The notes under the pieces were generated by a model that was not told the origin of the DNA, did no database searches, and was given only the letters and a program-made list of their open reading frames with translations. A program made the translations under genes and the position numbers. A stretch of DNA of 64,000 bases from Aquitalea aquatilis (GTDB lineage: Bacteria > Pseudomonadota > Gammaproteobacteria > Burkholderiales > Chromobacteriaceae): NCBI RefSeq assembly GCF_005155025.1, contig NZ_CP039731.1, forward strand, positions 2,852,001-2,916,000, in the 5' to 3' direction. The stretch's first letter is position 1; each line of letters opens with the position of its first letter. This document shows, piece by piece, positions 1 to 64,000 of the stretch.

Positions 1-1
1 G

Positions 2-391
2 GTCAGCCTTCCTGGGCTGACTGCCCGTAATCGCCCACCGTTACCTGGTGATTTTCATCAGGTAACAGCAATAGACGCTGACTGGCTGGAGTTGAGCAAT
101 CTATCTGGGGTCGGCTGGCCGGAGTATTCCGGTGGCGCAGTAGTGCAGTTTGGTCAGCCGCTGGATATTTCTGGGGTGCTAGCATCTGCGCGTTTCTGTC
201 GCCCTGGCGGGGCAGTGCTCGCTGTTCCTGCGGTCATTGTGCAGCAGGATGGTGGTTTGCTGGTGACCGTGTCTGCTGATGATACGCGGCAGTGGTTGCC
301 TGGCCCTTTGTTGTTCCAGTTGGTATTGCACTGGCCGGATGGGACTGTGCGAACTGTGCAGGGTAGTTCATTCGAGGTTGTGGAGACCTGA
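2..391 (+). CDS. Phage tail/baseplate-region protein, 5' end outside window
   Basis: The frame is open from base 2 to the TGA at 389-391 and has no convincing start inside the window, so the gene begins upstream. The visible ~129 residues alternate beta-strand-like stretches (GGAVVQFGQPLDISGV, LLVTVSADDTRQWLPG, LLFQLVLHWPDGTVRTVQG). This pattern resembles the Ig-like N-terminal modules of phage baseplate/fibre adaptor proteins such as the BppU_N type: a 'plD(l)SG' strand, a 'lsa..T..l..G' turn, then 'dGt...v.G'. It is followed at once by a collagen-like microprotein and tail-fibre-like genes, which fits a position between baseplate and fibre genes. The structural assignment is inference from pattern and context. 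The phage origin is well supported by the lysis cassette downstream. Confidence 0.6.
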   Translation, partial: VSLPGLTARNRPPLPGDFHQVTAIDADWLELSNLSGVGWPEYSGGAVVQFGQPLDISGVLASARFCRPGGAVLAVPAVIVQQDGGLLVTVSADDTRQWLPGPLLFQLVLHWPDGTVRTVQGSSFEVVET

Positions 392-392
392 C

Positions 393-557
393 ATGGATAT
401 GCCGGTTGTTGTTGAAAAGGAGCTGGTCATTACTGCAATTGTTGATGATCCAGCACCTTGTCATGTTGTTGAAGGTATTCCGGGTCCGCCGGGCGCATCG
501 GCGGCTGATGCTTTCGATATGGATATTGAATTGCTGTACCAAATTGCAAAACTCTAG
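393..557 (+). CDS. 54-residue collagen-like phage microprotein
   Basis: The ORF opens with ATG one base after the previous stop codon and encodes 54 residues. A short beta-rich N-terminus is followed by a glycine-triplet stretch (GIPGPPGAS at about residues 31-39) and an acidic helical tail. Short Gly-X-Y runs are common in phage tail fibres and in the small proteins just before them, where they can form a trimeric coil. It may be an independent small structural protein or a remnant split from a longer fibre gene. Translational coupling to the upstream gene is likely from the 1-base spacing. The function is unknown. Confidence 0.55.
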   Translation: MDMPVVVEKELVITAIVDDPAPCHVVEGIPGPPGASAADAFDMDIELLYQIAKL

Positions 558-568
558 AGGAGATATGT

Positions 569-1057
569 ATGTCACTGGCAACACGTATTACCGAGCTGGC
601 TCAGGCTATTGCCGCAGATGTTAAATCACTCAAAGCTGCGCAGGGTAATTTGTCTGTCCTGAATACCACGGCCAAGACCAGTCTGGTTGCAGCGATCAAC
701 GAGGTGCTGCAGTTGGCCCAGGCGGCTGGATCTTCGTCCGGTGCGGCAATCAATGATGCCGCAGCTAGTGCAGGCTCGACGTTCTCATCCAGCCATATCA
801 TTACATTACTGGCAGACCTGAAGAACCAGATTCTGGGCGGTGCCTCCTCGGCCTTGGACACGCTGGCGGAAATTGAAGCTAGGTTCGGTACTGATGAGAC
901 CGCAGTGGCCAATCTGCTCACGGCGGTTGGTAACCGGCTCAGCTTTGCCGATGCCCAGTCACTGACGGCCGCGCAGCAGCTCCAGGCGTGTGCCAATCTG
1001 GGTATCGGTGATCCGACAACCGACTTTTTGGCTGCGTACACTGCGGCTAAGGGCTGA
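569..1057 (+). CDS. Phage tail-fibre-like protein
   Basis: 162 residues, preceded by a strong ribosome site (GAGGAG) about 7 bases before the ATG. The N-terminus (ITELAQAIAADVKSLKAAQG) and the following LSVLNTTAKTSLVAAINEV segment are typical of the helical, trimerising parts of phage tail-fibre and head-fibre proteins. The rest is Ala/Ser-rich with another amphipathic helix (LDTLAEIEARFGTDETAVANLL). It probably contributes to the fibre shaft or its attachment. It sits between a baseplate-like gene and another short fibre-like gene. The family is recognised by pattern only. Confidence 0.6.
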   Translation: MSLATRITELAQAIAADVKSLKAAQGNLSVLNTTAKTSLVAAINEVLQLAQAAGSSSGAAINDAAASAGSTFSSSHIITLLADLKNQILGGASSALDTLAEIEARFGTDETAVANLLTAVGNRLSFADAQSLTAAQQLQACANLGIGDPTTDFLAAYTAAKG

Positions 1058-1059
1058 CT

Positions 1060-1410
1060 ATGCCCTCGATGTCTTCACGAATTGCGTCTGTTTTTACAGC
1101 AATCGGTAGCGACATAAAAAGCTTATTCGCTAATAAGCTGGCGACGGATTGTGGGGCTGGGCAAATAGGCTCATTTGCGTTGATGTTCTACTCTAACGCG
1201 AATACCCAAATTGTGGCGGGAACCCTCTACTCTGGGGCTAAGCTGTATTACGCGCAGCTCTATACTGCTGGCGCGTCGCAGTCGGTAACGCAGGGGTCAG
1301 TGGTCTATTCGATTGTGGGTGTCTCTGCTGTAGGTACTTGGAGAGCCATGCACTCCCTGATTGCGGCACCGGGTAATTTCACGATTTTTTTAGCGCAGAG
1401 GGTCGCATGA
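1060..1410 (+). CDS. Putative phage tail-fibre/receptor-binding domain protein
   Basis: 116 residues. The start (SSRIASVFTAIGSDIKSLF) echoes the N-terminal helix of the preceding protein, suggesting a related attachment motif. The rest is a beta-rich, Tyr/Thr/Ser/Gly-rich domain (GSFALMFYSNANTQIVAGT, GSVVYSIVGVSAVGTW) like the distal tips of tail fibres. The gene starts 2 bases after the previous stop and overlaps the next by 4 bases, so the three are translated together. I recognise no specific family. A role as a small fibre tip is inferred from position and composition. Confidence 0.5.
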   Translation: MPSMSSRIASVFTAIGSDIKSLFANKLATDCGAGQIGSFALMFYSNANTQIVAGTLYSGAKLYYAQLYTAGASQSVTQGSVVYSIVGVSAVGTWRAMHSLIAAPGNFTIFLAQRVA

Positions 1411-1832
1411 AGCTTGAATATACAGCGGTAACTGATCTGCAGTGGGCCAATGAATCGCACTCAGCGATAACCATGACTGTAAATTTCAAATCACTTGGAG
1501 AGGTCCCTTTTACAGCCTCTCCTGATGATGCGGCGGATCATGGTCGGGAGTTGTTTGCACGAGCAGTTGCGGGTGATTTTGGTAATATTTACCCTGCTGA
1601 TCAAGATGATGTGAATGACTTAAATAGTCATTCCTTGCGGCAGCTTCTTGATAATGCGCGAATTGCGCTATCTACAAGTGATGCAACATTGCTGCGTTGT
1701 TATGAGGTGGGAATTGCATTGCCTGCAGAATGGGTTGCTTATCGTAAGGCGCTGCGCGAGGTAATACGTGCGGGGGTAAATGGGATTGTTATGGAGATTC
1801 CGAATCGGCCGTCATATCCAGTTGGAACGTAG
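1407..1832 (+). CDS. Phage tail-fibre assembly chaperone-like protein
   Basis: 141 residues, starting in an ATGA overlap with the preceding fibre gene. The C-terminal part carries LPAEWVAYRKALREVI, the signature of the phage tail assembly chaperone group (Phage_tail_APC-like, 'p.eW..YRqaLRdi'). Such proteins usually lie just 3' of the fibre gene whose product they help fold, which is the arrangement here. The base composition is more AT-rich than the neighbouring chromosome. A terminator hairpin follows at 1872, so this gene likely closes the tail operon. Confidence 0.6.
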   Translation: MKLEYTAVTDLQWANESHSAITMTVNFKSLGEVPFTASPDDAADHGRELFARAVAGDFGNIYPADQDDVNDLNSHSLRQLLDNARIALSTSDATLLRCYEVGIALPAEWVAYRKALREVIRAGVNGIVMEIPNRPSYPVGT

Positions 1833-1871
1833 GTATCGTAATATTCAGGTGAGTTTATATTTTTAAAATAT

Positions 1872-1892
1872 CCCGCTATTGCGGGTTTTTTC
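1872..1892 (+). terminator. Terminator after phage tail genes
   Basis: CCCGC-TATT-GCGGG hairpin followed by a run of T. It separates the tail-fibre genes from the lysis cassette. Confidence 0.75.
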
Positions 1893-1907
1893 ATTTATGG
1901 AGGCAGC

Positions 1908-2207
1908 ATGTTGATTATTCTTCGTCGATTTTTTGATAACCGGCTTTTCCTTCTTGTTGTTCCTGCTGTTCTTGGCCTAGTGTGCTTTGATCAAGTATTG
2001 GCAGCTACTTGGGGTGCGCTGTTGCTTATTATTCCTGCTGTTGTTGGTTTGGCTTTGCTGCTCAGAAAAATCATGTTTCATGTCGATATGTCGCTTGTCA
2101 CTGAGTTAGCCATGACAAGCCCTGTCGGTGCGGCGCTGGTTGTCCTGGCTGATCGAATTTTTGTAGCCGCAATCATCATCGGTGCAGTGCTGTGGCTGGG
2201 CCGATAG
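1908..2207 (+). CDS. Putative holin, three membrane segments
   Basis: 99 residues, strongly hydrophobic, with three predicted membrane segments: about residues 12-32, 35-53 and 73-97. A short basic loop (LLRKIMFHVD) follows the second. It is the first gene of the lysis cassette and overlaps the endolysin gene by 16 bases, the usual holin-endolysin arrangement. Three transmembrane segments match the class I holin topology. No specific family was recognised, and it could be another small phage membrane protein. The holin call rests on topology and neighbours. Confidence 0.55.
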   Translation: MLIILRRFFDNRLFLLVVPAVLGLVCFDQVLAATWGALLLIIPAVVGLALLLRKIMFHVDMSLVTELAMTSPVGAALVVLADRIFVAAIIIGAVLWLGR

Positions 2208-2809
2208 CTGCAAGTGCGCTGGCATTGCTGCCGCTGCTCTCAACGTCGATTCAACAATACTGGCCGGATATACCGGCCAGATCTGTTTTAGCGGCTCAGG
2301 TTGAGCAGGAGAGTGGCTGGCGGGCTGCTGCTACGCTTCGGACAAGCCGGGAGATTGGTGCCGGCCTGGGGCAATTTACGCGAGCGTACCGGGCTGATGG
2401 CTCGGTTCGCTTTGATGCAGTTGCTGAGCTGGCTTCTGCTCATCCTGAATTGCGGGGTTGGTCGTGGGCGAATGCATATGATCCACACTATCAGTTAGCG
2501 GCGGTAGTGCTGAAAAATCGCACATCGTACCGGGCGATAGGCTGGGCGGCATCGCCTGAGGATCGCATGGCGATGATGGATGCCGCTTATAACTCCGGGT
2601 TGGGCTCTGTAATAAAGCGCCGGGCAAAGTGCAATGCAATACCTGGTTGTATTCCTGGTCGCTGGTTTGGCCATCTGGAGCGATCTAGTACGCAAAGCAA
2701 GTCGCGTGTAGCTGGTTATGGCCAGTCATTCGCAGACATTACAAATACGCACGTCCGGAATGTCATGGTTGTGCGCCGTCCCAAATACAAAATCTACTTC
2801 AAAGAATAG
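2192..2809 (+). CDS. Phage endolysin, lytic transglycosylase-like
   Basis: 205 residues from a GTG start inside the end of the holin-like gene. The early part contains QVEQESGW (Glu40-Ser41), matching the catalytic 'ES' motif of SLT-type lytic transglycosylases, followed by GAGLGQFT, which resembles the usual 'GLMQ' turn. Later AAYNSGLGSV matches the conserved 'AYNaG' segment. It would cleave the glycan strands of the host wall at the end of infection. A hydrophobic N-terminus (residues 5-20) could act as a weak signal-anchor, which would let it cross the membrane independently of the holin. This last point is inference. Confidence 0.75.
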   Translation: MAGPIAASALALLPLLSTSIQQYWPDIPARSVLAAQVEQESGWRAAATLRTSREIGAGLGQFTRAYRADGSVRFDAVAELASAHPELRGWSWANAYDPHYQLAAVVLKNRTSYRAIGWAASPEDRMAMMDAAYNSGLGSVIKRRAKCNAIPGCIPGRWFGHLERSSTQSKSRVAGYGQSFADITNTHVRNVMVVRRPKYKIYFKE

Positions 2810-2818
2810 GGGTCTTTC

Positions 2819-3085
2819 ATGTCCGGTGATAACCATTGCGCAATGCCCAGCGATGTCGTTGTGCTGCCGCGTGAGCAGTTTTCTGAGTTGCTGGAGGAGG
2901 CGGCGAAGCAGGGTGCGGAAAAGGCGCTACGTGAGGCTGGGGTTGATGGTGCAGTTCGCCTGGCAAAGCGTGTAGATGGCATCAGCGACAAGATTATTGC
3001 AACGGTTGTTAATAGTCTTGTTATGGGCCTAATGGTTGCAACTTTAACTGGCATTGTTTTGCTATTTAGAGCGAAGGGTGGTTGA
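2819..3085 (+). CDS. Small phage membrane protein in lysis cassette
   Basis: 88 residues: a soluble, acidic, coiled-coil-like N-terminal part (REQFSELLEEAAKQGAEKAL) and one C-terminal membrane segment at about residues 60-84. It lies between the endolysin and spanin genes, with its stop one base before the Rz-like start. Small one-segment membrane proteins here can be antiholins or second holins. No family was recognised, so the role is open. Confidence 0.55.
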   Translation: MSGDNHCAMPSDVVVLPREQFSELLEEAAKQGAEKALREAGVDGAVRLAKRVDGISDKIIATVVNSLVMGLMVATLTGIVLLFRAKGG

Positions 3086-3086
3086 T

Positions 3087-3566
3087 ATGCGGGCATTTAT
3101 CGTTGTTGGTGTTATTGCTTCCCTGGTTATCTCTGGAGTATGGCTACGCGGCGCTATAGACCGGCCGGTGATTGCTAGTGCAAAGGCGGATGCCTCTGCG
3201 GCGCGTGGTGTAACTACTGCGGTACAGAAGGCGCGGGATGTCGAGTACAAGATTGCTGCAAGTGATGCCGCCGCGAGTGCTGAATATCAGAAAGGATTAG
3301 ATGATGGAAAAAAAGATCTCGATGGCGCTCTTGCTCGGCTGCGCGCTGCTGTCCGGCTGCGTGACCAGCAGCTCACTGCCGCACGCTCCGGGAATCTGCC
3401 CGCAGCTGGCTCCGGCCCCGGCGGACGTGATGGTGAAACGGGAACCGACTTTCTTGCAGCGCATGGAGAAGATGCTGAACGACTCGCTGCCGAGGCCAAC
3501 GAAGTCGTCAAGCAGCTGAGCGCCTGTCAGGTGATTGTTTCGAATGACCGGAAATTGTTGCAGTAG
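3087..3566 (+). CDS. Rz-like inner-membrane spanin
   Basis: 159 residues with an N-terminal membrane anchor (about residues 3-20) followed by a long, charged, mostly helical periplasmic region rich in Ala, Asp, Lys and Arg. That is the layout of an i-spanin, the inner-membrane half of the complex that disrupts the outer membrane at the end of phage lysis. The decisive feature is a second ORF (3301-3519) with a lipoprotein signal nested in another frame within it, the classic Rz/Rz1 arrangement. The longer frame could start at 3054, but the ATG at 3087, just after the preceding stop codon, fits better because it puts the membrane anchor at the very N-terminus. Confidence 0.75.
   Translation: MRAFIVVGVIASLVISGVWLRGAIDRPVIASAKADASAARGVTTAVQKARDVEYKIAASDAAASAEYQKGLDDGKKDLDGALARLRAAVRLRDQQLTAARSGNLPAAGSGPGGRDGETGTDFLAAHGEDAERLAAEANEVVKQLSACQVIVSNDRKLLQ
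3301..3519 (+). CDS. Rz1-like outer-membrane spanin lipoprotein, nested in Rz
   Basis: 72 residues, wholly inside the Rz-like gene in the +1 frame. The N-terminus MMEKKISMALLLGCALLSGC is a signal peptide ending in a clear lipobox (LLSGC), so mature protein would start at the lipid-modified Cys20. The remainder is Pro/Ser-rich, as usual for o-spanins. It would sit in the inner leaflet of the outer membrane and pair with the Rz-like protein across the periplasm. Confidence 0.75.
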   Translation: MMEKKISMALLLGCALLSGCVTSSSLPHAPGICPQLAPAPADVMVKREPTFLQRMEKMLNDSLPRPTKSSSS

Positions 3567-3574
3567 GAAAAATA

Positions 3575-3608
3575 AAATCCCCGACTTAATTTAAGCCGGG
3601 GATTTTTT
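3575..3608 (+). terminator. Terminator after spanin genes
   Basis: Long inverted repeat (AAATCCCCGACTTAA against TTTAAGCCGGGGATTT, one mismatch) followed by T6. It closes the lysis operon just before the prophage boundary. Confidence 0.85.
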
Positions 3609-3680
3609 ATGCTGCGTGGGCTAAAGGCACTGTCGCAAATTTGTCGCAAGTATCTCTATGGGCCAATAAAATCAATGTTT

Positions 3681-3703
3681 TTCGAGTCTCTCCGCTCGCA
3701 CCA
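3681..3703 (+). other. tRNA 3'-end fragment, probable prophage att site
   Basis: These 23 bases have exactly the geometry of a tRNA 3' end: a 7-base T-loop (TTCGAGT), a 5-base T-stem half (CTCTC), a 7-base acceptor half (CGCTCGC), a discriminator A and CCA. The five bases before it do not pair with CTCTC, so the 5' part of the tRNA is absent. Integrase-type prophages typically leave such a duplicated tRNA 3' end at the boundary away from the intact tRNA. The implied acceptor 5' strand GCGAGCG would suit a tRNA-Leu, but the identity is inference. The stretch 3704-3857 up to the next gene holds no convincing feature. Confidence 0.6.
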
Positions 3704-3857
3704 CAACTCAGTTTTTTCTCTGGTAATCCTGCGGTGTATCCGCTTCGTTTTACTCCTGCAGATGCGGTATGCGATAGTCTGCACACTCCTCTTGTTTTGT
3801 ACTGCGTTGTCTGTATCCGTATTCGTCCCGTGATTGATCTCAATTAGGCGGAGTTCG

Positions 3858-4610
3858 ATGCACAAGTCCACTGTCAATGCGCTGTACACCGACCCGCGGC
3901 TGATCGCTGTATACGATGTGCTGAATGCCGGAGAGGCCGATCATCTGTTTTATGCGGAGCGGATTGGTCCTGAGAGCAGGGCTGTCGTTGATATCGGTTG
4001 TGGCACAGGCGTGCTTGCGCTGCGCTTGGCGCAACTGGGGCATTCCGTCACAGCTATTGATCCGGCGCCGGCAATGCTAGACCTGGCGCGTGCACGTAGT
4101 GGTGCCGGGCAGGTCTGTTGGCGTAGTGGCACGGCGACCGACTTGCCACCTGATACGCGTTTCGATATCGCACTGATGACGGGGCATGCCTTTCAGTGTC
4201 TGTTGACGGATGAAGCAGTGCTGCAAACGCTGCTTGCTGTGCGTCGCCGCTTGCGGCCGGGTGGGGTAATGATGTTTGAAAGTCGCAACCCGGTCGGTGC
4301 GCCCTGGCAGCGGTGGACGCCCGAGTATTCGCGCCGCATGGTTGAGCTGGCGGATGGTGAACAGCTTGCTGTCTGGCATGTGCTGCAGGATTTCGATGGG
4401 GCGTTGCTCAGTTTTGATACTCACTACCATTTTCAGCGTGCCGATGTGCGGCTGCACAGTCAGAGTGTCTTGCGGTTCATGACGCATGCTGCCATTGCCG
4501 AGCAGTTGCGGTTGGCCGGTTTTGTGCGAGTGGATTGGTATGGCGACTGGCAAGGCGGGGCACTGACGCCGGCGAGTGCCGAAATGATCGCTATCGCCCG
4601 TTGTGACTGA
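3858..4610 (+). CDS. Class I SAM-dependent methyltransferase
   Basis: 250 residues from the ATG at 3858, which has GGCGGAG seven bases upstream; an in-frame GTG at 3834 lacks such a site. The Rossmann motif I is plain (VVDIGCGTGVLALRLAQLG), followed by an acidic end of strand 2 (AIDPAPAMLDLARAR), motif II/III around FDIALMTGHAFQCL and RPGGVMMFESRN. This is the methyltransf_11/25 type that modifies small molecules or proteins using S-adenosylmethionine; the substrate cannot be inferred. It stands alone beside the prophage end and converges on the diguanylate cyclase gene. Confidence 0.75.
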   Translation: MHKSTVNALYTDPRLIAVYDVLNAGEADHLFYAERIGPESRAVVDIGCGTGVLALRLAQLGHSVTAIDPAPAMLDLARARSGAGQVCWRSGTATDLPPDTRFDIALMTGHAFQCLLTDEAVLQTLLAVRRRLRPGGVMMFESRNPVGAPWQRWTPEYSRRMVELADGEQLAVWHVLQDFDGALLSFDTHYHFQRADVRLHSQSVLRFMTHAAIAEQLRLAGFVRVDWYGDWQGGALTPASAEMIAIARCD

Positions 4611-4696
4611 GCTATATGAGCAGGGCGTTTGTGATTGATGTGGAGACGGTGCTTGGCTGTGAGGCGGATATCTGTCGTTCCAAGTCGCATGCTGCC

Positions 4697-5848
4697 TTAG
4701 ATGATGGGTGCGGTCTGGCGGCGCGGGTGAACGGCATTGCGCCCGGCGTGTTTGGCAGCATAGAGCGCCTTGTCGGTGGCGGCTAAAAATGTTTGTTCAC
4801 TGTCGTCCGTCTGCCACTGCGCCAGCCCCAGGCTGACCGTGGCGTGCAGTTCACTGGCTCCGTGTGGTAGTGGCGAGTCGGCAATCGTATTCCGGATGGT
4901 CTCGCACAGGATAAAAGCCTGATCCACGCTAGTGTCGGGCAGCAGGATGGCGAACTCTTCACCGCCAATGCGGCATACCAGGTCCTGCGGACGTACGTTG
5001 AGCTGCAGCAGGCTGGCGATGTGGCACAGCACTTTGTCGCCGGCATCGTGGCCGTAGTTATCATTGATGCGTTTGAAAAAATCGATATCCAGCATGGCGA
5101 GGCAAAATGGGCGCTGGTCCAGACTGTGGCGGTGCTGCAATTGCGCCAGCCTGGCATAAAAGGCGCGTCTGTTGGCCAGGCCGGTCAGCATATCGGTGCT
5201 GGCCATTTGCTGGATACGGTTTACCAGTGCATCCGAAAAGTGTTCACCCGCCAGTAGGGCGATGAACAGAATGATGGAGCCCGATAGCAGTACTCCCAGA
5301 TTCAGTATGCTGATCATGGTGGGGCCGAGCGTCTGTACGGTGAGTGCGGCTGGCCATTGCATGAACTGGAACAAGGAAAACCATCCCAGGCAGATTCCGC
5401 AGACGATGGCCATGCCACGTCGATCATTGATGGGGACGATGAGGGGCGCGGTCAGGAAAAACAGCAGGAAATAGAAGTGTGAGCCGAAGAGTGTGCCCTG
5501 TCCGCCAAGAATGCCAGTCAGTACCGTGGTTTGGCAGATCAAGCAGGCTTTCCAGTAGTGGGGAGGCTGGCCACAAGTTTGGCGCCAGCGGAACCAGGCG
5601 ATGCCGGTGGCGGGGATGGGGATTTCCACCAGGCATGAGTGTGCCAGTTCGCGATTGCCCAGCGTGAGAAACAGCAGGTAGTAAAACAGCACCATCAGCA
5701 GCACCGAGGCAGGGACGGCATTGGTAATGTACTGCCGTCGCCGCAGCGGGCCGCTCAGTGTGGGGTCTACGCCTGCGGTGATCCATTGCCAGGCCATGGC
5801 AAGGGCAATGGGCGGCTTGGTGGCGATCGATTGATGGGGTAGGCCCAT
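4697..5848 (-). CDS. Membrane-bound GGDEF diguanylate cyclase
   Basis: 383 residues. The N-terminal half holds about six hydrophobic segments forming a membrane sensor-like domain of no recognised family. The C-terminal half is a GGDEF domain with an intact GGEEF signature at residues 295-299, so it should make cyclic di-GMP from two GTP. An RPQD motif (286-289) lies exactly five residues before it and matches the RxxD inhibitory site, so product feedback inhibition is expected. It is monocistronic on the minus strand. The signal it senses is unknown. Confidence 0.88.
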   Translation of the reverse strand: MGLPHQSIATKPPIALAMAWQWITAGVDPTLSGPLRRRQYITNAVPASVLLMVLFYYLLFLTLGNRELAHSCLVEIPIPATGIAWFRWRQTCGQPPHYWKACLICQTTVLTGILGGQGTLFGSHFYFLLFFLTAPLIVPINDRRGMAIVCGICLGWFSLFQFMQWPAALTVQTLGPTMISILNLGVLLSGSIILFIALLAGEHFSDALVNRIQQMASTDMLTGLANRRAFYARLAQLQHRHSLDQRPFCLAMLDIDFFKRINDNYGHDAGDKVLCHIASLLQLNVRPQDLVCRIGGEEFAILLPDTSVDQAFILCETIRNTIADSPLPHGASELHATVSLGLAQWQTDDSEQTFLAATDKALYAAKHAGRNAVHPRRQTAPII

Positions 5849-6038
5849 GGCGGCTCATCCGGATTATTCATCGTCTGTTTATTCAGCATAGTGAAAAATG
5901 CGGAAAGTCGCCGGGCTTGGTTTACTGGTCTGGCAGTGACAGTGCGAGGGGTCCCCGTGATGATGGCTGGCTATTGCTATAGCCCAGTGTGGGCAAGCAT
6001 TTGCGCCGCGATTCGCCTGCATACAAAAACAGGGTGCA

Positions 6039-6047
6039 TGTTATACT
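6039..6047 (+). promoter_or_regulatory. Sigma70 extended -10 promoter for tig-clpP-clpX
   Basis: TG-T-TATACT forms an extended -10 element (TGn plus TATACT). No good -35 hexamer is present at 17 bases, which is acceptable for extended -10 promoters. It would start transcription near 6053, about 180 bases before tig. Confidence 0.45.
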
Positions 6048-6109
6048 GCGCGTTTTCGCAATGGGATGCGGGCCTGATCGTTGCTGCGTAAGCGCAGCAG
6101 GGCTTGCAC

Positions 6110-6137
6110 TTGTAGCCGGGGCTTGTGGCCCCATATA
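6110..6137 (+). promoter_or_regulatory. Sigma32 (heat-shock) promoter for tig-clpP-clpX
   Basis: CTTGTAG, 13-base spacer, CCCCATATA. The -10 matches the sigma32 consensus CCCCATNTA at every position and the -35 matches CTTGAAA at 5 of 7. Spacer length is the same as in the lon promoter at 9578. Heat-shock control of clpP and clpX is established in enterobacteria. Confidence 0.7.
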
Positions 6138-6234
6138 GAGCCGAAGCCTCCCAAGGGTTTCACCTGTTTTCCAAAATACGAAATGTTCGCGCAAAGGCCG
6201 AACTCGTATTCAGATGACTAGTTAAGGATTGAAC

Positions 6235-7542
6235 ATGCAAGTACAACTGGAAACGTTGAGCAATCTTGAGCGCCGCATGAACATCGCTCTGCCGATGGCT
6301 GCCATTGATGCCCAAGTCACCGAGCGCCTGAAGCGCGTGGCACGTACTGCCAAGATTCAAGGTTTCCGCCCGGGCAAGGCTCCGCTGAAAATCGTTGAAG
6401 CAAACTACGGCGCCCAAGTGCGTGAAGAAGTGCTGGGCGAACAGGTTCAGCAAGGCTTCTACGGCGCAGTCAGCGAACAGAAGCTGCGTGTTGCCGGCTA
6501 CCCGCGTTTCGAACCGGTAGCGGCCGAGGGTGATGTCGAGAACTTCAAGTTCGCAGCCACTTTCGAGGTATACCCGGAAGTCAAGGTTGGCGAGCTGGCC
6601 GACAAGGAAGTCAAAAAGCCGGCCACTCCGGTGACTGATGTTGAAATCGACAAGACCATCGACATCCTGCGCAAGCAGCGTACCCGTTACAACCGTGTTG
6701 AGCGTGCTGCTGCCGAAGGCGACCGCGTGATCATCGATTTCAAGGGCAGCATCGATGGCGTGCTGTTTGATGGCGGTTCTTCCGAGAACTTCCCCTTCGT
6801 GCTGGGTCAGGGCCAAATGCTGGCCGACTTCGAAACCGGCGTGACCGGCATGAAGGAAGACGAAGTCAAGAACGTGGAAGTGTCCTTCCCGGCTGACTAC
6901 CATGGTAAGGATGTTGCCGGCAAAACCGCCGTCTTCGAAATCACCGTGAAGAATGTTGCCGAAGCTACCCTGCCGGAAGTGAACGAAGAGTTCGCCAGGC
7001 TGCTGGGCATTGCCGATGGCGATGTAGAAAAAATGCGTGCCGAAATTCGCAAGAACGTCGAGCGCGAAGTGAAGCGTCGTCTGCAGGCTCGCACCAAGGA
7101 AGCCGTGATGCAGACCCTGCTGGATGCCACCGAAATCACTCTGCCCAAGGCCTTGGTGCAGCTGGAAATCGGCCGCCTGATCGAGCAGGCTCAGCGTGAC
7201 ATGCAGCAACGCGGCATGAACGTAAAAGACATGCCCTTCCCGCCGGAGCTGTTTGCCCAGCAAGCAGAACGCCGCGTGGCCCTGGGTCTGATCCTGGCTG
7301 AAGTGGTTGAATCCAACAAGCTGGAAGCCAAACCGGAACAAGTGAAGGCGATGATCGAAGAGTTCGCCGACAGCTACGAGCATCCGGAAGAAGTCCTGAC
7401 CTGGTACTACGCCAGCGCCGACCGTCTGGAAGGCCCGACCTCCATGGTGCTGGAAGACAATGTGGTGGAATTTGTTCTGTCCAAGGCCAAGGTTGAAGTA
7501 GAAGAATTGTCCTTTGATGCCCTGATGGGTAGCAACGCCTGA
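6235..7542 (+). CDS. tig: Trigger factor, ribosome-associated chaperone
   Basis: 435 residues, close to the E. coli length of 432. The start at 6235 has AAGGA at the right distance. The N-terminal domain carries the ribosome-docking signature GFRPGKAP at residues 43-50; an FKBP-type peptidyl-prolyl isomerase domain covers roughly 155-245 (DRVIIDFKGSIDG, FVLGQGQMLADFETGV); the rest is the helical C-terminal chaperone domain. It binds nascent chains at the ribosomal exit tunnel in the cytoplasm. It is the first gene of tig-clpP-clpX, with only 24 bases to clpP. Confidence 0.97.
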   Translation: MQVQLETLSNLERRMNIALPMAAIDAQVTERLKRVARTAKIQGFRPGKAPLKIVEANYGAQVREEVLGEQVQQGFYGAVSEQKLRVAGYPRFEPVAAEGDVENFKFAATFEVYPEVKVGELADKEVKKPATPVTDVEIDKTIDILRKQRTRYNRVERAAAEGDRVIIDFKGSIDGVLFDGGSSENFPFVLGQGQMLADFETGVTGMKEDEVKNVEVSFPADYHGKDVAGKTAVFEITVKNVAEATLPEVNEEFARLLGIADGDVEKMRAEIRKNVEREVKRRLQARTKEAVMQTLLDATEITLPKALVQLEIGRLIEQAQRDMQQRGMNVKDMPFPPELFAQQAERRVALGLILAEVVESNKLEAKPEQVKAMIEEFADSYEHPEEVLTWYYASADRLEGPTSMVLEDNVVEFVLSKAKVEVEELSFDALMGSNA

Positions 7543-7566
7543 TAACGACACAAACGGAGTTGGTCG

Positions 7567-8199
7567 ATGAAATCGATGATTGAACCGCAAGGGCTGGGCC
7601 TGGTGCCCATGGTGGTGGAGCAGAGTGGTCGTGGCGAACGCGCTTATGACATCTACTCGCGACTGCTGAAGGAGCGTATCGTGTTCCTGGTAGGGCCCGT
7701 CACCGACGAATCGGCCAACCTGGTTGTGGCGCAGATGCTGTTCCTCGAGTCGGAAAATCCGGACAAGGACATCTACTTCTACATCAATTCGCCAGGTGGT
7801 TCGATCACGGCGGGCATGTCCATCTACGACACGATGAATTTCATCAAGCCGGACATTTCCACGCTGTGTATCGGTCAGGCTGCCAGCATGGGGGCTTTCC
7901 TGCTTTCTGCCGGCACTCATGGCAAGCGCTTTGCCCTGACCAATAGCCGGGTGATGATTCACCAGCCGTTGCTGTATGGCGGTGGTCTGAGCGGCCAGGT
8001 GACCGATATCGAAATCCATGCCCGCGAGCTGGTGAAGGTAAAGGGCAAGATGAACGAGCTGCTGGCCAAGCATTCCGGCCAGACCATGGAGCGTCTGCAG
8101 GCCGATACCGAGCGTGACAATTTTATGTCCGCCGAGGAAGCCCGCGAGTACGGTCTGATTGATAAAGTGCTGACCTCCCGCAAGGATGTTACGGCGTAA
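7567..8199 (+). CDS. clpP: ATP-dependent Clp protease proteolytic subunit
   Basis: 210 residues of a serine protease that forms the tetradecameric chamber of ClpXP. The catalytic triad is visible: Ser107 in GQAASMGA, His132 in MIHQPL and Asp184 in TERDNF. The N-terminus before about residue 15 is a likely self-processed propeptide, as in E. coli. The RBS CGGAG precedes the ATG. It lies between tig and clpX with short gaps, so it is co-transcribed with both and shares the heat-shock promoter. Confidence 0.97.
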
Positions 8200-8215
8200 G
8201 CAGTGGAACTAGCTA

Positions 8216-9496
8216 ATGGCTGATAAAAACAGCAACGAAAAACTTCTGTATTGCTCTTTCTGCGGCAAGAGCCAGCATGAAGTCCAGCGTCTGATCGCCG
8301 GTCCCCAGGTATTCATCTGCAATGAATGCGTCGAGCTGTGCAATGACATCATTCGTGAAGAACTGGAAAAGGTGGTTGGCGAAATCGGTGATGCCGCCGG
8401 CACTGCCACCGCACTGCCCACTCCGCAGGAAATCCGCGCGGATCTGGATCAGTACATCATTGGCCAGGATTTTGCCAAGAAGACGCTGTCCGTTGCCGTG
8501 TACAACCACTACAAGCGGCTGTACACCCCGGCGGGCGACAAGGACGAAGTCGAGCTGGCCAAGAGCAACATCCTGCTGGTAGGTCCTACCGGTTCTGGCA
8601 AGACCCTGCTGGCGCAATCGCTGGCGCGACTGCTGGATGTGCCGTTTGTGATTGCTGACGCCACCACGCTGACCGAAGCCGGTTATGTGGGGGAGGATGT
8701 CGAGCACATCATCCAGAAGCTGCTGCAGAAGTGCGACTACGATGTAGAAAAAGCCCAGCGTGGCATTGTCTACATCGATGAAATCGACAAGATTTCGCGC
8801 AAATCGGAAAACCCGTCCATCACGCGTGACGTGTCGGGCGAAGGTGTGCAGCAGGCATTGCTCAAGCTGATCGAGGGTACGGTGGCTTCCATCCCGCCGC
8901 AAGGTGGGCGCAAGCACCCCAACCAGGAATTTATCCAGGTTGATACCACCAATATCCTGTTCATCTGCGGTGGTGCATTCGATGGTCTGGAAAAGATCAT
9001 CCGTCGTCGCTCGGAAAAGGGCGGTATTGGTTTTGGTGCGGAAGTCAGCTCGCGCGACGACAGCAAGTCGACCTCGGCGCTGTTCAAGGAGGCCGAACCG
9101 GAAGATCTCATCCGTTTTGGCCTGATTCCAGAGCTGATCGGCCGTCTGCCGGTAGTGGCTACGCTGGAAGAGCTGGATGAAGAGGCGATGGTCACTATCC
9201 TGACTCAGCCGAAGAATGCGCTGATCAAGCAATACCAGCGTCTGTTCCAGATGGAGTCGGTTGAGCTGGAAGTGCGTCCGTCAGCCTTGCGGGTGATCGC
9301 CAAGCAGGCGCTGATTCGCAAGACCGGTGCACGTGGTCTGCGTTCGATTCTCGAGCGCGTGCTGCTCGATACCATGTACGAACTGCCGTCCATGGAAAAT
9401 GTTGAAAAAGTAGTGGTAGATGAAAAGGTTATCGAAAAAGGTGAGAAGCCTTTGTTCATCTATCGCGACAAGGGTGACGAAGTCCAGTCTGCCTGA
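8216..9496 (+). CDS. clpX: ClpX unfoldase, ATPase subunit of ClpXP
   Basis: 426 residues. An N-terminal zinc-binding domain has Cys13, Cys16, Cys35 and Cys38. The AAA+ module has Walker A GPTGSGKT (residues 123-130), Walker [10 protein letters not shown], a GYVGEDVE pore-region segment and the sensor region [11 protein letters not shown]. It unfolds tagged substrates and feeds them into ClpP. It starts 17 bases after clpP and is closed by a terminator at 9515. Confidence 0.97.
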
Positions 9497-9514
9497 GCTT
9501 TTCAGCTGTGATGG

Positions 9515-9545
9515 AAAACCGCCCGTCATGGGCGGTTTTTCTTTT
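9515..9545 (+). terminator. Terminator after clpX
   Basis: AAAACCGCCC-GTCAT-GGGCGGTTTTT hairpin with a T-rich tail. It ends the tig-clpP-clpX transcript and makes lon a separate unit. Confidence 0.85.
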
Positions 9546-9577
9546 GTGTTGTCGCCAAACTGATTTAGTATGGGGTG

Positions 9578-9605
9578 TTGATTTTCAGCGTGCATGCCCC
9601 ATCTT
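9578..9605 (+). promoter_or_regulatory. Sigma32 (heat-shock) promoter for lon
   Basis: TTGATT, 13-base spacer, CCCCATCTT, against the sigma32 consensus TTGAAA / CCCCATNTA. Transcription would start about 9612, giving a leader of about 30 bases. Heat-shock induction of lon is established in E. coli. Confidence 0.7.
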
Positions 9606-9640
9606 TCATGCATTGTTTCACGTACGCAAGGTTAGGTGAT

Positions 9641-12055
9641 ATGCCCCAACCCGCAGAACTCCGCGAAGAAACCACATTGCCCTTGCTCCCGCTCCGGGAT
9701 GTGGTTGTTTTCCCCCATATGGTCATTCCGCTGTTTGTTGGAAGAGCCAAATCGATCCGCGCGCTGGAAAGCGCCATGGATGAAGGCAAGCAGGTGCTGC
9801 TGGTCGCTCAGCGTTCGGCCTCCAAGGATGAGCCTGAGGCTGACGATCTTTATGGCATCGGTACCATCGCCTCTGTCCTGCAAATGCTCAAGCTGCCTGA
9901 TGGTACGGTCAAGGTCCTGGTCGAGGGGCGTCAGCGCGCGCTGATCAGCCAGGTAGCTGAAGATGGTGGCTGCTTTGTCGGCACCATTACCCCGTTGGCC
10001 GCGGATGGCGAAGACTCCACCGAGTCCGAAGCCATGCGCCGTGCCCTGCTGGCGCAGTTTGAGCAATACGTCAAACTCAACAAGAAAATTCCGCCGGAGG
10101 TTATGACCTCGCTGGCGGGTATCGAGCGTGCCGGTCGCATGGCCGACACGATCGTGGCTCATCTGCCGCTCAAGCTGGAGCAAAAGCAGGAGGTGCTGGA
10201 GATGTTCGACGTGCGTGCGCGTCTGGAACACCTGCTGTCCCAGCTGGAGGGTGAGATCGACATTCTGCAGGTAGAAAAGCGCATCCGTGGCCGCGTCAAG
10301 CGCCAGATGGAAAAGAGCCAGCGCGAGTATTACCTGAACGAGCAGGTCAAGGCCATCCAGAAAGAACTGGGTGACATTGATGAAGTCAGTGACCTGGACG
10401 AGCTGGAAAAGAAAATCCGCCTGGCTGGCATGCCCAAGGAAGCCAAGGACAAGGTCAGTGCCGAGCTGAAAAAGCTCAAGATGATGTCGCCGATGTCGGC
10501 TGAAGCCACTGTGGTGCGCAACTACATCGACACCTTGCTGGAACTGCCTTGGAAGAAGAAGACCAAGATCAACAAGGATGTCGGTAATGCCGAGGCTGTA
10601 CTGGATGAGGATCACTTTGGCCTGGAAAAGGTCAAGGAGCGCATTCTCGAATATCTGGCAGTGCAGCAGCGCGTTGACAAGCTCAAAGCGCCTATTCTCT
10701 GCCTGGTAGGCCCGCCGGGCGTGGGCAAGACCTCGCTGGGGCAGTCGATTGCCCGTGCCACCAACCGCAAGTTTGTGCGCATGGCGCTCGGTGGCGTGCG
10801 TGATGAGTCGGAAATTCGTGGTCATCGCCGTACCTATATTGGCTCCATGCCCGGCAAGGTATTGCAGAACATGAGCAAGGTCGGCGTGAAGAATCCGCTG
10901 TTCCTGTTGGATGAGGTAGACAAGATGGGGGCCGATTTCCGTGGCGACCCTTCATCCGCCTTGCTGGAAGTGCTGGATCCGGAGCAGAATCACTCCTTTG
11001 TCGATCACTACGCCGAGGTTGAGTACGACTTGTCGGATGTCATGTTCGTGGCTACCGCCAATTCGCTGAACATTCCGCACGCTCTGCTGGACCGGATGGA
11101 AATCATTCGCCTGGCTGGTTATACCGAGGACGAAAAGGTCAATATTGCCCTGAAGTACTTGGTGCCCAAGCAGATCAAGGCGAACGGCGTGCAGGAAGGT
11201 GAGCTGGTGCTGCAGGAGTCGGCCTTGCGCGACATCGTGCGCTATTACACCCGTGAAGCGGGTGTGCGCAGCCTGGATCGCGAGATTGCCAAGATCTGCC
11301 GCAAAGTGGTGACCGGTACCTTGCTGGGCAAGAACAAGGCTGCCAAGGTTACGGTCAATGCCAAGAACCTGGACAAGTATCTGGGTGTGCACCGCTTTGA
11401 TTATGGTGTGGCCGAGCAGGAAAACCGCATTGGCCAGGTCACCGGTCTGGCGTGGACCGAGGTGGGTGGCGAATTGCTGACCATCGAGGCTGTATCGCTG
11501 CCAGGCAAGGGCAATATCATCCGTACCGGCCAGCTGGGCGAGGTGATGCAGGAGTCGATTACTGCGGCAATGAGTGTGGTGCGCAGTCGTTCGCGCGCTT
11601 TGGGAATCAAACCTGATTTCCATGAAAAACATGACATGCACATTCATGTGCCGGAAGGTGCCACTCCCAAGGATGGTCCGAGTGCAGGTATCGCCATGAC
11701 GACCGCGATAGTTTCCGTTCTGGCGGGAATTCCGGTACGCTCTGACGTTGCCATGACGGGTGAAATCACCTTGCGCGGCGAGGTTCTGCCGATTGGTGGC
11801 CTGAAGGAAAAACTGCTTGCTGCGCATCGCGGCGGGATCAAGCATGTGCTTATCCCGCATGGCAATGCCAAGGATCTGGTGGATATCCCCACCAACATCA
11901 AGCAGAAGCTGGAGATTCATCCTGTGAAGTGGATCGACGAGGTACTGGCTCTGGCGCTGGAGCGTCAGCCGGAGCCTTTGCCTGAAGAAGCCAAGCCGGA
12001 CGAGTTGCACCCGGCGCCGGAAGGCGCAGCTGGTGTATCCGTAATGACGCATTAA
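9641..12055 (+). CDS. lon: ATP-dependent protease Lon
   Basis: 804 residues. The ATG at 9641 has TAGGTG upstream and gives the family's usual start; a longer frame from 9575 would begin inside the promoter. Domains in order: N-terminal LON substrate-binding domain (about 10-205), coiled-coil region, AAA+ module with Walker A GPPGVGKT (Lys363), and C-terminal protease domain with the Ser-Lys dyad Ser681 (KDGPSAG) and Lys724 (GGLKEKL). It degrades misfolded and regulatory proteins in the cytoplasm. The C-terminal tail (about 20 residues, Pro/Glu-rich) is slightly longer than in E. coli. Confidence 0.97.
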
Positions 12056-12146
12056 AAATCAGTATGTTGCAGCAGTAGTGAATTTACCGGGCCGCTAGCG
12101 CTTTCCAGCAGGGTTTGCGAAATGGCAATATTCCGCTGGAAGCCGC

Positions 12147-12176
12147 TTGACACAAGGATTTTAGCCTTGCTATAAA
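12147..12176 (+). promoter_or_regulatory. Sigma70 promoter for hupB
   Basis: TTGACA, 18-base spacer, TATAAA: a near-consensus promoter, as expected for an abundant nucleoid protein. The -10 lies in the loop of a small hairpin (CTTGC-TATAAA-GCAAG) followed by CGGTTTTT, which may also serve as a weak lon terminator. Confidence 0.75.
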
Positions 12177-12231
12177 GCAAGCGGTTTTTATCCGAATTAC
12201 GTAGACCGAAGAACGACGAAAGGGGACTTAC

Positions 12232-12501
12232 GTGAACAAGTCTGAACTGATTGATGCAATCGCCGCTGAAGCCGATATTTCCAAAGCTGCAGCTGCCAAG
12301 GCACTGGATGGTATGGTTGCCGCTGTTACCGATGCTCTGAAAAAGGGCGACACCGTGACTTTGGTAGGTTTTGGTACATTCTATGTTGGCGAGCGCGCTG
12401 AACGCAGCGGTCGCAACCCGAAGACTGGCGAAACCATCAAGATCCCGGCTGCACGTTCTCCGAAGTTCCGTGCTGGCAAAGCACTGAAAGACGCGCTATA
12501 A
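12232..12501 (+). CDS. hupB: DNA-binding protein HU
   Basis: 89 residues from a GTG start with AAAGGGGA upstream. It has the full HU fold: N-terminal helices ([20 protein letters not shown]), the [24 protein letters not shown] beta-arm region with the conserved RNPKTG tip, and a C-terminal [12 protein letters not shown] helix. HU dimers bend and compact DNA. Its position right after lon matches E. coli and many beta- and gamma-proteobacteria. A tRNA-operon promoter overlaps its stop codon. Confidence 0.95.
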
Positions 12502-12502
12502 T
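12473..12502 (+). promoter_or_regulatory. Promoter for tRNA-Val/tRNA-Asp inside hupB 3' end
   Basis: A perfect TATAAT at 12497-12502 covers the hupB stop codon, with CTGGCA 18 bases upstream as a 4/6 match to TTGACA. Initiation near 12509 would place the tRNAs on their own transcript. Confidence 0.5.
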
Positions 12503-12506
12503 TTGC

Positions 12507-12540
12507 AACCTTGTCGTTAGCGATAACGGCGAGGTTTTAT
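12507..12540 (+). terminator. Hairpin between hupB and tRNA-Val
   Basis: 13-base stem (AACCTTGTCGTTA / TAACGGCGAGGTT, two G-U pairs) with GCGA loop, followed by TTTTAT. Probably the hupB terminator, though the T-run is short and it could instead be a tRNA leader structure. Confidence 0.55.
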
Positions 12541-12543
12541 AGC

Positions 12544-12619
12544 GGGCGTTTAGCTCAGTTGGTAGAGCGTCTGCCTTACAAGCAGAATGTCGGCGGTTCG
12601 ACTCCGTCAACGCCCACCA
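12544..12619 (+). tRNA. tRNA-Val (TAC)
   Basis: 76 bases forming a complete cloverleaf: acceptor GGGCGTT/AACGCCC, anticodon stem TCTGC/GCAGA with loop CTTACAA (anticodon TAC), T-arm GGCGG-TTCGACT-CCGTC, and encoded CCA. Confidence 0.96.
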
Positions 12620-12625
12620 AAGTTT

Positions 12626-12702
12626 GGAGTGGTAGTTCAGTTGGTTAGAATACCGGCCTGTCACGCCGGGGGTCGCGGGTTCGAGTCCCGTCCACTCCGC
12701 CA
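12626..12702 (+). tRNA. tRNA-Asp (GTC)
   Basis: 77 bases: acceptor GGAGTGG/CCACTCC, anticodon stem CCGGC/GCCGG with loop CTGTCAC (anticodon GTC), T-loop TTCGAGT, discriminator G and encoded CCA. It lies 6 bases after tRNA-Val and the two are surely one transcript. Confidence 0.96.
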
Positions 12703-12712
12703 GAATCTACAG

Positions 12713-12749
12713 AAAAGGTGAACGTATTCAGTCGTTCACCTTTTTTTTT
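12713..12749 (+). terminator. Terminator of tRNA operon
   Basis: AAAAGGTGAACG-TATTCAGT-CGTTCACC hairpin followed by T9. Confidence 0.88.
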
Positions 12750-12779
12750 ACCAATGGGGTGGCTTGCGCCGATATCGCC

Positions 12780-14624
12780 ATGTTCGATTTTGTTCAGAAT
12801 AATAAAATTGCCATTCAAGTCATTCTGGGTGCGGTAGCGCTGACTTTTGTCGGCTTTGGTGTGGGTAGCTACTCCTCCGCCGTGGAAGACCCTTACCTGG
12901 CCAAGGTTGGCTCGGCCAAGATCTACAAACGTGATCTGGACCGGGTCCTGGAAGGTCAGCCCAGCGATGCGGCGACCCGTCAGCAAGCCATGGACGACCT
13001 GATCCGCCAGAACCTGCTGCTGGCTGCCGCGCATGATGGTGGTGCCGTGGTTACGCCGGAGCAATTGCGCAAGGCCATTGCCGGCATTGCCGAACTGCAG
13101 GAAAACGGCCAATTCAGTGCCTCCCGTTACAAAGAATTCCTTGCCGCGCGCAATATGTCGCCGGAGGCTTTTGAAGCCAAGATCAGCCGCGACATCATGT
13201 TGCAAAACCAGATCAATAACTTTGCCGGCACCGGGTTTGTTTCGCGCAGCATGGTGGAGCGTCTGGGCAGCCTGATGGCAGAAGAGCGCCAGGTTCGCTT
13301 GCTGCTGCTCAAGCCTGCCGATTTTGCGGCCCAGGTTAAGACGGATGATAAGGCGCTGCAGGCATTCTACGATGCCAATGCCAAGCGCTTCCGCAGTGCC
13401 GAGGCGGTCAAGCTCGACTACGTGTTGCTGTCGCCGCAAGCTGTGGCTGCGGGATTGACGGTGAGTGATGCCGAGGTCAAGCAGTATTACGAACAGCACA
13501 AGGCTGATCTGTCAGGCGAAGAGCGCCGTGCCTCACACATCCTGCTGACTGTCCCCAAGGATGCCAAGCCGGCAGACAAGGCCAAGGTCAAGGCAGAAGC
13601 TGACGCCTTGCTCAAGCAATTGCGTGCGGATCCCGGCAAGTTTGCCGAGCTGGCCAAAACCCGCTCGCAAGACCCCGGCTCCGCTGCCAATGGTGGCGAT
13701 CTGGGTTTCTTCGCCCATGGTGTGATGGTGAAGCCGTTTGATGATGTGGTATTCCGCATGCAACCGGGCAAGATCAGCGAAGTGGTGGAAACTGAATTCG
13801 GTTATCACATCATCAAGCTGGATGAGGTCAAGCAGCCTGATTTTGCTGCGGTGAGAACTGCGGTTGAAGCCAAGCTCAAGCAGCAGAAGGCTGCTGGCCA
13901 GTTGCGCAGCATGTCGGACAAGCTGGCCGAAGTGGCTTACCAGCAAGCGGACTCGCTCAAGGGTGTGCAAGATGCTCTGAAGCTTGAGGTCAAACACTCT
14001 GACTGGCTGTCTCGTGACAAGAAATCTGCCGATCCGGTATTGGCCAATGCCAAGGTGCTGGATGCAGCTTTCAGTGATGATGTGCTGAAGAAGAAGCACA
14101 ATAGCGAGCCAGTAGATGTTGGTGGTGGCAACCTGTTGGTGGTGCGTGTGGCTGATCACCAGCCGGCACGTCAGCAAGCGCTGGCTGAGGTTCGTGAGCT
14201 GATCAAGGCTGAACTGATTGCGACCGAAGGTGCCAAGCTCGCGGAAAAGCAGGGGCAGGCTTTGCTGGCTCAACTGAAGGCCGGCAAGGCAGTGGATGCG
14301 CCCAAGTGGGGTGAGCTGCAGGCTGTGTCCCGCCGTAATCCGGGTGGGATGCCGACTGCCGATGTGCGGGCAGTGTTTGCAGCCGCTGCTAGCACGCTGC
14401 CTGCGTTTGCCGGTAGCAAGCATGATAACGGTGACTATGCCATCTACCAGATTGCCAGTGTCGCTGCTGGGGCTGCTGTGAGTGATGCAGAACGCACCCA
14501 GTTGGCTGCGGCGATGGAACAGATGACCGCCCGCAATCAGTTGGGCAGTTATCTGGAAACCTTGCGCCAGAAGTATCCGATCAAGCTGGGTAAGCAACAG
14601 CTGAATGATCAGAGCGAGCAGTAA
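12780..14624 (+). CDS. ppiD: Peptidyl-prolyl isomerase PpiD (SurA/PpiD family)
   Basis: 614 residues from the ATG at 12780, which gives the family's usual MFDFVQNN start; the GTG at 12759 is less likely. A single N-terminal membrane anchor (about residues 13-32) places the body in the periplasm. A SurA-like N-terminal chaperone region is followed by a parvulin domain at roughly 245-345 (RASHILLTVPKDA, LAKTRSQDPGSAANGGDLGFF, FGYHIIKLDEV). It helps fold outer-membrane and secreted proteins near the Sec translocon. The hupB-ppiD order matches E. coli, here with two tRNAs between them. Confidence 0.92.
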   Translation: MFDFVQNNKIAIQVILGAVALTFVGFGVGSYSSAVEDPYLAKVGSAKIYKRDLDRVLEGQPSDAATRQQAMDDLIRQNLLLAAAHDGGAVVTPEQLRKAIAGIAELQENGQFSASRYKEFLAARNMSPEAFEAKISRDIMLQNQINNFAGTGFVSRSMVERLGSLMAEERQVRLLLLKPADFAAQVKTDDKALQAFYDANAKRFRSAEAVKLDYVLLSPQAVAAGLTVSDAEVKQYYEQHKADLSGEERRASHILLTVPKDAKPADKAKVKAEADALLKQLRADPGKFAELAKTRSQDPGSAANGGDLGFFAHGVMVKPFDDVVFRMQPGKISEVVETEFGYHIIKLDEVKQPDFAAVRTAVEAKLKQQKAAGQLRSMSDKLAEVAYQQADSLKGVQDALKLEVKHSDWLSRDKKSADPVLANAKVLDAAFSDDVLKKKHNSEPVDVGGGNLLVVRVADHQPARQQALAEVRELIKAELIATEGAKLAEKQGQALLAQLKAGKAVDAPKWGELQAVSRRNPGGMPTADVRAVFAAAASTLPAFAGSKHDNGDYAIYQIASVAAGAAVSDAERTQLAAAMEQMTARNQLGSYLETLRQKYPIKLGKQQLNDQSEQ

Positions 14625-14635
14625 CAGGCTTACGA

Positions 14636-14664
14636 AAAAGCCGACCTTATGGTCGGCTTTTTTT
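14636..14664 (+). terminator. Terminator after ppiD
   Basis: AAAAGCCGACC-TTAT-GGTCGGCTTTTTTT hairpin and T-run. Confidence 0.9.
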
Positions 14665-14689
14665 GTTTGCCCCGACCGTGCCGGGGGCA

Positions 14690-14718
14690 ATAAAAAAGGG
14701 CCGTAAGGCCCTTGCTTG
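14690..14718 (-). terminator. Terminator after sodB
   Basis: Read on the minus strand: AAGGGCC-TTA-CGGCCCTTTTTTATT, directly after the sodB stop codon. Confidence 0.85.
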
Positions 14719-14732
14719 GAACTCAAGTCTGC

Positions 14733-15314
14733 TTAGGCAGCGAAGTTCTTGGCAGCAAAATCCCAGTTCACCAGCTTCCAGAAGCTGTCCAGGTAGTTCG
14801 GACGGCTATTGCGGTAGTCGATGTAGTAGGCGTGTTCCCATACATCACAGGTCAGCAGCGGGGTTTTGTCGGTGGTCAGCGGGGTGGCGGCATTGCTGGT
14901 GGAAACCAGGTCGAGCGAGCCATCGCTGTTCTTGACCAGCCAGGCCCAGCCGGAGCCAAAGGTGCCAACGGCAGTCTGGGTAAAGGCCTTCTTGAATTCT
15001 TCGAAGGAACCCCATTTGGCGTTGATGGCATCAGCCAGTGCGCCGGTCGGTTCGCCACCGGCATTGGGAGCCAGGCCGAACCAGTAGAAAGTGTGGTTCC
15101 ACACCTGAGCAGCGTTATTGAAAATGCCACCGGAGGATTTCTTGACGATTTCTTCCAGCGAAGCGTTTTCGAACTCGCTACCCTTGATCAGGTTGTTCAG
15201 GTTGGTAATGTAGGTCTGATGATGCTTGCCGTAGTGGAATTCCAGAGTTTCCTTGGAGATGTGGGGGGCCAGCGCATCCAGTGCGTATGGCAGTTCCGGC
15301 AGTTTGTGTTCCAT
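14733..15314 (-). CDS. sodB: Superoxide dismutase, iron type
   Basis: 193 residues. Of two adjacent ATGs, the one at 15314 has AGGAG six bases upstream and gives the standard length. Metal ligands are recognisable: His27 (LEFHYGKHH), His in VWNHTFYW, and Asp/His in [22 protein letters not shown] and FGSGWAWL are typical of iron-type cytoplasmic enzymes. It converts superoxide to oxygen and hydrogen peroxide. It is monocistronic with a terminator and a plausible promoter. Confidence 0.95.
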
Positions 15315-15385
15315 CATGCTCTCCTTGTTGAGAATTGGGCTTGCAGAATTGCGTAAGCCGAATCTAGCGGAATGCTGTATGCCCA

Positions 15386-15415
15386 AGTGTACTGGAATCG
15401 CCTGTTAATCGCCAA
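15386..15415 (-). promoter_or_regulatory. Candidate sodB promoter
   Basis: On the minus strand: TTGGCG, 18 bases, TACACT. The leader would be about 65 bases. Position is good; the hexamers match consensus at 4 of 6 each. Confidence 0.4.
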
Positions 15416-15443
15416 TAGTTGACTAAATAAGTAAAGTAAGAAA

Positions 15444-16625
15444 ATGAATAAGTCATTTGACGTCATCGTACTGGGAGCCGGGGCTGCCGGCATGATGTGT
15501 GCTGCTGTCGCCGGCCAGAATGGACGGCAGGTTCTGCTGCTGGATCATGCCCAAAAGCTGGCGGAGAAAATCCGTATCTCTGGCGGTGGGCGCTGCAACT
15601 TCACCAATAATGCGGCCCGGCCCGATTGCTATCTGTCAGAAAATGCCCATTTCTGCCGCTCTGCGCTGGCACAGTTTGGCCCGCGTGATTTTCTGGTAAT
15701 GGTGGAAACACACGGTATTGCCTACCACGAGAAAAAGCTGGGTCAGCTATTTTGTGATGACTCCAGCCAGCAAATCATCGACATGCTGGATGCCGAGTGC
15801 CGTCAGGGCGGGGTGGAGCGTCACATGGGTGTCACCGTGACGGCGGTGAGCGCAGGGATGACTGGTGGCTTTGTGCTGGATACCTCGCTGGGCTGCTTTG
15901 AAGCGCGTTCACTGGTGGTGGCTACCGGTGGTTTATCCATCCCGCAGATTGGTGCTTCGCCACTGGGCTATCGCATTGCCGAGCAGTTCGGCTTGCCGGT
16001 AACCAGCCTGAGCCCGGCCTTGGTGCCGCTGACTTTTCATGTGGAAGATGCCGAAGCCTTTGCTCCCCTGGCCGGGGTGTCGCTGGATGTGGAAGTGCGT
16101 GCTGGCAAGGGCCGCTTCCGTGAGCAGGTGCTGTTTACCCATAAGGGGCTCTCAGGTCCGGTCATCTTGCAGATTTCCTCGTATTGGGAACCCGGCATGG
16201 ATGTGGTGATCAACCTGTTGCCCGATTGCGATGGACTGGCTTTTCTGGAGGAGCGGCAGGGTAGCGAGCAGCTGCTCAGCAATGCGTTAGCGGAGTTGGG
16301 CTGGCCCAAGCGCTTTGCCGAGGCCTGGCTGGCGCGGCAGGGCTGCCATGTACGGCTGAAAGAGCTGACACCCAAGAAGCGCGTGCAACTGGCCGAGCAG
16401 CTACACCACTGGCGCATCAAGCCTAACGGCACCCAGGGTTACAAGAAGGCAGAAGTCACGCGCGGTGGCGTATCGACCAAGGCTCTGTCCTCCAAGACCA
16501 TGGAGGCGCGCGCGGTTCCTGGTTTGTATTTTATCGGCGAGGTGGTGGATGTCACCGGCTGGCTGGGGGGATATAACTTTCAGTGGGCGTGGTCATCCGG
16601 CTATGTGGCGGGTAAAAACTGCTAG
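15444..16625 (+). CDS. FAD/NAD(P)-binding flavoprotein, HI0933/YhiN family
   Basis: 393 residues. The N-terminus VIVLGAGAAGMMCAAVAG is a dinucleotide-binding motif for FAD; RISGGGRCNFTNN (about residues 45-57) and the C-terminal GLYFIGEVVDVTGWLGGYNFQWAWSSG are hallmarks of the HI0933/YhiN (BaiN-like) family. Members are FAD-dependent oxidoreductases of largely unknown substrate, some linked to bile-acid reduction or modified-nucleoside metabolism. It is divergent from sodB. Confidence 0.85.
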   Translation: MNKSFDVIVLGAGAAGMMCAAVAGQNGRQVLLLDHAQKLAEKIRISGGGRCNFTNNAARPDCYLSENAHFCRSALAQFGPRDFLVMVETHGIAYHEKKLGQLFCDDSSQQIIDMLDAECRQGGVERHMGVTVTAVSAGMTGGFVLDTSLGCFEARSLVVATGGLSIPQIGASPLGYRIAEQFGLPVTSLSPALVPLTFHVEDAEAFAPLAGVSLDVEVRAGKGRFREQVLFTHKGLSGPVILQISSYWEPGMDVVINLLPDCDGLAFLEERQGSEQLLSNALAELGWPKRFAEAWLARQGCHVRLKELTPKKRVQLAEQLHHWRIKPNGTQGYKKAEVTRGGVSTKALSSKTMEARAVPGLYFIGEVVDVTGWLGGYNFQWAWSSGYVAGKNC

Positions 16626-16628
16626 AAT
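16623..16628 (+). promoter_or_regulatory. Candidate extended -10 for dnaB
   Basis: TG-C-TAGAAT overlaps the stop codon of the preceding flavoprotein gene. No clear -35 is present. It would start transcription near 16635, about 43 bases before dnaB. Confidence 0.3.
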
Positions 16629-16677
16629 TGCCACCTGATTCCCTGCTGTTGCCTGTAGCACATTTCATTGAGTCTCC

Positions 16678-18087
16678 ATGACCGAACAGTACGAAAATTT
16701 TGACGGCGCCATGGCGTCCTTGCGCACCCCGCCGCACTCCACTGAAGCAGAGCAGTCGGTGCTGGGTGGCCTGATGCTGGACAACAGCGCTTTCGACAAG
16801 ATTGCCGATGTGGTATCAGAGGCCGATTTTTATCGCCATGACCACAAACTGATTTTCAAGCACATTGCCCGCCTGATCGAGCTGGGCCGCCCGGCCGACG
16901 TGGTGACGGTGTCCGAAGTGCTGGACAAGAATGCCGAGCTGGCTGACATCGGTGGCCTGTCCTACCTGGCCACGCTGGCGCAGAATACGCCATCCGCCGC
17001 CAATATCCGCCGCTATGCCGAAATCGTGCGTGAGCGCTCCATCATGCGCCAGCTGGCAGTGGTTGGGGCGGAGATCGCCGAGTCGGCCTATGCACCGCTG
17101 GGGCGCGATGCGGCCCAACTGCTGGACGAGGCCGAGGGCAAGGTGTTCCAGATTGCCGAATCGACGGCCAAGTCCAAGCAGGGCTTTCTGGAAATGCCCG
17201 GCCTGTTGAAGGAAGTGGTCGAGCGTATCGACATGCTGTACAGCCGTGATAATCCGGACGAAGTGACCGGCATTCCCACCGGCTTTATCGATCTGGATGC
17301 CAAAACATCCGGCCTGCAGCCGGGAGACCTGGTGATTGTGGCTGGTCGTCCGTCCATGGGTAAAACCGCCTTCTCCATGAATATCGCCGAGCATGTGGCG
17401 GTGGAGTACAAGGCACCCGTGGCCGTGTTCTCCATGGAAATGGGCGGGGCACAGCTGGTGATGCGTATGCTGGGCTCGGTGGGCCGGCTGGATCAGCATG
17501 TGTTGCGTACCGGCAAGCTGGGCGACGAAGACTGGCAAAAGCTCACCTACGCTATCGGCAAGCTATCCGAGGCACCGATGTATATCGACGAAACGCCGGC
17601 ATTGACCGCACTGGAGCTGCGCGCGCGGGCGCGGCGTCTGGCCCGCCAGCATGGCGGCAAGCTGGGCCTGATCGTGATCGACTATTTGCAGCTGATGTCG
17701 GGTTCTGGCCGTGGCGACAACCGTACGGCGGAGTTGGGTGAAATTTCGCGTGGACTGAAAGGCCTGGCCAAAGAGTTGCAAGTACCGGTGATTGCCCTGT
17801 CGCAGCTGTCGCGTGCGGTGGAACAGCGCCCCAACAAGCGACCGATGATGTCCGACTTGCGTGAATCCGGTGCCATTGAGCAGGATGCCGACATCATCAT
17901 CTTCATGTATCGCGAAGAATACTACAGCCCGGAAAATGCCGAGGTAAAAGGCATGGCCGAGGCGATTATTGGTAAGCATCGTAACGGCCCCACCGGTGCC
18001 GTGCGGCTGGCCTTTGTCGGCAAGCATGCAAAGTTTGAAAACGCGGCCACGCTGGGCATCAGTGGCTGGGCCGATAGTGATGGTTAA
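16678..18087 (+). CDS. dnaB: Replicative DNA helicase DnaB
   Basis: 469 residues. An N-terminal DnaB domain (about 20-125, HSTEAEQSVLGGLMLDN) is joined by a linker to a RecA-like ATPase with Walker A GRPSMGKT (Lys229), Walker B LIVIDYLQLM, and the C-terminal SQLSRAVEQRPNKRP and SGAIEQDADIIIFMYR arginine-finger region. The hexamer unwinds the fork on the lagging strand. There is no intein. It is separated by 52 bases from the upstream flavoprotein gene. Confidence 0.96.
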   Translation: MTEQYENFDGAMASLRTPPHSTEAEQSVLGGLMLDNSAFDKIADVVSEADFYRHDHKLIFKHIARLIELGRPADVVTVSEVLDKNAELADIGGLSYLATLAQNTPSAANIRRYAEIVRERSIMRQLAVVGAEIAESAYAPLGRDAAQLLDEAEGKVFQIAESTAKSKQGFLEMPGLLKEVVERIDMLYSRDNPDEVTGIPTGFIDLDAKTSGLQPGDLVIVAGRPSMGKTAFSMNIAEHVAVEYKAPVAVFSMEMGGAQLVMRMLGSVGRLDQHVLRTGKLGDEDWQKLTYAIGKLSEAPMYIDETPALTALELRARARRLARQHGGKLGLIVIDYLQLMSGSGRGDNRTAELGEISRGLKGLAKELQVPVIALSQLSRAVEQRPNKRPMMSDLRESGAIEQDADIIIFMYREEYYSPENAEVKGMAEAIIGKHRNGPTGAVRLAFVGKHAKFENAATLGISGWADSDG

Positions 18088-18147
18088 GCTGTGAGGTGGC
18101 AGTGCGCTGTGTAGGCAGCGGTCTGCCCAACCTTGGAAAGGAAACGC

Positions 18148-18456
18148 ATGAGTTTTTTCGACAAGCATGTTTTTGTCTGCTGCAATCAGCGGGCTGCCGG
18201 CGAGGATTGTTGCAATAATCACGGCTCCAGTGAGTTGCTGTCGTATATGAAAGACAAGGTAAAGGCGCTGGGCCTGGCGGGTGACGGCAAGATTCGTGTC
18301 AACAAGGCGGGCTGCCTGGGGCGCTGTGATCAGGGGCCGGTCATGGTGGTTTATCCGCAAGAGACTTGGTACACCTTTGTCGATCGAGAGGATATTGACG
18401 AAATCGTCGATGAACACATGGTGGCTGGCCGCATTGTGGAAAGGCTGAAAGTCTGA
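18148..18456 (+). CDS. [2Fe-2S] ferredoxin, thioredoxin-like fold
   Basis: 102 residues from ATG 18148, preceded by GGAAAGGAAA. Cysteines at 11/12, 21/22, 56 and 60 (KAGCLGRCDQGP) match the C-x(9-11)-C...C-x3-C ligand pattern of thioredoxin-like ferredoxins, as in the shethna/NuoE-like family. It is an electron carrier with no partner evident here. Its stop codon shares one base with the start of the downstream hydrolase gene, so the two are coupled. Confidence 0.85.
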   Translation: MSFFDKHVFVCCNQRAAGEDCCNNHGSSELLSYMKDKVKALGLAGDGKIRVNKAGCLGRCDQGPVMVVYPQETWYTFVDREDIDEIVDEHMVAGRIVERLKV

Positions 18457-19064
18457 TGCTGAAGGCGCAAAACAAGCTTGTCATCGCCGGACCTGCCGGT
18501 GCGCTGGAAACCATCGTGGTATCGCCACCGGGGCTGGCCAGTGGTATCGCCGTGATCTGCCATCCCAACCCACTGCAAGGCGGGACCAATACCAACAAAG
18601 TGGTGCAGACGGCCGCCAAGGCGCTATCCCAATTGGGGTATGTCTGCTATTGCCCCAATCTGCGTGGTGTCGGGGCAAGTGAAGGCCTGCATGATCACGG
18701 CCTGGGTGAGGTGGATGATGTGCTGGCGGTGGTGGCCCATGCCCGTAGCGAGCAGGGTGATCTGCCGCTGGCATTGGCCGGTTTCTCGTTTGGTGGTTTT
18801 GTGGCAGCCCGTACCCGGGCGGTGATTGAAGCTGACAAATTGCTGCTGATGGGCGTGGCAGTGGGCAAGTATGAAATCCCCACGCCAGCGGTACCAAACG
18901 ACACCTTGGTGATTCACGGTGAAGAGGACGAAGTCATTCCGCTGTCAGCCGTACTTGACTGGGCCAGGCCGCAGGATTTGCCGGTGCTGGTTTTCCCGGG
19001 TGCAGGGCATTTCTTCCACGGCAAGTTGATCAAGTTGGCGCAGATGATTCAGCGTTGCTGGTGA
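18456..19064 (+). CDS. Alpha/beta hydrolase
   Basis: 202 residues. Oxyanion-hole HPNPLQGG, the nucleophile elbow GFSFGGF (Ser near residue 110), and late Asp (HGEEDEVI) and His (GAGHFFHGK) supply the triad. It belongs to the small cytoplasmic YqiA/CocE-like group found in most proteobacteria, whose substrates are not known. It is translated with the upstream ferredoxin and followed by a strong terminator. Confidence 0.8.
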   Translation: MLKAQNKLVIAGPAGALETIVVSPPGLASGIAVICHPNPLQGGTNTNKVVQTAAKALSQLGYVCYCPNLRGVGASEGLHDHGLGEVDDVLAVVAHARSEQGDLPLALAGFSFGGFVAARTRAVIEADKLLLMGVAVGKYEIPTPAVPNDTLVIHGEEDEVIPLSAVLDWARPQDLPVLVFPGAGHFFHGKLIKLAQMIQRCW

Positions 19065-19086
19065 GTGGGAGTTCAGATAGAAACAG

Positions 19087-19114
19087 GGCCAGTCACAGGA
19101 CTGGCCGTTTTTTT
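19087..19114 (+). terminator. Terminator after alpha/beta hydrolase
   Basis: GGCCAGT-CACAGG-ACTGGCC hairpin followed by GT7. Confidence 0.88.
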
Positions 19115-19122
19115 GCCTGCGC

Positions 19123-19533
19123 TCAGCGATGCAATTCGCCGGCAGCTTCTGGCTGGTAGGTTACTTCCAGTACGGTCAGCCTGGTCTGACCGGCCAGTGT
19201 GGGCCAGTCTATGCTTTGGCCTTCAGCCAGTCCCAGCAGGGCTGCGCCGATGGGGGCCAGGATGGATACGTGGCCGGCGGTACCATCGGCCTGATTGGGA
19301 TAAACCAGGGTCAGCAGTTTTTCTTCACCGCTTTGCTCAATCCGTACCCGTGCCGTGCTGTTCATGGTAATGATGCCGGCCGGGATGTTTTCCGGTTCTA
19401 CCACTTCTGCGCGTTCCAGTTCTGCTTCCAGAGCCGCCAAGGTTGTCTTGTCCTGTGCGGGAAGTCGCTCCATCCAGGCGGCCAGCCTTTCATAGTCCAG
19501 GCTGGAAACGATAATGGCCGGTTGGGTTGGCAT
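19123..19533 (-). CDS. rnk: Rnk-type regulator, GreA/GreB C-terminal domain
   Basis: 136 residues: a short N-terminal helical region (SSLDYERLAAWMERL, LAALEAELERAEVV) and a C-terminal GreA/GreB-like FKBP fold (TARVRIEQSGEEKLLTLVYPNQAD, GAALLGLAEGQSIDW). It lacks the long coiled coil needed for transcript cleavage, as in Rnk. Rnk binds RNA polymerase near the secondary channel and affects nucleoside diphosphate kinase levels. A terminator sits just before its ribosome site AAGGAG, so its promoter must be inside or beyond that hairpin or it depends on flagellin read-through. Confidence 0.82.
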   Translation of the reverse strand: MPTQPAIIVSSLDYERLAAWMERLPAQDKTTLAALEAELERAEVVEPENIPAGIITMNSTARVRIEQSGEEKLLTLVYPNQADGTAGHVSILAPIGAALLGLAEGQSIDWPTLAGQTRLTVLEVTYQPEAAGELHR

Positions 19534-19555
19534 GGTTTTACTCCTTGTTGATCAA

Positions 19556-19590
19556 TAAAAAGCACAGGATAGCGGGCGCTATCCTGTGCG
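19556..19590 (-). terminator. Terminator downstream of flagellin
   Basis: On the minus strand a 12-13-base stem (GCACAGGATAGC / GCTATCCTGTGC) is followed by TTTTTATT. It lies between the flagellin gene and rnk, 22 bases before the rnk start. Confidence 0.85.
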
Positions 19591-19659
19591 GGCCGGTGCG
19601 TACTGTTGCCGGTTGTTTACTGAAACTTGGAGTGCCGCGGTGCGATAAAGTTGCCAGAG

Positions 19660-20514
19660 TTAGCCGAGCAGGCTGAGTGCGCTGCGCTGGGAGATATTGG
19701 CCTGGCCCTGAATCGCCATGGCCGCTTGGCCGAGTATCTGTTGCTGTACCAACTGTGCGGCCGCTGCGGCGTAATCGGTATCGCTGATGCGACTGTTGGC
19801 GGCTTGCGCATTCAGCGATGAGTTCTGCAGATTATTGATGGCAGCGGAGAACTGGTTACTGCTGGCCCCGAGCTGGGTGCGCGAGCTGCTGATGGTGTTC
19901 AGATCGGTCTGGATATTGCCTTGAGCCGCCAGTGCGCTGGCCGGGCTGGAAAGGTCGATGGTGCCGGTGGCATTCAAATTGGCATTGTAGCTGTGAAGAC
20001 CACCACTTGAGGGGCTGGCACTCAGGTTGCTGGTATTTACACTGATCTGGTTGCTACTGTCGCCGTTGGGGCCTGTCTGGAATTGCAGCGCGTTATTACT
20101 GCTCAGCAAGGCGCTGCCGTTGTATTGGGTGTTCTGGATGATGGCCGAATTGCTTTGTGTCAGCTGGTCGGCTTGCTGTTGCAAGGATTGTCGGTTGCTG
20201 CTGCTCAGTGCGGCATCGCCGGCCTGAATGGCCAGATCCTGCAGCTGCTGGCTATTGTCTTGTAGTTGACTTAGCGCACTGTCGGCGGTTTGAACCATGG
20301 AAATACCATCAAGCGCATTGCTGCTGGCTTGGTTGTCTCCACGCACTTGTGCTTCAAGTGATTGCGACAGGGCCGTATTGGCTGCATTGACCGCGGCACT
20401 GCTCAACTGGGTGCCGGATGCAAGCTGGGAAAGTGTCTGCTCGGTATTCTTGCGTGATTTGTCGAGCTGGGTTTGGGCGTTGAGTGCGCCGAGATTGCTA
20501 TTGATGTTCAGCAT
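19660..20514 (-). CDS. Orphan divergent flagellin
   Basis: 284 residues. The N-terminal D0/D1 region (NINSNLGALNAQTQLDKS, LDGISMVQTADSAL) and the C-terminal region (NSRISDTDYAAAAAQLVQQQILGQA, ISQRSALSLLG) are clear flagellin ends; the variable middle is short and Ser/Asn-rich. The highly conserved 'RINSAKDDAAG' motif is replaced by QLSSAAVNAANT, and the Arg residues of the 'LQRVRELAVQ' segment are Gln (LQQLQDLAIQ). No other filament, cap or chaperone genes are nearby. A sigma28-like promoter precedes it. Likely an accessory flagellin or specialised filament subunit. Confidence 0.85.
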   Translation of the reverse strand: MLNINSNLGALNAQTQLDKSRKNTEQTLSQLASGTQLSSAAVNAANTALSQSLEAQVRGDNQASSNALDGISMVQTADSALSQLQDNSQQLQDLAIQAGDAALSSSNRQSLQQQADQLTQSNSAIIQNTQYNGSALLSSNNALQFQTGPNGDSSNQISVNTSNLSASPSSGGLHSYNANLNATGTIDLSSPASALAAQGNIQTDLNTISSSRTQLGASSNQFSAAINNLQNSSLNAQAANSRISDTDYAAAAAQLVQQQILGQAAMAIQGQANISQRSALSLLG

Positions 20515-20561
20515 GGCTAATCCCGATGTAAGTGCTGTCAGATCATCGACTTACTATAGTG

Positions 20562-20588
20562 CTATCTGTTGATGATTACCAGTTTTTA
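20562..20588 (-). promoter_or_regulatory. Sigma28 (FliA)-like flagellin promoter
   Basis: On the minus strand: TAAA, 15-base spacer, ACAGATAG against the consensus TAAA-N15-GCCGATAA (all 4 of the -35, 5 of 8 of the -10). It lies about 50 bases before the flagellin start. Confidence 0.5.
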
Positions 20589-20591
20589 CAC

Positions 20592-20618
20592 GGAAAAACA
20601 CCCGCCAGTGGCGGGTGT
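20592..20618 (-). terminator. Terminator after map
   Basis: Minus-strand hairpin ACACCCGCC-ACT-GGCGGGTGT followed by TTTT, 26 bases beyond the map stop. Confidence 0.8.
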
Positions 20619-20643
20619 TCTGTGCGCAGTGAATGAGCAGGGA

Positions 20644-21441
20644 CTAGCGTGCGGCAGGTTTGGCCGGTGTGCCGGCTGACTGGGTCAGTATTTCATAGCC
20701 AGTTTCGGTCACCAGGATGGTGTGTTCCCATTGCGCGGACAGGCTGCGGTCTTTGGTGGCAACCGTCCAGCCGTCACCCATCATGCGCAGGTGGCGTTTG
20801 CCCTGGTTGATCATCGGTTCGATGGTGAAGATCATGCCGGCCTGCAACTCCAGGCCGGTACCGGGGCGGCCGTAGTGGAGAACCTGCGGCTCTTCGTGGA
20901 AGCGCTTGCCGATACCATGGCCGCAGAATTCCTGTACCACGCTATAGCCATTGGTTTCGGCGTATTGCTGTACGGCATAGCCGATATCACCCAGTGTGGC
21001 GCCTGGCTTGACCTTTTCAATACCGCGCCACATGCATTCATAGGTGATTTTGCACAGACGACGGGCATGTTCGCTGACTTCGCCAACAAAGAACATGCGG
21101 CTGGTGTCGCCGTGGTAGCCGTCCTTGATCACGGTGATGTCGATGTTCATGATGTCGCCGTTTTTGAGCGGCTTGTCATTGGGAATGCCATGGCATACCA
21201 CGCTGTTGATCGAGGTGCAGATGGATTTGGGGTAGGGGTTGTGGCCATCGGGTGCGTAGTTCAGCGGGGCCGGAATGCAGCCTTGCACATTGACCATGTA
21301 GTCATGGCATAGCTTATCGATGGCTTCGGTGGTTACGCCCGGTTTGACAAAGGGAGTGATGTAATCGAGTACTTCGGAGGCCAGCTTGCCGGCGATACGC
21401 ATTTTCTCGATATCGGCGGCTGTTTTCAGTTCAACGCTCAT
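20644..21441 (-). CDS. map: Methionine aminopeptidase type I
   Basis: 265 residues from the ATG at 21441 (MSVELKTAADIEKMR); a longer frame to 21483 is unlikely. The pita-bread fold metal ligands appear in order: NIDITVIKDGYHGDTSRMF (two Asp), GHGIGKRFHEEPQ (His), TIEPMI (Glu) and WEHTILVTE (Glu). It removes the initiator methionine from nascent proteins. The C-terminal extension (TQSAGTPAKPAAR) is slightly long. It is monocistronic here, not beside rpsB as in many bacteria. Confidence 0.94.
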   Translation of the reverse strand: MSVELKTAADIEKMRIAGKLASEVLDYITPFVKPGVTTEAIDKLCHDYMVNVQGCIPAPLNYAPDGHNPYPKSICTSINSVVCHGIPNDKPLKNGDIMNIDITVIKDGYHGDTSRMFFVGEVSEHARRLCKITYECMWRGIEKVKPGATLGDIGYAVQQYAETNGYSVVQEFCGHGIGKRFHEEPQVLHYGRPGTGLELQAGMIFTIEPMINQGKRHLRMMGDGWTVATKDRSLSAQWEHTILVTETGYEILTQSAGTPAKPAAR

Positions 21442-21489
21442 TGTGGTGGTCTTGGTGTGTGCGGCAATGTTCCATTCTAGCAAATGATG

Positions 21490-21522
21490 AAAAAACGGGC
21501 ATCCTTGAGGATGCCCGTTTTA
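21490..21522 (-). terminator. Terminator after porin (bidirectional)
   Basis: AAAACGGGCAT-CCTTGAGG-ATGCCCGTTTT symmetrical hairpin. On the minus strand it follows the porin stop codon and is T-rich on its 3' side. Confidence 0.85.
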
Positions 21523-21548
21523 CAGTTTGTTGCTAAGCGGTGTGCAGC

Positions 21549-22697
21549 TTAGAACGCAACTTTCAGACCAACACCGAAGGCTTGCGGGTCGTTGCCTGCA
21601 GCGAGGGTACCGGTGGTGCCTGATACCGAGGTGTAAACGGCATTGTTGGCAAAGTTGGCAGCTTGCTTGGCTTTGTTGGTGATCTTGGTGTAGTAGCCGA
21701 ACACTTTGGTGGACTTGGACAGGTTGTAGTCAGCACCCAGGGCCCACTGATGCGCCTTGTAGTCGTCTTCAGTGCCAGCAGCAGCACCCTTCAGGCGACC
21801 CAGCGAGCTGTATTCCAGTTTCAGCGTAGCAGCACCAATATCTTGACCAACCGACAGGGTCCAGTCGTCTTGTTTCAGGGTGGTGCCGCCAGTGGTGGCA
21901 TCGAAGCGGCCAAATTCATAACCGGCACCTACGAAAGTACCCGATGCAAATTTGTAGCTGGTAGCCAATTTGTAGAAGTTGGTGTTCTTGCCGGAGTAAA
22001 GGGTCGCGCCCTTGTAATCGCCCTTGTCATTCTGGCGATCCCAGCCGGCAGCAACTTGCAGGCCGCCATTGGTGTAGTTGCCAGCCAGCGACAGACGAGT
22101 GGCGTCGGTCGAGCCATTGGTTGCAACGCTGTCCGTGCGGGTTTCATCAACGCCGTAGGATACGCCTAGTTGGAAGCCAGACCAGTTCGGCGAGAAGTAA
22201 TGAACAGAGTTGGTAAGGCGTGCTTCAGCACGGCTGTAAACACTGGAGGAACCGTTGTTTTCAGCAGTGGTATCGCCAAACAAGTTCAGGCCAATGTTGG
22301 TCAGGGTTTTGTACGCGCTGTCGTTTTGGCCTACCAGTACCTTACCGAAATTGGCGTTGTCCAACCCTACAAAGGAGTTACGGGTGGCAAAAGTTGCGCT
22401 CTGGTTTTTGTCGTTGGTGCCGCCTTGTTCGAAGTTACGCAGGCTGCTTTCGACTTGCCAGATGGCCTTGGTGCCATTGCCCAGATCTTCGCTGCCTTTG
22501 AAGCCGATGCGGGAGTTGTGGTCAACAACACGTGTACGGGATTTGTAATCAGAACTGGAGCCAGCGGTGGCGCCGGTGGCCTTGGTAGATTCGATGCCAC
22601 TGCTCAGGAAACCATAAATGGTTACATCTGCGTGGGCGGCGAAGGGAACGGCGAACAGGGTTGCAACCAGTGCGGCTAGGCTTTTCTTTTGCATCAT
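21549..22697 (-). CDS. Gram-negative general porin (beta-proteobacterial type)
   Basis: 382 residues with a signal peptide (MMQKKSLAALVATLFAVPFA then AHA before DVTIYG). Mature start DVTIYGFLSSGIE, the RIGFKGSEDLGNGTKAIWQVE segment, SRNSFVGL-like loop (RNSFVGLDNANFGKVLVGQ) and the C-terminal AFGVGLKVAF with terminal Phe are diagnostic for 16-strand trimeric porins of Neisseriales/Burkholderiales. It forms a passive diffusion channel in the outer membrane. The start could be either of two adjacent ATGs. It is monocistronic. Confidence 0.93.
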   Translation of the reverse strand: MMQKKSLAALVATLFAVPFAAHADVTIYGFLSSGIESTKATGATAGSSSDYKSRTRVVDHNSRIGFKGSEDLGNGTKAIWQVESSLRNFEQGGTNDKNQSATFATRNSFVGLDNANFGKVLVGQNDSAYKTLTNIGLNLFGDTTAENNGSSSVYSRAEARLTNSVHYFSPNWSGFQLGVSYGVDETRTDSVATNGSTDATRLSLAGNYTNGGLQVAAGWDRQNDKGDYKGATLYSGKNTNFYKLATSYKFASGTFVGAGYEFGRFDATTGGTTLKQDDWTLSVGQDIGAATLKLEYSSLGRLKGAAAGTEDDYKAHQWALGADYNLSKSTKVFGYYTKITNKAKQAANFANNAVYTSVSGTTGTLAAGNDPQAFGVGLKVAF

Positions 22698-22863
22698 CAG
22701 TGCTCCATCAGGGGTTTTATGTTCGTTATACGTACTGGTTGTGGCGAATCTCTATGTTTGAGCCGTCCAGCACCTCAGTACTGTCGAAGTTTAACCACAA
22801 AATGTGACGCGAATGTTGCAGAAAAGATGCAAAGCTCTGCTGGAAAAAAGCTAACTGTTGTTT

Positions 22864-23178
22864 TTATGCTAAAAACTTATTGGGATAAACCTCGTCGATT
22901 AGTGTGCGGCAATCGACAATTCTTAGGTCATTGTCTTTGGCAAAATCCATCAGGAACTGAAATACTTGCGGGTCGATCTTTTGCAGCTTTTTGTCCACGG
23001 CGACGCAGCGCACGCCTTCCAGCAGCATGGGGCGAACATAGGCGTGGTAGGACAGTTTCTGGTCGCCGCCAAAGGAGGCCAGAATGCCGGCCAGGCGCTC
23101 TGCCCAGTCGCTGGGGCGGAAAGTGCGGCCTTCGGAGGTAAGCCCCTGGATGACTACTTCATATGGATTGCAGATCAT
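22864..23178 (-). CDS. DUF3579 family protein
   Basis: 104 residues, cytoplasmic, with the family core RPSDWAERLAGIL, YHAYVRPMLLEGVRCVAVDKKL and FLMDFAKDNDLRIVDCRTL. This family is almost confined to beta-proteobacteria and has no established function. It stands alone between the porin and dinG. No signal peptide or catalytic motif is seen. Confidence 0.8.
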   Translation of the reverse strand: MICNPYEVVIQGLTSEGRTFRPSDWAERLAGILASFGGDQKLSYHAYVRPMLLEGVRCVAVDKKLQKIDPQVFQFLMDFAKDNDLRIVDCRTLIDEVYPNKFLA

Positions 23179-23305
23179 GGTGATGAACCGGAGTGTGCTT
23201 TTAAGGTGTGGTCTCTGTATTTATCTATAGCAAAGACAGTGTTGTTGTTTTGGACTGTCTTTGATGCAGGGCAATAGCGGGTTTACCCGCAATTTTACCC
23301 GAAAA

Positions 23306-25432
23306 TCAAATGCGCTTGAATGGCGGTAGCGAGGCAAGTAGTTTTTTTCCGTAACTTTGTTTCAGCAGGCGGTTGTCCAGAATGGTGACGCGGCCATAGT
23401 CGCGCTCGGTGCGGATCAGTCGGCCCACCGCCTGAATCAGCTTGATTGAGGCCTCCGGCACGGTCAGCTCCACAAATGGGTTGCCTCCGCGTTTTTCAAT
23501 CCAGCGCGACAGGGTCTTGCCCACCGGATCGTCCGGCATGGCGAAGGGCAGCTTGGCAATGATGACGTGCACGCAGCTCTCTCCCGGCAGGTCCAGACCT
23601 TCCGAGAAGGAGTCCAAGCCAAATATCACGCTAGCCTGACCTTGTTTCAGCCTGCTGTGATGGGTTTCCAGCAGCACGCTTTTGGGAATCTCGCCCTGGA
23701 TCAGCAATTGTGCACGCAGTGCATCGGGCAATTGGCTGGCCACTTCCTGCATTTGCTTGCGCGAGGAGAACAATACCAGTGTGCCGACCGGCTCGCCGGT
23801 ATCCACCAGCTTGGGCAGCCACTCGACGATTTCGCGGGTGTGGCCTTGCGGGTCTTTCGGACTGGCCAGCATGGGTGGCAGGTACAGTTCACCTTGTTCG
23901 GTGAAGTTGAATGGCGAATCCAGTGCCACACAGCTGACTTGTGGCAGCCACTTCAGGCCGGTTTGCGACAGCAGCAAATCAAAAGCACCGAGCGAGCGCA
24001 GGGTTGCCGAGGTCAGCACCGCACCGGCGGCGCGGCGCCACAAGGTGGCGGCCAGACTGGCAGCCGCACTGACGGGGGAGGCGGAGAAAATATAGTCGCC
24101 CTTGCCCTCCAGGCGACGGGTAATCCATTTAGCAATTGGCGGGGCGGATTCTTCGGTCTGTTTTTCAAACAGGTCCCACACGGCCATGACTTGTTCTGCA
24201 CGGCCGGTCAGAAAGCCCAGATCAGCCGCTGCCTTGTCGATCTGCGTGGTATCGCTGCCTTTTTCCTTGCGTGCTTCGGTAAGGGCATCGTTGAGCGCCG
24301 ACAGGTGCTTGAAGATGGCGCGGGCGGCAATCGCCATATTACTGGCTGGTGTTTGCAGGTTTTCTGGCAACTGGCCGTCTTCGAGTAGCCAGGTGGGCTC
24401 CATGTTTTCGCTGTTGGCAGCCAGGGCTTGTTCACCGCCCAGCAGCCATAGCCATTCGCCCAATGTTTCCACGCATGCGGTGGCGGCATCCATGGCCTGG
24501 GTGGCAATCTCCGATTTTCCGGTCAGGGTTTCCACCCGTGCGGCAATGGGAGCCACCTTGTCCAGCCAGCCAATCGCCTGCGCCAGCGAATGCTCGGCGG
24601 AGAACTGGTTGATGGCTTTCTTGGCCAGATGATGTGCCTCGTCGATGCAGTAGTAGCTATCTTCCGGTGCCGGCAGGATGACGCCGCCGCCCATGGAGAC
24701 ATCAGCCAGCATCAGGTCGTGGTTGGCCACGATGACGTCGACGGTTTCCAGCGTGTCGCGTGCCAGATAAAACGGACATTCCGGACGGTTGGGGCAGGCC
24801 GCTTTCAGGCAGCCGTGGCGGTCATTGGTGACACGTGCCCACAGGCCGTCGTCGATGATTTCCTGCCAGGTGTCACGGTCGCCATTCCAGCGGCGGTAAT
24901 AGAACTCATCCGCCATGGCACGCAGGGCTTCAATCTCGCCGGCCTGCGGTTTGCGGTCCCACAGCGTCAGCATGGGATCGGGGGACAGCAACTGGCCCTG
25001 GGCGTTTTCTGCGGTCAGGGCATAAATGCGCTGCGGACACAGATAACGGCCACGGCCCTTGGCCAGGGCGAAGGTCAGCGGCAGGCCGCTGTTTTCCACC
25101 ACGAAGGGCAGGTCGCGGTTGACCAGTTGTTCCTGCAGGGCGACGGTGGCGCTGGTGACCACCAGTTTTTTGCCGCGCGAGCGCGCCATCACCCCGCCGG
25201 CCAACAGGTAGGCCAGACTCTTGCCGACCCCGGTGGGGCCTTCGATCACGGCGATGCTTTCGCCTTCACGATTAGGGTAGGCATCCCCCTGTTTATCCAG
25301 ACTGCGTGACAAGGCATTGGCGATTTCCGCCAGCATGCGGCGTTGGGCCGCGCGCGGGCGAAAGCCGGGCAGATTGTCGGCAAGGGTGCGGTAGTGATCG
25401 CGGATGGCGTCTTTTTCAGCATCGTTCAGCAT
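23306..25432 (-). CDS. dinG: ATP-dependent DNA helicase DinG (XPD-like)
   Basis: 708 residues from ATG 25432 (MLNDAEKDAIRDHY), near the 716 of E. coli DinG; a frame to 25501 is open but the extra residues are not family-like. Walker A GPTGVGKS (Lys71), DEAH box CIDEAHHL, four cysteines in YLCPQ and CLKAACPNRPEC for a 4Fe-4S cluster, and C-terminal motifs VIFGLDSFSEGLDLPG and QAVGRLIRTERDYGRV. It is a 5'-3' superfamily 2 helicase that resolves R-loops and replication-transcription conflicts. No strong ribosome site was seen before the chosen start. Confidence 0.9.
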   Translation of the reverse strand: MLNDAEKDAIRDHYRTLADNLPGFRPRAAQRRMLAEIANALSRSLDKQGDAYPNREGESIAVIEGPTGVGKSLAYLLAGGVMARSRGKKLVVTSATVALQEQLVNRDLPFVVENSGLPLTFALAKGRGRYLCPQRIYALTAENAQGQLLSPDPMLTLWDRKPQAGEIEALRAMADEFYYRRWNGDRDTWQEIIDDGLWARVTNDRHGCLKAACPNRPECPFYLARDTLETVDVIVANHDLMLADVSMGGGVILPAPEDSYYCIDEAHHLAKKAINQFSAEHSLAQAIGWLDKVAPIAARVETLTGKSEIATQAMDAATACVETLGEWLWLLGGEQALAANSENMEPTWLLEDGQLPENLQTPASNMAIAARAIFKHLSALNDALTEARKEKGSDTTQIDKAAADLGFLTGRAEQVMAVWDLFEKQTEESAPPIAKWITRRLEGKGDYIFSASPVSAAASLAATLWRRAAGAVLTSATLRSLGAFDLLLSQTGLKWLPQVSCVALDSPFNFTEQGELYLPPMLASPKDPQGHTREIVEWLPKLVDTGEPVGTLVLFSSRKQMQEVASQLPDALRAQLLIQGEIPKSVLLETHHSRLKQGQASVIFGLDSFSEGLDLPGESCVHVIIAKLPFAMPDDPVGKTLSRWIEKRGGNPFVELTVPEASIKLIQAVGRLIRTERDYGRVTILDNRLLKQSYGKKLLASLPPFKRI

Positions 25433-25702
25433 GGCGCGATTGTACCGCAAGCCGGGCACCCGATTCGTGCTAAAGCGTCGCGGATTTTCGTCTGTGCGCA
25501 AATGCTGCTATGCAAAATGACGGCTCGGTCAGCTTGTGGATACGATAGCCAAAAAACAATTCAGCCAGAGTGCTCGGCAAAGTCACCTTAAATCCGGGGA
25601 AACGGATAGTGACTGATTGGAAAATGCCGACTCTGCATTGCGTACGCATGGACAGACAGACAATAAAGTACGCAGCGTTCTACACACAGGAGAAATCAGT
25701 TC

Positions 25703-27661
25703 ATGACACCCGTTAGCCGCGTTCTGGTGGTAAGCGATGATGCAAAGTGGCAGGCCGATGTGCTGGCCGGGCTGGGAGCCGTGGCCGTGCGTCTGGAGAA
25801 TCCCTACGGTTTGACCTTTATCGGCGCGGCGCGCCTGAAGGAGGCCATGGATGTCATCCGCCGCGATGGCGACATTCAGGCTGTGCTGGTTGACAAGCAG
25901 TTGCAGGAAAAGGGCATCAGTCAGGCGGCGGTACAGCTGGCCAACCAGATCAGCGACTTCCGCCCCGAGCTGTCGCTCTATGTATTGCTGGTGGATGACG
26001 ATGAAAGAGTGCTGGTGGAGAGCCTGGCCAGTCATGCGGTGGATGGTTATTTTTACCGTGACGAGACCGATTACAACGGCTGGTTTCGCATCCTGACGGC
26101 CGAGCTGGCAGAAAAATCGGCCACGCCTTTCTATGACAAGCTCAAACAGTATGTGCGCATGGCCAAGGATTCCTGGCATACGCCGGGCCATGCCGGTGGT
26201 GATTCGCTCAAGGGCAGCCCGTGGGTAGGGGATTTTTATGATTTTGTCGGCGAGAACATGCTGCGGGCGGATTTGTCGGTTTCGGTGCCCATGCTGGACT
26301 CCCTGCTGCATCCCACCGGGGTGATTGCCGAATCACAAAAACTGGCGGCCAAGGCCTTTGGTGCACGCAAGACCTATTTCGCCACCAATGGCACCTCTAC
26401 CTCCAATAAGGTGATTTTCCAGACCCTGCTGGCCCCGGGCGACAAATTGCTGCTGGATCGCAATTGTCACAAATCGGTACACCACGGGGTGATTCTGTCT
26501 GGTGCCTTGCCGGTGTATCTGGATTCCTCCATCAATCGTCAGTACGGCATTTTTGGACCGGTGCCCAAAGCCACCATTTTTGCCGCCATCGAGGCCAATC
26601 CGGATGCGCGGGTGCTGATTCTGACCTCCTGCACCTATGATGGTCTGCGCTATGACCTGGTGCCCATCATCGAGGCCGCGCACGAGAAGGGTATCAAGGT
26701 GATCGTGGACGAGGCTTGGTATGGCTTTGCCCGTTTCCATCCGGCTTTCCGCCCGACGGCGCTGGAGTCCGGTGCCGACTATGTCACGCAAAGCACGCAC
26801 AAGATTCTGTCTGCCTTCTCCCAGGCCAGCATGATTCACGTGAATGATCCCGGCTTTGACGAGCATCTGTTCCGGGAAAACTTCAATATGCACACCTCCA
26901 CCAGTCCGCAGTACAACCTGATTGCCAGCCTGGATGTCGCGCGCAAGCAGGCGGTGACCGAAGGTTATCGCTTGCTCGACCGTACCTTGAAGCTGGCGGA
27001 GGAGTTGCGCGACAAGATCAACTCCACTGGCGCATTCCGCGTGCTGGAGCTGGAAGACCTGCTGCCGGAGGACATTCGTGAGGACGGCATTCGGCTGGAT
27101 CCGACCAAGCTGACGGTGGACATTACCCAGTCCGGGTTTACCACTGACGAGTTGCAGCACGCGCTGTTCGAGCGCTACAACATCCAGGTGGAGAAGTCGA
27201 CTTTCAGCACCATTACCTTGCTGTTGACCATGGGTACGACGCGCAGCAAGGTCTCGCGGCTGTACGATGCGCTGTTGCGACTGGCCAAGGAGAAGCGGCC
27301 GCCGCGTGCGCTGGGTCGCATGCCGGAAATTCCGCGTTTTTCACGGCTGGCCTGCCTGCCACGTGATGCCTTTTATGAAGCGGGCGAACGCCTGCCCTTG
27401 CTGGATGATGATGGCCGCCCCAATGCCGAACTGAATGGCCGGGTGTGCTGCGACCAGATTGTGCCTTATCCACCTGGCATCCCGGTTTTGGTGCCAGGGC
27501 AGGTGATTGACGACAGTATCCTGTCATACCTGGCGCGTCTGCAAAAGACACAAAAGTCCATAGAAACGCATGGTTTGGCGGAAGATGGTGGGGAAATGTA
27601 TGTCAGAGTGCTGAAAGATAGGGAGTTATCGCATTTGCCTGACAGATTGTTGTTCAGCTGA
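25703..27661 (+). CDS. Orn/Lys/Arg decarboxylase, PLP-dependent
   Basis: 652 residues. A CheY-like 'wing' N-terminal domain (about 1-130) is followed by the PLP core with HTPGHAGGDSLKGSP, TNGTSTSNKVIFQ, VDEAWYGFARFHP and the Schiff-base lysine Lys367 in STHKILSAFSQASM, then the C-terminal domain ending in YPPGIPVLVPGQ. It is shorter than the inducible enterobacterial AdiA/CadA (715-755). Substrate (arginine, lysine or ornithine) cannot be read directly. It would yield agmatine, cadaverine or putrescine, linking arginine genes downstream to the polyamine clusters further along. Confidence 0.88.
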   Translation: MTPVSRVLVVSDDAKWQADVLAGLGAVAVRLENPYGLTFIGAARLKEAMDVIRRDGDIQAVLVDKQLQEKGISQAAVQLANQISDFRPELSLYVLLVDDDERVLVESLASHAVDGYFYRDETDYNGWFRILTAELAEKSATPFYDKLKQYVRMAKDSWHTPGHAGGDSLKGSPWVGDFYDFVGENMLRADLSVSVPMLDSLLHPTGVIAESQKLAAKAFGARKTYFATNGTSTSNKVIFQTLLAPGDKLLLDRNCHKSVHHGVILSGALPVYLDSSINRQYGIFGPVPKATIFAAIEANPDARVLILTSCTYDGLRYDLVPIIEAAHEKGIKVIVDEAWYGFARFHPAFRPTALESGADYVTQSTHKILSAFSQASMIHVNDPGFDEHLFRENFNMHTSTSPQYNLIASLDVARKQAVTEGYRLLDRTLKLAEELRDKINSTGAFRVLELEDLLPEDIREDGIRLDPTKLTVDITQSGFTTDELQHALFERYNIQVEKSTFSTITLLLTMGTTRSKVSRLYDALLRLAKEKRPPRALGRMPEIPRFSRLACLPRDAFYEAGERLPLLDDDGRPNAELNGRVCCDQIVPYPPGIPVLVPGQVIDDSILSYLARLQKTQKSIETHGLAEDGGEMYVRVLKDRELSHLPDRLLFS

Positions 27662-27786
27662 GAGCTTGTCAGAACGGCCAAATTCCGATAAATATAACAA
27701 TTGTCGCAAATATGTAAATTTTGCATCCGTTTGCTACGGGATTGCGACACCAGTTAACTGACTTGAGACCAGCGTGTAGTAATGTG

Positions 27787-27839
27787 CCATTGCGCATGAA
27801 GACACACACCGTGTTCTATGCGCGATGGCCTTTTTTTTT
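27787..27839 (+). terminator. Terminator-like hairpin in argF leader
   Basis: CCATTGCGCAT pairs with ATGCGCGATGG (one G-U), and T9 follows. It ends only 13 bases before the argF ATG, leaving no room for an argF promoter downstream of it. It may end the decarboxylase transcript, act as an argF attenuator, or both. Confidence 0.7.
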
Positions 27840-27852
27840 GGAAATCTTACCC

Positions 27853-28776
27853 ATGAAGCCAGTAGGACATTACCTGCAATTCAGCGACCTGAACCACGAG
27901 GAATATCGCCACATCTTCGAGCGTGCCAAGGTACTGAAGCGACGACACAGCGAAAAAGAGCTGTATCAGCCGCTGGTTGGCCGCGTAATGTCCATGATCT
28001 TCGAGAAGAATTCCACCCGTACCCGGGTCTCCTTTGAAGCGGGCATGGCCCAACTGGGTGGTCATGCCATGTTCCTGGACACCAAGACCTCGCAGCTGGG
28101 GCGCGGCGAACCCATCGAAGACACGGCCCGTGTGCTGTCGCGCATGAGCGACATCATCATGATTCGTACCTTCGAGCAATCGCTGGTCGAGCGACTGGCC
28201 ACGCATTCCAAGGTGCCGGTCATCAATGGCCTGACCAATGAATATCACCCCTGCCAGATTCTGGCCGACATCTTCACCTTCATCGAGCATCGTGGTTCGA
28301 TCAAGGGCAAGACCGTGGCCTGGATTGGTGACGGCAACAATGTCTGTCGCACCTGGTTGCAGGCGGCCAAGATTCTTGGTTTCAAGCTGAAGGTGGCCAC
28401 CCCGGTAGGCTATGAGCTGACCGTGCTGGATGGCGAGCATTACGGTCCCGAGCATTTCGAGCCCACCCACAGTGCCGTCAAGGCGGTGGAAGGTGCCGAT
28501 CTGGTCACCACCGACGTGTTCACCAGCATGGGCTACGAAGCCGAAAGCGCAGCACGGCTGGACGCTTTTGCCAGCTATCAGGTGAATGCCGAGCTGATGA
28601 AGCACGCCAAGCCGGATGCGCTGTTCATGCATTGCCTGCCTGCCCATCGCGGCGAGGAAGTGACCGCCGAGGTGATTGACGGCCCACAGAGCGTGGTCTG
28701 GGACGAGGCGGAAAACCGCATGCATGCCCAGAAAGCCCTGATCGAATATCTGCTGCTTGGTCATCAGTACAACTGA
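27853..28776 (+). CDS. argF: Ornithine carbamoyltransferase
   Basis: 307 residues from the ATG at 27853; the longer frame from 27721 crosses a terminator-like hairpin, and family members begin like [14 protein letters not shown]. Carbamoyl-phosphate site [13 protein letters not shown], ornithine-side motifs EYHPCQI and [12 protein letters not shown] are intact. It makes citrulline from ornithine and carbamoyl phosphate in arginine synthesis. argG follows 44 bases later, so the two form an arginine operon. Confidence 0.95.
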
Positions 28777-28820
28777 GCCGGCAGGACAACCCACTAGATT
28801 CGCTGGAAAGAAAACGCATC

Positions 28821-30047
28821 ATGTCTGACATCAAAAAAGTAGTACTGGCCTACTCCGGTGGCCTGGATACCTCCGTTATTCTCAAATGGCTGCAAGACGT
28901 TTACCACTGTGAAGTGGTGACCTTCACCGCCGACATCGGCCAGGGTGAAGAAGTGGAACCGGCACGCAAGAAGGCCGTTTCCCTGGGCATCAAGCCGGAA
29001 AACATCTTCATCGAAGACCTGCGCGAAGAATTCGTGCGCGATTATGTCTATCCGATGTTCCGCGCCAACGCCATCTACGAAGGTGAATACCTGCTGGGTA
29101 CTTCCATCGCTCGTCCGCTGATCGCCAAGCGCCAGATCGAAATCGCCAATGCTGTAGGTGGCGACGCCGTATCCCACGGTGCTACTGGCAAGGGTAACGA
29201 CCAAGTGCGTTTCGAGCTGGGCTATTACGCCCTGAAGCCGGACGTCAAGGTGATTGCCCCGTGGCGCGAGTGGGACCTGCTGTCCCGTGAAAAGCTGCTG
29301 GCTTATGCCGAAACCCATGGTATCGACATCAGCAAGAAGAAAAACGGTGGCAGCCCGTACTCTATGGATGCCAACCTGCTGCACATCTCCTATGAAGGCA
29401 CCGTGCTGGAAAACCCGGCAGCGGAGCCGGAAGAAGATATGTGGCTGTGGACTGTCAGCCCGGAGAATGCACCGGATCAGGCCGAATACATCGAGCTGAG
29501 CTACGAGAAGGGTGATATCACTGCCATCAATGGCGTGGCCATGACCCCGGCCCAGGTACTGACCGAGCTGAACCGCCTGGGCGGCAAGCATGGCATTGGC
29601 CGTCTGGACATCGTGGAAAACCGTTACGTGGGCATGAAGTCCCGTGGCTGCTACGAAACCCCGGGCGGTACCATCATGCTGAAGGCGCACCGTGCCATCG
29701 AATCCATCACGCTGGACCGCGAAGTGGCCCACCTGAAGGATGAGCTGATGCCGAAGTATGCCCAGCTGGTTTACACCGGTTACTGGTGGAGCCCGGAGCG
29801 TCAGATGCTGCAAGGCCTGATTGATGCTTCGCAAGCTACCGTCAATGGCTGGGTACGCCTGAAGCTGTACAAGGGTAATGTTATCGTGGTGGGCCGCGAA
29901 TCCAAGACCGATTCGCTGTTCGATCCGAACATCGCCACCTTCGACGAAGACGGTGGCGCTTACAACCACGCTGATGCAGCCGGCTTTATCCGTCTGAATG
30001 CCTTGCGCATGCGGATTGCGGCCAACGCCAAGCTCAAGCGCGGCTGA
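28821..30047 (+). CDS. argG: Argininosuccinate synthase
   Basis: 408 residues. The N-terminal P-loop of the N-type ATP pyrophosphatase family, [16 protein letters not shown], and the conserved [29 protein letters not shown] and [17 protein letters not shown] motifs are present. It joins citrulline and aspartate using ATP. The type and length match the usual proteobacterial ArgG. It follows argF and is closed by a terminator. Confidence 0.96.
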
Positions 30048-30065
30048 TTGTCCGTCTGCTGAAAC

Positions 30066-30087
30066 AGCCGCCTGCGGGCGGCTTTTT
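30066..30087 (+). terminator. Terminator after argG
   Basis: AGCCGCC-TGCG-GGCGGCT hairpin followed by T4. Confidence 0.8.
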
Positions 30088-30239
30088 CGTTGGCGGCCCA
30101 CTCTTGTCATCTGCGTAAAAGTTGAGCCGGCAAGGGATGCGGCGTATCGTAGTGGCTTCGTCCGGGATGGCCCGGTGGCAGCGGCGCCGATTCAAGCGCC
30201 GGCTGTACTGAGCAGCCGCAACAATGAAGGAATGTCTGG

Positions 30240-30443
30240 GTGTCTGAAGATCAATTTACCGATATTTCCATGGCCGTGTGTCTGTCAGGGCTGATCATTT
30301 TCATGGGTTTCATCATCTGGGACCTTGGCAAGAAATCGCAGGCCGGCAAGATGGGAACGGCGATTCTGTTCCTGGTGCTGGGTTTCGGTGTGTTCGGCTT
30401 TATCTTCAAGAACGTGCTGGTGGAATTTCTGGTGCTGAAGTAA
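30240..30443 (+). CDS. DUF2788 small membrane protein
   Basis: 67 residues from a GTG start with GAAGGA upstream. Two membrane segments (about 10-28 and 41-60) flank the conserved WDLGKKSQAGK loop, the DUF2788 pattern common in beta- and gamma-proteobacteria. Function is unknown. It is flanked by terminators and therefore monocistronic. Confidence 0.75.
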   Translation: MSEDQFTDISMAVCLSGLIIFMGFIIWDLGKKSQAGKMGTAILFLVLGFGVFGFIFKNVLVEFLVLK

Positions 30444-30461
30444 GCAGCTTGGAAAATACAT

Positions 30462-30490
30462 AAACGGGTTGGCCAAGGCCAACCCGTTTT
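30462..30490 (+). terminator. Bidirectional terminator between DUF2788 and LysE genes
   Basis: AAACGGGTTGGCC-AA-GGCCAACCCGTTTT hairpin, serving both convergent genes. Confidence 0.88.
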
Positions 30491-30516
30491 GCATGGTGCG
30501 CAGTATGGCCGGTCGA

Positions 30517-31155
30517 CTAGCGCGACGGTGCCAGCATCAGCCGCAGGCCCAGCGCGATGAATACGCTGCCGGCAATGCGGTCCAGCCACTGGCTGGCCTT
30601 GGGGGTGCGGTTAAGCCAACTGCCGATGGCACCGGCGAAATAACCCAGGCTGCCAAACAGCAGTGCAGCCTGCGCGGTAAAGATCAGCCCCAGAATGGCC
30701 GTCTGCCAGCCACTGTGGCCCTGCGCCGGACTGACGAACTGTGGCAGGAAAGCCAGGAAAAACAACACGACCTTGGGGTTGATGGCATTGGCCAGCAGGC
30801 CTTTGCGAAAGTGTGCCATCAGTGGGGTATGGTCCGGCGCGCCATTGGCCGCCTGCAGATGGCTGCCATGGCTGCGAATGGCTTGCCAGCCCAGATACAC
30901 CAGATAGAGGCCGCCGGCTGTTTTCAGCAGGCCGAATGCCATAGGCGAGGCGGCGATCAGTGCGCTGACGCCGATGGCTGCCAAGACGGTATGCGTCAGG
31001 CAGCCCAGCGCACAGCCCAGGCCGAAGGCCATGCCCTGGCGTCGCCCTTTGGCAATGCCCAGGCTCAGTACCATCAGATTATCCGGGCCGGGGGAAAGGG
31101 TGATCAGCATGGCTGCGGCGGTAAAGGCCGCCAGTTGTTCCGGGGTCACAATCAT
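30517..31155 (-). CDS. LysE/RhtB family amino acid exporter
   Basis: 212 residues with about six membrane segments. The conserved N-terminal LITLSPGPDNLMVLSLGIAKGRRQGMAFG and the central NPKVVLFFLAFLPQFV identify the LysE/RhtB family, which exports amino acids or their derivatives in exchange for protons. The substrate is unknown. It lies downstream of the APC permease gene on the same strand, but a terminator lies between them. Confidence 0.88.
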   Translation of the reverse strand: MIVTPEQLAAFTAAAMLITLSPGPDNLMVLSLGIAKGRRQGMAFGLGCALGCLTHTVLAAIGVSALIAASPMAFGLLKTAGGLYLVYLGWQAIRSHGSHLQAANGAPDHTPLMAHFRKGLLANAINPKVVLFFLAFLPQFVSPAQGHSGWQTAILGLIFTAQAALLFGSLGYFAGAIGSWLNRTPKASQWLDRIAGSVFIALGLRLMLAPSR

Positions 31156-31261
31156 GGCGATGTTCTCAAGGTAAACCAGACAGCATCATTAAGTATTTTC
31201 TGGCAGCGGGCAAGCCGCTTGCTTCGGCGCCGACGGGTGATTTCGCAGCAGCGCATCCCAA

Positions 31262-31290
31262 AGAAAACGGCCATGCAGGACATGGCCGTT
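31262..31290 (-). terminator. Terminator after APC permease
   Basis: Minus-strand hairpin AACGGCCATG-TCCTG-CATGGCCGTT followed by TTCTTT, 20 bases after the permease stop. Confidence 0.65.
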
Positions 31291-31309
31291 GTTCTTGCTG
31301 ACATCAGGG

Positions 31310-32848
31310 TCAGGCGGTCTTGTCCAGCGCATTCTCGATCTCACGGATATGCGCCTGGTGTTTCTGGATACGTTCACCGACCGGTGGCCCCTTGAATTGC
31401 TTGCGTACCCCCAGCACAAACCAGAAGAACAGCAAGACCACCAGCAGGGCGATGATCAGATAGAGCACCTTTTGATTGGGTGGCTGTACCCCGACAAACG
31501 CCAGGATGGCACCACCGATGGTGGCCAGCACGGCAATCGGCTTGGAGGCAGCGCCCAGGCTGAAGGGGCCTTTGTGGGTCCAGCTTTTGCCTTCAGCAAA
31601 CAGACCGGCCGTGGTGGGCAGGATGTAGGAAATGTACAGAAATACGGCGGAGCCAGCCGACAGCACAGTAAAGGCATCGCCATACAAGGTGGCGACAATG
31701 GCCAGGATGGCGCTGACCCAGATGGCCAGTCCCGGAGTGCGGTGTACGGCATGGACCTGTTTGAGCTGGTGCGAGAAGGGCAGGCCGCCATCACGGGCAA
31801 AGGCATACATCATGCGCGAGGTGGAGGTCAGGCAGGCCAGGCCGCACAGATAGTTGACCAGGAAGATGCCGATGCCCAATACCGCCTTCAGTACCGGCGG
31901 CAGGCTGCTGAGCAGCAGGTCGAAGAAGCCCATGCCAGCTTTGACGCCAGCCTGCATATTGGGCAGGACCAGCACGAAGGTGCAGATCAGGATGTAGCCG
32001 AACAGGGCAGACCACAGCACCGAGCGAATGATGCCCTTGGGCACATTGTGCGCGGCCTGGTGGGTTTCTTCCGAGGTATGCGCCGAGGCGTCGTAGCCGG
32101 TAAGGGTGTAGACGGTCAGCAACAGGCCGGACAGGAAGAGCATCAGGCTGCTGTCGGTCTTGGGCCAGGTGCCGCCGTCGGCACCGCTGAAGTTGGTAAA
32201 GGTGAACAGGCGCGAGAAATCGAGCGGACCCGGTGCATAAGCCAGCAGCGATACGGTCAGCAGCAGCGCGATGGCAAAGATCAGATAGCCGGACATGTCG
32301 GTCAGCCGGGTGGTGAGCTTGATGCCCAGATGATTCAGCCAGGCCTGGCTCAAGGTGATGCCTGCCAGAAACAGCGTTTGCTCTGTCCAGGTGAGCTGGT
32401 CAGGATTAATGCCCAGCAGTGGTGCAATCAGGGTTTTGAAGAAGGGATCGTAAACCCCGAAATTGACCGAAGCCACCACGAAGATCAGCCCCAGCAGGTT
32501 GATCCAGGCAGTTACCCAGCCCAATCCCTTGCCACCCAGAATGGACGACCAGTGATAGAGCCCGCCGGCAGTGGGGTAGGCCGAGGCGATCTGTGCCATG
32601 GCAGCGGCCACGATGCTGGCAAATAGCGCACCCACCGGCCAGCCTATGCCGATGGAGGCACCGCCGCCGGCACTGATGCCCGCCGGAAAGGCCGTGATGC
32701 CACCGGCCAGAATGCAGATGATGGAAAAGGAAATGGCGAAGTTGGAAAAGCCGCTCATGCGTCTGGATAGTTCCTGAGCGTAACCCATGCTGTGTAACAG
32801 TTTCTCGTCCTCACCCTGCGGTGCGGAGCCGTGCTGATCTCGGTTCAT
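31310..32848 (-). CDS. APC superfamily amine/amino acid permease
   Basis: 512 residues with about 12 membrane segments. The N-terminus (SRRMSGFSNFAISFSIICILAGG) and YPTAGGLYHWSSILGG are typical of the ACT (amino acid/choline/GABA) subgroup of the APC superfamily. It has AAGAGGAT as ribosome site. It lies 3' of the gamma-glutamylation genes of cluster 1, separated by 325 bases with a palindromic repeat, and is the likely importer of that pathway's substrate. Confidence 0.85.
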   Translation of the reverse strand: MNRDQHGSAPQGEDEKLLHSMGYAQELSRRMSGFSNFAISFSIICILAGGITAFPAGISAGGGASIGIGWPVGALFASIVAAAMAQIASAYPTAGGLYHWSSILGGKGLGWVTAWINLLGLIFVVASVNFGVYDPFFKTLIAPLLGINPDQLTWTEQTLFLAGITLSQAWLNHLGIKLTTRLTDMSGYLIFAIALLLTVSLLAYAPGPLDFSRLFTFTNFSGADGGTWPKTDSSLMLFLSGLLLTVYTLTGYDASAHTSEETHQAAHNVPKGIIRSVLWSALFGYILICTFVLVLPNMQAGVKAGMGFFDLLLSSLPPVLKAVLGIGIFLVNYLCGLACLTSTSRMMYAFARDGGLPFSHQLKQVHAVHRTPGLAIWVSAILAIVATLYGDAFTVLSAGSAVFLYISYILPTTAGLFAEGKSWTHKGPFSLGAASKPIAVLATIGGAILAFVGVQPPNQKVLYLIIALLVVLLFFWFVLGVRKQFKGPPVGERIQKHQAHIREIENALDKTA

Positions 32849-33098
32849 GATGATCCTCTTACATGTGTTGACCTACACTGTATGGAAATGCACTGTGCTG
32901 AGACTTCACCCTTTGCTGCGCCAGTAGCGGACGGCGGGCAAAAGCGCGGCCTGCGTCCGGCTTTGCCTGTCGGCTAGCCATACCCATTTGCCTTCTACCC
33001 GTGTCTGCTGCGTGGCGCTCTGCGTCCCGTTCGTGCCGGGAATACTCTGGAATGCTTGCCGTTCGTGCTGTCGGCTTTGGAACAGCTAACAAAACCCC

Positions 33099-33180
33099 TG
33101 CTGCTGCGTTGCGCCGCCTTGCCGTACTACTTGTACTGTCTGCAGCGGCGCGCCTTTCCCCAGGGCCGCTACGCTATTTT
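33099..33180. repeat. REP-like palindromic element in permease-GATase gap
   Basis: Imperfect nested inverted repeats: outer arms GCGCCGC (33111-33117) and GCGGCGC (33145-33151), inner arms GTAC (33124-33127) and GTAC (33133-33136). The element runs into the 3' end of the GATase gene, where TTTTGTCAGCCG supplies its last codons. It looks like an intergenic repeat of REP/BIME type, but only one copy is in this window. The rest of the 325-base gap (32849-33173) holds no credible gene. Confidence 0.35.
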
Positions 33181-33902
33181 GTCAGCCGCTCTGAGTGACT
33201 GCGTTTGCTGCTCATGCGGACCAACTCATCAAACAGCCCCTGCTGGCTGCTGTCTTCCCGTGCAGATAATTCCGGATGCCACTGCACGGCAATCAATTGC
33301 GGAAACCCTTCCACCTCGATGGCCTCGATCACGCCATCGGCTGCCCAGGCCACGGCGTGCACGCCCTGACCCGGCTGGTCGATGGCCTGGTGGTGCCAGG
33401 ACTTGGTGGCCACTTCGGTGCTGCCCAGCAGGCCTGCCAGGCAGGAGTCGGCAGCCACCCTGACCTGATGCAGGGTGGGGTCGCGCGGGGCTACCCGGTG
33501 TTCCACTGTTTCACCCACCACATCCGGCAAGTGCAGGTGCAGTGTCCCGCCCAGTACGGTATTGAGAATCTGCAGGCCACGGCAGATGGCCAGCGTCGGC
33601 AGTTTGCGTTGAAGCAGGGAGCGTGCCAGCGCGGTTTCGGTGTGGTCGCGCTCCGGGCTCAGGTTGTAGATGGTGGGGTGGGTGCCACGGTCGAACAGCT
33701 CCGGGTCGATGTCGCCGCCACCAATCAGCACCACGCCGTCCAGCGCATCCAGCCAGCTGTCGATGGCAGCATCCCCCACTGGCGGCAGCAGCACCGGCGC
33801 ACCGCCGGCACGCAAGACGGCATGCACGTAGTCCACCGGAGTGTGATAGCCATACCCCTGGCCAGCGGGGTAGGTGGTCAGGCCGATGAGGGGGGGCTTC
33901 AT
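33174..33902 (-). CDS. Class I amidotransferase, gamma-glutamyl hydrolase (PuuD-like)
   Basis: 242 residues of the peptidase C26 group. Catalytic Cys107 in AICRGLQILN and His/Glu in AVQWHPE are present, along with GVVLIGGGDIDPELF. In the Puu pathway this enzyme splits the gamma-glutamyl bond of gamma-Glu-GABA, freeing glutamate. It overlaps the start of the alcohol dehydrogenase gene by 4 bases. As the last catabolic gene of cluster 1 it would release the oxidised amine product. Its C-terminus is encoded by a repeat-like sequence. Confidence 0.85.
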   Translation of the reverse strand: MKPPLIGLTTYPAGQGYGYHTPVDYVHAVLRAGGAPVLLPPVGDAAIDSWLDALDGVVLIGGGDIDPELFDRGTHPTIYNLSPERDHTETALARSLLQRKLPTLAICRGLQILNTVLGGTLHLHLPDVVGETVEHRVAPRDPTLHQVRVAADSCLAGLLGSTEVATKSWHHQAIDQPGQGVHAVAWAADGVIEAIEVEGFPQLIAVQWHPELSAREDSSQQGLFDELVRMSSKRSHSERLTK

Positions 33903-35062
33903 GGCAGTTGGCCTTGCACGGCTGCCAGATAGATGGCGCTGTAGTCGCTGGCGCTCAGCGGCAGCGGATTGCCGCCGTCGCTGGGGTCGGCCTTGGCCAT
34001 GCGGCCGATCTCACTGGCCTGCTCTGCCGGGATGTTGATCTGGCCCAGGCTGTGCGGAATGCCCAGATCGCTGCGCAGCTGCAGTATCCAGGCGAGGAAA
34101 CCATCAAAACTGCTGTCGGCCAAGCCGATATAGCGGGCAGCGGCGGCCAGCTTGTCGGCGATGGCCGGACGATTGCGTACCAGCACATAGGGCAGCAGGA
34201 TGGCATTGGCCAGGCCGTGGTGGGTGTCGAACACCGCACCAATGGGATGCGCCAGTGCATGCACGCCGCCCAGGCCTTTCTGGAAGGCGGTTGCGCCCAT
34301 GATGGAGGCCGCCAGCATATGTGAGCGGGCCTCGATATGGCTGCCATCGGCATAAGCGGTGGGCAGCCAGTCGTGCACCAGTTTCATGCCTTCCAGCGCC
34401 ACGCCCTGCGCCAGCGGGTGGTAGTAGGGCGAGCAATAGGCTTCCAGATTGTGCACCAGCGCGTCGATGCCGGTGGCGGCAGTCAGGTGCGGGGGCAGGC
34501 CGGCGGTGAGTTCCGGGTCGGCCAGCACCAGTCTGGGCAGCATGGAAGGGTGGAAGATGATGACCTTGCGGTGGTCTTCTTCATCGATGATCAGTGAGGC
34601 GCGGCCCACTTCCGAACCGGTGCCGGAGGTGGTCGGCACGGCGATGGTGGGGGCCACGCCGGCCACATTCACCCGCAGCCAGTTGTCGCCGACGTCTTCA
34701 AAATCCCACAGCGGGCGGTCCTGGCCCACCATCAGCGCAATGGCCTTGCCCACATCCAGTGCGCTGCCGCCGCCTACCGCAATCACGCCATCGTGCTTGC
34801 CCACCTTGTAGGCATTGACGCCGGCGTAGACATCGCGGCCCACCGGGTTGGGGCGCATATCGCTGAACAGCTGTGCTTCCATGCCGGCTGAGGCCAGATA
34901 GTCGAGCAATCTGGCCACCAGCGGTAGCCGGGCGAGGCCGGGGTCGGTGACCAGTAGCGGGCGGCGCATGCCCAGTTGCTGGCACAGTGCGGGCAGCTCG
35001 CTGGCGCGGCCTGCGCCAAAGCGGATGCTGGTCGGATAGTTCCAGTTACCTTGCAGTTGCAT
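33899..35062 (-). CDS. Iron-containing alcohol dehydrogenase
   Basis: 387 residues of the group III (Fe-ADH) family. Nucleotide-binding VIAVGGGSALDVGKAIAL, VPTTSGTGSEVGRASLI, and metal ligands Asp/His in ATGIDALVHNLEAY and His residues in GGVHALAHPIGAVFDTHHGLANA are all visible. It interconverts an alcohol and aldehyde with NAD(P). It lies between the aldehyde dehydrogenase and GATase genes with 3- and 4-base spacings, so it is an integral step of cluster 1. The standard putrescine pathway has an amine oxidase here instead. Confidence 0.9.
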   Translation of the reverse strand: MQLQGNWNYPTSIRFGAGRASELPALCQQLGMRRPLLVTDPGLARLPLVARLLDYLASAGMEAQLFSDMRPNPVGRDVYAGVNAYKVGKHDGVIAVGGGSALDVGKAIALMVGQDRPLWDFEDVGDNWLRVNVAGVAPTIAVPTTSGTGSEVGRASLIIDEEDHRKVIIFHPSMLPRLVLADPELTAGLPPHLTAATGIDALVHNLEAYCSPYYHPLAQGVALEGMKLVHDWLPTAYADGSHIEARSHMLAASIMGATAFQKGLGGVHALAHPIGAVFDTHHGLANAILLPYVLVRNRPAIADKLAAAARYIGLADSSFDGFLAWILQLRSDLGIPHSLGQINIPAEQASEIGRMAKADPSDGGNPLPLSASDYSAIYLAAVQGQLP

Positions 35063-35065
35063 GCT

Positions 35066-36451
35066 TTACCCCTTTAGATGGAAGGATTTGATACGGGTGA
35101 GCTGCTGATAACCCAGCACGGATAGCGAAATGCCGCGGCCGGTGTCCTTGACCCCGGTCCAGGCGAGGGCAGGGTCCAGGTAGTCGCAGCGGTTCATGAA
35201 CACGGTGCCGGTGGCAATGTCATTCCCCAGCCGGATGGCGGCCTCGCGGTCCTGCGTCCACAGCGAGGCGGTCAGGCCATAGGCGCTGTCATTCATCAGG
35301 GCCACGGCCTGCTCATCGGAATCCACCGGCATGATGCCGATGACCGGGCCAAAGCTCTCGTCCCGCATCACGCTCATGCCGTGATGCACATCCACCAGCA
35401 CCTGCGGGGCCAGATAGGCAGTGCCCGGCGCATCGGCGGCAAAGTGAGCGGCCGGAATCAGCGCCCGCGCCCCGGCGGCCACGGCATCGGCAATCTGGCT
35501 GCGCACAAAGCCGGCGGCGCTGGCGCGTACCATGGGGCCGAGATTGGTATTGGTATCCAGCGGATTGCCAAAGCGGTAAGCCCTGGTCAGTTCGACAAAT
35601 CCATCGACAAAGTCCTGATAGTGGCTGCGATGTACGTAGATGCGTTCGATGCCGCAGCAGGATTGCCCGGAGTTGAAAAATGCACCGTCCACCAGGTTTT
35701 CAATGGCGCTGGCCAGGTCGGCATCTTCACGCACATAAGCCGGGTCCTTGCCGCCCAGTTCCAGTCCCACGCCGATAAAGCGCTCACTGGCGGCTTGTTG
35801 TACCGCACGGCCACCGGCCACCGAGCCGGTAAAGGCGACAAAGTCGATCTGCGGCGCGGCCACCAGTCGCAGAGTGGCGACATGGTCCAGCTGCAGGCTC
35901 TGGAATACCCCGGCAGGCAGACCGGCTGCATCAAAGGCCTGCTGGAACAGTTCGGTCACCAGCGGGGTTTGCGAGGAGTGCTTGAGGATGACGGTATTGC
36001 CGGCAGCCAGCGCCGGCACGATGGTGTTGATGGCGGTGAGGAAGGGGTAGTTCCACGGTGCCAGCACCAGTACCGTGCCCAGTGGTTCGTGGCGCAGAAA
36101 GCGCTGAAAGCCTTCCTTGGCAGTGGGATGGATGTCGGCCAGCCCTTCCTCGGCAATGGCCAGCATGTGGCGCGCCCGTTCCTCGAGGCCGCGCACTTCG
36201 CCGGGCGACTGACTGATGGGGCGGCCAATCTGGCGGGTAATGGCTTCGGCACAGGCGTCCTTGTGCGCCACCAGCCAGTCTACCGCTTTGCCGATCAATG
36301 CCTTGCGTTCGGCCAGCGGGGTGTGTCGCCAGCCACGCTGTGCGGCGCTGGCCGCATCGAGAACCGCCTGGGTCTGGCTGGCGCTGGCATAGGGGCGCTC
36401 CAGCAGGACGGCACCATCGACGGGGGAGATGACGGAATAGGATGTGCTCAT
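35066..36451 (-). CDS. NAD(P)-dependent aldehyde dehydrogenase (cluster 1)
   Basis: 461 residues. Conserved APWNYPFLTAINTIVPALAAGN, ELGGKDPAYV (general base Glu) and the catalytic Cys in FFNSGQSCCGIERI are intact. The length and motifs suit the semialdehyde dehydrogenase group (YneI/Sad-like). It begins where the ligase gene ends, with the two directly abutting. In the proposed scheme it oxidises the gamma-glutamyl-amino-aldehyde to an acid. It differs clearly from PuuC in cluster 2 (495 residues). Confidence 0.88.
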   Translation of the reverse strand: MSTSYSVISPVDGAVLLERPYASASQTQAVLDAASAAQRGWRHTPLAERKALIGKAVDWLVAHKDACAEAITRQIGRPISQSPGEVRGLEERARHMLAIAEEGLADIHPTAKEGFQRFLRHEPLGTVLVLAPWNYPFLTAINTIVPALAAGNTVILKHSSQTPLVTELFQQAFDAAGLPAGVFQSLQLDHVATLRLVAAPQIDFVAFTGSVAGGRAVQQAASERFIGVGLELGGKDPAYVREDADLASAIENLVDGAFFNSGQSCCGIERIYVHRSHYQDFVDGFVELTRAYRFGNPLDTNTNLGPMVRASAAGFVRSQIADAVAAGARALIPAAHFAADAPGTAYLAPQVLVDVHHGMSVMRDESFGPVIGIMPVDSDEQAVALMNDSAYGLTASLWTQDREAAIRLGNDIATGTVFMNRCDYLDPALAWTGVKDTGRGISLSVLGYQQLTRIKSFHLKG

Positions 36452-37819
36452 TTAGATGATCTCGAAGTAGCGTTTCAATTCCCAGTCGGTGACATGGCGC
36501 TGGAACTCGCGTTCTTCCCACTCGCGGGTGGCCGCAAAGTGGTCGACAAAATCATCACCGAACCAGTCGCGGGCGGCGGCGGAAGCGCGCAGGGCCTGGG
36601 CAGCATCCCACAGGGTGCGGTGCAGCTGCAGATGGGCCGGGGCTTCCAGCAGATAGCCATTGGCCGTTACCGGCTCCTCCGGCTCAATCTTGTTTTCTAT
36701 GCCGTACAGCCCGGCGGCCAGCCCGCTGGCCAGTGCCAGATAGGGGTTGGTATCGGCACCCGGCAGGCGGTATTCCACCCGTTGCGACTTGCTGCTGCCC
36801 GGAATGGCGCGAATGGCCACGGTACGGTTGTCCACCCCCCACAGGGCGCTGGTAGGGGCCCAGTAGCCTGGTACCAGTCGGCGGAAACTGTTGACGGTGG
36901 GGGCGGCCATGCTCATGAATTGCGGCATCAGTTTTTGAATGCCGCCAATGAAATGGCGCATGGTGTCGCTGATATTGTGTTCGTGGCCGGCCTGATGGAA
37001 GGCGCTGTGGCCGTCGCGGTTCTTCAGCGAGATATGGATGTGCCCGCCCTGGCCGGAGTAGTCCTGATGCCACTTGGCCATATAGCAGATCATGCGGCCC
37101 TGTTTTTCCGCCAGCACCTTGGAAAAGGTCTTGAAGCAGACCGCGTTGTCGGCAGCGATCATGGCCTTGTCCACCGTCAGTGCGGCTTCCAGTGCGCCGG
37201 GGCCGGTTTCTTCGTGAAAGCCTTCTACCGGCATGTTCATCTGCTCGCACAGATCAAGCAGGCCACGGTAGAAGTCGGTATTCACCGAGTTGCGCAATAC
37301 CGAGTAACCAAAAGCACCGCTGCCCAGCGGCTTGGGGTTCTGGTACAGCTTGTCTTGCAGCGCGGCATTGCTTTCGTCGGTGACCAGGAATTCGTATTCG
37401 AAGCCGGCCATCGGCTCGAAGCCCATGGCGCGGGCGCGCTCCACCACCCGGCGCAGCACGCCGCGCGGGCACAGCCCTTCCAGCCGGCCGACTACCTCGC
37501 CCTGCACGAAGATCATATTGTCCTCGAGCGGCAGCTCGCGACAGGATTCGGGAAGCAGCCGGATCTGCGCATCGCCATAGCCACGGCCCCAGCCGGTCAG
37601 CAGGGTGTTGTCGTACAGCTTGTCGCCCACGTCCCAGCCGAATACCACGTCACAGAAACCGAAGCCGCCCTCCAGCGAGGACAGGAATTTGTCGCGCGAC
37701 ATGTATTTGCCGCACATCACGCCATCAATATCAACCAGGCCAACCTTGATCTGCCGTAGCTGGCGTTCTTCGATCAGGGTCTTCAAATCTGCCATTGTCT
37801 TTACATGCCGAGCATCCAT
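36452..37819 (-). CDS. Glutamine-synthetase-like gamma-glutamyl-amine ligase (cluster 1)
   Basis: 455 residues from the ATG at 37819, preceded by AAGGAG; the open frame extends to 38149 without support. Core GS motifs are present: GFEYEFLVTDE and HEETGPGALE metal sites, GQGGHIHISL, NSFRRLVPGYWAP and WGVDNRTVAIR. It belongs to the PuuA/GlnA3/GlnA4-type group that ligates glutamate to an amine at the cost of ATP rather than making glutamine. It is the first gene of cluster 1 and would commit the substrate amine. The exact amine is unknown. Confidence 0.88.
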   Translation of the reverse strand: MDARHVKTMADLKTLIEERQLRQIKVGLVDIDGVMCGKYMSRDKFLSSLEGGFGFCDVVFGWDVGDKLYDNTLLTGWGRGYGDAQIRLLPESCRELPLEDNMIFVQGEVVGRLEGLCPRGVLRRVVERARAMGFEPMAGFEYEFLVTDESNAALQDKLYQNPKPLGSGAFGYSVLRNSVNTDFYRGLLDLCEQMNMPVEGFHEETGPGALEAALTVDKAMIAADNAVCFKTFSKVLAEKQGRMICYMAKWHQDYSGQGGHIHISLKNRDGHSAFHQAGHEHNISDTMRHFIGGIQKLMPQFMSMAAPTVNSFRRLVPGYWAPTSALWGVDNRTVAIRAIPGSSKSQRVEYRLPGADTNPYLALASGLAAGLYGIENKIEPEEPVTANGYLLEAPAHLQLHRTLWDAAQALRASAAARDWFGDDFVDHFAATREWEEREFQRHVTDWELKRYFEII

Positions 37820-37879
37820 GATTGCTCCTTGCGCTGGTGTTGGGTGGGTGGCAGGGTTATTTCTTTTCCTGTTGCGGCT

Positions 37880-37909
37880 AGTATTGTTCGTTAGAAAATC
37901 TGCAATCAA
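37880..37909 (-). promoter_or_regulatory. Candidate promoter of cluster 1
   Basis: On the minus strand TTGATT, 18-base spacer, AATACT, about 60 bases before the ligase start. Confidence 0.45.
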
Positions 37910-37917
37910 GATAAAAA

Positions 37918-37933
37918 TGTAATAAAAATTAGA
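37918..37933. promoter_or_regulatory. Candidate RpiR-type operator
   Basis: TGTAAT-AAAA-ATTAGA: an inverted repeat with one mismatch, close to the HexR-type palindrome (TGTART.. ..AYTACA) of RpiR-family regulators but with a 4-base spacer. It lies just upstream of the cluster 1 -35 and in the gap divergent to the RpiR gene. Confidence 0.4.
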
Positions 37934-38078
37934 TTGTGCTGTGCAATGTGGAAGCAATGCCACAATGCCGGTTTGCCACCGCAGACTGCTATCATTGCCG
38001 AATGAATGCCGGCTGCGCCTTGTTGCCGGCCATTGATAACAGGCACTTGTCAGCCAGTGCCTGATTGTGGAGAAGCCT

Positions 38079-38951
38079 GTGAGTAATAGCCGGTCCATCG
38101 CGGAAGAACTGCGCGTGCTGTTTGAAACCCTGACCCCGACCGAGCGCAAGGTCGGGCGGGTGCTGCTGGCGAATTACCCGGTGGCCGGGCTGGAAACCAT
38201 CGCCCAACTGGCGCTGCGGGCAGATGTCAGCGGCCCGACCGTGTTGCGCCTGATCAGCAAGCTGGGCTTCGACAGCTACACGGCCTTTCAGACTGCCTTG
38301 CGCGACGAACTGGAAATCCGCTTGCAGTCGCCGCTGGTGCGCCACGACCCGGCCCAGCTGCAGGGTGATAGCGATTTTCTGGTCAGCTATGCGGCGCGCA
38401 TCACCCAGCTGATGCAGGAGACGGTGGCCCATCTGCCGCGGGTGGAGTTTGATGGCGTGGTGGATGTGCTGGGCGAGCGCAAGAACCGCATCTGGCTGCT
38501 GGGCGGCCGGCTGACTGACCCGTTGGCGGCTTATCTGTGTCACCACCTGAAAGTGGTGCGGGCCGACGTGGTGCATCTGCGCGGTGTGCCATCCAGCTGG
38601 GCCGACTCGCTGGTCGACATGGGCAAGCACGATGTGCTGGTGATCTTCGACATCCGCCGTTATTGGGATGGTGCCTTGCACATTGCCGAGATGGCGGCGC
38701 AGCGCAAGGTCAGTGTCTTGCTGTTTACCGATCAGTGGCTGTCGCCGGTATCGCGTGTGGCGCGCTTTACCCTGGCCGCACATACTGCCGGCCCGTCCGG
38801 CTGGGATACCAATACCCCGCTGATGCTGCTGGTGGATGCCGTCATCGCTGCGCTCAATACCCGGCAATGGGCGGCCATCAGCGACCGCCTGCAGGAAGTG
38901 GAAGCCATGCGCGCCCGGCTGGGCGAGGGCAGCCGCCGGGCTGACGAGTGA
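38079..38951 (+). CDS. RpiR/MurR family transcriptional regulator
   Basis: 290 residues from a GTG at 38079 with GGAG six bases upstream (a GTG at 38067 is possible). An N-terminal RpiR helix-turn-helix domain (LTPTERKVGRVLLANYPVAGLETIAQLALRADVSGPTVLRLISKLGF-type, about residues 15-75) precedes a SIS domain (about 120-260, RIWLLGGRLTDPLA) that normally binds a phosphosugar or related ligand. It is divergent from cluster 1 by 259 bases and is probably its regulator. RpiR control of a gamma-glutamylation operon is unusual. Confidence 0.85.
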   Translation: MSNSRSIAEELRVLFETLTPTERKVGRVLLANYPVAGLETIAQLALRADVSGPTVLRLISKLGFDSYTAFQTALRDELEIRLQSPLVRHDPAQLQGDSDFLVSYAARITQLMQETVAHLPRVEFDGVVDVLGERKNRIWLLGGRLTDPLAAYLCHHLKVVRADVVHLRGVPSSWADSLVDMGKHDVLVIFDIRRYWDGALHIAEMAAQRKVSVLLFTDQWLSPVSRVARFTLAAHTAGPSGWDTNTPLMLLVDAVIAALNTRQWAAISDRLQEVEAMRARLGEGSRRADE

Positions 38952-39015
38952 CAAGGGCGCGCGCAGCCACTAAAATTGCGCCATTCAGCCTTATCTGCCT
39001 TACAGGACTAGTCCC

Positions 39016-39516
39016 ATGCCGTCTTTTGATATTGTTTCCGAAGTCAATAAAGTAGAAGTGCGCAACGCCATCGAGCAGGCCAACAAGGAAGTGTCCACCC
39101 GCTACGATTTCAAGGGTAGCGACTCCCGAATCGAGCAGACCGACAAGGAAGTCATCCTGTACGCCGATGCCGAATTCCAGCTGGACCAGGTCAACGACAT
39201 TCTGGTGAACAAGCTGTCCAAGCGCAGTGTGGATGTGCGCTGCATGGAATACGGCAAGCTGGAAAAGGTCAGCGGCAACAAGGTGAAGAAGGTGCTGACG
39301 GTAAAAGAAGGCCTGGAAACCGAAATGGCCAAGAAAATTGTCCGCATCATCAAGGATTCCAAGCTCAAGGTGCAGGCCAGCATCCAGGGTGAATCGGTAC
39401 GCGTGTCCGGTGCCAAGCGCGATCTCTTGCAGGAATGCATTGCGCTGATGCGCAAGGAAATTGCCGATGACAAGGAAAACGGCATGCCGCTGCAGTTCAA
39501 TAACTTCCGCGACTAA
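39016..39516 (+). CDS. yajQ: YajQ family nucleotide-binding protein
   Basis: 166 residues. Starts [21 protein letters not shown] and contains [11 protein letters not shown] and the C-terminal [15 protein letters not shown], the YajQ/UPF0234 hallmarks. Members bind nucleotides; a Xanthomonas homologue binds cyclic di-GMP and acts with a transcription factor. A diguanylate cyclase and flagellar motor genes are in this window, but a link is only speculation. Monocistronic, ended by a terminator. Confidence 0.93.
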
Positions 39517-39540
39517 GCGTGTCCGGCATGTCCATGACGA

Positions 39541-39562
39541 CCGGCCCACTGGGCCGGTTTTG
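39541..39562 (+). terminator. Terminator after yajQ
   Basis: CCGGCCC-ACT-GGGCCGG hairpin followed by TTTTGCTTTT. Confidence 0.8.
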
Positions 39563-39632
39563 CTTTTGCAGGGCGTCCCTCCTACAATACGGCCCTTGTT
39601 GAATAGACAGCAACCTGTGCATTGGAATCAGC

Positions 39633-41234
39633 ATGTTACGCATTACCGAACTCAAACTGCCGCTGGATCACAGCGAACAAGATCTGGCCGCTGCCATTGT
39701 GGCCTTTCTGGGCATCAAGCCGGCCGACCTGAAAAGTTATACCGTTTTCAAACGCAGCTATGATGCCCGCCGTGGCGTGATGAGCCTGGCCTACATCATC
39801 GACATGGAAGTGGAAGGCGAAGCCAGGTTGCTGGCCCGCTTCAAGGACGATATCCATGTGTTGGCCACGCCGGATACCAGCTATCACTTCGTCACCCAGG
39901 CACCGACCACGCTGGCCAAGCGCCCAGTGGTGGTGGGCTTTGGCCCCTGTGGCCTGCTGGCGGCGCTGGTGCTGGCACAAATGGGCTTCAAGCCCATCGT
40001 GCTGGAGCGCGGCAAGAAAGTGCGCGAGCGCACCAAGGATACCTGGGGTCTGTGGCGCAAGAATGTGCTGAACCCGGAATCCAATGTGCAGTTTGGTGAA
40101 GGCGGTGCCGGTACTTTCTCTGACGGCAAGCTGTACAGCCAGATCAAGGATCCGCGCCATCTGGGTCGCAAGGTGCTGACCGAGTTCGTCAAGGCCGGCG
40201 CACCGGAAGAAATCCTGTTCATCGCCAAGCCGCACATCGGCACTTTCCGCCTGGTCAGCATGGTGGAAAAAATGCGGGCGGAAATCGAGTCGCTGGGCGG
40301 CGAAATCCGCTTCCAGCAGCGCGTGACCGATCTGCACATCGACAATGGCCATGTCCGTGGCCTGACGCTGGCTGATGGCAGCCAGATTGAGGCCGATCAC
40401 GTGATTCTGGCGCTGGGCCATAGTGCGCGTGACACCTTCGAAATGCTGCATCAGCGCGGTGTGTTTATGGAAGCCAAGCCCTTCTCGGTGGGCTTCCGTA
40501 TCGAACACCCGCAAACCTTGATCGACAAGGCGCGTTGGGGCAAGTATGCCGGTCACCCCATTCTGGGGGCGGCTGACTACAAGCTGGTGCATCACGCCAG
40601 CAATGGCCGTGCGGTGTACAGCTTCTGCATGTGCCCGGGCGGGCAGGTGGTGGCGGCCACCTCGGAAGAGGGCCGCGTGGTGACCAATGGCATGAGCCAG
40701 TACTCGCGTGCCGAGCGCAATGCCAACTCCGGCCTGGTGGTCAGCATCAACCCGGAAGACTATCCGGGTGGTGCCATGGCGGGCATCGCCTTCCAGCGGG
40801 CGCTGGAAAGCCACGCCTATGTGCTGGGGGGCAGCACTTACGAAGCACCGGCACAGCTGGTAGGCGACTTCCTGGCCGGGCGGGCCTCCACGGCGGTGGG
40901 TTCGGTCGAGCCTTCCTATCAGCCCGGTGTGCATTGGACAGACCTGGCCACTGCGTTGCCGGATTTTGCCATTGCGGCGATGCGCGAGGCGCTGCCGGAA
41001 TTCGGCAAGAAAATCCGTGGCTACGACATGCACGACGCCGTGCTGACCGGGGTGGAAACCCGTACCAGCTCGCCGCTGCGCATTACCCGTGGTGAAGACC
41101 TGCAAAGCCTGAATGTGAAGGGCCTGTATCCGGCCGGCGAAGGTGCCGGTTACGCTGGCGGCATCCTGTCGGCCGGGGTGGACGGGATTCGCGTGGCCGA
41201 GGCACTGGCGCTGGAGATGAGCAGCCAGGGCTGA
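39633..41234 (+). CDS. FAD-dependent oxidoreductase, COG2509-type
   Basis: 533 residues. A ferredoxin-like N-terminal domain (about 1-90, the family's unusual add-on) precedes an FAD motif VVVGFGPCGLLAALVLAQMG, a FGEGGAGTFSDGKLYSQIKD segment and a C-terminal GLYPAGEGAGYAGGILSAGVDG flavin contact. This group of cytoplasmic flavoproteins is widespread but its substrates are not established. It is monocistronic, between yajQ and a shared terminator. Confidence 0.85.
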   Translation: MLRITELKLPLDHSEQDLAAAIVAFLGIKPADLKSYTVFKRSYDARRGVMSLAYIIDMEVEGEARLLARFKDDIHVLATPDTSYHFVTQAPTTLAKRPVVVGFGPCGLLAALVLAQMGFKPIVLERGKKVRERTKDTWGLWRKNVLNPESNVQFGEGGAGTFSDGKLYSQIKDPRHLGRKVLTEFVKAGAPEEILFIAKPHIGTFRLVSMVEKMRAEIESLGGEIRFQQRVTDLHIDNGHVRGLTLADGSQIEADHVILALGHSARDTFEMLHQRGVFMEAKPFSVGFRIEHPQTLIDKARWGKYAGHPILGAADYKLVHHASNGRAVYSFCMCPGGQVVAATSEEGRVVTNGMSQYSRAERNANSGLVVSINPEDYPGGAMAGIAFQRALESHAYVLGGSTYEAPAQLVGDFLAGRASTAVGSVEPSYQPGVHWTDLATALPDFAIAAMREALPEFGKKIRGYDMHDAVLTGVETRTSSPLRITRGEDLQSLNVKGLYPAGEGAGYAGGILSAGVDGIRVAEALALEMSSQG

Positions 41235-41255
41235 TGCTGAGCGGATGAAAAGCAA

Positions 41256-41288
41256 AAAAGGCGCTCGGTCAGGAGCGCCTTTTTTTTG
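41256..41288 (+). terminator. Bidirectional terminator between flavoprotein and puuC
   Basis: AGGCGCTC-GGTCAG-GAGCGCCT hairpin flanked by A6 and T7, serving both convergent genes. Confidence 0.9.
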
Positions 41289-41301
41289 CTGCAGCGGGTG
41301 T

Positions 41302-42789
41302 TTACAGCTTGATCAGCGTGCTCTTCAGCTCGCTGTACTTTTCCAGTGCGTGCAGCGATTTGTCGCGACCATTGCCAGACTGCTTGAAGCCGCCGAAGGG
41401 GAAGTTCATGTCGCCGCCTTCGTCGTAGCAGTTTACCCATACGGTGCCGGCGCGTAGGCGGCGTGATACCTGATGGGCGGTGCTGACATTGGAGGTCCAC
41501 ACCGCAGCGGCCAGGCCGTATTCGGTATCGTTGGCGATGCTGACGGCTTCGTCCAGTGTGTCGAAGGTGATGACCGACAGCACCGGCCCAAAGATTTCCT
41601 CGCGGCAGGTGGTCATGTCCGGGCGCTGGCAATCAAAGGCGGTCGGTTCGATGAACAGGCCCTTGTCAGTGTGGGCAGCCTTGCCGCCGCAGATCAGGCC
41701 GGCGCCTTCGCTCAGTCCCTTGTCGACATAGGACAGCACCTTGTCGTACTGGATCTTGTCAACGATGGCACCCATGCTGGTGGCCGGGTCCAGCGGATCG
41801 CCTGGGAACCAGCCCTGGGCGGCCTTCTTGAACTCGGCCAGGAAGGCCTCTTTCACGCTGCGTTGTACCAGCACGCGCGAGCCGGCCGTGCACATTTCGC
41901 CCATATTGAAGAAAATGGCGCCGGCAGCGGTACGGGCGGCCTTGGCAATGTCCGGGCAGTCTTCCAGCACGATATTGGGCGACTTGCCACCCAGCTCCAG
42001 CCAGACGCGCTTGAGGTTGGATTGCGCGGCATAGCCGGCAATCAGCTTGCCCACGCCGGTGGAGCCGGTAAAAGCTAGGCAGTCCACATCCATGTGCAGG
42101 GCCAGCGCCTTGCCGACGTCACCCGCGCCGGGCAGTACCTGGAAAATACCGTCCGGGATGCCGGCATCCTTGGCCAGTTGTGCCAGGCGAATGGCGGTCA
42201 GCGGGGATTTTTCCGACGGCTTGACGATGACGGCATTGCCGGCCGCCAGGGCAGGGCCGAATTTCCAGCTCGCCATCAGGATGGGGAAGTTCCACGGCAC
42301 CACGGCCGCCACCACGCCAATGGCTTCACGGGTGATCAGGCCCACCAGCTTGGGGTCGACCGGAGCCACTTCGCCACCGATCTTGTCGATGGCCTCGGCA
42401 AACCATTCCACACAGTAAGCCGCGCCCGGCACATCCACCGTGGTGGAGTCGCCAATCGGCTTGCCCATGTCCAGCGTTTCCAGCAGGGCCAACTCGTCGC
42501 CATGCTGGCGGATCAGCGCGGCAAAGCGTTTCAGAATGCTGCCGCGAGCCAGCGGGGCCAGCTCCGACCACTTGCCGGAATCAAAGGCGGCGCGTGCAGC
42601 GGTCACGGCTGCGTTCACTTCAGCCTCGCCGCAGCAGGCGATGTCGGCCAGTTTCTGACCATTGGCCGGATTGACGCAATCGAAGGTCTTGCCATCGGCG
42701 GCGCTGGTATAAGCACCGTTGATGAAGGCCCGGCCTTCGATATTGAGTTGTGCAGCAAGCTGTTTCCACTCTGCATGGGTACGCGCCAT
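41302..42789 (-). CDS. puuC: Gamma-glutamyl-gamma-aminobutyraldehyde dehydrogenase
   Basis: 495 residues from ATG 42789 (MARTHAEWKQLAAQL), the same length as E. coli PuuC. Conserved VPWNFPILMASWKFGPALAAGN, ELGGKSPNIVLEDC and catalytic Cys in NMGEMCTAGSRV. It oxidises gamma-glutamyl-aminobutyraldehyde (and other amino-aldehydes) to gamma-Glu-GABA. puuR lies 60 bases upstream on the same strand and puuD-puuA diverge, the enterobacterial puu layout in reordered form. Confidence 0.88.
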   Translation of the reverse strand: MARTHAEWKQLAAQLNIEGRAFINGAYTSAADGKTFDCVNPANGQKLADIACCGEAEVNAAVTAARAAFDSGKWSELAPLARGSILKRFAALIRQHGDELALLETLDMGKPIGDSTTVDVPGAAYCVEWFAEAIDKIGGEVAPVDPKLVGLITREAIGVVAAVVPWNFPILMASWKFGPALAAGNAVIVKPSEKSPLTAIRLAQLAKDAGIPDGIFQVLPGAGDVGKALALHMDVDCLAFTGSTGVGKLIAGYAAQSNLKRVWLELGGKSPNIVLEDCPDIAKAARTAAGAIFFNMGEMCTAGSRVLVQRSVKEAFLAEFKKAAQGWFPGDPLDPATSMGAIVDKIQYDKVLSYVDKGLSEGAGLICGGKAAHTDKGLFIEPTAFDCQRPDMTTCREEIFGPVLSVITFDTLDEAVSIANDTEYGLAAAVWTSNVSTAHQVSRRLRAGTVWVNCYDEGGDMNFPFGGFKQSGNGRDKSLHALEKYSELKSTLIKL

Positions 42790-42849
42790 GGGTCTTCTCC
42801 TGATATTTATGTAAGTTGATTCCGGTTGCTCGTTGCTGGCTACCGTCAA

Positions 42850-43395
42850 TCAGAATGTGGGCGGCGAGCTGGCACTGACCATTTCACAGATTTCGCTGCC
42901 GATGTTGCGAAAGCGATGCGGCAGCTTGCTGTCGAAATAGTAAGAGTCGCCCGGACCCAGAATGCGGGTTTCGTTGTTGACCGTGATTTCAATCGAACCG
43001 GCAATGATGACGCCACCCTCCTGGCCCTCATGCATCAGCATGTCGGGGCCAGTGTCGGCGCCCGGTTCGTAGTGCTCTTTCAGAATGGCGATATCACGCC
43101 GTTCATGTGCGGTGCCGATCAGCAGCAGCCTGATTTGATCATTGCCCAGATTGGGAAGTTCTTTTGCCTGATAGAACACGCGCGGCTGTTGCGGCTCTAC
43201 ATCAAAAGTGAAAAATTCCGCCAGGGTCATCGGCAGACCTTCCAGTACCTTCTTCAAGGAGCTGATCGACGGGCTGACGCGATTCTGCTCGATCAGGGAG
43301 ATCGTGCCGTTGGTGACGCCTGCCCGCTTGGCAAGTTCGCGTTGTGACAGACCAAACCGGTCTCTGACCACTCTCAATCGTGCTCCTACATCCAT
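42850..43395 (-). CDS. puuR: PuuR-type repressor, XRE helix-turn-helix plus cupin
   Basis: 181 residues (E. coli PuuR 185). N-terminal HTH_3 domain (RLRVVRDRFGLSQRELAKRAG, NGTISLIEQNRVSPSISSL) and C-terminal cupin (MLMHEGQEGGVIIAGSIEITVN, GPGDSYYFDSKLPHRFRN). In E. coli it represses puu genes and is released by putrescine. It probably controls its own operon with puuC and the divergent puuD-puuA-aminotransferase genes. Confidence 0.88.
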   Translation of the reverse strand: MDVGARLRVVRDRFGLSQRELAKRAGVTNGTISLIEQNRVSPSISSLKKVLEGLPMTLAEFFTFDVEPQQPRVFYQAKELPNLGNDQIRLLLIGTAHERRDIAILKEHYEPGADTGPDMLMHEGQEGGVIIAGSIEITVNNETRILGPGDSYYFDSKLPHRFRNIGSEICEMVSASSPPTF

Positions 43396-43805
43396 CTGGC
43401 TGCTTCCATCTATGTTAATAATTTTAGACGTTCCATCATATGATTTTTGATCGTATCCTGCATCTGTTGTTGCGCTGCAAAATCAAATTTCTTTGCATGT
43501 TTTGGAGTTTATAGCCAGAATCAGCCTCAGGAATCAAGGGTGTTGTGGATTTTTTTAAACATCTGCAACAGTATATTTGATCAAACCTTGGTTTGTGCGA
43601 TGATAGCGTTCATGCTGTCCGTCATGGTTTGCTGGACGGCATGAAGGGTACTTTCTTCTGTTCAGTTTCTTGTGGCCGGCCTTGCCGGACTTGAGTCACA
43701 CTGGACCGGCGCGGTACCGGACTGCACCAGGCAGTGGTGTGCAGTCGCTGGCAACCTGTCGGAAACCGCGTGTGCGGTTTCTCCAATCGAGTCAACGAGG
43801 TCCTT
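43396..43805. other. Regulatory gap between puuR and puuD
   Basis: 410 bases with no credible gene. It holds perfect palindromes ATCATATGAT (43435-43444) and TTTGATCAAA (43576-43585), with TTTGATC also at 43446-43452. An inverted repeat CAAACC-TT-GGTTTG lies at 43582-43595. Two stem-loops lie nearer puuD: a 10-base stem at 43611-43643 and GAAACCGC-GTGT-GCGGTTTC at 43762-43781. The palindromes are candidate PuuR operators and the stem-loops suggest a structured leader; both points are inference. Confidence 0.45.
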
Positions 43806-44561
43806 ATGCAGCAACCGATTATCGGCATTCCGTGTGATGTGAAAATGGTAAGTGGTCTGCCATTTCATGCGGTTGGCGAGAAATACATTGCAGCTGCCGC
43901 AGGCGGCGTAGGTGGTATCCCGGTGCTGATTCCTTCATTGGGCAGCGCGGCACCGCTGCGTGAATATCTCAATTTTGTGGATGGCGTGCTGCTGCCCGGC
44001 TCGCTGTCCAATATCGAGCCTCATCGTTATGGCGGCCAGGCCAGCCGCCAGGGAACACTTCATGATCCGGCGCGTGATGCAACCACGCTGCCGCTCATCG
44101 ACCTTCTTCTGCAAGAAGGCATCCCGCTTCTGGGTATTTGCCGCGGTTTCCAGGAAATCAATGTTGCACTGGGCGGTGAACTCTTCCAGCACGTACAGGA
44201 AGAACAAGGCTTTGGCGATCACCGCGAGCCGGATACTCAGAATCTGGATGAGATGTATGGTCTGGCACATGCCCTGCACCTGCAACCGGACAGCCTGCTC
44301 AAAGGCTGGCTGGGGCAGGATGAAGTCAGGGTGAACTCGCTGCACCAGCAAGGTATCAAACGTCTGGCCGACCGCCTGGTGGCGGAAGGCGTGGCGGATG
44401 ACGGGCTGGTGGAAGCATACCGGGTCAGGGATGCCAAGGGCTTTGCCTACGGCGCGCAGTGGCATCCTGAGTGGAAGTACTGGGAAAACCCGGTGTCCAT
44501 GGCCATTTTCAATGCGTTCGGTGACGCTTGCCGCGCGCGTCGTGCCAGCCGTCAGGGCTGA
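43806..44561 (+). CDS. puuD: Gamma-glutamyl-GABA hydrolase
   Basis: 251 residues from ATG 43806 (MQQPIIGIPCDVKM), preceded by ACGAGG. Class I amidotransferase fold with catalytic Cys112 in GICRGFQEIN and His/Glu in GAQWHPEW. E. coli PuuD has 254 residues and the same layout. It splits gamma-Glu-GABA into glutamate and GABA. It begins the divergent operon puuD-puuA-aminotransferase. Confidence 0.88.
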   Translation: MQQPIIGIPCDVKMVSGLPFHAVGEKYIAAAAGGVGGIPVLIPSLGSAAPLREYLNFVDGVLLPGSLSNIEPHRYGGQASRQGTLHDPARDATTLPLIDLLLQEGIPLLGICRGFQEINVALGGELFQHVQEEQGFGDHREPDTQNLDEMYGLAHALHLQPDSLLKGWLGQDEVRVNSLHQQGIKRLADRLVAEGVADDGLVEAYRVRDAKGFAYGAQWHPEWKYWENPVSMAIFNAFGDACRARRASRQG

Positions 44562-44614
44562 GTCGCACGTCATCCAGAGCCGGTACACCGGCCACAATGG
44601 AAGTAGAGGAAAAC

Positions 44615-45946
44615 ATGAACCAAATCAATGATTGGCTGCGAGAACATCGCATTACGGAAGTCGAGTGCATCGTACCGGACATGACCGGCGTGGCACGCGG
44701 CAAGATCGTCCCCAAGGACAAATTCGTCTCCGACCCGGAAATGCGTCTTCCGGAAGCGGTACTGATCCAGACTGTCACCGGCGATTACCCGGACGACAGC
44801 ATGCTGGACCTGACTGACCCGGACATGGTGCTGACGCCCGATCCGAACTCGCTGCGCTTCGTGCCCTGGGCAGCGGACCCCACCGCCCAGCTGATCTACG
44901 ACTGCTACCGCGCCGATGGCTCGCTGGTGGATGTGGCACCGCGTAGCGTGCTCAAGCGCGTACTGGGCCTGTTTGACGAACTGGGCTTCGAACCGGTACT
45001 GGCTCCGGAAATGGAGTTCTACCTGATGTCGCCGAACCCGGATCCGGATATCCCGCTGACTGCGCCTATCGGCCGTACCGGTCGCGCCGAATTCGGTCGC
45101 CGCTCCTACTCCATCGATGCGGTCAACGAATTCGACCCGCTGTTCGAAGACATCTACGACTACTGCCATGCGCAGAATCTGGAAGTGGACACGCTGATTC
45201 ACGAAATCGGCACCGCGCAGATGGAAATCAACTTCCTGCACGGCAATCCGCTGGATCTGGCCGACCAGGTCTTCCTGTTCAAGCGCACCGTGCGCGAGGC
45301 GGCGTTCCGTCACAATATGTACGCCACTTTCATGGCCAAGCCGATGGAAAACGAACCGGGCTCGGCCATGCACATGCACCAGAGCCTGATCGACAAGAAC
45401 ACCGGCAAGAACGTGTTCACCAATGAAGACGGCAGCCCGTCCGACATCTTCTTCCACTTCATTGGCGGCATGCAGCATTACATTCCGGAAGTGATGCCGT
45501 TCTTTGCGCCGTACGTGAACTCCTTCCGTCGTCTCAGCCCGTATACCGCTGCGCCGACCAATGTGGAGTGGGGCTACGACAACCGTACCGTCGGCCTGCG
45601 CGTGCCGCATTCTTCCCCGGCCGCCCGCCGCGTGGAAAACCGCGTACCGGGTGTGGACGTGAACCCCTACATCGCCATGGCCGCCACCCTGGCCTGCGGC
45701 TACCTGGGTATCGTCAACAAGATCAAGCCGCGCGAACCGATGTCCACCGACGCCTATGAGCTGCCTTTCCAGTTCCCGCATGGTGCGGAAGAGTCGCTCA
45801 AGCGCCTGGCTGCCTGCCCGGATATTCCGGAAGTCATGGGCCCGCATTTCGTGAAGATGTATCTGGGTATGAAGGAGAAGGAATTCTCCGAATACTTCCG
45901 CGTCATCAGCCCGTGGGAACGCAAATTCCTGCTGCTGCACGTATAA
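44615..45946 (+). CDS. puuA: Gamma-glutamylputrescine synthetase
   Basis: 443 residues from ATG 44615 with AGAGGA upstream. GS-fold motifs: APEMEFYLMSPNPDP, EIGTAQMEINFLHG, SAMHMHQSL, NSFRRLSPYTAAP and WGYDNRTVGLRVP. Its N-terminal region (VECIVPDMTGVARGKIVPK) is the PuuA/PauA type. It ligates glutamate to putrescine or another polyamine using ATP. It is 53 bases after puuD. It is only moderately similar to the cluster 1 ligase, so the two likely prefer different amines. Confidence 0.88.
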   Translation: MNQINDWLREHRITEVECIVPDMTGVARGKIVPKDKFVSDPEMRLPEAVLIQTVTGDYPDDSMLDLTDPDMVLTPDPNSLRFVPWAADPTAQLIYDCYRADGSLVDVAPRSVLKRVLGLFDELGFEPVLAPEMEFYLMSPNPDPDIPLTAPIGRTGRAEFGRRSYSIDAVNEFDPLFEDIYDYCHAQNLEVDTLIHEIGTAQMEINFLHGNPLDLADQVFLFKRTVREAAFRHNMYATFMAKPMENEPGSAMHMHQSLIDKNTGKNVFTNEDGSPSDIFFHFIGGMQHYIPEVMPFFAPYVNSFRRLSPYTAAPTNVEWGYDNRTVGLRVPHSSPAARRVENRVPGVDVNPYIAMAATLACGYLGIVNKIKPREPMSTDAYELPFQFPHGAEESLKRLAACPDIPEVMGPHFVKMYLGMKEKEFSEYFRVISPWERKFLLLHV

Positions 45947-46047
45947 CAACGCTTTCAGGTGAGACCGGCCGGTCTTGAAGGATCGGCCGCAGGTGCCCGG
46001 CATGCCGGGTGTCTGGATAGTGGCAGTCGCAGCAGGCATCTTGATCG

Positions 46048-46071
46048 CAAGGCCCGTCAGGGCCTTGTTTT
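46048..46071 (+). terminator. Terminator-like hairpin after puuA
   Basis: CAAGGCCC-GTCA-GGGCCTTG followed by TTTTG. A second hairpin GGCTGGCC-GATTCC-GGCCAGCC lies at about 46093-46114. Together they may give reduced read-through into the aminotransferase gene. Confidence 0.6.
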
Positions 46072-46165
46072 GAAACATCAATGTTGCAGCCTGAGGCTGG
46101 CCGATTCCGGCCAGCCCAACAATAAGCCCCACAGGGGCTGGAGAGATAGTAGAGAGGAAGCTTTT

Positions 46166-47545
46166 ATGCAGAACCAACGTACTACGACCGAATGGCGCGA
46201 ACTGGATGCAGCACACCATCTGCACCCGTTTACTGATACCAACTCGCTGAACGAGCAGGGTGCGCGTGTCATCACCAAGGCCGATGGCATTTATCTGTAC
46301 GACTCCGAAGGGAACAAGATTCTCGACGGGATGGCCGGCCTGTGGTGTGTCAATATCGGTTATGGCCGCAAGGATCTGCCGGAAGTGGCGAAGCGCCAGA
46401 TGGAACAGCTGGCCTACTACAATACCTTCTTCAAGACCACGCATCCGGCCGTGGTGGAATTGTCCCACCTGCTGGCTGAAGTGGCTCCCGAAGGTTTCAA
46501 GCACGTTTTCTACACCAACTCCGGCTCCGAATCCGTCGACACCATGATCCGCATGGTGCGCCGCTATTGGGATGTAAAAGGCAAGAAGGACAAGAAAACC
46601 CTGATCGGCCGCTGGAACGGCTATCACGGTTCCACCATCGGTGGTGCCAGCCTGGGTGGCATGACTTACATGCACGAGCAGGGCGACCTGCCGATTCCGG
46701 GCATCGTCCATGTTGAACAGCCGTGGTGGTACAAGCATGGCAAGGACATGACGCCGGAAGAGTTTGGCCTGGCTGCCGCCAAGTGGGTGGAAGACAAGAT
46801 TCTGGAAGTAGGTGCCGACAAGGTGGCTGCTTTTGTGGGTGAGCCGATTCAAGGTGCGGGTGGCGTGATTGTGCCGCCATCGACCTACTGGCCGGAAATT
46901 CAGCGCATTTGCCAGAAGTACGACATCCTGCTGGTGGCCGATGAAGTCATCTGCGGCTTTGGTCGTACCGGCGAGTGGTTTGGTCAGCAGGTATTCGGTT
47001 TTACCCCGGATATCTTCACCACCGCCAAGGGCCTGTCGTCCGGTTATCAGCCGATTGGCGCGGTATTCGTCAACGAAAAGGTGGCCACCACCCTGGCCGA
47101 AGGCGGTGACTTCAATCACGGCTTTACCTACTCCGGCCACCCGGTAGCGGCTGCCGTGGCACACGCCAACGTCAAGGCACTGCGTGACGAAGGCATTGTT
47201 GATCGCGTTAAGAACGACACCGGTCCCTATATGCAAAAGCGCTGGCGCGAAGTGTTTGGCCAGTTCGAGCATGTGGACGATGTCCGTGGCGTGGGCCTGA
47301 TTCAGGCCTTCACCCTGGTGAAGAACAAGGCCACGCGCGAACTGTTCCCCAACTTTGGTGAAATCGGCACCCTGTGCCGCGATATCTTCTTCAAGCACAA
47401 CCTGATCATGCGTGCCTGCGGCGACCACATCGTGTCCGCGCCGCCGCTGGTGATCAGCAAGGAAGAAATCGACCAGATGCTGGATACCGCCGCCAAGTGC
47501 ATGGTGGAGTTTGAAAAGCAGCTGAAAGAACGCGGTCTGGCTTGA
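46166..47545 (+). CDS. Class III aminotransferase, putrescine/polyamine type (SpuC-like)
   Basis: 459 residues from ATG 46166 with GAGGAAG upstream. PLP features: YTNSGSESVDTMIRMVRRYW, NGYHGSTIGGASLGGM, VADEVICGFGRTGEWFG and Lys288 in TTAKGLSSGYQPIGA. Motifs and length resemble SpuC-type putrescine:pyruvate and related omega-amine transaminases. It could convert putrescine to aminobutyraldehyde, or act on GABA. It is separated from puuA by 219 bases with hairpins. Confidence 0.85.
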   Translation: MQNQRTTTEWRELDAAHHLHPFTDTNSLNEQGARVITKADGIYLYDSEGNKILDGMAGLWCVNIGYGRKDLPEVAKRQMEQLAYYNTFFKTTHPAVVELSHLLAEVAPEGFKHVFYTNSGSESVDTMIRMVRRYWDVKGKKDKKTLIGRWNGYHGSTIGGASLGGMTYMHEQGDLPIPGIVHVEQPWWYKHGKDMTPEEFGLAAAKWVEDKILEVGADKVAAFVGEPIQGAGGVIVPPSTYWPEIQRICQKYDILLVADEVICGFGRTGEWFGQQVFGFTPDIFTTAKGLSSGYQPIGAVFVNEKVATTLAEGGDFNHGFTYSGHPVAAAVAHANVKALRDEGIVDRVKNDTGPYMQKRWREVFGQFEHVDDVRGVGLIQAFTLVKNKATRELFPNFGEIGTLCRDIFFKHNLIMRACGDHIVSAPPLVISKEEIDQMLDTAAKCMVEFEKQLKERGLA

Positions 47546-47570
47546 GTTATTGCCGTGACCGGTGCTTGAT

Positions 47571-47603
47571 AAAAACGGGCCGTCCATGGGACGGCCCGTT
47601 TTT
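47571..47603 (+). terminator. Terminator after aminotransferase
   Basis: AAAACGGGCCGTCC-ATG-GGACGGCCCGTTTTT hairpin. Confidence 0.92.
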
Positions 47604-47869
47604 ATTGCTCATTGTTGGCGCTTTGCTTGCCAGAATGGCCGCGCGCTGGCTACAAAAGAAGGGTGCAGGTCAACTGCAAGCTGTAAATGCCATGCTATTA
47701 TTCGGGCTGTCGTTGCCTTGTCAGAGGCTTGGGCTGCCATCCGGCCAGCCTGTTCTGGCCGGGTGATGCAGGTGCTTGACGCCAAAGCCGGCCAGTGCGG
47801 GGATGCCAGGAACGGAATGGCAGTGACAGTGAATCTAGTCGCGATAATCACAATTACAGGACCAAGCTA
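47604..47869. other. Gap upstream of motA
   Basis: About 265 bases without a credible gene or clear promoter. A CGCGATAA near 47840 resembles a sigma28 -10 but lacks the TAAA -35. Confidence 0.4.
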
Positions 47870-48727
47870 ATGTTTGTTGGAATCGGCTACCTTCTTCTCC
47901 TCGGCTGCGTGCTGGGGGGCTTTGTCGCAGCAGGGGGCCATCTGGGGGCGCTGATGCAGCCTCTGGAGGTGGTCATGATTGCCGGTGCGGCAGCTGGCGC
48001 TTTCGTGGTCGCCAATGGCGGCGCACCGATGAAAGCCACCATCAAGGCCTTGCCAACGGTATTCAAGGGCTCGCCCTACAACAAGGCCTTCTACATGGAG
48101 CTGTTCACCTTGTTGTTTGAAATCCTGTCCAAGGTGCGCAAGGAAGGCCTGATGTCGGTGGAAGCCGATGTGGAAAATCCGGAGTCCAGCCCGGTATTCT
48201 CCAAATACCCGGCGGTATTGCACGATCACCACGTCGTCGAATTTATCTGTGACTATCTGCGGCTGATGGTGGGCGGCAACCTCAATGCCTTCGAAATTGA
48301 AAACCTGATGGATGTGGAAATCGAAACCCACCACCATGAGGGCGAAGTGCCGATCAGTGCGGTAAAAGGCCTGGCCGATGGCTTGCCGGCCTTCGGTATC
48401 GTGGCGGCGGTGATGGGGGTGGTGCATACCATGGAATCGGTGGGTGCGCCGCCGTCGGAGTTGGGCATGCTGATTGCACACGCCCTGGTGGGTACTTTCC
48501 TGGGTATTTTGCTGGCCTACGGTTTTGTGGCCCCGCTGGCTACCATTCTGGAACACAAGCTGGGTGACGGTACCCGGGTATTCCAGACCATCAAGGTTAC
48601 CCTGCTGGCCAGTCTGAATGGCTATGCGCCGCAGGTGGCGGTGGAGTTTGGTCGCAAGGTGCTGACTTCGACGGATCGTCCTTCCTTCAAGGAACTGGAA
48701 GATCACGTCAAACAGGCCAAGAAATAA
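47870..48727 (+). CDS. motA: Flagellar motor stator protein MotA
   Basis: 285 residues with four membrane segments: two at the N-terminus (about 2-20 and 35-52) and two in the second half (about 170-190 and 203-225). Long cytoplasmic loop includes KVRKEGLMSVEADVENPESSPVFSKYP. The family's ADGLPAFGIVAAVMGVVHTMESVG and HALVGTFLGILLAYGFVAPL regions carry the conserved prolines. It forms the proton channel of the stator with MotB, whose gene starts 18 bases later. Confidence 0.95.
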   Translation: MFVGIGYLLLLGCVLGGFVAAGGHLGALMQPLEVVMIAGAAAGAFVVANGGAPMKATIKALPTVFKGSPYNKAFYMELFTLLFEILSKVRKEGLMSVEADVENPESSPVFSKYPAVLHDHHVVEFICDYLRLMVGGNLNAFEIENLMDVEIETHHHEGEVPISAVKGLADGLPAFGIVAAVMGVVHTMESVGAPPSELGMLIAHALVGTFLGILLAYGFVAPLATILEHKLGDGTRVFQTIKVTLLASLNGYAPQVAVEFGRKVLTSTDRPSFKELEDHVKQAKK

Positions 48728-48745
48728 GCGCAACAGGGTTGGAAC

Positions 48746-49654
48746 ATGGCTGACGAATCGCAACGCCCCATTATTGTCAAACGCATCAAAAAAGGCGGGC
48801 ATGGCCATCATGGCGGTGCCTGGAAGATTGCCTATGCCGACTTCGTGACGGCGATGATGGCCTTCTTCCTGCTGATGTGGCTGCTGGGTTCGGCCTCGCA
48901 AGGTACGCTCAACGGTATTGCCGAATACTTCAAGACGCCGCTCAAGGTGGCGATGTCCGGTGGCGATGGCGCCGGCGATGCCACCTCGGTGGTGAAGGGC
49001 GGCGGTAACGATCTGACCAAGAAGGCCGGTCAGGTCAACAAGAGCAGCAGGGAACAAGAGCGCAAGGTGATGGAAAAACAGGCGCTGGACAAGCTGCAGC
49101 AGAAGATCCAGTCCAGCGTGGAGCAGAATCAGGTTCTGAAGGACTACAAGAACCAGATGAAGCTGGAAATGACCCCCGAAGGCCTGAAAATCCAGATCGT
49201 TGACGAGCTGAACCGTCCCATGTTCGATTCCGGTAGCTCGCGCATGCTGCCGCATACCCGTGAATTGCTGCAGCAACTGGCGCAGCAACTGAACCAGCTG
49301 CCCAATCGCATCAGCATCTCCGGGCATACCGATGCCACACCGTTTGGCAATGGCCAGAGCGGGTACAGCAACTGGGAGTTGTCGGCTGATCGCGCCAATA
49401 CCGCACGGCGCGAACTGGTGGCCGGTGGCTTGCAGGAAGACAAGGTCATGCGCGTGGTCGGGGTGGCCGCAGCCAATCCACTGATCAAGAGCAATGTATT
49501 CAGCCCGGAAAACCGTCGCATTACCATTGTGGTGCTGAATCAGGAGGCCGAGAACGCCATCCTCAATGATGGTGTCAAGCCGCAGCTGAATCAGGAGCCG
49601 ATCGGCCCGATCGGCCCGGCCGCAAACGCCGCAGCCCCGGCCAAGGCCGAATAA
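48746..49654 (+). CDS. motB: Flagellar motor stator protein MotB
   Basis: 302 residues. A single N-terminal membrane segment after a Lys/His-rich leader contains Asp32 in AYADFVTAMMAFFLLMW, the proton-binding residue. The C-terminal OmpA-like peptidoglycan-binding domain (about 160-270) has RISISGHTDATPFGNG and NRRITIVVLNQ. It anchors the stator to the cell wall. It is translated with motA and followed by the methyltransferase gene after 6 bases. Confidence 0.95.
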   Translation: MADESQRPIIVKRIKKGGHGHHGGAWKIAYADFVTAMMAFFLLMWLLGSASQGTLNGIAEYFKTPLKVAMSGGDGAGDATSVVKGGGNDLTKKAGQVNKSSREQERKVMEKQALDKLQQKIQSSVEQNQVLKDYKNQMKLEMTPEGLKIQIVDELNRPMFDSGSSRMLPHTRELLQQLAQQLNQLPNRISISGHTDATPFGNGQSGYSNWELSADRANTARRELVAGGLQEDKVMRVVGVAAANPLIKSNVFSPENRRITIVVLNQEAENAILNDGVKPQLNQEPIGPIGPAANAAAPAKAE

Positions 49655-49660
49655 GCCTGC

Positions 49661-50407
49661 ATGCGCTGGTTCTGGCTTCGCCACCTGACGGTGCAACTGC
49701 TGGCCGCGCTGGCCGCCTGGTTTTTCATCGCGCCGGCCATGCAGCCACAGGCCTGGTCGGTGCTGCAGGGTTTGTGTGCCGTTTTGCTGGCCTATGTCTG
49801 GCGTATGGCTGGCTGGCAAAAGCTGGCACACGGCCTGTTCCTGCCAGCGGTGGTGGTGTTGCAAGCGCAGGGCTTGCCGGGCTGGGTGTATCTGCTGGGC
49901 CTGCTGCTGACGGTGGCGCTGGGACGCAATGCGCTGACCGAGCGGGTGCCCTTGTACCGCTCGGCGCCGGAAGTGGCGGCCAGCTTGGCGCAATACCTGC
50001 CGCACGGAGCCCGTCTGCTGGAAGCCGGCTGCGGCGATGGCCGGCTGGCGATGCAACTGGCGGCATTACGGCCCGATCTACACATTCTGGCGCTGGAAAA
50101 TGCCTGGGGCAGCTGGTTGCTGGCGCGCTTGCGCTGGTGGCTTGCCGGGCGTCCAGCCGGACTGGCCTTTGCCTGCCATAGCTTCTGGAAAGAACACTGG
50201 GGGGACTATGACGCGGTGTATGCCTTCTTGTCGCCGGCACCCATGCCCCGGGTCTGGCGCAAGTTTCTGGCCGAAGGCACGCCAGGCAGCGTGCTGGTGA
50301 GCAATACCTTCATGGTTCCCGATGTCCAACCTGATAGTCGGATTCCGCTTGGCGGACCGCTGCAGAAAGAATTGCTGATCTGGTGCCACCCCCATGGATC
50401 TCGCTAA
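49661..50407 (+). CDS. Membrane-anchored class I methyltransferase-like protein
   Basis: 248 residues. The N-terminal third has three to four membrane segments (about 8-27, 33-50, 57-88); the rest is a Rossmann-type methyltransferase with the SAM motif ARLLEAGCGDGRLAMQLA and a post-I acidic residue in ILALENAWG. Motif IV is unusual (DYDAVYAFLSPAPMPRVWRK). It lies 6 bases after motB and overlaps the following HDOD gene by 14 bases. Substrate unknown, possibly lipid- or wall-linked given the membrane anchor. Confidence 0.7.
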   Translation: MRWFWLRHLTVQLLAALAAWFFIAPAMQPQAWSVLQGLCAVLLAYVWRMAGWQKLAHGLFLPAVVVLQAQGLPGWVYLLGLLLTVALGRNALTERVPLYRSAPEVAASLAQYLPHGARLLEAGCGDGRLAMQLAALRPDLHILALENAWGSWLLARLRWWLAGRPAGLAFACHSFWKEHWGDYDAVYAFLSPAPMPRVWRKFLAEGTPGSVLVSNTFMVPDVQPDSRIPLGGPLQKELLIWCHPHGSR

Positions 50408-51716
50408 CTGGTTTCAGTCCATCGCCGAGCGGCGCTGGCCGATTCTTCCCTCTACCTTGCTCGAGGTCAGGGATGCTTGCTCGCGCCACAATGACCTGAT
50501 CAGCTTTACCGAGCTGGCCAATCTTTGCCTGTCCGATCCGCTGCTGCTGTTTGATCTGCTGCGCGTGGTGGGTGGCTCGCGGGCTTTGCAGCGCAATGAA
50601 TCGATTCCGTCGGTCGAGCAGACGCTGATGCTGATGGGGCTGGAAGCGGTGGTACAGCGCTTTGGCAAGCTCAGTGCCATGCAGCCGGTGCCGGACAAGC
50701 TGGATGCCGAGGTGGTCGACGCGGTGGAAGACTGGCTGGGACGCAGCCGGGTGGCGGCACTCATCATCAAGGAATGGCTGTCGATTTCCGGCGAGCACAA
50801 GGTGGAAGACTGCTTTGTCGCCGCGCTGATCTACAATCTGCCCGCCTGCCTCTACCTGATTTACCGTAACCAGCTGCCAGACAAGCCGCTGCTGCAGGAA
50901 GTGGCCGACCACTTCGGCAGCGACTACTCCAAGGTGCTGGAGCAGTTTGTCCAGGCCATGCCACTGCCGGCAGGATTGCTGAATCTGCTGGGGAGCGGTG
51001 CACCGTCAAAACGCAAACAGCTGTTGAAGCTGGCCATGGCTACCGCCAACTCGCTGGAGCAGGGCTGGTGGCGTTCGTCATGGAATGTGGGGCTGGATCT
51101 GGTCGCCAAGCTGATTGGGGCCACGCCGCAGCAGGTTTATCTGGGTGTGGTGCAAGCTTGTGTGACGGTAGCACGGCAGCCGCGTGCCGCTGCCTATACC
51201 TACCCGGCGCGCTCCATTCTGTTGATCGAGGGCGAATACAAGCGGCCGGAGCTGAAAAAAGCTGCGGCACTGACCAGCCCCGACCAGCTGGAGCAAGGCA
51301 TACGCGAATCCATCCGCCATCTGTCCAATGACCTGAAATTCGAGCGGGTACTGTTTTACCGTTACGACCACGACAGCCACAGCCTGCGCCTGAAATACCA
51401 GGTGGGCCTGGCCGAAGGCCACGCGCTACGCAAGCTGCCGCTGGAGCTGGAGCCCGGCAGTTTTCTTGCCCTGCTCACCAGCAAGGCACAAAGCTTTCAT
51501 GCGCCGGAAAGTGTGCGCAACCAGCTGGTGCGCAAGTACGAGGATGATTTTTTCGAACATATCGGAGATAGCGAATTCGCCATCATGAGCCTGTATCTGG
51601 GCCATCGGCTGGCCGGAGTGTTCTATGTCGACAATGGCCGCAGCGGCCGCGACATCGACGACACCAGCTATCACCGCTTCAAGGAACTGGTGGCCAGGCT
51701 GACGCCGCACCATTGA
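50394..51716 (+). CDS. HDOD-GAF signalling protein
   Basis: 440 residues. An N-terminal HDOD domain (about 15-215) shows LPSTLLEVRDACSRHNDLISFTELANL, SVEQTLMLMGLEAV and FVAALIYNLPACLYLIY, without the HD catalytic pair, as expected. The C-terminal half is GAF-like (about 295-435, RVLFYRYDHDSHSLRLKYQVG, GHRLAGVFYVDNGRSG). HDOD proteins often act in cyclic di-GMP or motility control. It overlaps the methyltransferase gene, and its stop precedes the SpoU gene by three bases. Confidence 0.78.
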   Translation: MDLANWFQSIAERRWPILPSTLLEVRDACSRHNDLISFTELANLCLSDPLLLFDLLRVVGGSRALQRNESIPSVEQTLMLMGLEAVVQRFGKLSAMQPVPDKLDAEVVDAVEDWLGRSRVAALIIKEWLSISGEHKVEDCFVAALIYNLPACLYLIYRNQLPDKPLLQEVADHFGSDYSKVLEQFVQAMPLPAGLLNLLGSGAPSKRKQLLKLAMATANSLEQGWWRSSWNVGLDLVAKLIGATPQQVYLGVVQACVTVARQPRAAAYTYPARSILLIEGEYKRPELKKAAALTSPDQLEQGIRESIRHLSNDLKFERVLFYRYDHDSHSLRLKYQVGLAEGHALRKLPLELEPGSFLALLTSKAQSFHAPESVRNQLVRKYEDDFFEHIGDSEFAIMSLYLGHRLAGVFYVDNGRSGRDIDDTSYHRFKELVARLTPHH

Positions 51717-51719
51717 TGC

Positions 51720-52523
51720 ATGCAGTACACCGGTAAAACCATAAGTTCTCCCCATAACGACGAAGTCAAACAGCTGGCGCGGCTGGTACAGAACAGCCGC
51801 GAGCGGCGCAAGCAGGGTCTGATGGTGCTGGAAGGCATTCATCTGACCCAGTCCTGTATCGAGGCCGGCCTGTTGCCGCAGCGTGTCTATGTCAATGCCC
51901 AGGCGCTGGCCCATGCCGAGGTGGCGGCCTTGCTGGCCTCCTTGCCGGCGACTTGTGTGCTGGCCATCCTGCCCGAGCCCATCATGGCCAAGGCCAGTGC
52001 CCTGGCCACGCCGCCCGAGCTGCTGGCCCTGTGTGCCCGGCCACAACCGGCGGCCCCGGCTGCCGATGCGGCGCGGGTGCTGCTGGAGGATATCCAGGAC
52101 CCAGGCAATCTGGGCACCATCCTGCGCTGTGCTGCCGCCTCCGGTGTACGCGAGGTGCTGCTGTCCAAAGGCTGTGTTGATGTCTATTCGCCCAAGGTGC
52201 TGCGTGCTGGCATGGGGGCGCACTTTGTCCTCAGCATTCATGAGCAGGTCGACCTGGAAGACGCCATGCGTGCCTTTGCCGGCCGCAAGCTGGTGACTTA
52301 TCTGGAAGGCAGCAGCTCGCTGTACAGCCAGGACCTGAGCGGTGCCGTGGCGTTGGTGTTTGGCAATGAAGGTGCTGGCGTTTCACCGGCCTTGCTGGCG
52401 CTGGCCGATGCCCGCATCCGCATTCCCATGCCGGGTCATGCCGAGTCGCTGAATGTGGCGATGGCGGCTACTGTCTGTCTGTTTGAACGGGTGCGCCAGC
52501 TGGAGCTGGCCGCAGCCCAGTGA
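51720..52523 (+). CDS. SpoU/TrmH family RNA 2'-O-methyltransferase
   Basis: 267 residues. An N-terminal SpoU substrate-binding domain (LVLEGIHLTQSCIEAGL-like, about 30-100) precedes the knotted SPOUT domain: LLEDIQDPGNLGTILRCAAASG, ALVFGNEGAGVS and PMPGHAESLNVAMAATVC, the three SpoU motifs. It methylates a ribose in tRNA or 23S rRNA; the site cannot be read from sequence. The next gene starts just after its end. Confidence 0.88.
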   Translation: MQYTGKTISSPHNDEVKQLARLVQNSRERRKQGLMVLEGIHLTQSCIEAGLLPQRVYVNAQALAHAEVAALLASLPATCVLAILPEPIMAKASALATPPELLALCARPQPAAPAADAARVLLEDIQDPGNLGTILRCAAASGVREVLLSKGCVDVYSPKVLRAGMGAHFVLSIHEQVDLEDAMRAFAGRKLVTYLEGSSSLYSQDLSGAVALVFGNEGAGVSPALLALADARIRIPMPGHAESLNVAMAATVCLFERVRQLELAAAQ

Positions 52524-52558
52524 TGCGCCTGCCCTTATTTTCACAAGGTGGATTCCCG

Positions 52559-53248
52559 ATGAAACTGTGCTGGAGCCTGACTCTGCTGCTTGGCCTGGCC
52601 GTACCGGCATTGGCGCAGAGCGTGCAAACCGTGGCGGTGGATGTGGGCCATTCCTTGCAGGCCTCCGGTGCACGTAGCGCCAGCGGCCAGACCGAGTTCA
52701 GTTTCAACCGGCGCATGGCCTTGCTACTGGCCGAGCAATTGCGCGAACGCGGTGTCGAGGTGCAGCTGATTGGTGCGGCAGGGGATATCAGGCAGCTGAG
52801 CGAGCGCACACAGCTGGCGCAGGGGCGGCAATTGCTGTTGTCGGTGCATCATGATTCGGTGCAGCCGCAATACCTGTCCGAGGCCGGGCGGTTTCAGGGT
52901 TACTCGCTGTTTATCTCACGCAAGAACCCTTTTGCCGAGTTGAGCCTGGCCTGTGCCCGACAAATTGCGTTGTCGCTGCAGGAGGCGGGAGAGCGACCAA
53001 CCCTGCATCATGCGGAAGCCATTGCCGGCGAAAACCGGCCGCTGGCGGACGCAGCGCTGGGGATTTACTGGTTTGATGATCTGGTGGTGCTGAAAACGGC
53101 GACCCAGCCAGCAGTGCTGGTGGAGCATGGCGTGATCGTCAATCCGGCCGAGGAGGCGCGGCTGGCGCAGCCAGCGGTAACGCTCAAGCTGGCGCGCGCA
53201 GTGGCCGCGGGTGCAGTGCGCTGTCAGCCGGCAGCCGCCACACCATGA
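52559..53248 (+). CDS. N-acetylmuramoyl-L-alanine amidase, Amidase_3
   Basis: 229 residues from the ATG at 52559, which has AAGGTGG upstream and yields a clean signal peptide (LTLLLGLAVPALAQ). Zn ligands of Amidase_3: His in VDVGHSL, Glu in TEFSFNRRMA, His in SVHHDS, and catalytic Glu in LVEHGVI. It cleaves the amide bond between the glycan and stem peptide in the periplasm. The AMIN domain of AmiC is absent, so it is a single-domain enzyme. Confidence 0.88.
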   Translation: MKLCWSLTLLLGLAVPALAQSVQTVAVDVGHSLQASGARSASGQTEFSFNRRMALLLAEQLRERGVEVQLIGAAGDIRQLSERTQLAQGRQLLLSVHHDSVQPQYLSEAGRFQGYSLFISRKNPFAELSLACARQIALSLQEAGERPTLHHAEAIAGENRPLADAALGIYWFDDLVVLKTATQPAVLVEHGVIVNPAEEARLAQPAVTLKLARAVAAGAVRCQPAAATP

Positions 53249-53289
53249 GACAGACCCTGCCGCCGGGAGGCGGGCAGGGTGGGGCACGT

Positions 53290-53664
53290 TTATTGCAGCT
53301 TGCTGTTCATGCAGCCGGCACTCTTGCACTCGCGCTTGCGGTCATTGATGAATTGCAGGCGGTCGATGGTGGTGCGGGTGGCGCAATCCAGATTGACAAA
53401 AAAGCCACGCTGATCGCTGTAGCTGCAGTCATTGTTGCGCTGACGAATCCAGGCCAGCTGGCCGTTTTTCAATTGTTTTCTGCCGTCGGCATCCAGTAGC
53501 TTGGCCAGTTCGCCATAGCTCTCGTTCAGGTCTTTGTCCGCCTGGCTGTAGACCTTGTTCAGGCAGTACAGGCCGTCAAAATCATTCTTGGGTTTGTCGC
53601 AGGCCGAATTGGCCAGGGCACTGGCACTCAAGGCCAGCAAAATCAGGCTCAGACAGATTTTCAT
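53290..53664 (-). CDS. LprI-like DUF1311 periplasmic protein
   Basis: 124 residues from ATG 53664, which gives a signal peptide (MKICLSLILLALSASALANS). The mature part has six cysteines and the DUF1311 pattern (YSQADKDLNESYGELAKLL, QLAWIRQRNNDC). The family includes lysozyme inhibitor LprI. It is convergent with the amidase gene, so a role in limiting wall enzymes is conceivable but unproven. Confidence 0.75.
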   Translation of the reverse strand: MKICLSLILLALSASALANSACDKPKNDFDGLYCLNKVYSQADKDLNESYGELAKLLDADGRKQLKNGQLAWIRQRNNDCSYSDQRGFFVNLDCATRTTIDRLQFINDRKRECKSAGCMNSKLQ

Positions 53665-53707
53665 CGTGTTCTCCAGAGGGTTGTGCGGCAAGTTCATCAG
53701 GTCTGCA

Positions 53708-54940
53708 TTACGCTTTGTCGGGCAGGCCAAGTGCCATCCGGGCGCTGGCGATGGCCTGACTGCGGGCGCTATCGACAGCGGCGGCGATCTGCCCTGGGTC
53801 GCTGCAGGCCTTGGCAATGCTGCCGGCATTCACTGATAGTGCCGCCGTCAGTAGTTGCTCCAGCCAGCCGGCTTGCGGATAGGGATCGGTCTCAAAATGC
53901 AGCCGGCCACGGGCGTCGGCCACGCCAGCGGCCAGCATCTGGCGGAAGCGCTCTGGCCGGCGCAGGGCGTCGCAATCCTTGAACAGGCGCAGGATGGTGC
54001 TCGGTTTCATCTGTGCGGTGCCATGCACCTTGGTGTGGTTTAGCACGGTAATGCGCGCCAGGTCGCGACATTCGGCTGGCACGCGCAAGCGTGTACATAG
54101 TGCCAGCAAGGGTTTTTCGCCCCGGGCTTCGTGTCCGATATGCCGCGGCAGGATGTCGGCCGGGGTCAGCGCCTTGCCCAGGTCATGGGTGAGTGCGGCA
54201 AAACGTACGGCCAGTGGCTGCTGCATGTGGGCTGCCATGTCGATCACGCGCATCACGTGGTCGCCGGTGTCGATTTCCGGGTGGTAGTCGGCGCGCTGCG
54301 GCACGCCGAACAGGGCGTCCACTTCCGGCAGAATGCGTTGCAGCGCACCGCATTCACGCAAGATCAGGAAAAAGCGTGAAGGCTTGTCTTCCTGCAAGGC
54401 CTTGGCCATTTCCTGCCACACCCGCTCGGCCACCAGCGCATCCACTTCGCCGGCGGCCACCATGTTCTGCATCAGCTGCATGGTTTCCGGGGCAACGCTA
54501 AAACCGAAACGGGCGGCGAAGCGGGCCAGCCGCAAAATGCGCACCGGGTCTTCGGCAAAGGCCGGGCTGACATGGCGCAGCACGCCGGCCTGCAGGTCTT
54601 GCTGGCCGTGGTAGGGGTCGATCAACTGCCCCTGATCGTCCTGGGCGATGGCATTGATGGTGAGGTCGCGCCGCGCCAGGTCCTGTTCCAGCGTGACGCT
54701 TTCATCGGCATGGAAGGCAAAGCCGTGATAGCCCTTGCCGGTTTTGCGCTCGGTGCGGGCCAGCGCGTATTCCTCGTGGCTGTGCGGATGCAGGAAAACC
54801 GGAAAATCCTTGCCTACCGGTTTATAGCCCTGTTGCAGCATGCTTTCGACACTGGCACCCACCACCACCCAGTCCCTGTCCTTGACCGGCAGGCCAAGCA
54901 GACGGTCGCGCACGGCGCCGCCGACAATATAGACCTGCAT
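53708..54940 (-). CDS. cca: CCA-adding tRNA nucleotidyltransferase
   Basis: 410 residues. The nucleotidyltransferase head has YIVGGAVRDRLLGLPVKDRDWVVVG with the metal-binding Asp pair; DLARRDLTINAIAQD is the C-terminal part of that domain. A helical RNA-binding region follows, and an HD domain (AALTHDLGKAL) gives the phosphohydrolase type as in E. coli. It repairs and matures the CCA end of tRNAs. Its start overlaps the stop codon of the upstream gene by one base. Confidence 0.94.
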   Translation of the reverse strand: MQVYIVGGAVRDRLLGLPVKDRDWVVVGASVESMLQQGYKPVGKDFPVFLHPHSHEEYALARTERKTGKGYHGFAFHADESVTLEQDLARRDLTINAIAQDDQGQLIDPYHGQQDLQAGVLRHVSPAFAEDPVRILRLARFAARFGFSVAPETMQLMQNMVAAGEVDALVAERVWQEMAKALQEDKPSRFFLILRECGALQRILPEVDALFGVPQRADYHPEIDTGDHVMRVIDMAAHMQQPLAVRFAALTHDLGKALTPADILPRHIGHEARGEKPLLALCTRLRVPAECRDLARITVLNHTKVHGTAQMKPSTILRLFKDCDALRRPERFRQMLAAGVADARGRLHFETDPYPQAGWLEQLLTAALSVNAGSIAKACSDPGQIAAAVDSARSQAIASARMALGLPDKA

Positions 54941-55887
54941 CAGCGTGCGGCTTCCCTGCGGTAATCGGCCAGGATGAGGTTGAACTCGTCCTGGCCCAGA
55001 TAGTGGGGGGCCACCACTTCCAGCGGTGTCGGGGCAAAGCCGAGCAGGGCGCTGGGGAAGGGCTGCGGACTGACATTGTCCACGGCCAGCGAGCGCACAT
55101 TGTCGCGGCTCATCAGGGTGGGGCCGGGCAGCAGCTCCATCAGCCCGGCCTGCAGCATGGCCAGGCCTTGTGGCAGGCCGATGACCGGGCGCGCTGTGCC
55201 GCGCAGTCGGCCGACATAGCGCACCAGCTCGGCCAGGGTATAGCTGCGCGGGCCGGTCAGGTCGAGGCTGTGGCCTACGGTGTGCGGGTTTCGCAGGCAG
55301 GCGACCACGGCGCGTGCCAGATCATCGGCCCATACCGGGGCAAAGCGGGTGTTGGCACCGGCCAGCGGCAGCATGGGTAGCTTGTCGAGCAGGCCGGCAA
55401 ACAGGGTAAGAAAGCTGTCACCCCGGCCGAATACCACCGAAGGCCGCAAAATGGTCCAGTCCAGTCCGCTTTCCCGCAGTCGCTGCTCGGCGATGCCCTT
55501 AGTTTGCTGGTAGTCGCTGGGCGCATTGACATCGGCTCCCAGTGCGCTGATATGCAGCAGCCGGCGTATCCCCTGCTTGTGGCAACTGGCGATGATCTTG
55601 TCCAGCAACTCGATATGGGCGTGTTCAAAGGCCTTGCGCGTGCCATGCAGGATGCCCACCATGCTGATCACCGTGTCGTGGCCGGCCAGTAGCTGCTGCA
55701 AGGCCAGCGGGTGGTGCACATTGGTGGAAACCACTTCGGTCTTGGGCAGGACAATCAGCGCGGCCTTGTTGCGGTCGCGATTGCGGGTGGCGATGGTCAG
55801 CGCGGCTTCCTGCTCGGCCAGCCGTTCTGCAATATAGCTGCCGATGAAGCCGCTGCCGCCGATCAGGCAGATACGTCGATCTTGCAT
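54940..55887 (-). CDS. NAD(P)-binding NDUFA9/NmrA-like protein
   Basis: 315 residues of the atypical SDR family with the N-terminal ICLIGGSGFIGSYIAERL nucleotide motif and the later LLHISALGA and YQQTKGIAEQRLRESGLDWTILRPSVVFGRGD, which match complex I NDUFA9-like/NAD-dependent epimerase-type proteins. No obvious signal peptide. Substrate unknown. It is translated with cca and follows the transglycosylase gene by 25 bases. Confidence 0.8.
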   Translation of the reverse strand: MQDRRICLIGGSGFIGSYIAERLAEQEAALTIATRNRDRNKAALIVLPKTEVVSTNVHHPLALQQLLAGHDTVISMVGILHGTRKAFEHAHIELLDKIIASCHKQGIRRLLHISALGADVNAPSDYQQTKGIAEQRLRESGLDWTILRPSVVFGRGDSFLTLFAGLLDKLPMLPLAGANTRFAPVWADDLARAVVACLRNPHTVGHSLDLTGPRSYTLAELVRYVGRLRGTARPVIGLPQGLAMLQAGLMELLPGPTLMSRDNVRSLAVDNVSPQPFPSALLGFAPTPLEVVAPHYLGQDEFNLILADYRREAAR

Positions 55888-55912
55888 TGCTTTCTCCTTG
55901 TGCTGCGGTGGT

Positions 55913-57802
55913 TCAGCGTGCCGGAATCGTGCCCATGCGGGTCTTCAGTGAAATGTTGGCATGGCCGAAGGTGCTGGCATAGTAAGCCGCATTGGCCATG
56001 ACCTTCTGCACATAATCACGGGTTTCGCTGAAGGGAATGGTTTCAGCATAGATGGTCCCGTCCAGCGGGCGGCCATCCTGCCAGGCGCGGGCGCGTCCCG
56101 GGCCTGCATTATAGGCGGCGGTGGCCATCACTTCGTTGCCGGACAGGCTGTCACGCACATAGCGCAGATACCAGGTGCCCAGTTGCACATTGGTGTCGAT
56201 GTCGGTGACCGAATAGCTGGTCAGCCCCATTTTCTTCGCTACCCATTTGGCGGTGGCCGGCATCAGCTGCATCAGGCCGGAAGCCCCCACACCAGAGCGG
56301 GCGGCGATGATGAAACGGCTTTCCTGGCGGATCAGGCCATAGACCCAGGCATCGTCCACTTCCAGCTGGCGGGCATAGCGCTGGGTAATGTCGCGATAGG
56401 GCGTGAGATAGCGCAGCGAGTAATCGTGTTCTTCCTTGGTGCGCTCGGCACTGTAAATGGCCATGTCGTAAAACGCTTCGCGGCGGCCGATTTCTGCAGC
56501 GGCCAGCAATTCCATGTCATTGCGGCCGCGCATGGCCCAGCGCCACTCGCGTTGGGCATCGCTGCGCAGTTCCGGTTTGCCCGCACTATTGCTGATGTCC
56601 AGCAAGGCCAGTGCACGCTGGATGGCCGGATTGGCACGCATGGCGCTGATGTCGGCGGCGCTGGGGCCAACCTTGCTGGCGGGAGTGGACAGCACATTGC
56701 CCAATTCTTCCAGTGATAGCAAGGCGTAGTAATGGTGGCCGATGCTGGCCTTGGCAAACAGGGCCGGTGCTTCGCTGCCGCGTCCCAGCTGCTTCAGGCT
56801 GCGGGCGCGCCAGTATTGCCAGGCCGGCTTGCCTGCCACGGCTGCGGGCATGGCGCGGGTGATTTGTTCCAGTTGCGCCCATTGTTCACCGCGCAAGGCT
56901 GCGCGTGCCCACCATTCCCATTGTTCGGCGGTCAATTGCTGCGGGTCGGCCTTGGCATACCATTGCAGCGCCTGTGACATCAGTTGCTTGCGCGCCGACA
57001 GCAAGGCCAGTTGTCCCCAGGCAAAGCCGCTGCGCTCCTTGCTCAGTGAGCCTTCTACCGCCAGCAGACGGCTGACGGCCGCATTGCTGTCGCTACGCGC
57101 CTTGCTGACGATGCCATAGAGGATGGCTTCCTGGCCGCCAGCAGTGGCCGGGCTGGCTGCCGCCGGATTGTTCAGTGCGGCATTGTCCAGCGGCAAATTG
57201 GTGGCATCGGCCAGCTGGCGTGCCTGGCTCAGGTAATTGCCGGCCAGCAGCAGGCGCACCCGGCGCCACAGCCAGTCCTGGGTGAGCAGGCCTTGTCCTG
57301 CGGCGGCGGTCAGCAAGCGGTTACAGCCATCCGCTGCCGGGCGCATCTCAAGAAAACGGTTGAGGTCATCCGGTTTCTTGCCCTGGCGCGCATCCTGCAA
57401 CTGGCCGTAGCAGGTGGATTCTTCATCCCTTGCATCTTCCGGCAGCTTTTTCCATTCGGCGGAGAAGCTGCTCCAGTCTTCACGCTTGCCCAGTTTTTTC
57501 AGCCACTCATTACGGATTTTTTCCGGCATCCAGCCTTCGCGCACGCTATTGAGAAAGCCTACAACCTGGCCGTCGTTGTCGCGATCCAGTGCTTTGAGGG
57601 TCAGCCAATAGGACGGATAGTCATGCAGTGCGTAACTGGCCGGCATGGCGCTGGCGATGGTGGTCAGCTTGCCGAGGTCGTTGCTGCGATAGGCCTCGCG
57701 GGCGGCAAGCAGGTCTTCGTTATTGCCGGCCAGCGCTGGCATGGCGGCGACAAGGGTCAGGGCAAGGCTGAGGGTGCGGAATGTACTGAGCGAACGGGTC
57801 AT
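55913..57802 (-). CDS. slt: Soluble lytic murein transglycosylase (Slt70-like)
   Basis: 629 residues from ATG 57802 with a signal peptide (ALTLVAAMPALAGN). A long alpha-superhelical U-domain (about 25-460) is followed by the SLT domain: Glu494 in LIRQESRFIIAAR, GLMQLMPATAKWVAKK and ATAAYNAGPGRA. It cleaves the MurNAc-GlcNAc bond with 1,6-anhydro product in the periplasm. It heads a transcript with the NDUFA9-like gene and cca. Confidence 0.92.
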   Translation of the reverse strand: MTRSLSTFRTLSLALTLVAAMPALAGNNEDLLAAREAYRSNDLGKLTTIASAMPASYALHDYPSYWLTLKALDRDNDGQVVGFLNSVREGWMPEKIRNEWLKKLGKREDWSSFSAEWKKLPEDARDEESTCYGQLQDARQGKKPDDLNRFLEMRPAADGCNRLLTAAAGQGLLTQDWLWRRVRLLLAGNYLSQARQLADATNLPLDNAALNNPAAASPATAGGQEAILYGIVSKARSDSNAAVSRLLAVEGSLSKERSGFAWGQLALLSARKQLMSQALQWYAKADPQQLTAEQWEWWARAALRGEQWAQLEQITRAMPAAVAGKPAWQYWRARSLKQLGRGSEAPALFAKASIGHHYYALLSLEELGNVLSTPASKVGPSAADISAMRANPAIQRALALLDISNSAGKPELRSDAQREWRWAMRGRNDMELLAAAEIGRREAFYDMAIYSAERTKEEHDYSLRYLTPYRDITQRYARQLEVDDAWVYGLIRQESRFIIAARSGVGASGLMQLMPATAKWVAKKMGLTSYSVTDIDTNVQLGTWYLRYVRDSLSGNEVMATAAYNAGPGRARAWQDGRPLDGTIYAETIPFSETRDYVQKVMANAAYYASTFGHANISLKTRMGTIPAR

Positions 57803-58128
57803 GTAAACAGATTCTCTTGAGGTCGGCCATTCCCGGCAGCTGCCCTTGTCAGGCAGTAGGGTGGGAGTGCGGTGGGGCGGGAGCGGCAGGCTGATTATAC
57901 CCGCTTGGCGCGCCGAGCACATGGCAGGCATTTGTCATGATTGCTGGCGAGAAGTGCCATGGTCGTTGAATCTAAGTAATTTCTTATTATGCGTATCAGG
58001 TCGGCTTGTTATGCTGTTCGACTTGGTTTTCATGATTGGTAAGGTTCGGTGCTGCCTCTACAGTATCGTGATGTGCCGATATGCTGGTAAGGAAGTGATA
58101 GCTTAGGTCATATTTTTGAGGCGGTTAG
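57803..58128. other. Divergent gap between slt and orphan membrane gene
   Basis: 326 bases. A perfect TATAAT on the minus strand at 57894-57899 could be the slt -10, without a clear -35. From about 57960 the sequence becomes markedly AT-richer. No gene is seen. Confidence 0.45.
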
Positions 58129-58905
58129 TTGGCTACGCAGCATATGTACGCCGACAATATTATTGTGGGGTGTTGGATGTATAGTCTGGCCGATCTATTC
58201 TCAATCATGAGTTATCATTTGCATATCATTCTGCAAAACTATATTTTTGTTTTAGCTCATTTCTGTGTCTTGGTATTGTGGTGGCGATATTCGCGAGAGC
58301 GATATTTCCGGCAGAATCAGCAATCCTTCTGCATGAGTCATTCCACCACTTTGGAAAATTATCAGAAGCAGTTGCTAATCGTCATGATCTTGGTTTCACT
58401 GGTATTGTCGCTTATCTTGTATTTTCCCATGCGCGTCATGCTGTTTCTGGGGAGTGATTTTGTATATATAGGTGGTGTGGTCTTGGGTTGGCGGCGTGGC
58501 TGGTCTGTAATGCTGGTTGGCTTGTTATGCCTTATCGGGAGAGTCCTGCTGCAAGGGGATGGTTGGGTTTGGGTGCTTTATGTTGTGCTGGATGTGCTGA
58601 TTTATTATTTGATCGGTAGTATTGTGCGGACGATGTTGCATGTGGATGCAGATATACTCTCTTGGAGTGATATTCTGTTTGTCTGTATTAATAAAATCCT
58701 GGTGAGCATATTTTCTGCAACCTGTTGGTTGCTGTTGATGCAGGATACCTGGTTAAACGGTTTCAATCTTTTATTGTTCAGGCTGGTGGCGTGGCCGCTG
58801 ATTTCTCTGCCGATGATCACTTTGTTGCTGATGTTGTTGCGTGAAGATTATCGACAGTATCGCCAGGCTGTTGCACTTGATGGCAAGTGTACTGTCTCGC
58901 CGTAA
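58129..58905 (+). CDS. Orphan multi-span membrane protein, 5TM-like sensor module
   Basis: 258 residues from TTG 58129 with GAGGCGG just upstream; ATG 58144 is the alternative. About six hydrophobic segments with short loops. The stretch PMRVMLFLGSDFVYIGGVVL to WVWVLYVVLDVLIYYLIGS resembles the 5TM-5TMR_LYT sensor membrane domain of histidine kinases and diguanylate cyclases, but there is no output domain. Composition is visibly AT-richer than its neighbours, suggesting transfer. No specific family is certain. Confidence 0.65.
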   Translation: MATQHMYADNIIVGCWMYSLADLFSIMSYHLHIILQNYIFVLAHFCVLVLWWRYSRERYFRQNQQSFCMSHSTTLENYQKQLLIVMILVSLVLSLILYFPMRVMLFLGSDFVYIGGVVLGWRRGWSVMLVGLLCLIGRVLLQGDGWVWVLYVVLDVLIYYLIGSIVRTMLHVDADILSWSDILFVCINKILVSIFSATCWLLLMQDTWLNGFNLLLFRLVAWPLISLPMITLLLMLLREDYRQYRQAVALDGKCTVSP

Positions 58906-58915
58906 GTGCCAGATA

Positions 58916-58954
58916 AAAAACAAGCCCCACGGTATTGCTGTGGGGCTTGTTTTT
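58916..58954 (+). terminator. Bidirectional terminator between orphan gene and trpE
   Basis: AAAACAAGCCCCAC-GGTATTGCT-GTGGGGCTTGTTTTT hairpin serving both convergent transcripts. Confidence 0.9.
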
Positions 58955-58973
58955 GTCTGCTACCGGGTGCTGC

Positions 58974-60437
58974 TCAGGCATCCAGCCCTGCTTGTGCCAG
59001 CTCCGCTGCACGGATCACGGCGCGGGCCTTGTTCTGGGTTTCCTGCCATTCCGATTCGGGTACCGAGTCGGCCACGATGCCGGCACCGGACTGTACATAC
59101 AGCATCTTGTTCTTGACCACGGCGGTACGGATGGCAATGGCCAGATCCATGTCTCCATTGAAGCCCAGATAGCCCACCGCACCGCCATAGACGCCGCGCT
59201 TGGTTGGTTCGAACTCGTCGATGATTTCCATGGCCCGCACCTTGGGTGCGCCAGACAGGGTGCCGGCCGGGAAGGTGGCCTTGAGAATGTCGATATTGGA
59301 AACTTCCGGCTTGACGCTGCCTTCCACGCTGGAAACGATGTGCATCACATGCGAGTAGCGTTCAATCACCATATTGTCGGTGATGTTGACGCTGCCGGTG
59401 TTGGCGACGCGGCCGATATCGTTGCGGCCCAGGTCCATCAGCATCACGTGTTCGGCGATTTCCTTGGGGTCGGCCAGCAGTTCTTCAGCCAGTGCTTCGT
59501 CTTCGTCGCGATTCTTGCCGCGCACGCGGGTGCCGGCGATCGGGCGTACGGTGACAGTTTCCTGTTCGCGCCGCACCAGGATTTCCGGCGAGGAGCCAAC
59601 CACGTGGAAGTCGTCGAAGTGGTAGAAGAACATATAGGGTGAGGGGTTCAGGCTGCGCAGTGCGCGGTACAAGGACAGCGGCGAATCGCTGTAAGGCATC
59701 TGCATGCGCTGGGCCAGTACCACCTGCATGATGTCACCGTCCACGATGTACTGCTTGCACTGTGCAACGGCCTGCTTGAATTCTTCCTGACCATACTCGG
59801 ACACAGCCTTGCTGGGCTGGGAGGGCAGCGACAGCGGAATATCCATTGGTTCGCGCAGGCGGGCACGTAGCTGGCCGAGCCGGCTTTCCGCCTTGGCCAG
59901 GGCATTGGGTACGGCAGGGTCGGCGTAGACAATCAGATAGAGCTTGCCTGAAAGATTGTCCACCACTGCCAGCTCTTCCGACACCATCAGCAGGATGTCC
60001 GGGGTGCCGATCGGATCGGGCTTGCGGGTGGCGGCCAGGCGCTTTTCTACATAGCGGATGGTGTCGTAGCCGAAATAACCGACCAGGCCACCGGTAAAGC
60101 GCGGCAGGCCTTCTACGGGTGGTGCGCTGAAACGCTGCTGGAAGGCTTCGATAAAAGCCAGCGGGTCGCCTTCGAACTGCTCGATCACCTTGTCACCGTA
60201 CTCAACCTGTACCTTGTTGGCATTGACGCGCAGGCGCGTGGTGGCAGGCAGGCCGATAAAGGAGTAGCGGCCAAAACGCTCGCCGCCCACTACCGATTCC
60301 AGCAAGTAGGAGTAGGGCTGATTGGCCAGCTTGAGGTAAACCGACAAGGGGGTGTCCAGGTCGGCGAACAGTTCCAGCGTCACCGGAATACGGTTATAAC
60401 CGGCTGCGGCCAGTTGGTCGAATGTGTCGTGCGTCAT
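58974..60437 (-). CDS. trpE: Anthranilate synthase component I
   Basis: 487 residues. The LLES motif for tryptophan feedback inhibition is present ([17 protein letters not shown]), with chorismate-site motifs [27 protein letters not shown]-type, HIVSSVEG and [20 protein letters not shown]. It forms anthranilate from chorismate with TrpG as amide donor. No leader peptide or attenuator was identified in the 134 bases upstream. It is the last gene of the rpe-SDR-gph-trpE operon. Confidence 0.95.
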
Positions 60438-60571
60438 GAGTGAGCTACCTTGAAACCGGATGGAAAGCGAAATAAGTAAACAGGGTGTGGCTTAGCGTTG
60501 CCATCGCCAACTGGCCGGTGCGGGCAGGATAGTCATGATGCAGATGCAATCCGTATTGAATGTTGTGGTGA

Positions 60572-61240
60572 TCAGTTATTTTTCATCAAATCGTACAGTT
60601 CGGCAAGATTGCCGATGACCAGATCGGCCTGCAGCGTGCTGGCATCGGCATAGCCATAACTGACGGCGATGGCGGCTGCACCGGCGGCACGGGCGGACAG
60701 GATGTCGTTCTCGGAGTCGCCCACCATGGCCAGTTCGCTGGTGTTGATGCCCAGAACATCGCAGACATGCTGCAGCGGCAAGGCTGAGGGTTTTTTCTCG
60801 GCCAGGGTGTCGCCACCGATGACCAGGCTGAAGGCATCGCGCAGCTCAAGTTGCTGCAGCAGCGGCACGGCCAGGTATTCCGATTTATTGGTGACCACCA
60901 CCAGCGGTAGTTGCAGGGCGCGCAGCAGGCCCAGGCCATCGCGCACACCGGGGTAGACGCTAGTGTTGTCGCTCAGGTGTTCGTGGTAGTAGCGCACGAA
61001 AAAGCTGAAACCCTGCTCCCAGAGTGCAGCTTCCGCCGCGCCATGGCGTTCATCAGTAATGGCACGGTGTACCAGGCTGGCAATGCCGTCGCCGACATGC
61101 TCCTGTATGCGCATCTCGGCCAGGGCCGGCAGGCCCAGATGCTGGCGCATGGCATTGGCCGCAGCAGCCAGGTCGGGAATGGAGTCAACCAGGGTGCCGT
61201 CCAGATCGAAGGCAACGGCTTTGATGTGTTTCAGATTCAT
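60572..61240 (-). CDS. gph: Phosphoglycolate phosphatase
   Basis: 222 residues of the HAD family: nucleophile motif AVAFDLDGTLVDS, motif II VVVTNKSE, Lys in AEKKPSALPL and GDSENDILSARAAG. The cap domain matches Gph/PGP. It dephosphorylates 2-phosphoglycolate, e.g. from DNA repair. The rpe-gph neighbourhood is typical of proteobacteria. Confidence 0.9.
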   Translation of the reverse strand: MNLKHIKAVAFDLDGTLVDSIPDLAAAANAMRQHLGLPALAEMRIQEHVGDGIASLVHRAITDERHGAAEAALWEQGFSFFVRYYHEHLSDNTSVYPGVRDGLGLLRALQLPLVVVTNKSEYLAVPLLQQLELRDAFSLVIGGDTLAEKKPSALPLQHVCDVLGINTSELAMVGDSENDILSARAAGAAAIAVSYGYADASTLQADLVIGNLAELYDLMKNN

Positions 61241-61260
61241 ACGATGTCAGGGCTAGGAAG

Positions 61261-62031
61261 TCAGTTCTGGGCTTGATCCGGCAAATGGCGGATGTCGAGT
61301 ACGGGGTGGTGGCCGAAGTCTGCGCTGAGCAGGTGGTCGGCCAGTTGGCGGGCGGCCTGTTGCGGCGTGCTGAGGCCGCCTTCGCGCTTGAGGGCGTCGA
61401 ACCGTTCCTTGTTGGGGAACTGGGCCGGGTCACTGTCGCGAATGTGCGCCTGCATGTCGGTGTCTACCACGCCAGGATAGACGGCGGCAATCAGCGCCGG
61501 GTTGGCGCAGGCTTGCTGTTCTTCCGCCACATGGCGACAGAAGTGGTCGAGCGCGGCCTTGCTGCTGCCATATACGCCCCAGCCCGGGTAGGCTTTTACC
61601 GCCGCACCCGATGAGATGCACAGGATGCGCAGCTGACATTCCAGCTCGTCGCTCAGGCGCAGCAGGGCATCGGTCAGCAGCATGGGGGCTGTCAGGTTGA
61701 TGGCGATGGCCTGCGTCAACTCGGCCGCCGGATAGAAGCCGGCACTGGCAATGGGCATGACCACGCCGGCATTGTTGATCAGCAGCAATTGCCGTACGGC
61801 ATTCATCGGTAGCAGTTGCAAGGCCTCGGCCAGCAGGCCGTGCAGGGCAGGGCTGTCGGCCATGTCGGCGCGCAGGTAGTGCAGCTGTTGCGGATATTGC
61901 CGTGCCAGCTGGCGAAACCCCTCGCTATGCTGTCTGGCCAGTCCCACCACCACAAAGCCGCGCTGCAGCAGCTCGGCACACAGTGCCAGACCCAGTCCGC
62001 GCGAGGCTCCGGTGACGATGGCGGCCTGCAT
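61261..62031 (-). CDS. Short-chain dehydrogenase/reductase, benzil/sepiapterin reductase-like
   Basis: 256 residues. N-terminal VTGASRGLGLALC (TGxxxGxG), NNAGVV, catalytic Ser in ISSGAAVKAYPGWGVYGSSKAALDHF with YxxxK, and PGVVDTDMQ. It matches the YueD/benzil-reductase type of NADP-dependent SDR. It shares one base with the rpe stop codon and lies before gph, a position not usual for rpe-gph operons. Substrate unknown. Confidence 0.82.
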   Translation of the reverse strand: MQAAIVTGASRGLGLALCAELLQRGFVVVGLARQHSEGFRQLARQYPQQLHYLRADMADSPALHGLLAEALQLLPMNAVRQLLLINNAGVVMPIASAGFYPAAELTQAIAINLTAPMLLTDALLRLSDELECQLRILCISSGAAVKAYPGWGVYGSSKAALDHFCRHVAEEQQACANPALIAAVYPGVVDTDMQAHIRDSDPAQFPNKERFDALKREGGLSTPQQAARQLADHLLSADFGHHPVLDIRHLPDQAQN

Positions 62032-62711
62032 CAGGCCACCTTTGCCAGTTCGGCACGCATGGCGGCAATCACTGCCTGATAGTCCGGCTGGCCGTAAATG
62101 GCCGAGCCGGCGACAAAGGTGTCGGCCCCGGCGGCAGCCACGGCGGCAATATTGTCGACCTTGATGCCGCCATCGACTTCCAGCCAGATCTCGCCGCCAT
62201 GCTTGGCGGTATACTCGTCGATGCGCTGGCGTGCGGCGCGTACTTTTTCCAGTGCATGCGGAATGAACGACTGGCCGCCAAAGCCCGGATTCACCGACAT
62301 GATCAGCACCATGTCGATCTTGTCCATCACATGGTCAAGGTAAGACAGCGAGGTGCCCGGATTGAATACCAGGCCCGCCTTGCAGCCGGACTCCTTGATC
62401 AGGCCCAGGGTGCGGTCGATGTGTTCGGATGCTTCCGGGTGAAAGGTGATGATATCGGCGCCGGCCTTGGCGAACATCGGGGCCAGGCTGTCCACCGGCT
62501 TCACCATCAGGTGCACGTCGATGGGGGCTTGTGTATGCGGGCGGATGGCTTCACATACCAGAGGGCCTACCGTCAGATTCGGTACATAGTGATTGTCCAT
62601 GACATCGAAGTGAATGATGTCGGCTCCGGCGGCGATGACATCGCGCACCTCCTGGCCCAGACAGGCGAAATCGGCGGAAAGGAGGCTGGGGGCAATACGG
62701 AAGTCGCGCAT
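62031..62711 (-). CDS. rpe: Ribulose-5-phosphate 3-epimerase
   Basis: 226 residues, a TIM barrel with [17 protein letters not shown], the metal/catalytic [43 protein letters not shown] and VDGGIKVDN. It interconverts ribulose- and xylulose-5-phosphate in the pentose phosphate pathway. First gene of its operon. Confidence 0.96.
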
Positions 62712-62816
62712 GGTCTACCTTGCAAACACGGATGGGGTCATGAAATGGCGTTTATTCTACCGCGCCCAAGGCCAAAGGCGGGATAAAATGCAGTACAACA
62801 GCACAAGGAAAACACC

Positions 62817-63197
62817 ATGCCAGATAAAAGCTACCAGATAGAGGTGGAGGCCGAACCACATTACATCGCCGAGCAGTCCAACGTGGCGACCGATGTTTAT
62901 GTGTTCGCATATCGCATCCGCCTGACCAATACCGGCAGCGAACCCGCCCAACTGGTTAGCCGCCACTGGATCATTGTCGATGCCAACAATCAGGAGCAGG
63001 AAGTGCGCGGCATGGGCGTGGTGGGCGAGCAGCCACGACTGGAGCCAGGCCAGTCCTTCGAATACAGCAGTGCCACCCACCTGAAGACGCCGTATGGTTC
63101 CATGCGCGGCAGTTACCAGATGCTGGCCGATGACGGCAAGCGTTTCGATGTGACCATCCCCGAAATGACGCTGGTGGCACCGCGCGTATTGCATTGA
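62817..63197 (+). CDS. apaG: ApaG protein (Co2+/Mg2+ efflux-associated)
   Basis: 126 residues with the fibronectin-III-like ApaG core: YVFAYRIRLTNTGSEPAQLVSRHWIIVDANNQEQEVRGMGVVGEQP-type, PGQSFEYSSATHLKTPYGSMRGSYQM. Function in E. coli is linked to magnesium/cobalt handling. It is divergent from rpe and not in a ksgA-apaG-apaH cluster. Confidence 0.93.
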   Translation: MPDKSYQIEVEAEPHYIAEQSNVATDVYVFAYRIRLTNTGSEPAQLVSRHWIIVDANNQEQEVRGMGVVGEQPRLEPGQSFEYSSATHLKTPYGSMRGSYQMLADDGKRFDVTIPEMTLVAPRVLH

Positions 63198-63297
63198 CTC
63201 TGCCTGGGCCTGGTGCAGGCCGTTCCTGGAGCCGCCGGCCGGCGGCTTTGCTCATTTTCAGCGTCGGCACTGGCCGGCTTTTCGACAGGTAGTTTCC

Positions 63298-64000
63298 ATG
63301 CGTTTCACCCATAGCGGTCCGGCTCCCGGCAATCGCAACGATTTGCAAACCCTCAAGACGCTGCTGCCTTATCTGTGGGCTTTCAAGGGCCGGGTCGTGC
63401 TGGCGCTGGCCTGCATGATTCTGGCCAAGGTGGCGGCAGTCACGGTGCCGCTCTATCTGAAAGACATCGTCGATCAACTCTCCGTGCCGGCCACCTTGCT
63501 GGCGGTGCCGGTGATGGCACTGGTGGGCTATGGCGTGGCCAGGCTCACTTCCAGTGTGCTGGGAGAGCTGCGCGATGCGGTATTTGCCCGGGTCATCCAG
63601 GGTGCGGTACGCAGTGTGGCGCGTAGTGTATTCCAGCACCTGTTTCGCCTGTCGCTGCGTTTCCATCTGGAGCGTCAGACGGGCGGCATGAGCCGCGACA
63701 TCGAGCGCGGTACCAAGGGTATTGGTTTCCTGCTCAATTTCACCGTGTTCAACATTCTGCCGACATTGCTGGAAATCGGCATGGTGTCGGCCATTCTGTT
63801 TCGCCGCTATGCCTGGGAATTTGCTGCGGTAACACTGGCCACCATTGCCATCTACATCGTGTTTACCCTGGTGGTGACCGAGTGGCGCACCGTGTTTCGT
63901 CGCAGCATGAACGATCTGGATTCCAAGGCCAATGCCAAGGCCATCGATGCGCTGATCAATTACGAAACCGTCAAATACTTCAATAACGAAGGCTATGAAG
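63298..64000 (+). CDS. ABC transporter of the ATM1/HMT type, cut by window end
   Basis: The ATG at 63298 opens a frame that runs off the window (over 230 residues visible). The visible part is the N-terminal transmembrane domain with the ATM1/HMT1-type pattern: TLLPYLWAFKGRVVLALACMILAKVAAVTVPLYLKDIVD, FRLSLRFHLERQTGGMSRDIERGTKGI and EWRTVFRRSMNDLDSKANAKAIDALINYETVKYFNNE. This family exports glutathione-linked sulfur/iron compounds or metal conjugates. The nucleotide-binding domain should follow outside the window. Confidence 0.88.
   Translation, partial: MRFTHSGPAPGNRNDLQTLKTLLPYLWAFKGRVVLALACMILAKVAAVTVPLYLKDIVDQLSVPATLLAVPVMALVGYGVARLTSSVLGELRDAVFARVIQGAVRSVARSVFQHLFRLSLRFHLERQTGGMSRDIERGTKGIGFLLNFTVFNILPTLLEIGMVSAILFRRYAWEFAAVTLATIAIYIVFTLVVTEWRTVFRRSMNDLDSKANAKAIDALINYETVKYFNNEGYE

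Follow-up and report, generated by a model that had tools for sequence, protein, structure and literature searches.

A probable ethanolamine gamma-glutamylation operon with an iron-type alcohol dehydrogenase in Aquitalea aquatilis

Genes and intergenic region of the locus

The window analysed here comprises 64,000 nucleotides of Aquitalea aquatilis contig NZ_CP039731.1. All six genes named in the first-pass annotation were present at their positions, and Pfam assigned a family to each. Five lie on the minus strand and encode, in this order, a GS-like gamma-glutamyl ligase of 455 amino acids (36452..37819; PF00120, Gln-synt_C, E 1e-99), an aldehyde dehydrogenase (ALDH) of 461 amino acids (35066..36451; PF00171, Aldedh, E 1e-126), an iron-type alcohol dehydrogenase (Fe-ADH) of 387 amino acids (33899..35062; PF00465 and PF25137, the N and C domains), a PuuD-type class I amidase of 242 amino acids (33174..33902; PF07722, Peptidase_C26/GATase, E 2e-55), and an APC-family permease of 512 amino acids (31310..32848; PF13520, AA_permease_2). 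An RpiR-type regulator of 294 amino acids (38067..38951, plus strand; PF01418, HTH_6, and PF01380, SIS) is encoded divergently, 247 bp from the ligase gene. Coordinates and Pfam matches thus agree with the families and the divergent regulator first described.

The ligase stop at 36452 abuts the ALDH start at 36451, the ALDH and Fe-ADH genes are 3 bp apart, and the Fe-ADH and amidase genes overlap by 4 bp. Between the amidase and permease genes lies a gap of 325 bp (32849-33173), because of which the earlier description of a tight operon is retained for the four genes from ligase to amidase and withdrawn for the permease, whose co-transcription with the other four is putative. By Pfam, the operon's genes include no amine oxidase (PuuB) or aminotransferase, and EutB and EutC are also absent from the operon; both are found approximately 240 kb away in the same genome.

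The regulator is 36%–42% identical to the RpiR proteins of three alphaproteobacterial operons, and among 16 further operon loci in the family, 15 carry a divergent RpiR gene. A candidate RpiR operator, TAATTTTTATTAC (37919..37931, minus strand, zero-mismatch match), is located upstream of promoter-like hexamers and lies within a footprint conserved across the family alignment. The hexamers, TTGATT-18-AATACT (37880..37909, minus strand), were read by eye, as was another conserved element, TCTAACGAACAATACT, which covers the -10 side; an automatic scan at a stricter threshold found no promoter. The operator motif has this one zero-mismatch match in the window and one more elsewhere with two mismatches, and no operator was found ahead of the permease gene. 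Across the genome, a loose form of the motif gave 3 matches versus 14 for the reversed control, which is no enrichment.

Published systems and related loci

The pathway was initially regarded as undescribed, and no complete alcohol dehydrogenase operon under RpiR control was known to the first-pass annotation. Neither view is supported, as a gamma-glutamylation route for ethanolamine is already in print for Chromohalobacter, Agrobacterium, Phaeobacter, and Streptomyces. The Phaeobacter operon, as described by Westermann et al. (2023, PMC10132767), encodes an ethanolamine gamma-glutamylase, an aldehyde dehydrogenase, a gamma-glutamylethanolamide dehydrogenase, a gamma-glutamylglycine amidohydrolase, and a TRAP transporter, with an adjacent RpiR gene. 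Five products of the operon are reported there to increase on phosphorylethanolamine (Table 2), the binding protein has a Kd of 7.9 uM for ethanolamine, and closely related genes are stated to be functional in C. salexigens and A. tumefaciens (citing Vetting 2015). The Phaeobacter dehydrogenase is probably iron-type as in the window, since the last dehydrogenase is iron-type wherever this layout was seen in annotated records, among them those of Ruegeria B32 and P. denitrificans.

The operons of Phaeobacter sp. MED193 and C. salexigens resemble the window in their GS-like ligase, ALDH, gamma-glutamylethanolamide dehydrogenase, hydrolase, and adjacent RpiR gene. Operons of this type differ in carrying a ligase of another clade, a hydrolase of the N-formylglutamate amidohydrolase family (PF05013), and a TRAP transporter, whereas the window has a C26/PuuD-type amidase and an APC permease; the contrasts in ligase clade and PF05013 are drawn from relatives with the published layout rather than from the Phaeobacter and Chromohalobacter sequences themselves, and the hydrolase tested from a published-type operon belongs to PF05013. 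Plasmid operons of S. meliloti and R. leguminosarum (L162 and L163) share the divergent RpiR gene, APC permease, ALDH, and Fe-ADH with the window, but differ in ligase clade, hydrolase family, and gene order (hydrolase-permease-ligase-ALDH-ADH). These two operons may be linked to the A. tumefaciens case. The structure 5dm3 is presumably that of Csal_0679. This gene, as Csal0679, is given among five GS genes in PMC5299690. As for Streptomyces, the S. coelicolor GlnA4 cluster is described as performing ethanolamine gamma-glutamyl ligation followed by a proposed dehydrogenase, ALDH, and amidohydrolase, as would the window; set against the window by that description, it has a short-chain dehydrogenase in place of Fe-ADH and a regulator named EpuRI; a further resemblance is a permease reported in some species to be unlike Eat and EutH (Krysenko 2019, PMC6529630).

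Conservation of gene order had been set beforehand as a test, and here the proposal held. Among 80 named related loci, 56 retained a downstream flank of 4 kb or more after the ligase gene; 49 of these 56 carry an Fe-ADH gene downstream on the same strand, 46 an ALDH gene, and 45 both. As a control, none of the four other GS-type genes of the genome (0/4) has an Fe-ADH of the same kind within approximately 8 kb on each side. The association of GS, ALDH, and Fe-ADH is beyond chance.

The dehydrogenases are well matched in operons of the published type, as the ALDH is 55% and the Fe-ADH 52%–55% identical to those of Ruegeria B32, S. meliloti, and P. denitrificans. Asn134, Glu231, and Cys265 of the ALDH, the GGGSA, GTGSEV, and HALAH motifs of the Fe-ADH, and the ICRG, SWHHQ, and HPE motifs of the amidase are all present, and we take these to be the residues expected for catalysis. 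The ligase is only 30%–34% identical to three ligases of published-type operons, and a GS tree, a quick one with several long branches, places them in separate clades (SH-aLRT 100 for 11 published-type rows and 92 for 100 window-type rows). In the Fe-ADH tree, 12 of 13 plasmid-record rows (11 belonging to published-type operons, the other to a locus with no GS annotated) group inside a 27-row, mostly alphaproteobacterial set (SH-aLRT 98), although this tree is quick and unrooted, a root on the stem of these rows would erase the conflict, and the thirteenth row (L172) is a long branch. These results suggest that the ligase was displaced around conserved dehydrogenases. What may be modestly new, as far as sequence comparison goes, is such a divergent ligase despite closely similar dehydrogenases, together with a PuuD-type C26 amidase replacing the N-formylglutamate amidohydrolase; no window-type variant was found in print among the open-licence literature.

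Several of the related loci are linked to ethanolamine transporters. An Eat-like permease is encoded near 12 of the 80 loci, with seven above the TIGR00908 ethanolamine-permease cut-off and five just under it. At three loci (L042, L147, and L148), Eat occupies the place of the window's APC permease, and their ligases are 74%–79% identical to that of the window. A TRAP binding protein, 71%–100% identical to one Vibrio protein, is present at 9 of the 80 loci, and the two of these nine that were searched match 4uab (E 2e-154 and 2e-168), the structure of Csal_0678 with ethanolamine (PMC12410723). At 51 of the 80 loci none of the searched transporter types was found, for which a contig end accounts in some cases.

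Proposed pathway and alternative readings

The analysis shows the gene content, how far it is conserved, and that related loci are linked to ethanolamine transporters; from these we infer the reactions, the substrate, and the regulation, and we consider that the operon serves ethanolamine utilisation by gamma-glutamylation with a probability of roughly 0.8. Ethanolamine would be imported by the APC permease and joined to the side chain of glutamate by the GS-like ligase, acting as an ethanolamine gamma-glutamyl ligase, with ATP. The resulting gamma-glutamyl-ethanolamide would be converted to gamma-glutamyl-aminoacetaldehyde by the Fe-ADH (the proposed gamma-glutamyl-ethanolamide dehydrogenase) and then to gamma-glutamylglycine by the ALDH (the proposed gamma-glutamyl-aminoacetaldehyde dehydrogenase), after which the C26 amidase, as a gamma-glutamylglycine hydrolase, would yield glycine and regenerate glutamate. 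RpiR may act at the promoter between the divergent genes. The four-step logic originally put forward (glutamylation, alcohol to aldehyde, aldehyde to acid, and hydrolysis) is probably right and matches the published ethanolamine route. Of the two substrates named at the outset, ethanolamine is favoured by the transporter linkage of the relatives, and 3-aminopropanol is disfavoured because glycine-using genes adjoin two of the 11 published-type operons opened, namely in Salipiger (folD, purU, glyA, and serine ammonia-lyase) and Aminobacter (bhcABCD). In window-type loci (seven queries), the only such neighbour was a sarcosine-oxidase-like gene at three Sneathiella loci.

Two readings concern the class of the ligase. 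Its Gln-synt_C domain and its best NCBIfam score, 222 bits to GlnA, would suit an accessory glutamine synthetase, but that score lies under the cut-off of 429 bits, the flap glutamate Glu327 of GlnA is replaced by Trp320 and Ser53 by Leu73, and the genome encodes a separate GS that scores higher against PF00120 (468 bits); such a role is extremely improbable. The ligase, which keeps the metal and glutamate residues and falls below the cut-offs of the GlnA, GS III, and PuuA models, is probably a GS-like enzyme other than an ammonia ligase. A polyamine pathway similar to Puu, in which the Fe-ADH would be incidental, has somewhat more to recommend it: ligase, ALDH, and C26 hydrolase belong to the same broad families as in the Puu putrescine route, a Puu-like cluster is located 2.4–8.6 kb further on, a ligase 49% identical to that of the window belongs to a polyamine-like cluster that also encodes a spermidine/putrescine ABC transporter and an aminotransferase, and genes for a Pot-type polyamine ABC transporter follow a related operon in Marinovum. 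We nevertheless regard it as very unlikely, as the operon has an alcohol dehydrogenase where Puu has an amine oxidase, it lacks an aminotransferase as well, and Fe-ADH is the ligase's conserved partner. The ligase also scores 186 bits on the PuuA model against a cut-off of 650, though this model is strict and the neighbouring Puu-like GS also falls under it at 187 bits, and the amidase scores 94 bits on the PuuD model against a cut-off of 266. Site residues were rejected as a marker of ethanolamine specificity; the polyamine-linked ligase matches the window's at all compared positions but one, and the compared residues therefore leave the substrate unsettled.

Another primary amino alcohol, such as 3-aminopropanol, alaninol, serinol, or 4-aminobutanol, could pass through the same four steps while EutBC and Eat handle ethanolamine. 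The genome does carry, at 2.6376–2.6426 Mb, the genes for EutB and EutC together with those for an Eat permease (628 bits) and a EutR-like regulator (199 bits, under the cut-off of 319), and the presence of EutBC with its own ethanolamine permease is what keeps this reading under consideration. EutB occurs in 9 of 11 family genomes with APC in the operon and in 0 of 2 with Eat in the operon, which could mean a different substrate for the operon, and the permease lies outside the Eat family (26%–35% identity to two Eat proteins, in local alignments). On the other hand, this permease is 62% identical to one encoded directly upstream of eutB and eutC in Deinococcus and 48%–51% identical to the permease inside the S. 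meliloti and R. leguminosarum operons, two genomes (G009 and G023) carry the APC operon but neither EutB nor Eat, the ligases beside Eat and beside APC are close relatives, and the glycine-using neighbours of the two published-type operons also speak against it. On balance, we judge another amino alcohol to be unlikely. It is similarly doubtful that the operon was shifted to another amino alcohol (e.g., 3-aminopropanol, alaninol, or serinol) in EutBC-bearing Aquitalea and its relatives with the ethanolamine-type dehydrogenase pair kept; if so, one genome would harbor two separate amino-alcohol routes. The permease type also occurs elsewhere, and in two burkholderial records examined (of four), no GS or eut genes were found beside it, which counts against the ethanolamine reading.

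Presence of the operon was not linked to absence of EutB across the family, as EutB was found in 9 of 16 genomes with a ligase orthologue and in 11 of 21 without (a tally counted by hand, in which one of the 16 genomes is 61% complete). Avoidance of B12 dependence as a simple reason for a second route is weakened by a CbiC match in the genome. The paper PMC5584837 concerns EutBC-type genes and is not relevant to this operon.

If ethanolamine is the substrate, the B12-independent ethanolamine route would extend across a wide range of Proteobacteria and into a few further phyla, which raises the question of why Aquitalea keeps two apparent ethanolamine routes. The comparisons suggest that ligase, hydrolase, transporter, and regulator have been exchanged around a constant pair of ALDH and Fe-ADH. 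The pathway may be overlooked because its genes are annotated as glutamine synthetase and generic dehydrogenases, which are the labels found in the annotated records that we opened.

Operon organization and conservation

The operon lies in a genome of 4.36 Mb assembled as a single contig. On the minus strand, genes assigned by Pfam to a GS-like ligase (37819-36452), an aldehyde dehydrogenase (ALDH, 36451-35066), an iron-type alcohol dehydrogenase (Fe-ADH, 35062-33899), and a C26 amidase (33902-33174) abut or overlap, and an APC permease gene (32848-31310) follows after 325 bp (32849-33173). An RpiR-type regulator gene (38067-38951, plus strand) is divergent from the ligase, 247 bp from its start. 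No match of the operon proteins to NCBIfam reached a curated cut-off (for the ALDH, among the best 25 of 45 families). The gap preceding the permease differs in length and content among Aquitalea strains (246-370 bp including margins).

Ligase matches in 61 related genomes range from 46% to 100% identity and are set apart by a gap from the remaining GS-like genes, none of which exceeds 38%; the Aquitalea aquatica ligase is 98% identical, and an orthologue is present in 16 of the 37 genomes of the same family. A scan of named genomes yielded at least 551 confirmed ligase relatives, and the best 80 loci, which were analyzed, derive from Proteobacteria, Desulfobacterota, a Leptospiraceae bacterium, and an Eremiobacterota. 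The first-pass annotation had asked whether gene order is conserved, and this was borne out: among the 56 of these best 80 loci with at least 4 kb of downstream DNA, Fe-ADH was found in 49, ALDH in 46, and both in 45. Fe-ADH was undetected in the other seven (L061, L065, L066, L079, L087, L092, and L116), and no Fe-ADH of this kind occurs within about 8 kb on each side of the four other GS-type genes examined in the same genome. The operon is real and conserved. Related ligases (49%-61%) in Rhodobacteraceae M382 (L117), R. leguminosarum Vaf10 (L118), and B. vietnamiensis G4 (L119) have other partners, either a polyamine ABC transporter together with a class III aminotransferase or a GMC oxidoreductase, or else no oxidase was seen.

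Relationship to the known ethanolamine pathway

Krysenko et al. 2019 (PMC6529630) describe GlnA4 of Streptomyces as a gamma-glutamylethanolamide synthetase; a dehydrogenase, an aldehyde dehydrogenase, and a hydrolase are proposed to act after it, yielding glycine and glutamate. Likewise, Westermann et al. 2023 (PMC10132767) describe a Phaeobacter operon that has an adjacent RpiR gene and is induced on phosphorylethanolamine, report ethanolamine binding by EtoX, and cite Vetting et al. 2015 for evidence that closely related genes work in C. salexigens and A. tumefaciens. Therefore, the gamma-glutamylation pathway for an amino alcohol that the first-pass annotation put forward as a candidate undescribed route had already been reported in both Streptomyces and Phaeobacter.

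With an E-value limit of 1e-90, the Fe-ADH matched 33 plasmid records. GS, ALDH, and Fe-ADH occur together, as in operons of the published type, in 11 of the 13 records examined; the other two are a Mesorhizobium record without an annotated GS and a Shinella record with a different arrangement. Of these 11 operons, 7 have an annotated RpiR gene adjoining them, 6 have a TRAP transporter, and 2 have an APC permease. Compared with those of Ruegeria B32, S. meliloti, and P. denitrificans, the window ALDH is 55% and the Fe-ADH 52%-55% identical, whereas the ligase shares just 30%-34% identity. Against PDB 5dm3, the Ruegeria ligase scores 801 bits and the window ligase 221, and a quick ligase tree, which carried long-branch warnings, placed 11 published-type rows and 100 window-type rows in separate clades.

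The hydrolases differ as well. An N-formylglutamate amidohydrolase is annotated in 10 of the 11 published-type operons (confirmed as PF05013 in one) and was not seen in that of Paracoccus albus, while the window operon has the C26 amidase. Among the best 80 of at least 551 window-type loci, a GMP-synthase-like amidotransferase lies downstream in 20 and a window-like PuuD-type amidase in 6 (five Chromobacteriaceae and one Desulfobacterales). A fourteenth record, that of Legionella lytica, was found by its ligase and has consecutive genes for GS, ALDH, Fe-ADH, and a GMP-synthase-like protein. One dehydrogenase pair therefore occurs alongside ligases of two clades and hydrolases of three types; the Fe-ADH tree that bears on their order of origin is unrooted. 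Taken together, ligase clade, amidase, and permease make the window operon a variant of the known pathway, and this combination was not found in print in the open-licence literature searched.

Aligned with GlnA of its own genome, the ligase keeps the metal and glutamate residues Glu141, Glu143, Glu204, Glu211, His260, Arg314, Arg332, Glu349, and Arg351, while flap Glu327 is replaced by Trp320 and Ser53 by Leu73. GlnA numbering and residue roles follow E. coli, and the own-genome GlnA fits this numbering when shifted by a constant 13 positions. Judged from these residues, the window ligase does not resemble an ammonia ligase.

Transporters, neighboring genes, and the probable substrate

Transporters offer a clue to the substrate. 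Among the best 80 of at least 551 loci, 12 carry an Eat-like (ethanolamine permease family) gene, of which seven exceed the TIGR00908 ethanolamine-permease cut-off (L042, L066, L076, L086, L092, L098, and L112) and five fall just under it (L054, L070, L095, L109, and L110; 352-371 bits vs 381.75). One close family of TRAP binding proteins (71%-100% identical to the Vibrio query) occurs in nine; the two searched match PDB 4uab (E 2e-154 and 2e-168), as does the Ruegeria TRAP binding protein (E 1e-191). PMC12410723 gives 4UAB as Csal_0678 with ethanolamine bound. A window-like permease is found in seven of these 80 loci, three being close relatives of the window, and a different TRAP protein in three; 51 have none of these types within the DNA examined, for which contig ends are partly responsible. 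Mapped on the ligase tree, transporter type requires at least 10 changes among 38 labelled rows; therefore, transporters seem to have been exchanged around a constant core. Within the family, the window-type permease lies downstream in 11 of the 16 genomes with a ligase orthologue and Eat in two. One of the latter, genome G020, has two operon copies (L146 and L147), one with Eat and the other lacking any of the transporter types searched, and a genome search did not find EutB in it. One further genome has none of these types and two are cut by contig ends. Eat-adjacent ligases (L042, L147, and L148) are 74%-79% identical to the window ligase.

The window's permease type also matched 10 plasmid records at E 1e-60 or better, five of which had their surroundings examined. 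In Deinococcus sp. KNUC1210, a permease 62% identical lies directly upstream of eutB and eutC, and the operons of S. meliloti and R. leguminosarum each include a permease with 48%-51% identity. Permease and Fe-ADH are at most 6 kb apart by coordinates in two further Sinorhizobium records. As evidence to the contrary, neither GS nor eut genes adjoin the Caballeronia and B. arboris copies (62%-63%).

Neighbors of the published-type operons are also informative. The Salipiger operon sits between folD, purU and glyA, serine ammonia-lyase, and that of Aminobacter is followed by bhcABCD of the beta-hydroxyaspartate cycle, which consumes glycine and glyoxylate. These neighbors point to glycine as the pathway product and hence to a two-carbon amino alcohol as the substrate. 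Marinovum is a contrary case, with Pot-type polyamine transport genes after the operon. For window-type loci, seven queries for glycine-using genes of this kind recovered only a sarcosine-oxidase-like gene at three Sneathiella loci. On plasmid pAA03 of Aminobacter aminovorans, typed as conjugative, the published-type operon (L168) directly adjoins bhcRABCD.

Ethanolamine is the likely substrate of the window operon, with a probability of roughly 0.8. The best reason for keeping a different amino alcohol in view lies in the B12-dependent route: EutB is lacking in both genomes with an Eat-type operon but present in 9 of 11 with the APC type, a contrast drawn from few independent genomes and only a hint. 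Across the 37 family genomes there is no general avoidance, as EutB occurs in 9 of the 16 operon-bearing genomes and in 11 of the 21 others. About 240 kb from the operon, the window's own genome carries a locus (L135, G000:C1:2637590-2642593) for EutC, EutB, an Eat ethanolamine permease, and, in divergent orientation, an AraC regulator resembling EutR.

Regulatory region and a nearby cluster

In a family alignment of 18 intergenic regions, several of which nearly duplicate one another or come from one genome listed under two names, a footprint of TAA..TTT.TTACA, then CTTG, then T.TAA.....A.TAC was present in at least 85% of the rows. It includes the operator-like motif TAATTTTTATTAC at 37919-37931 on the minus strand and surrounds promoter-like hexamers TTGATT and AATACT spaced by 18 bp, at which an automatic scan called no promoter. 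The footprint is common to operons with Eat and with APC, and we infer that the RpiR-type regulator may act there; the pre-permease gap (32849-33173) holds no copy of the operator-like motif.

A separate Puu-like cluster (41302-47545) lies 2.4-8.6 kb from the operon. Its ALDH scores 640 bits to PuuC (cut-off 850), and its further genes encode an XRE-cupin-looking regulator (by eye), a GATase, a GS-like ligase, and a class III aminotransferase-like protein.
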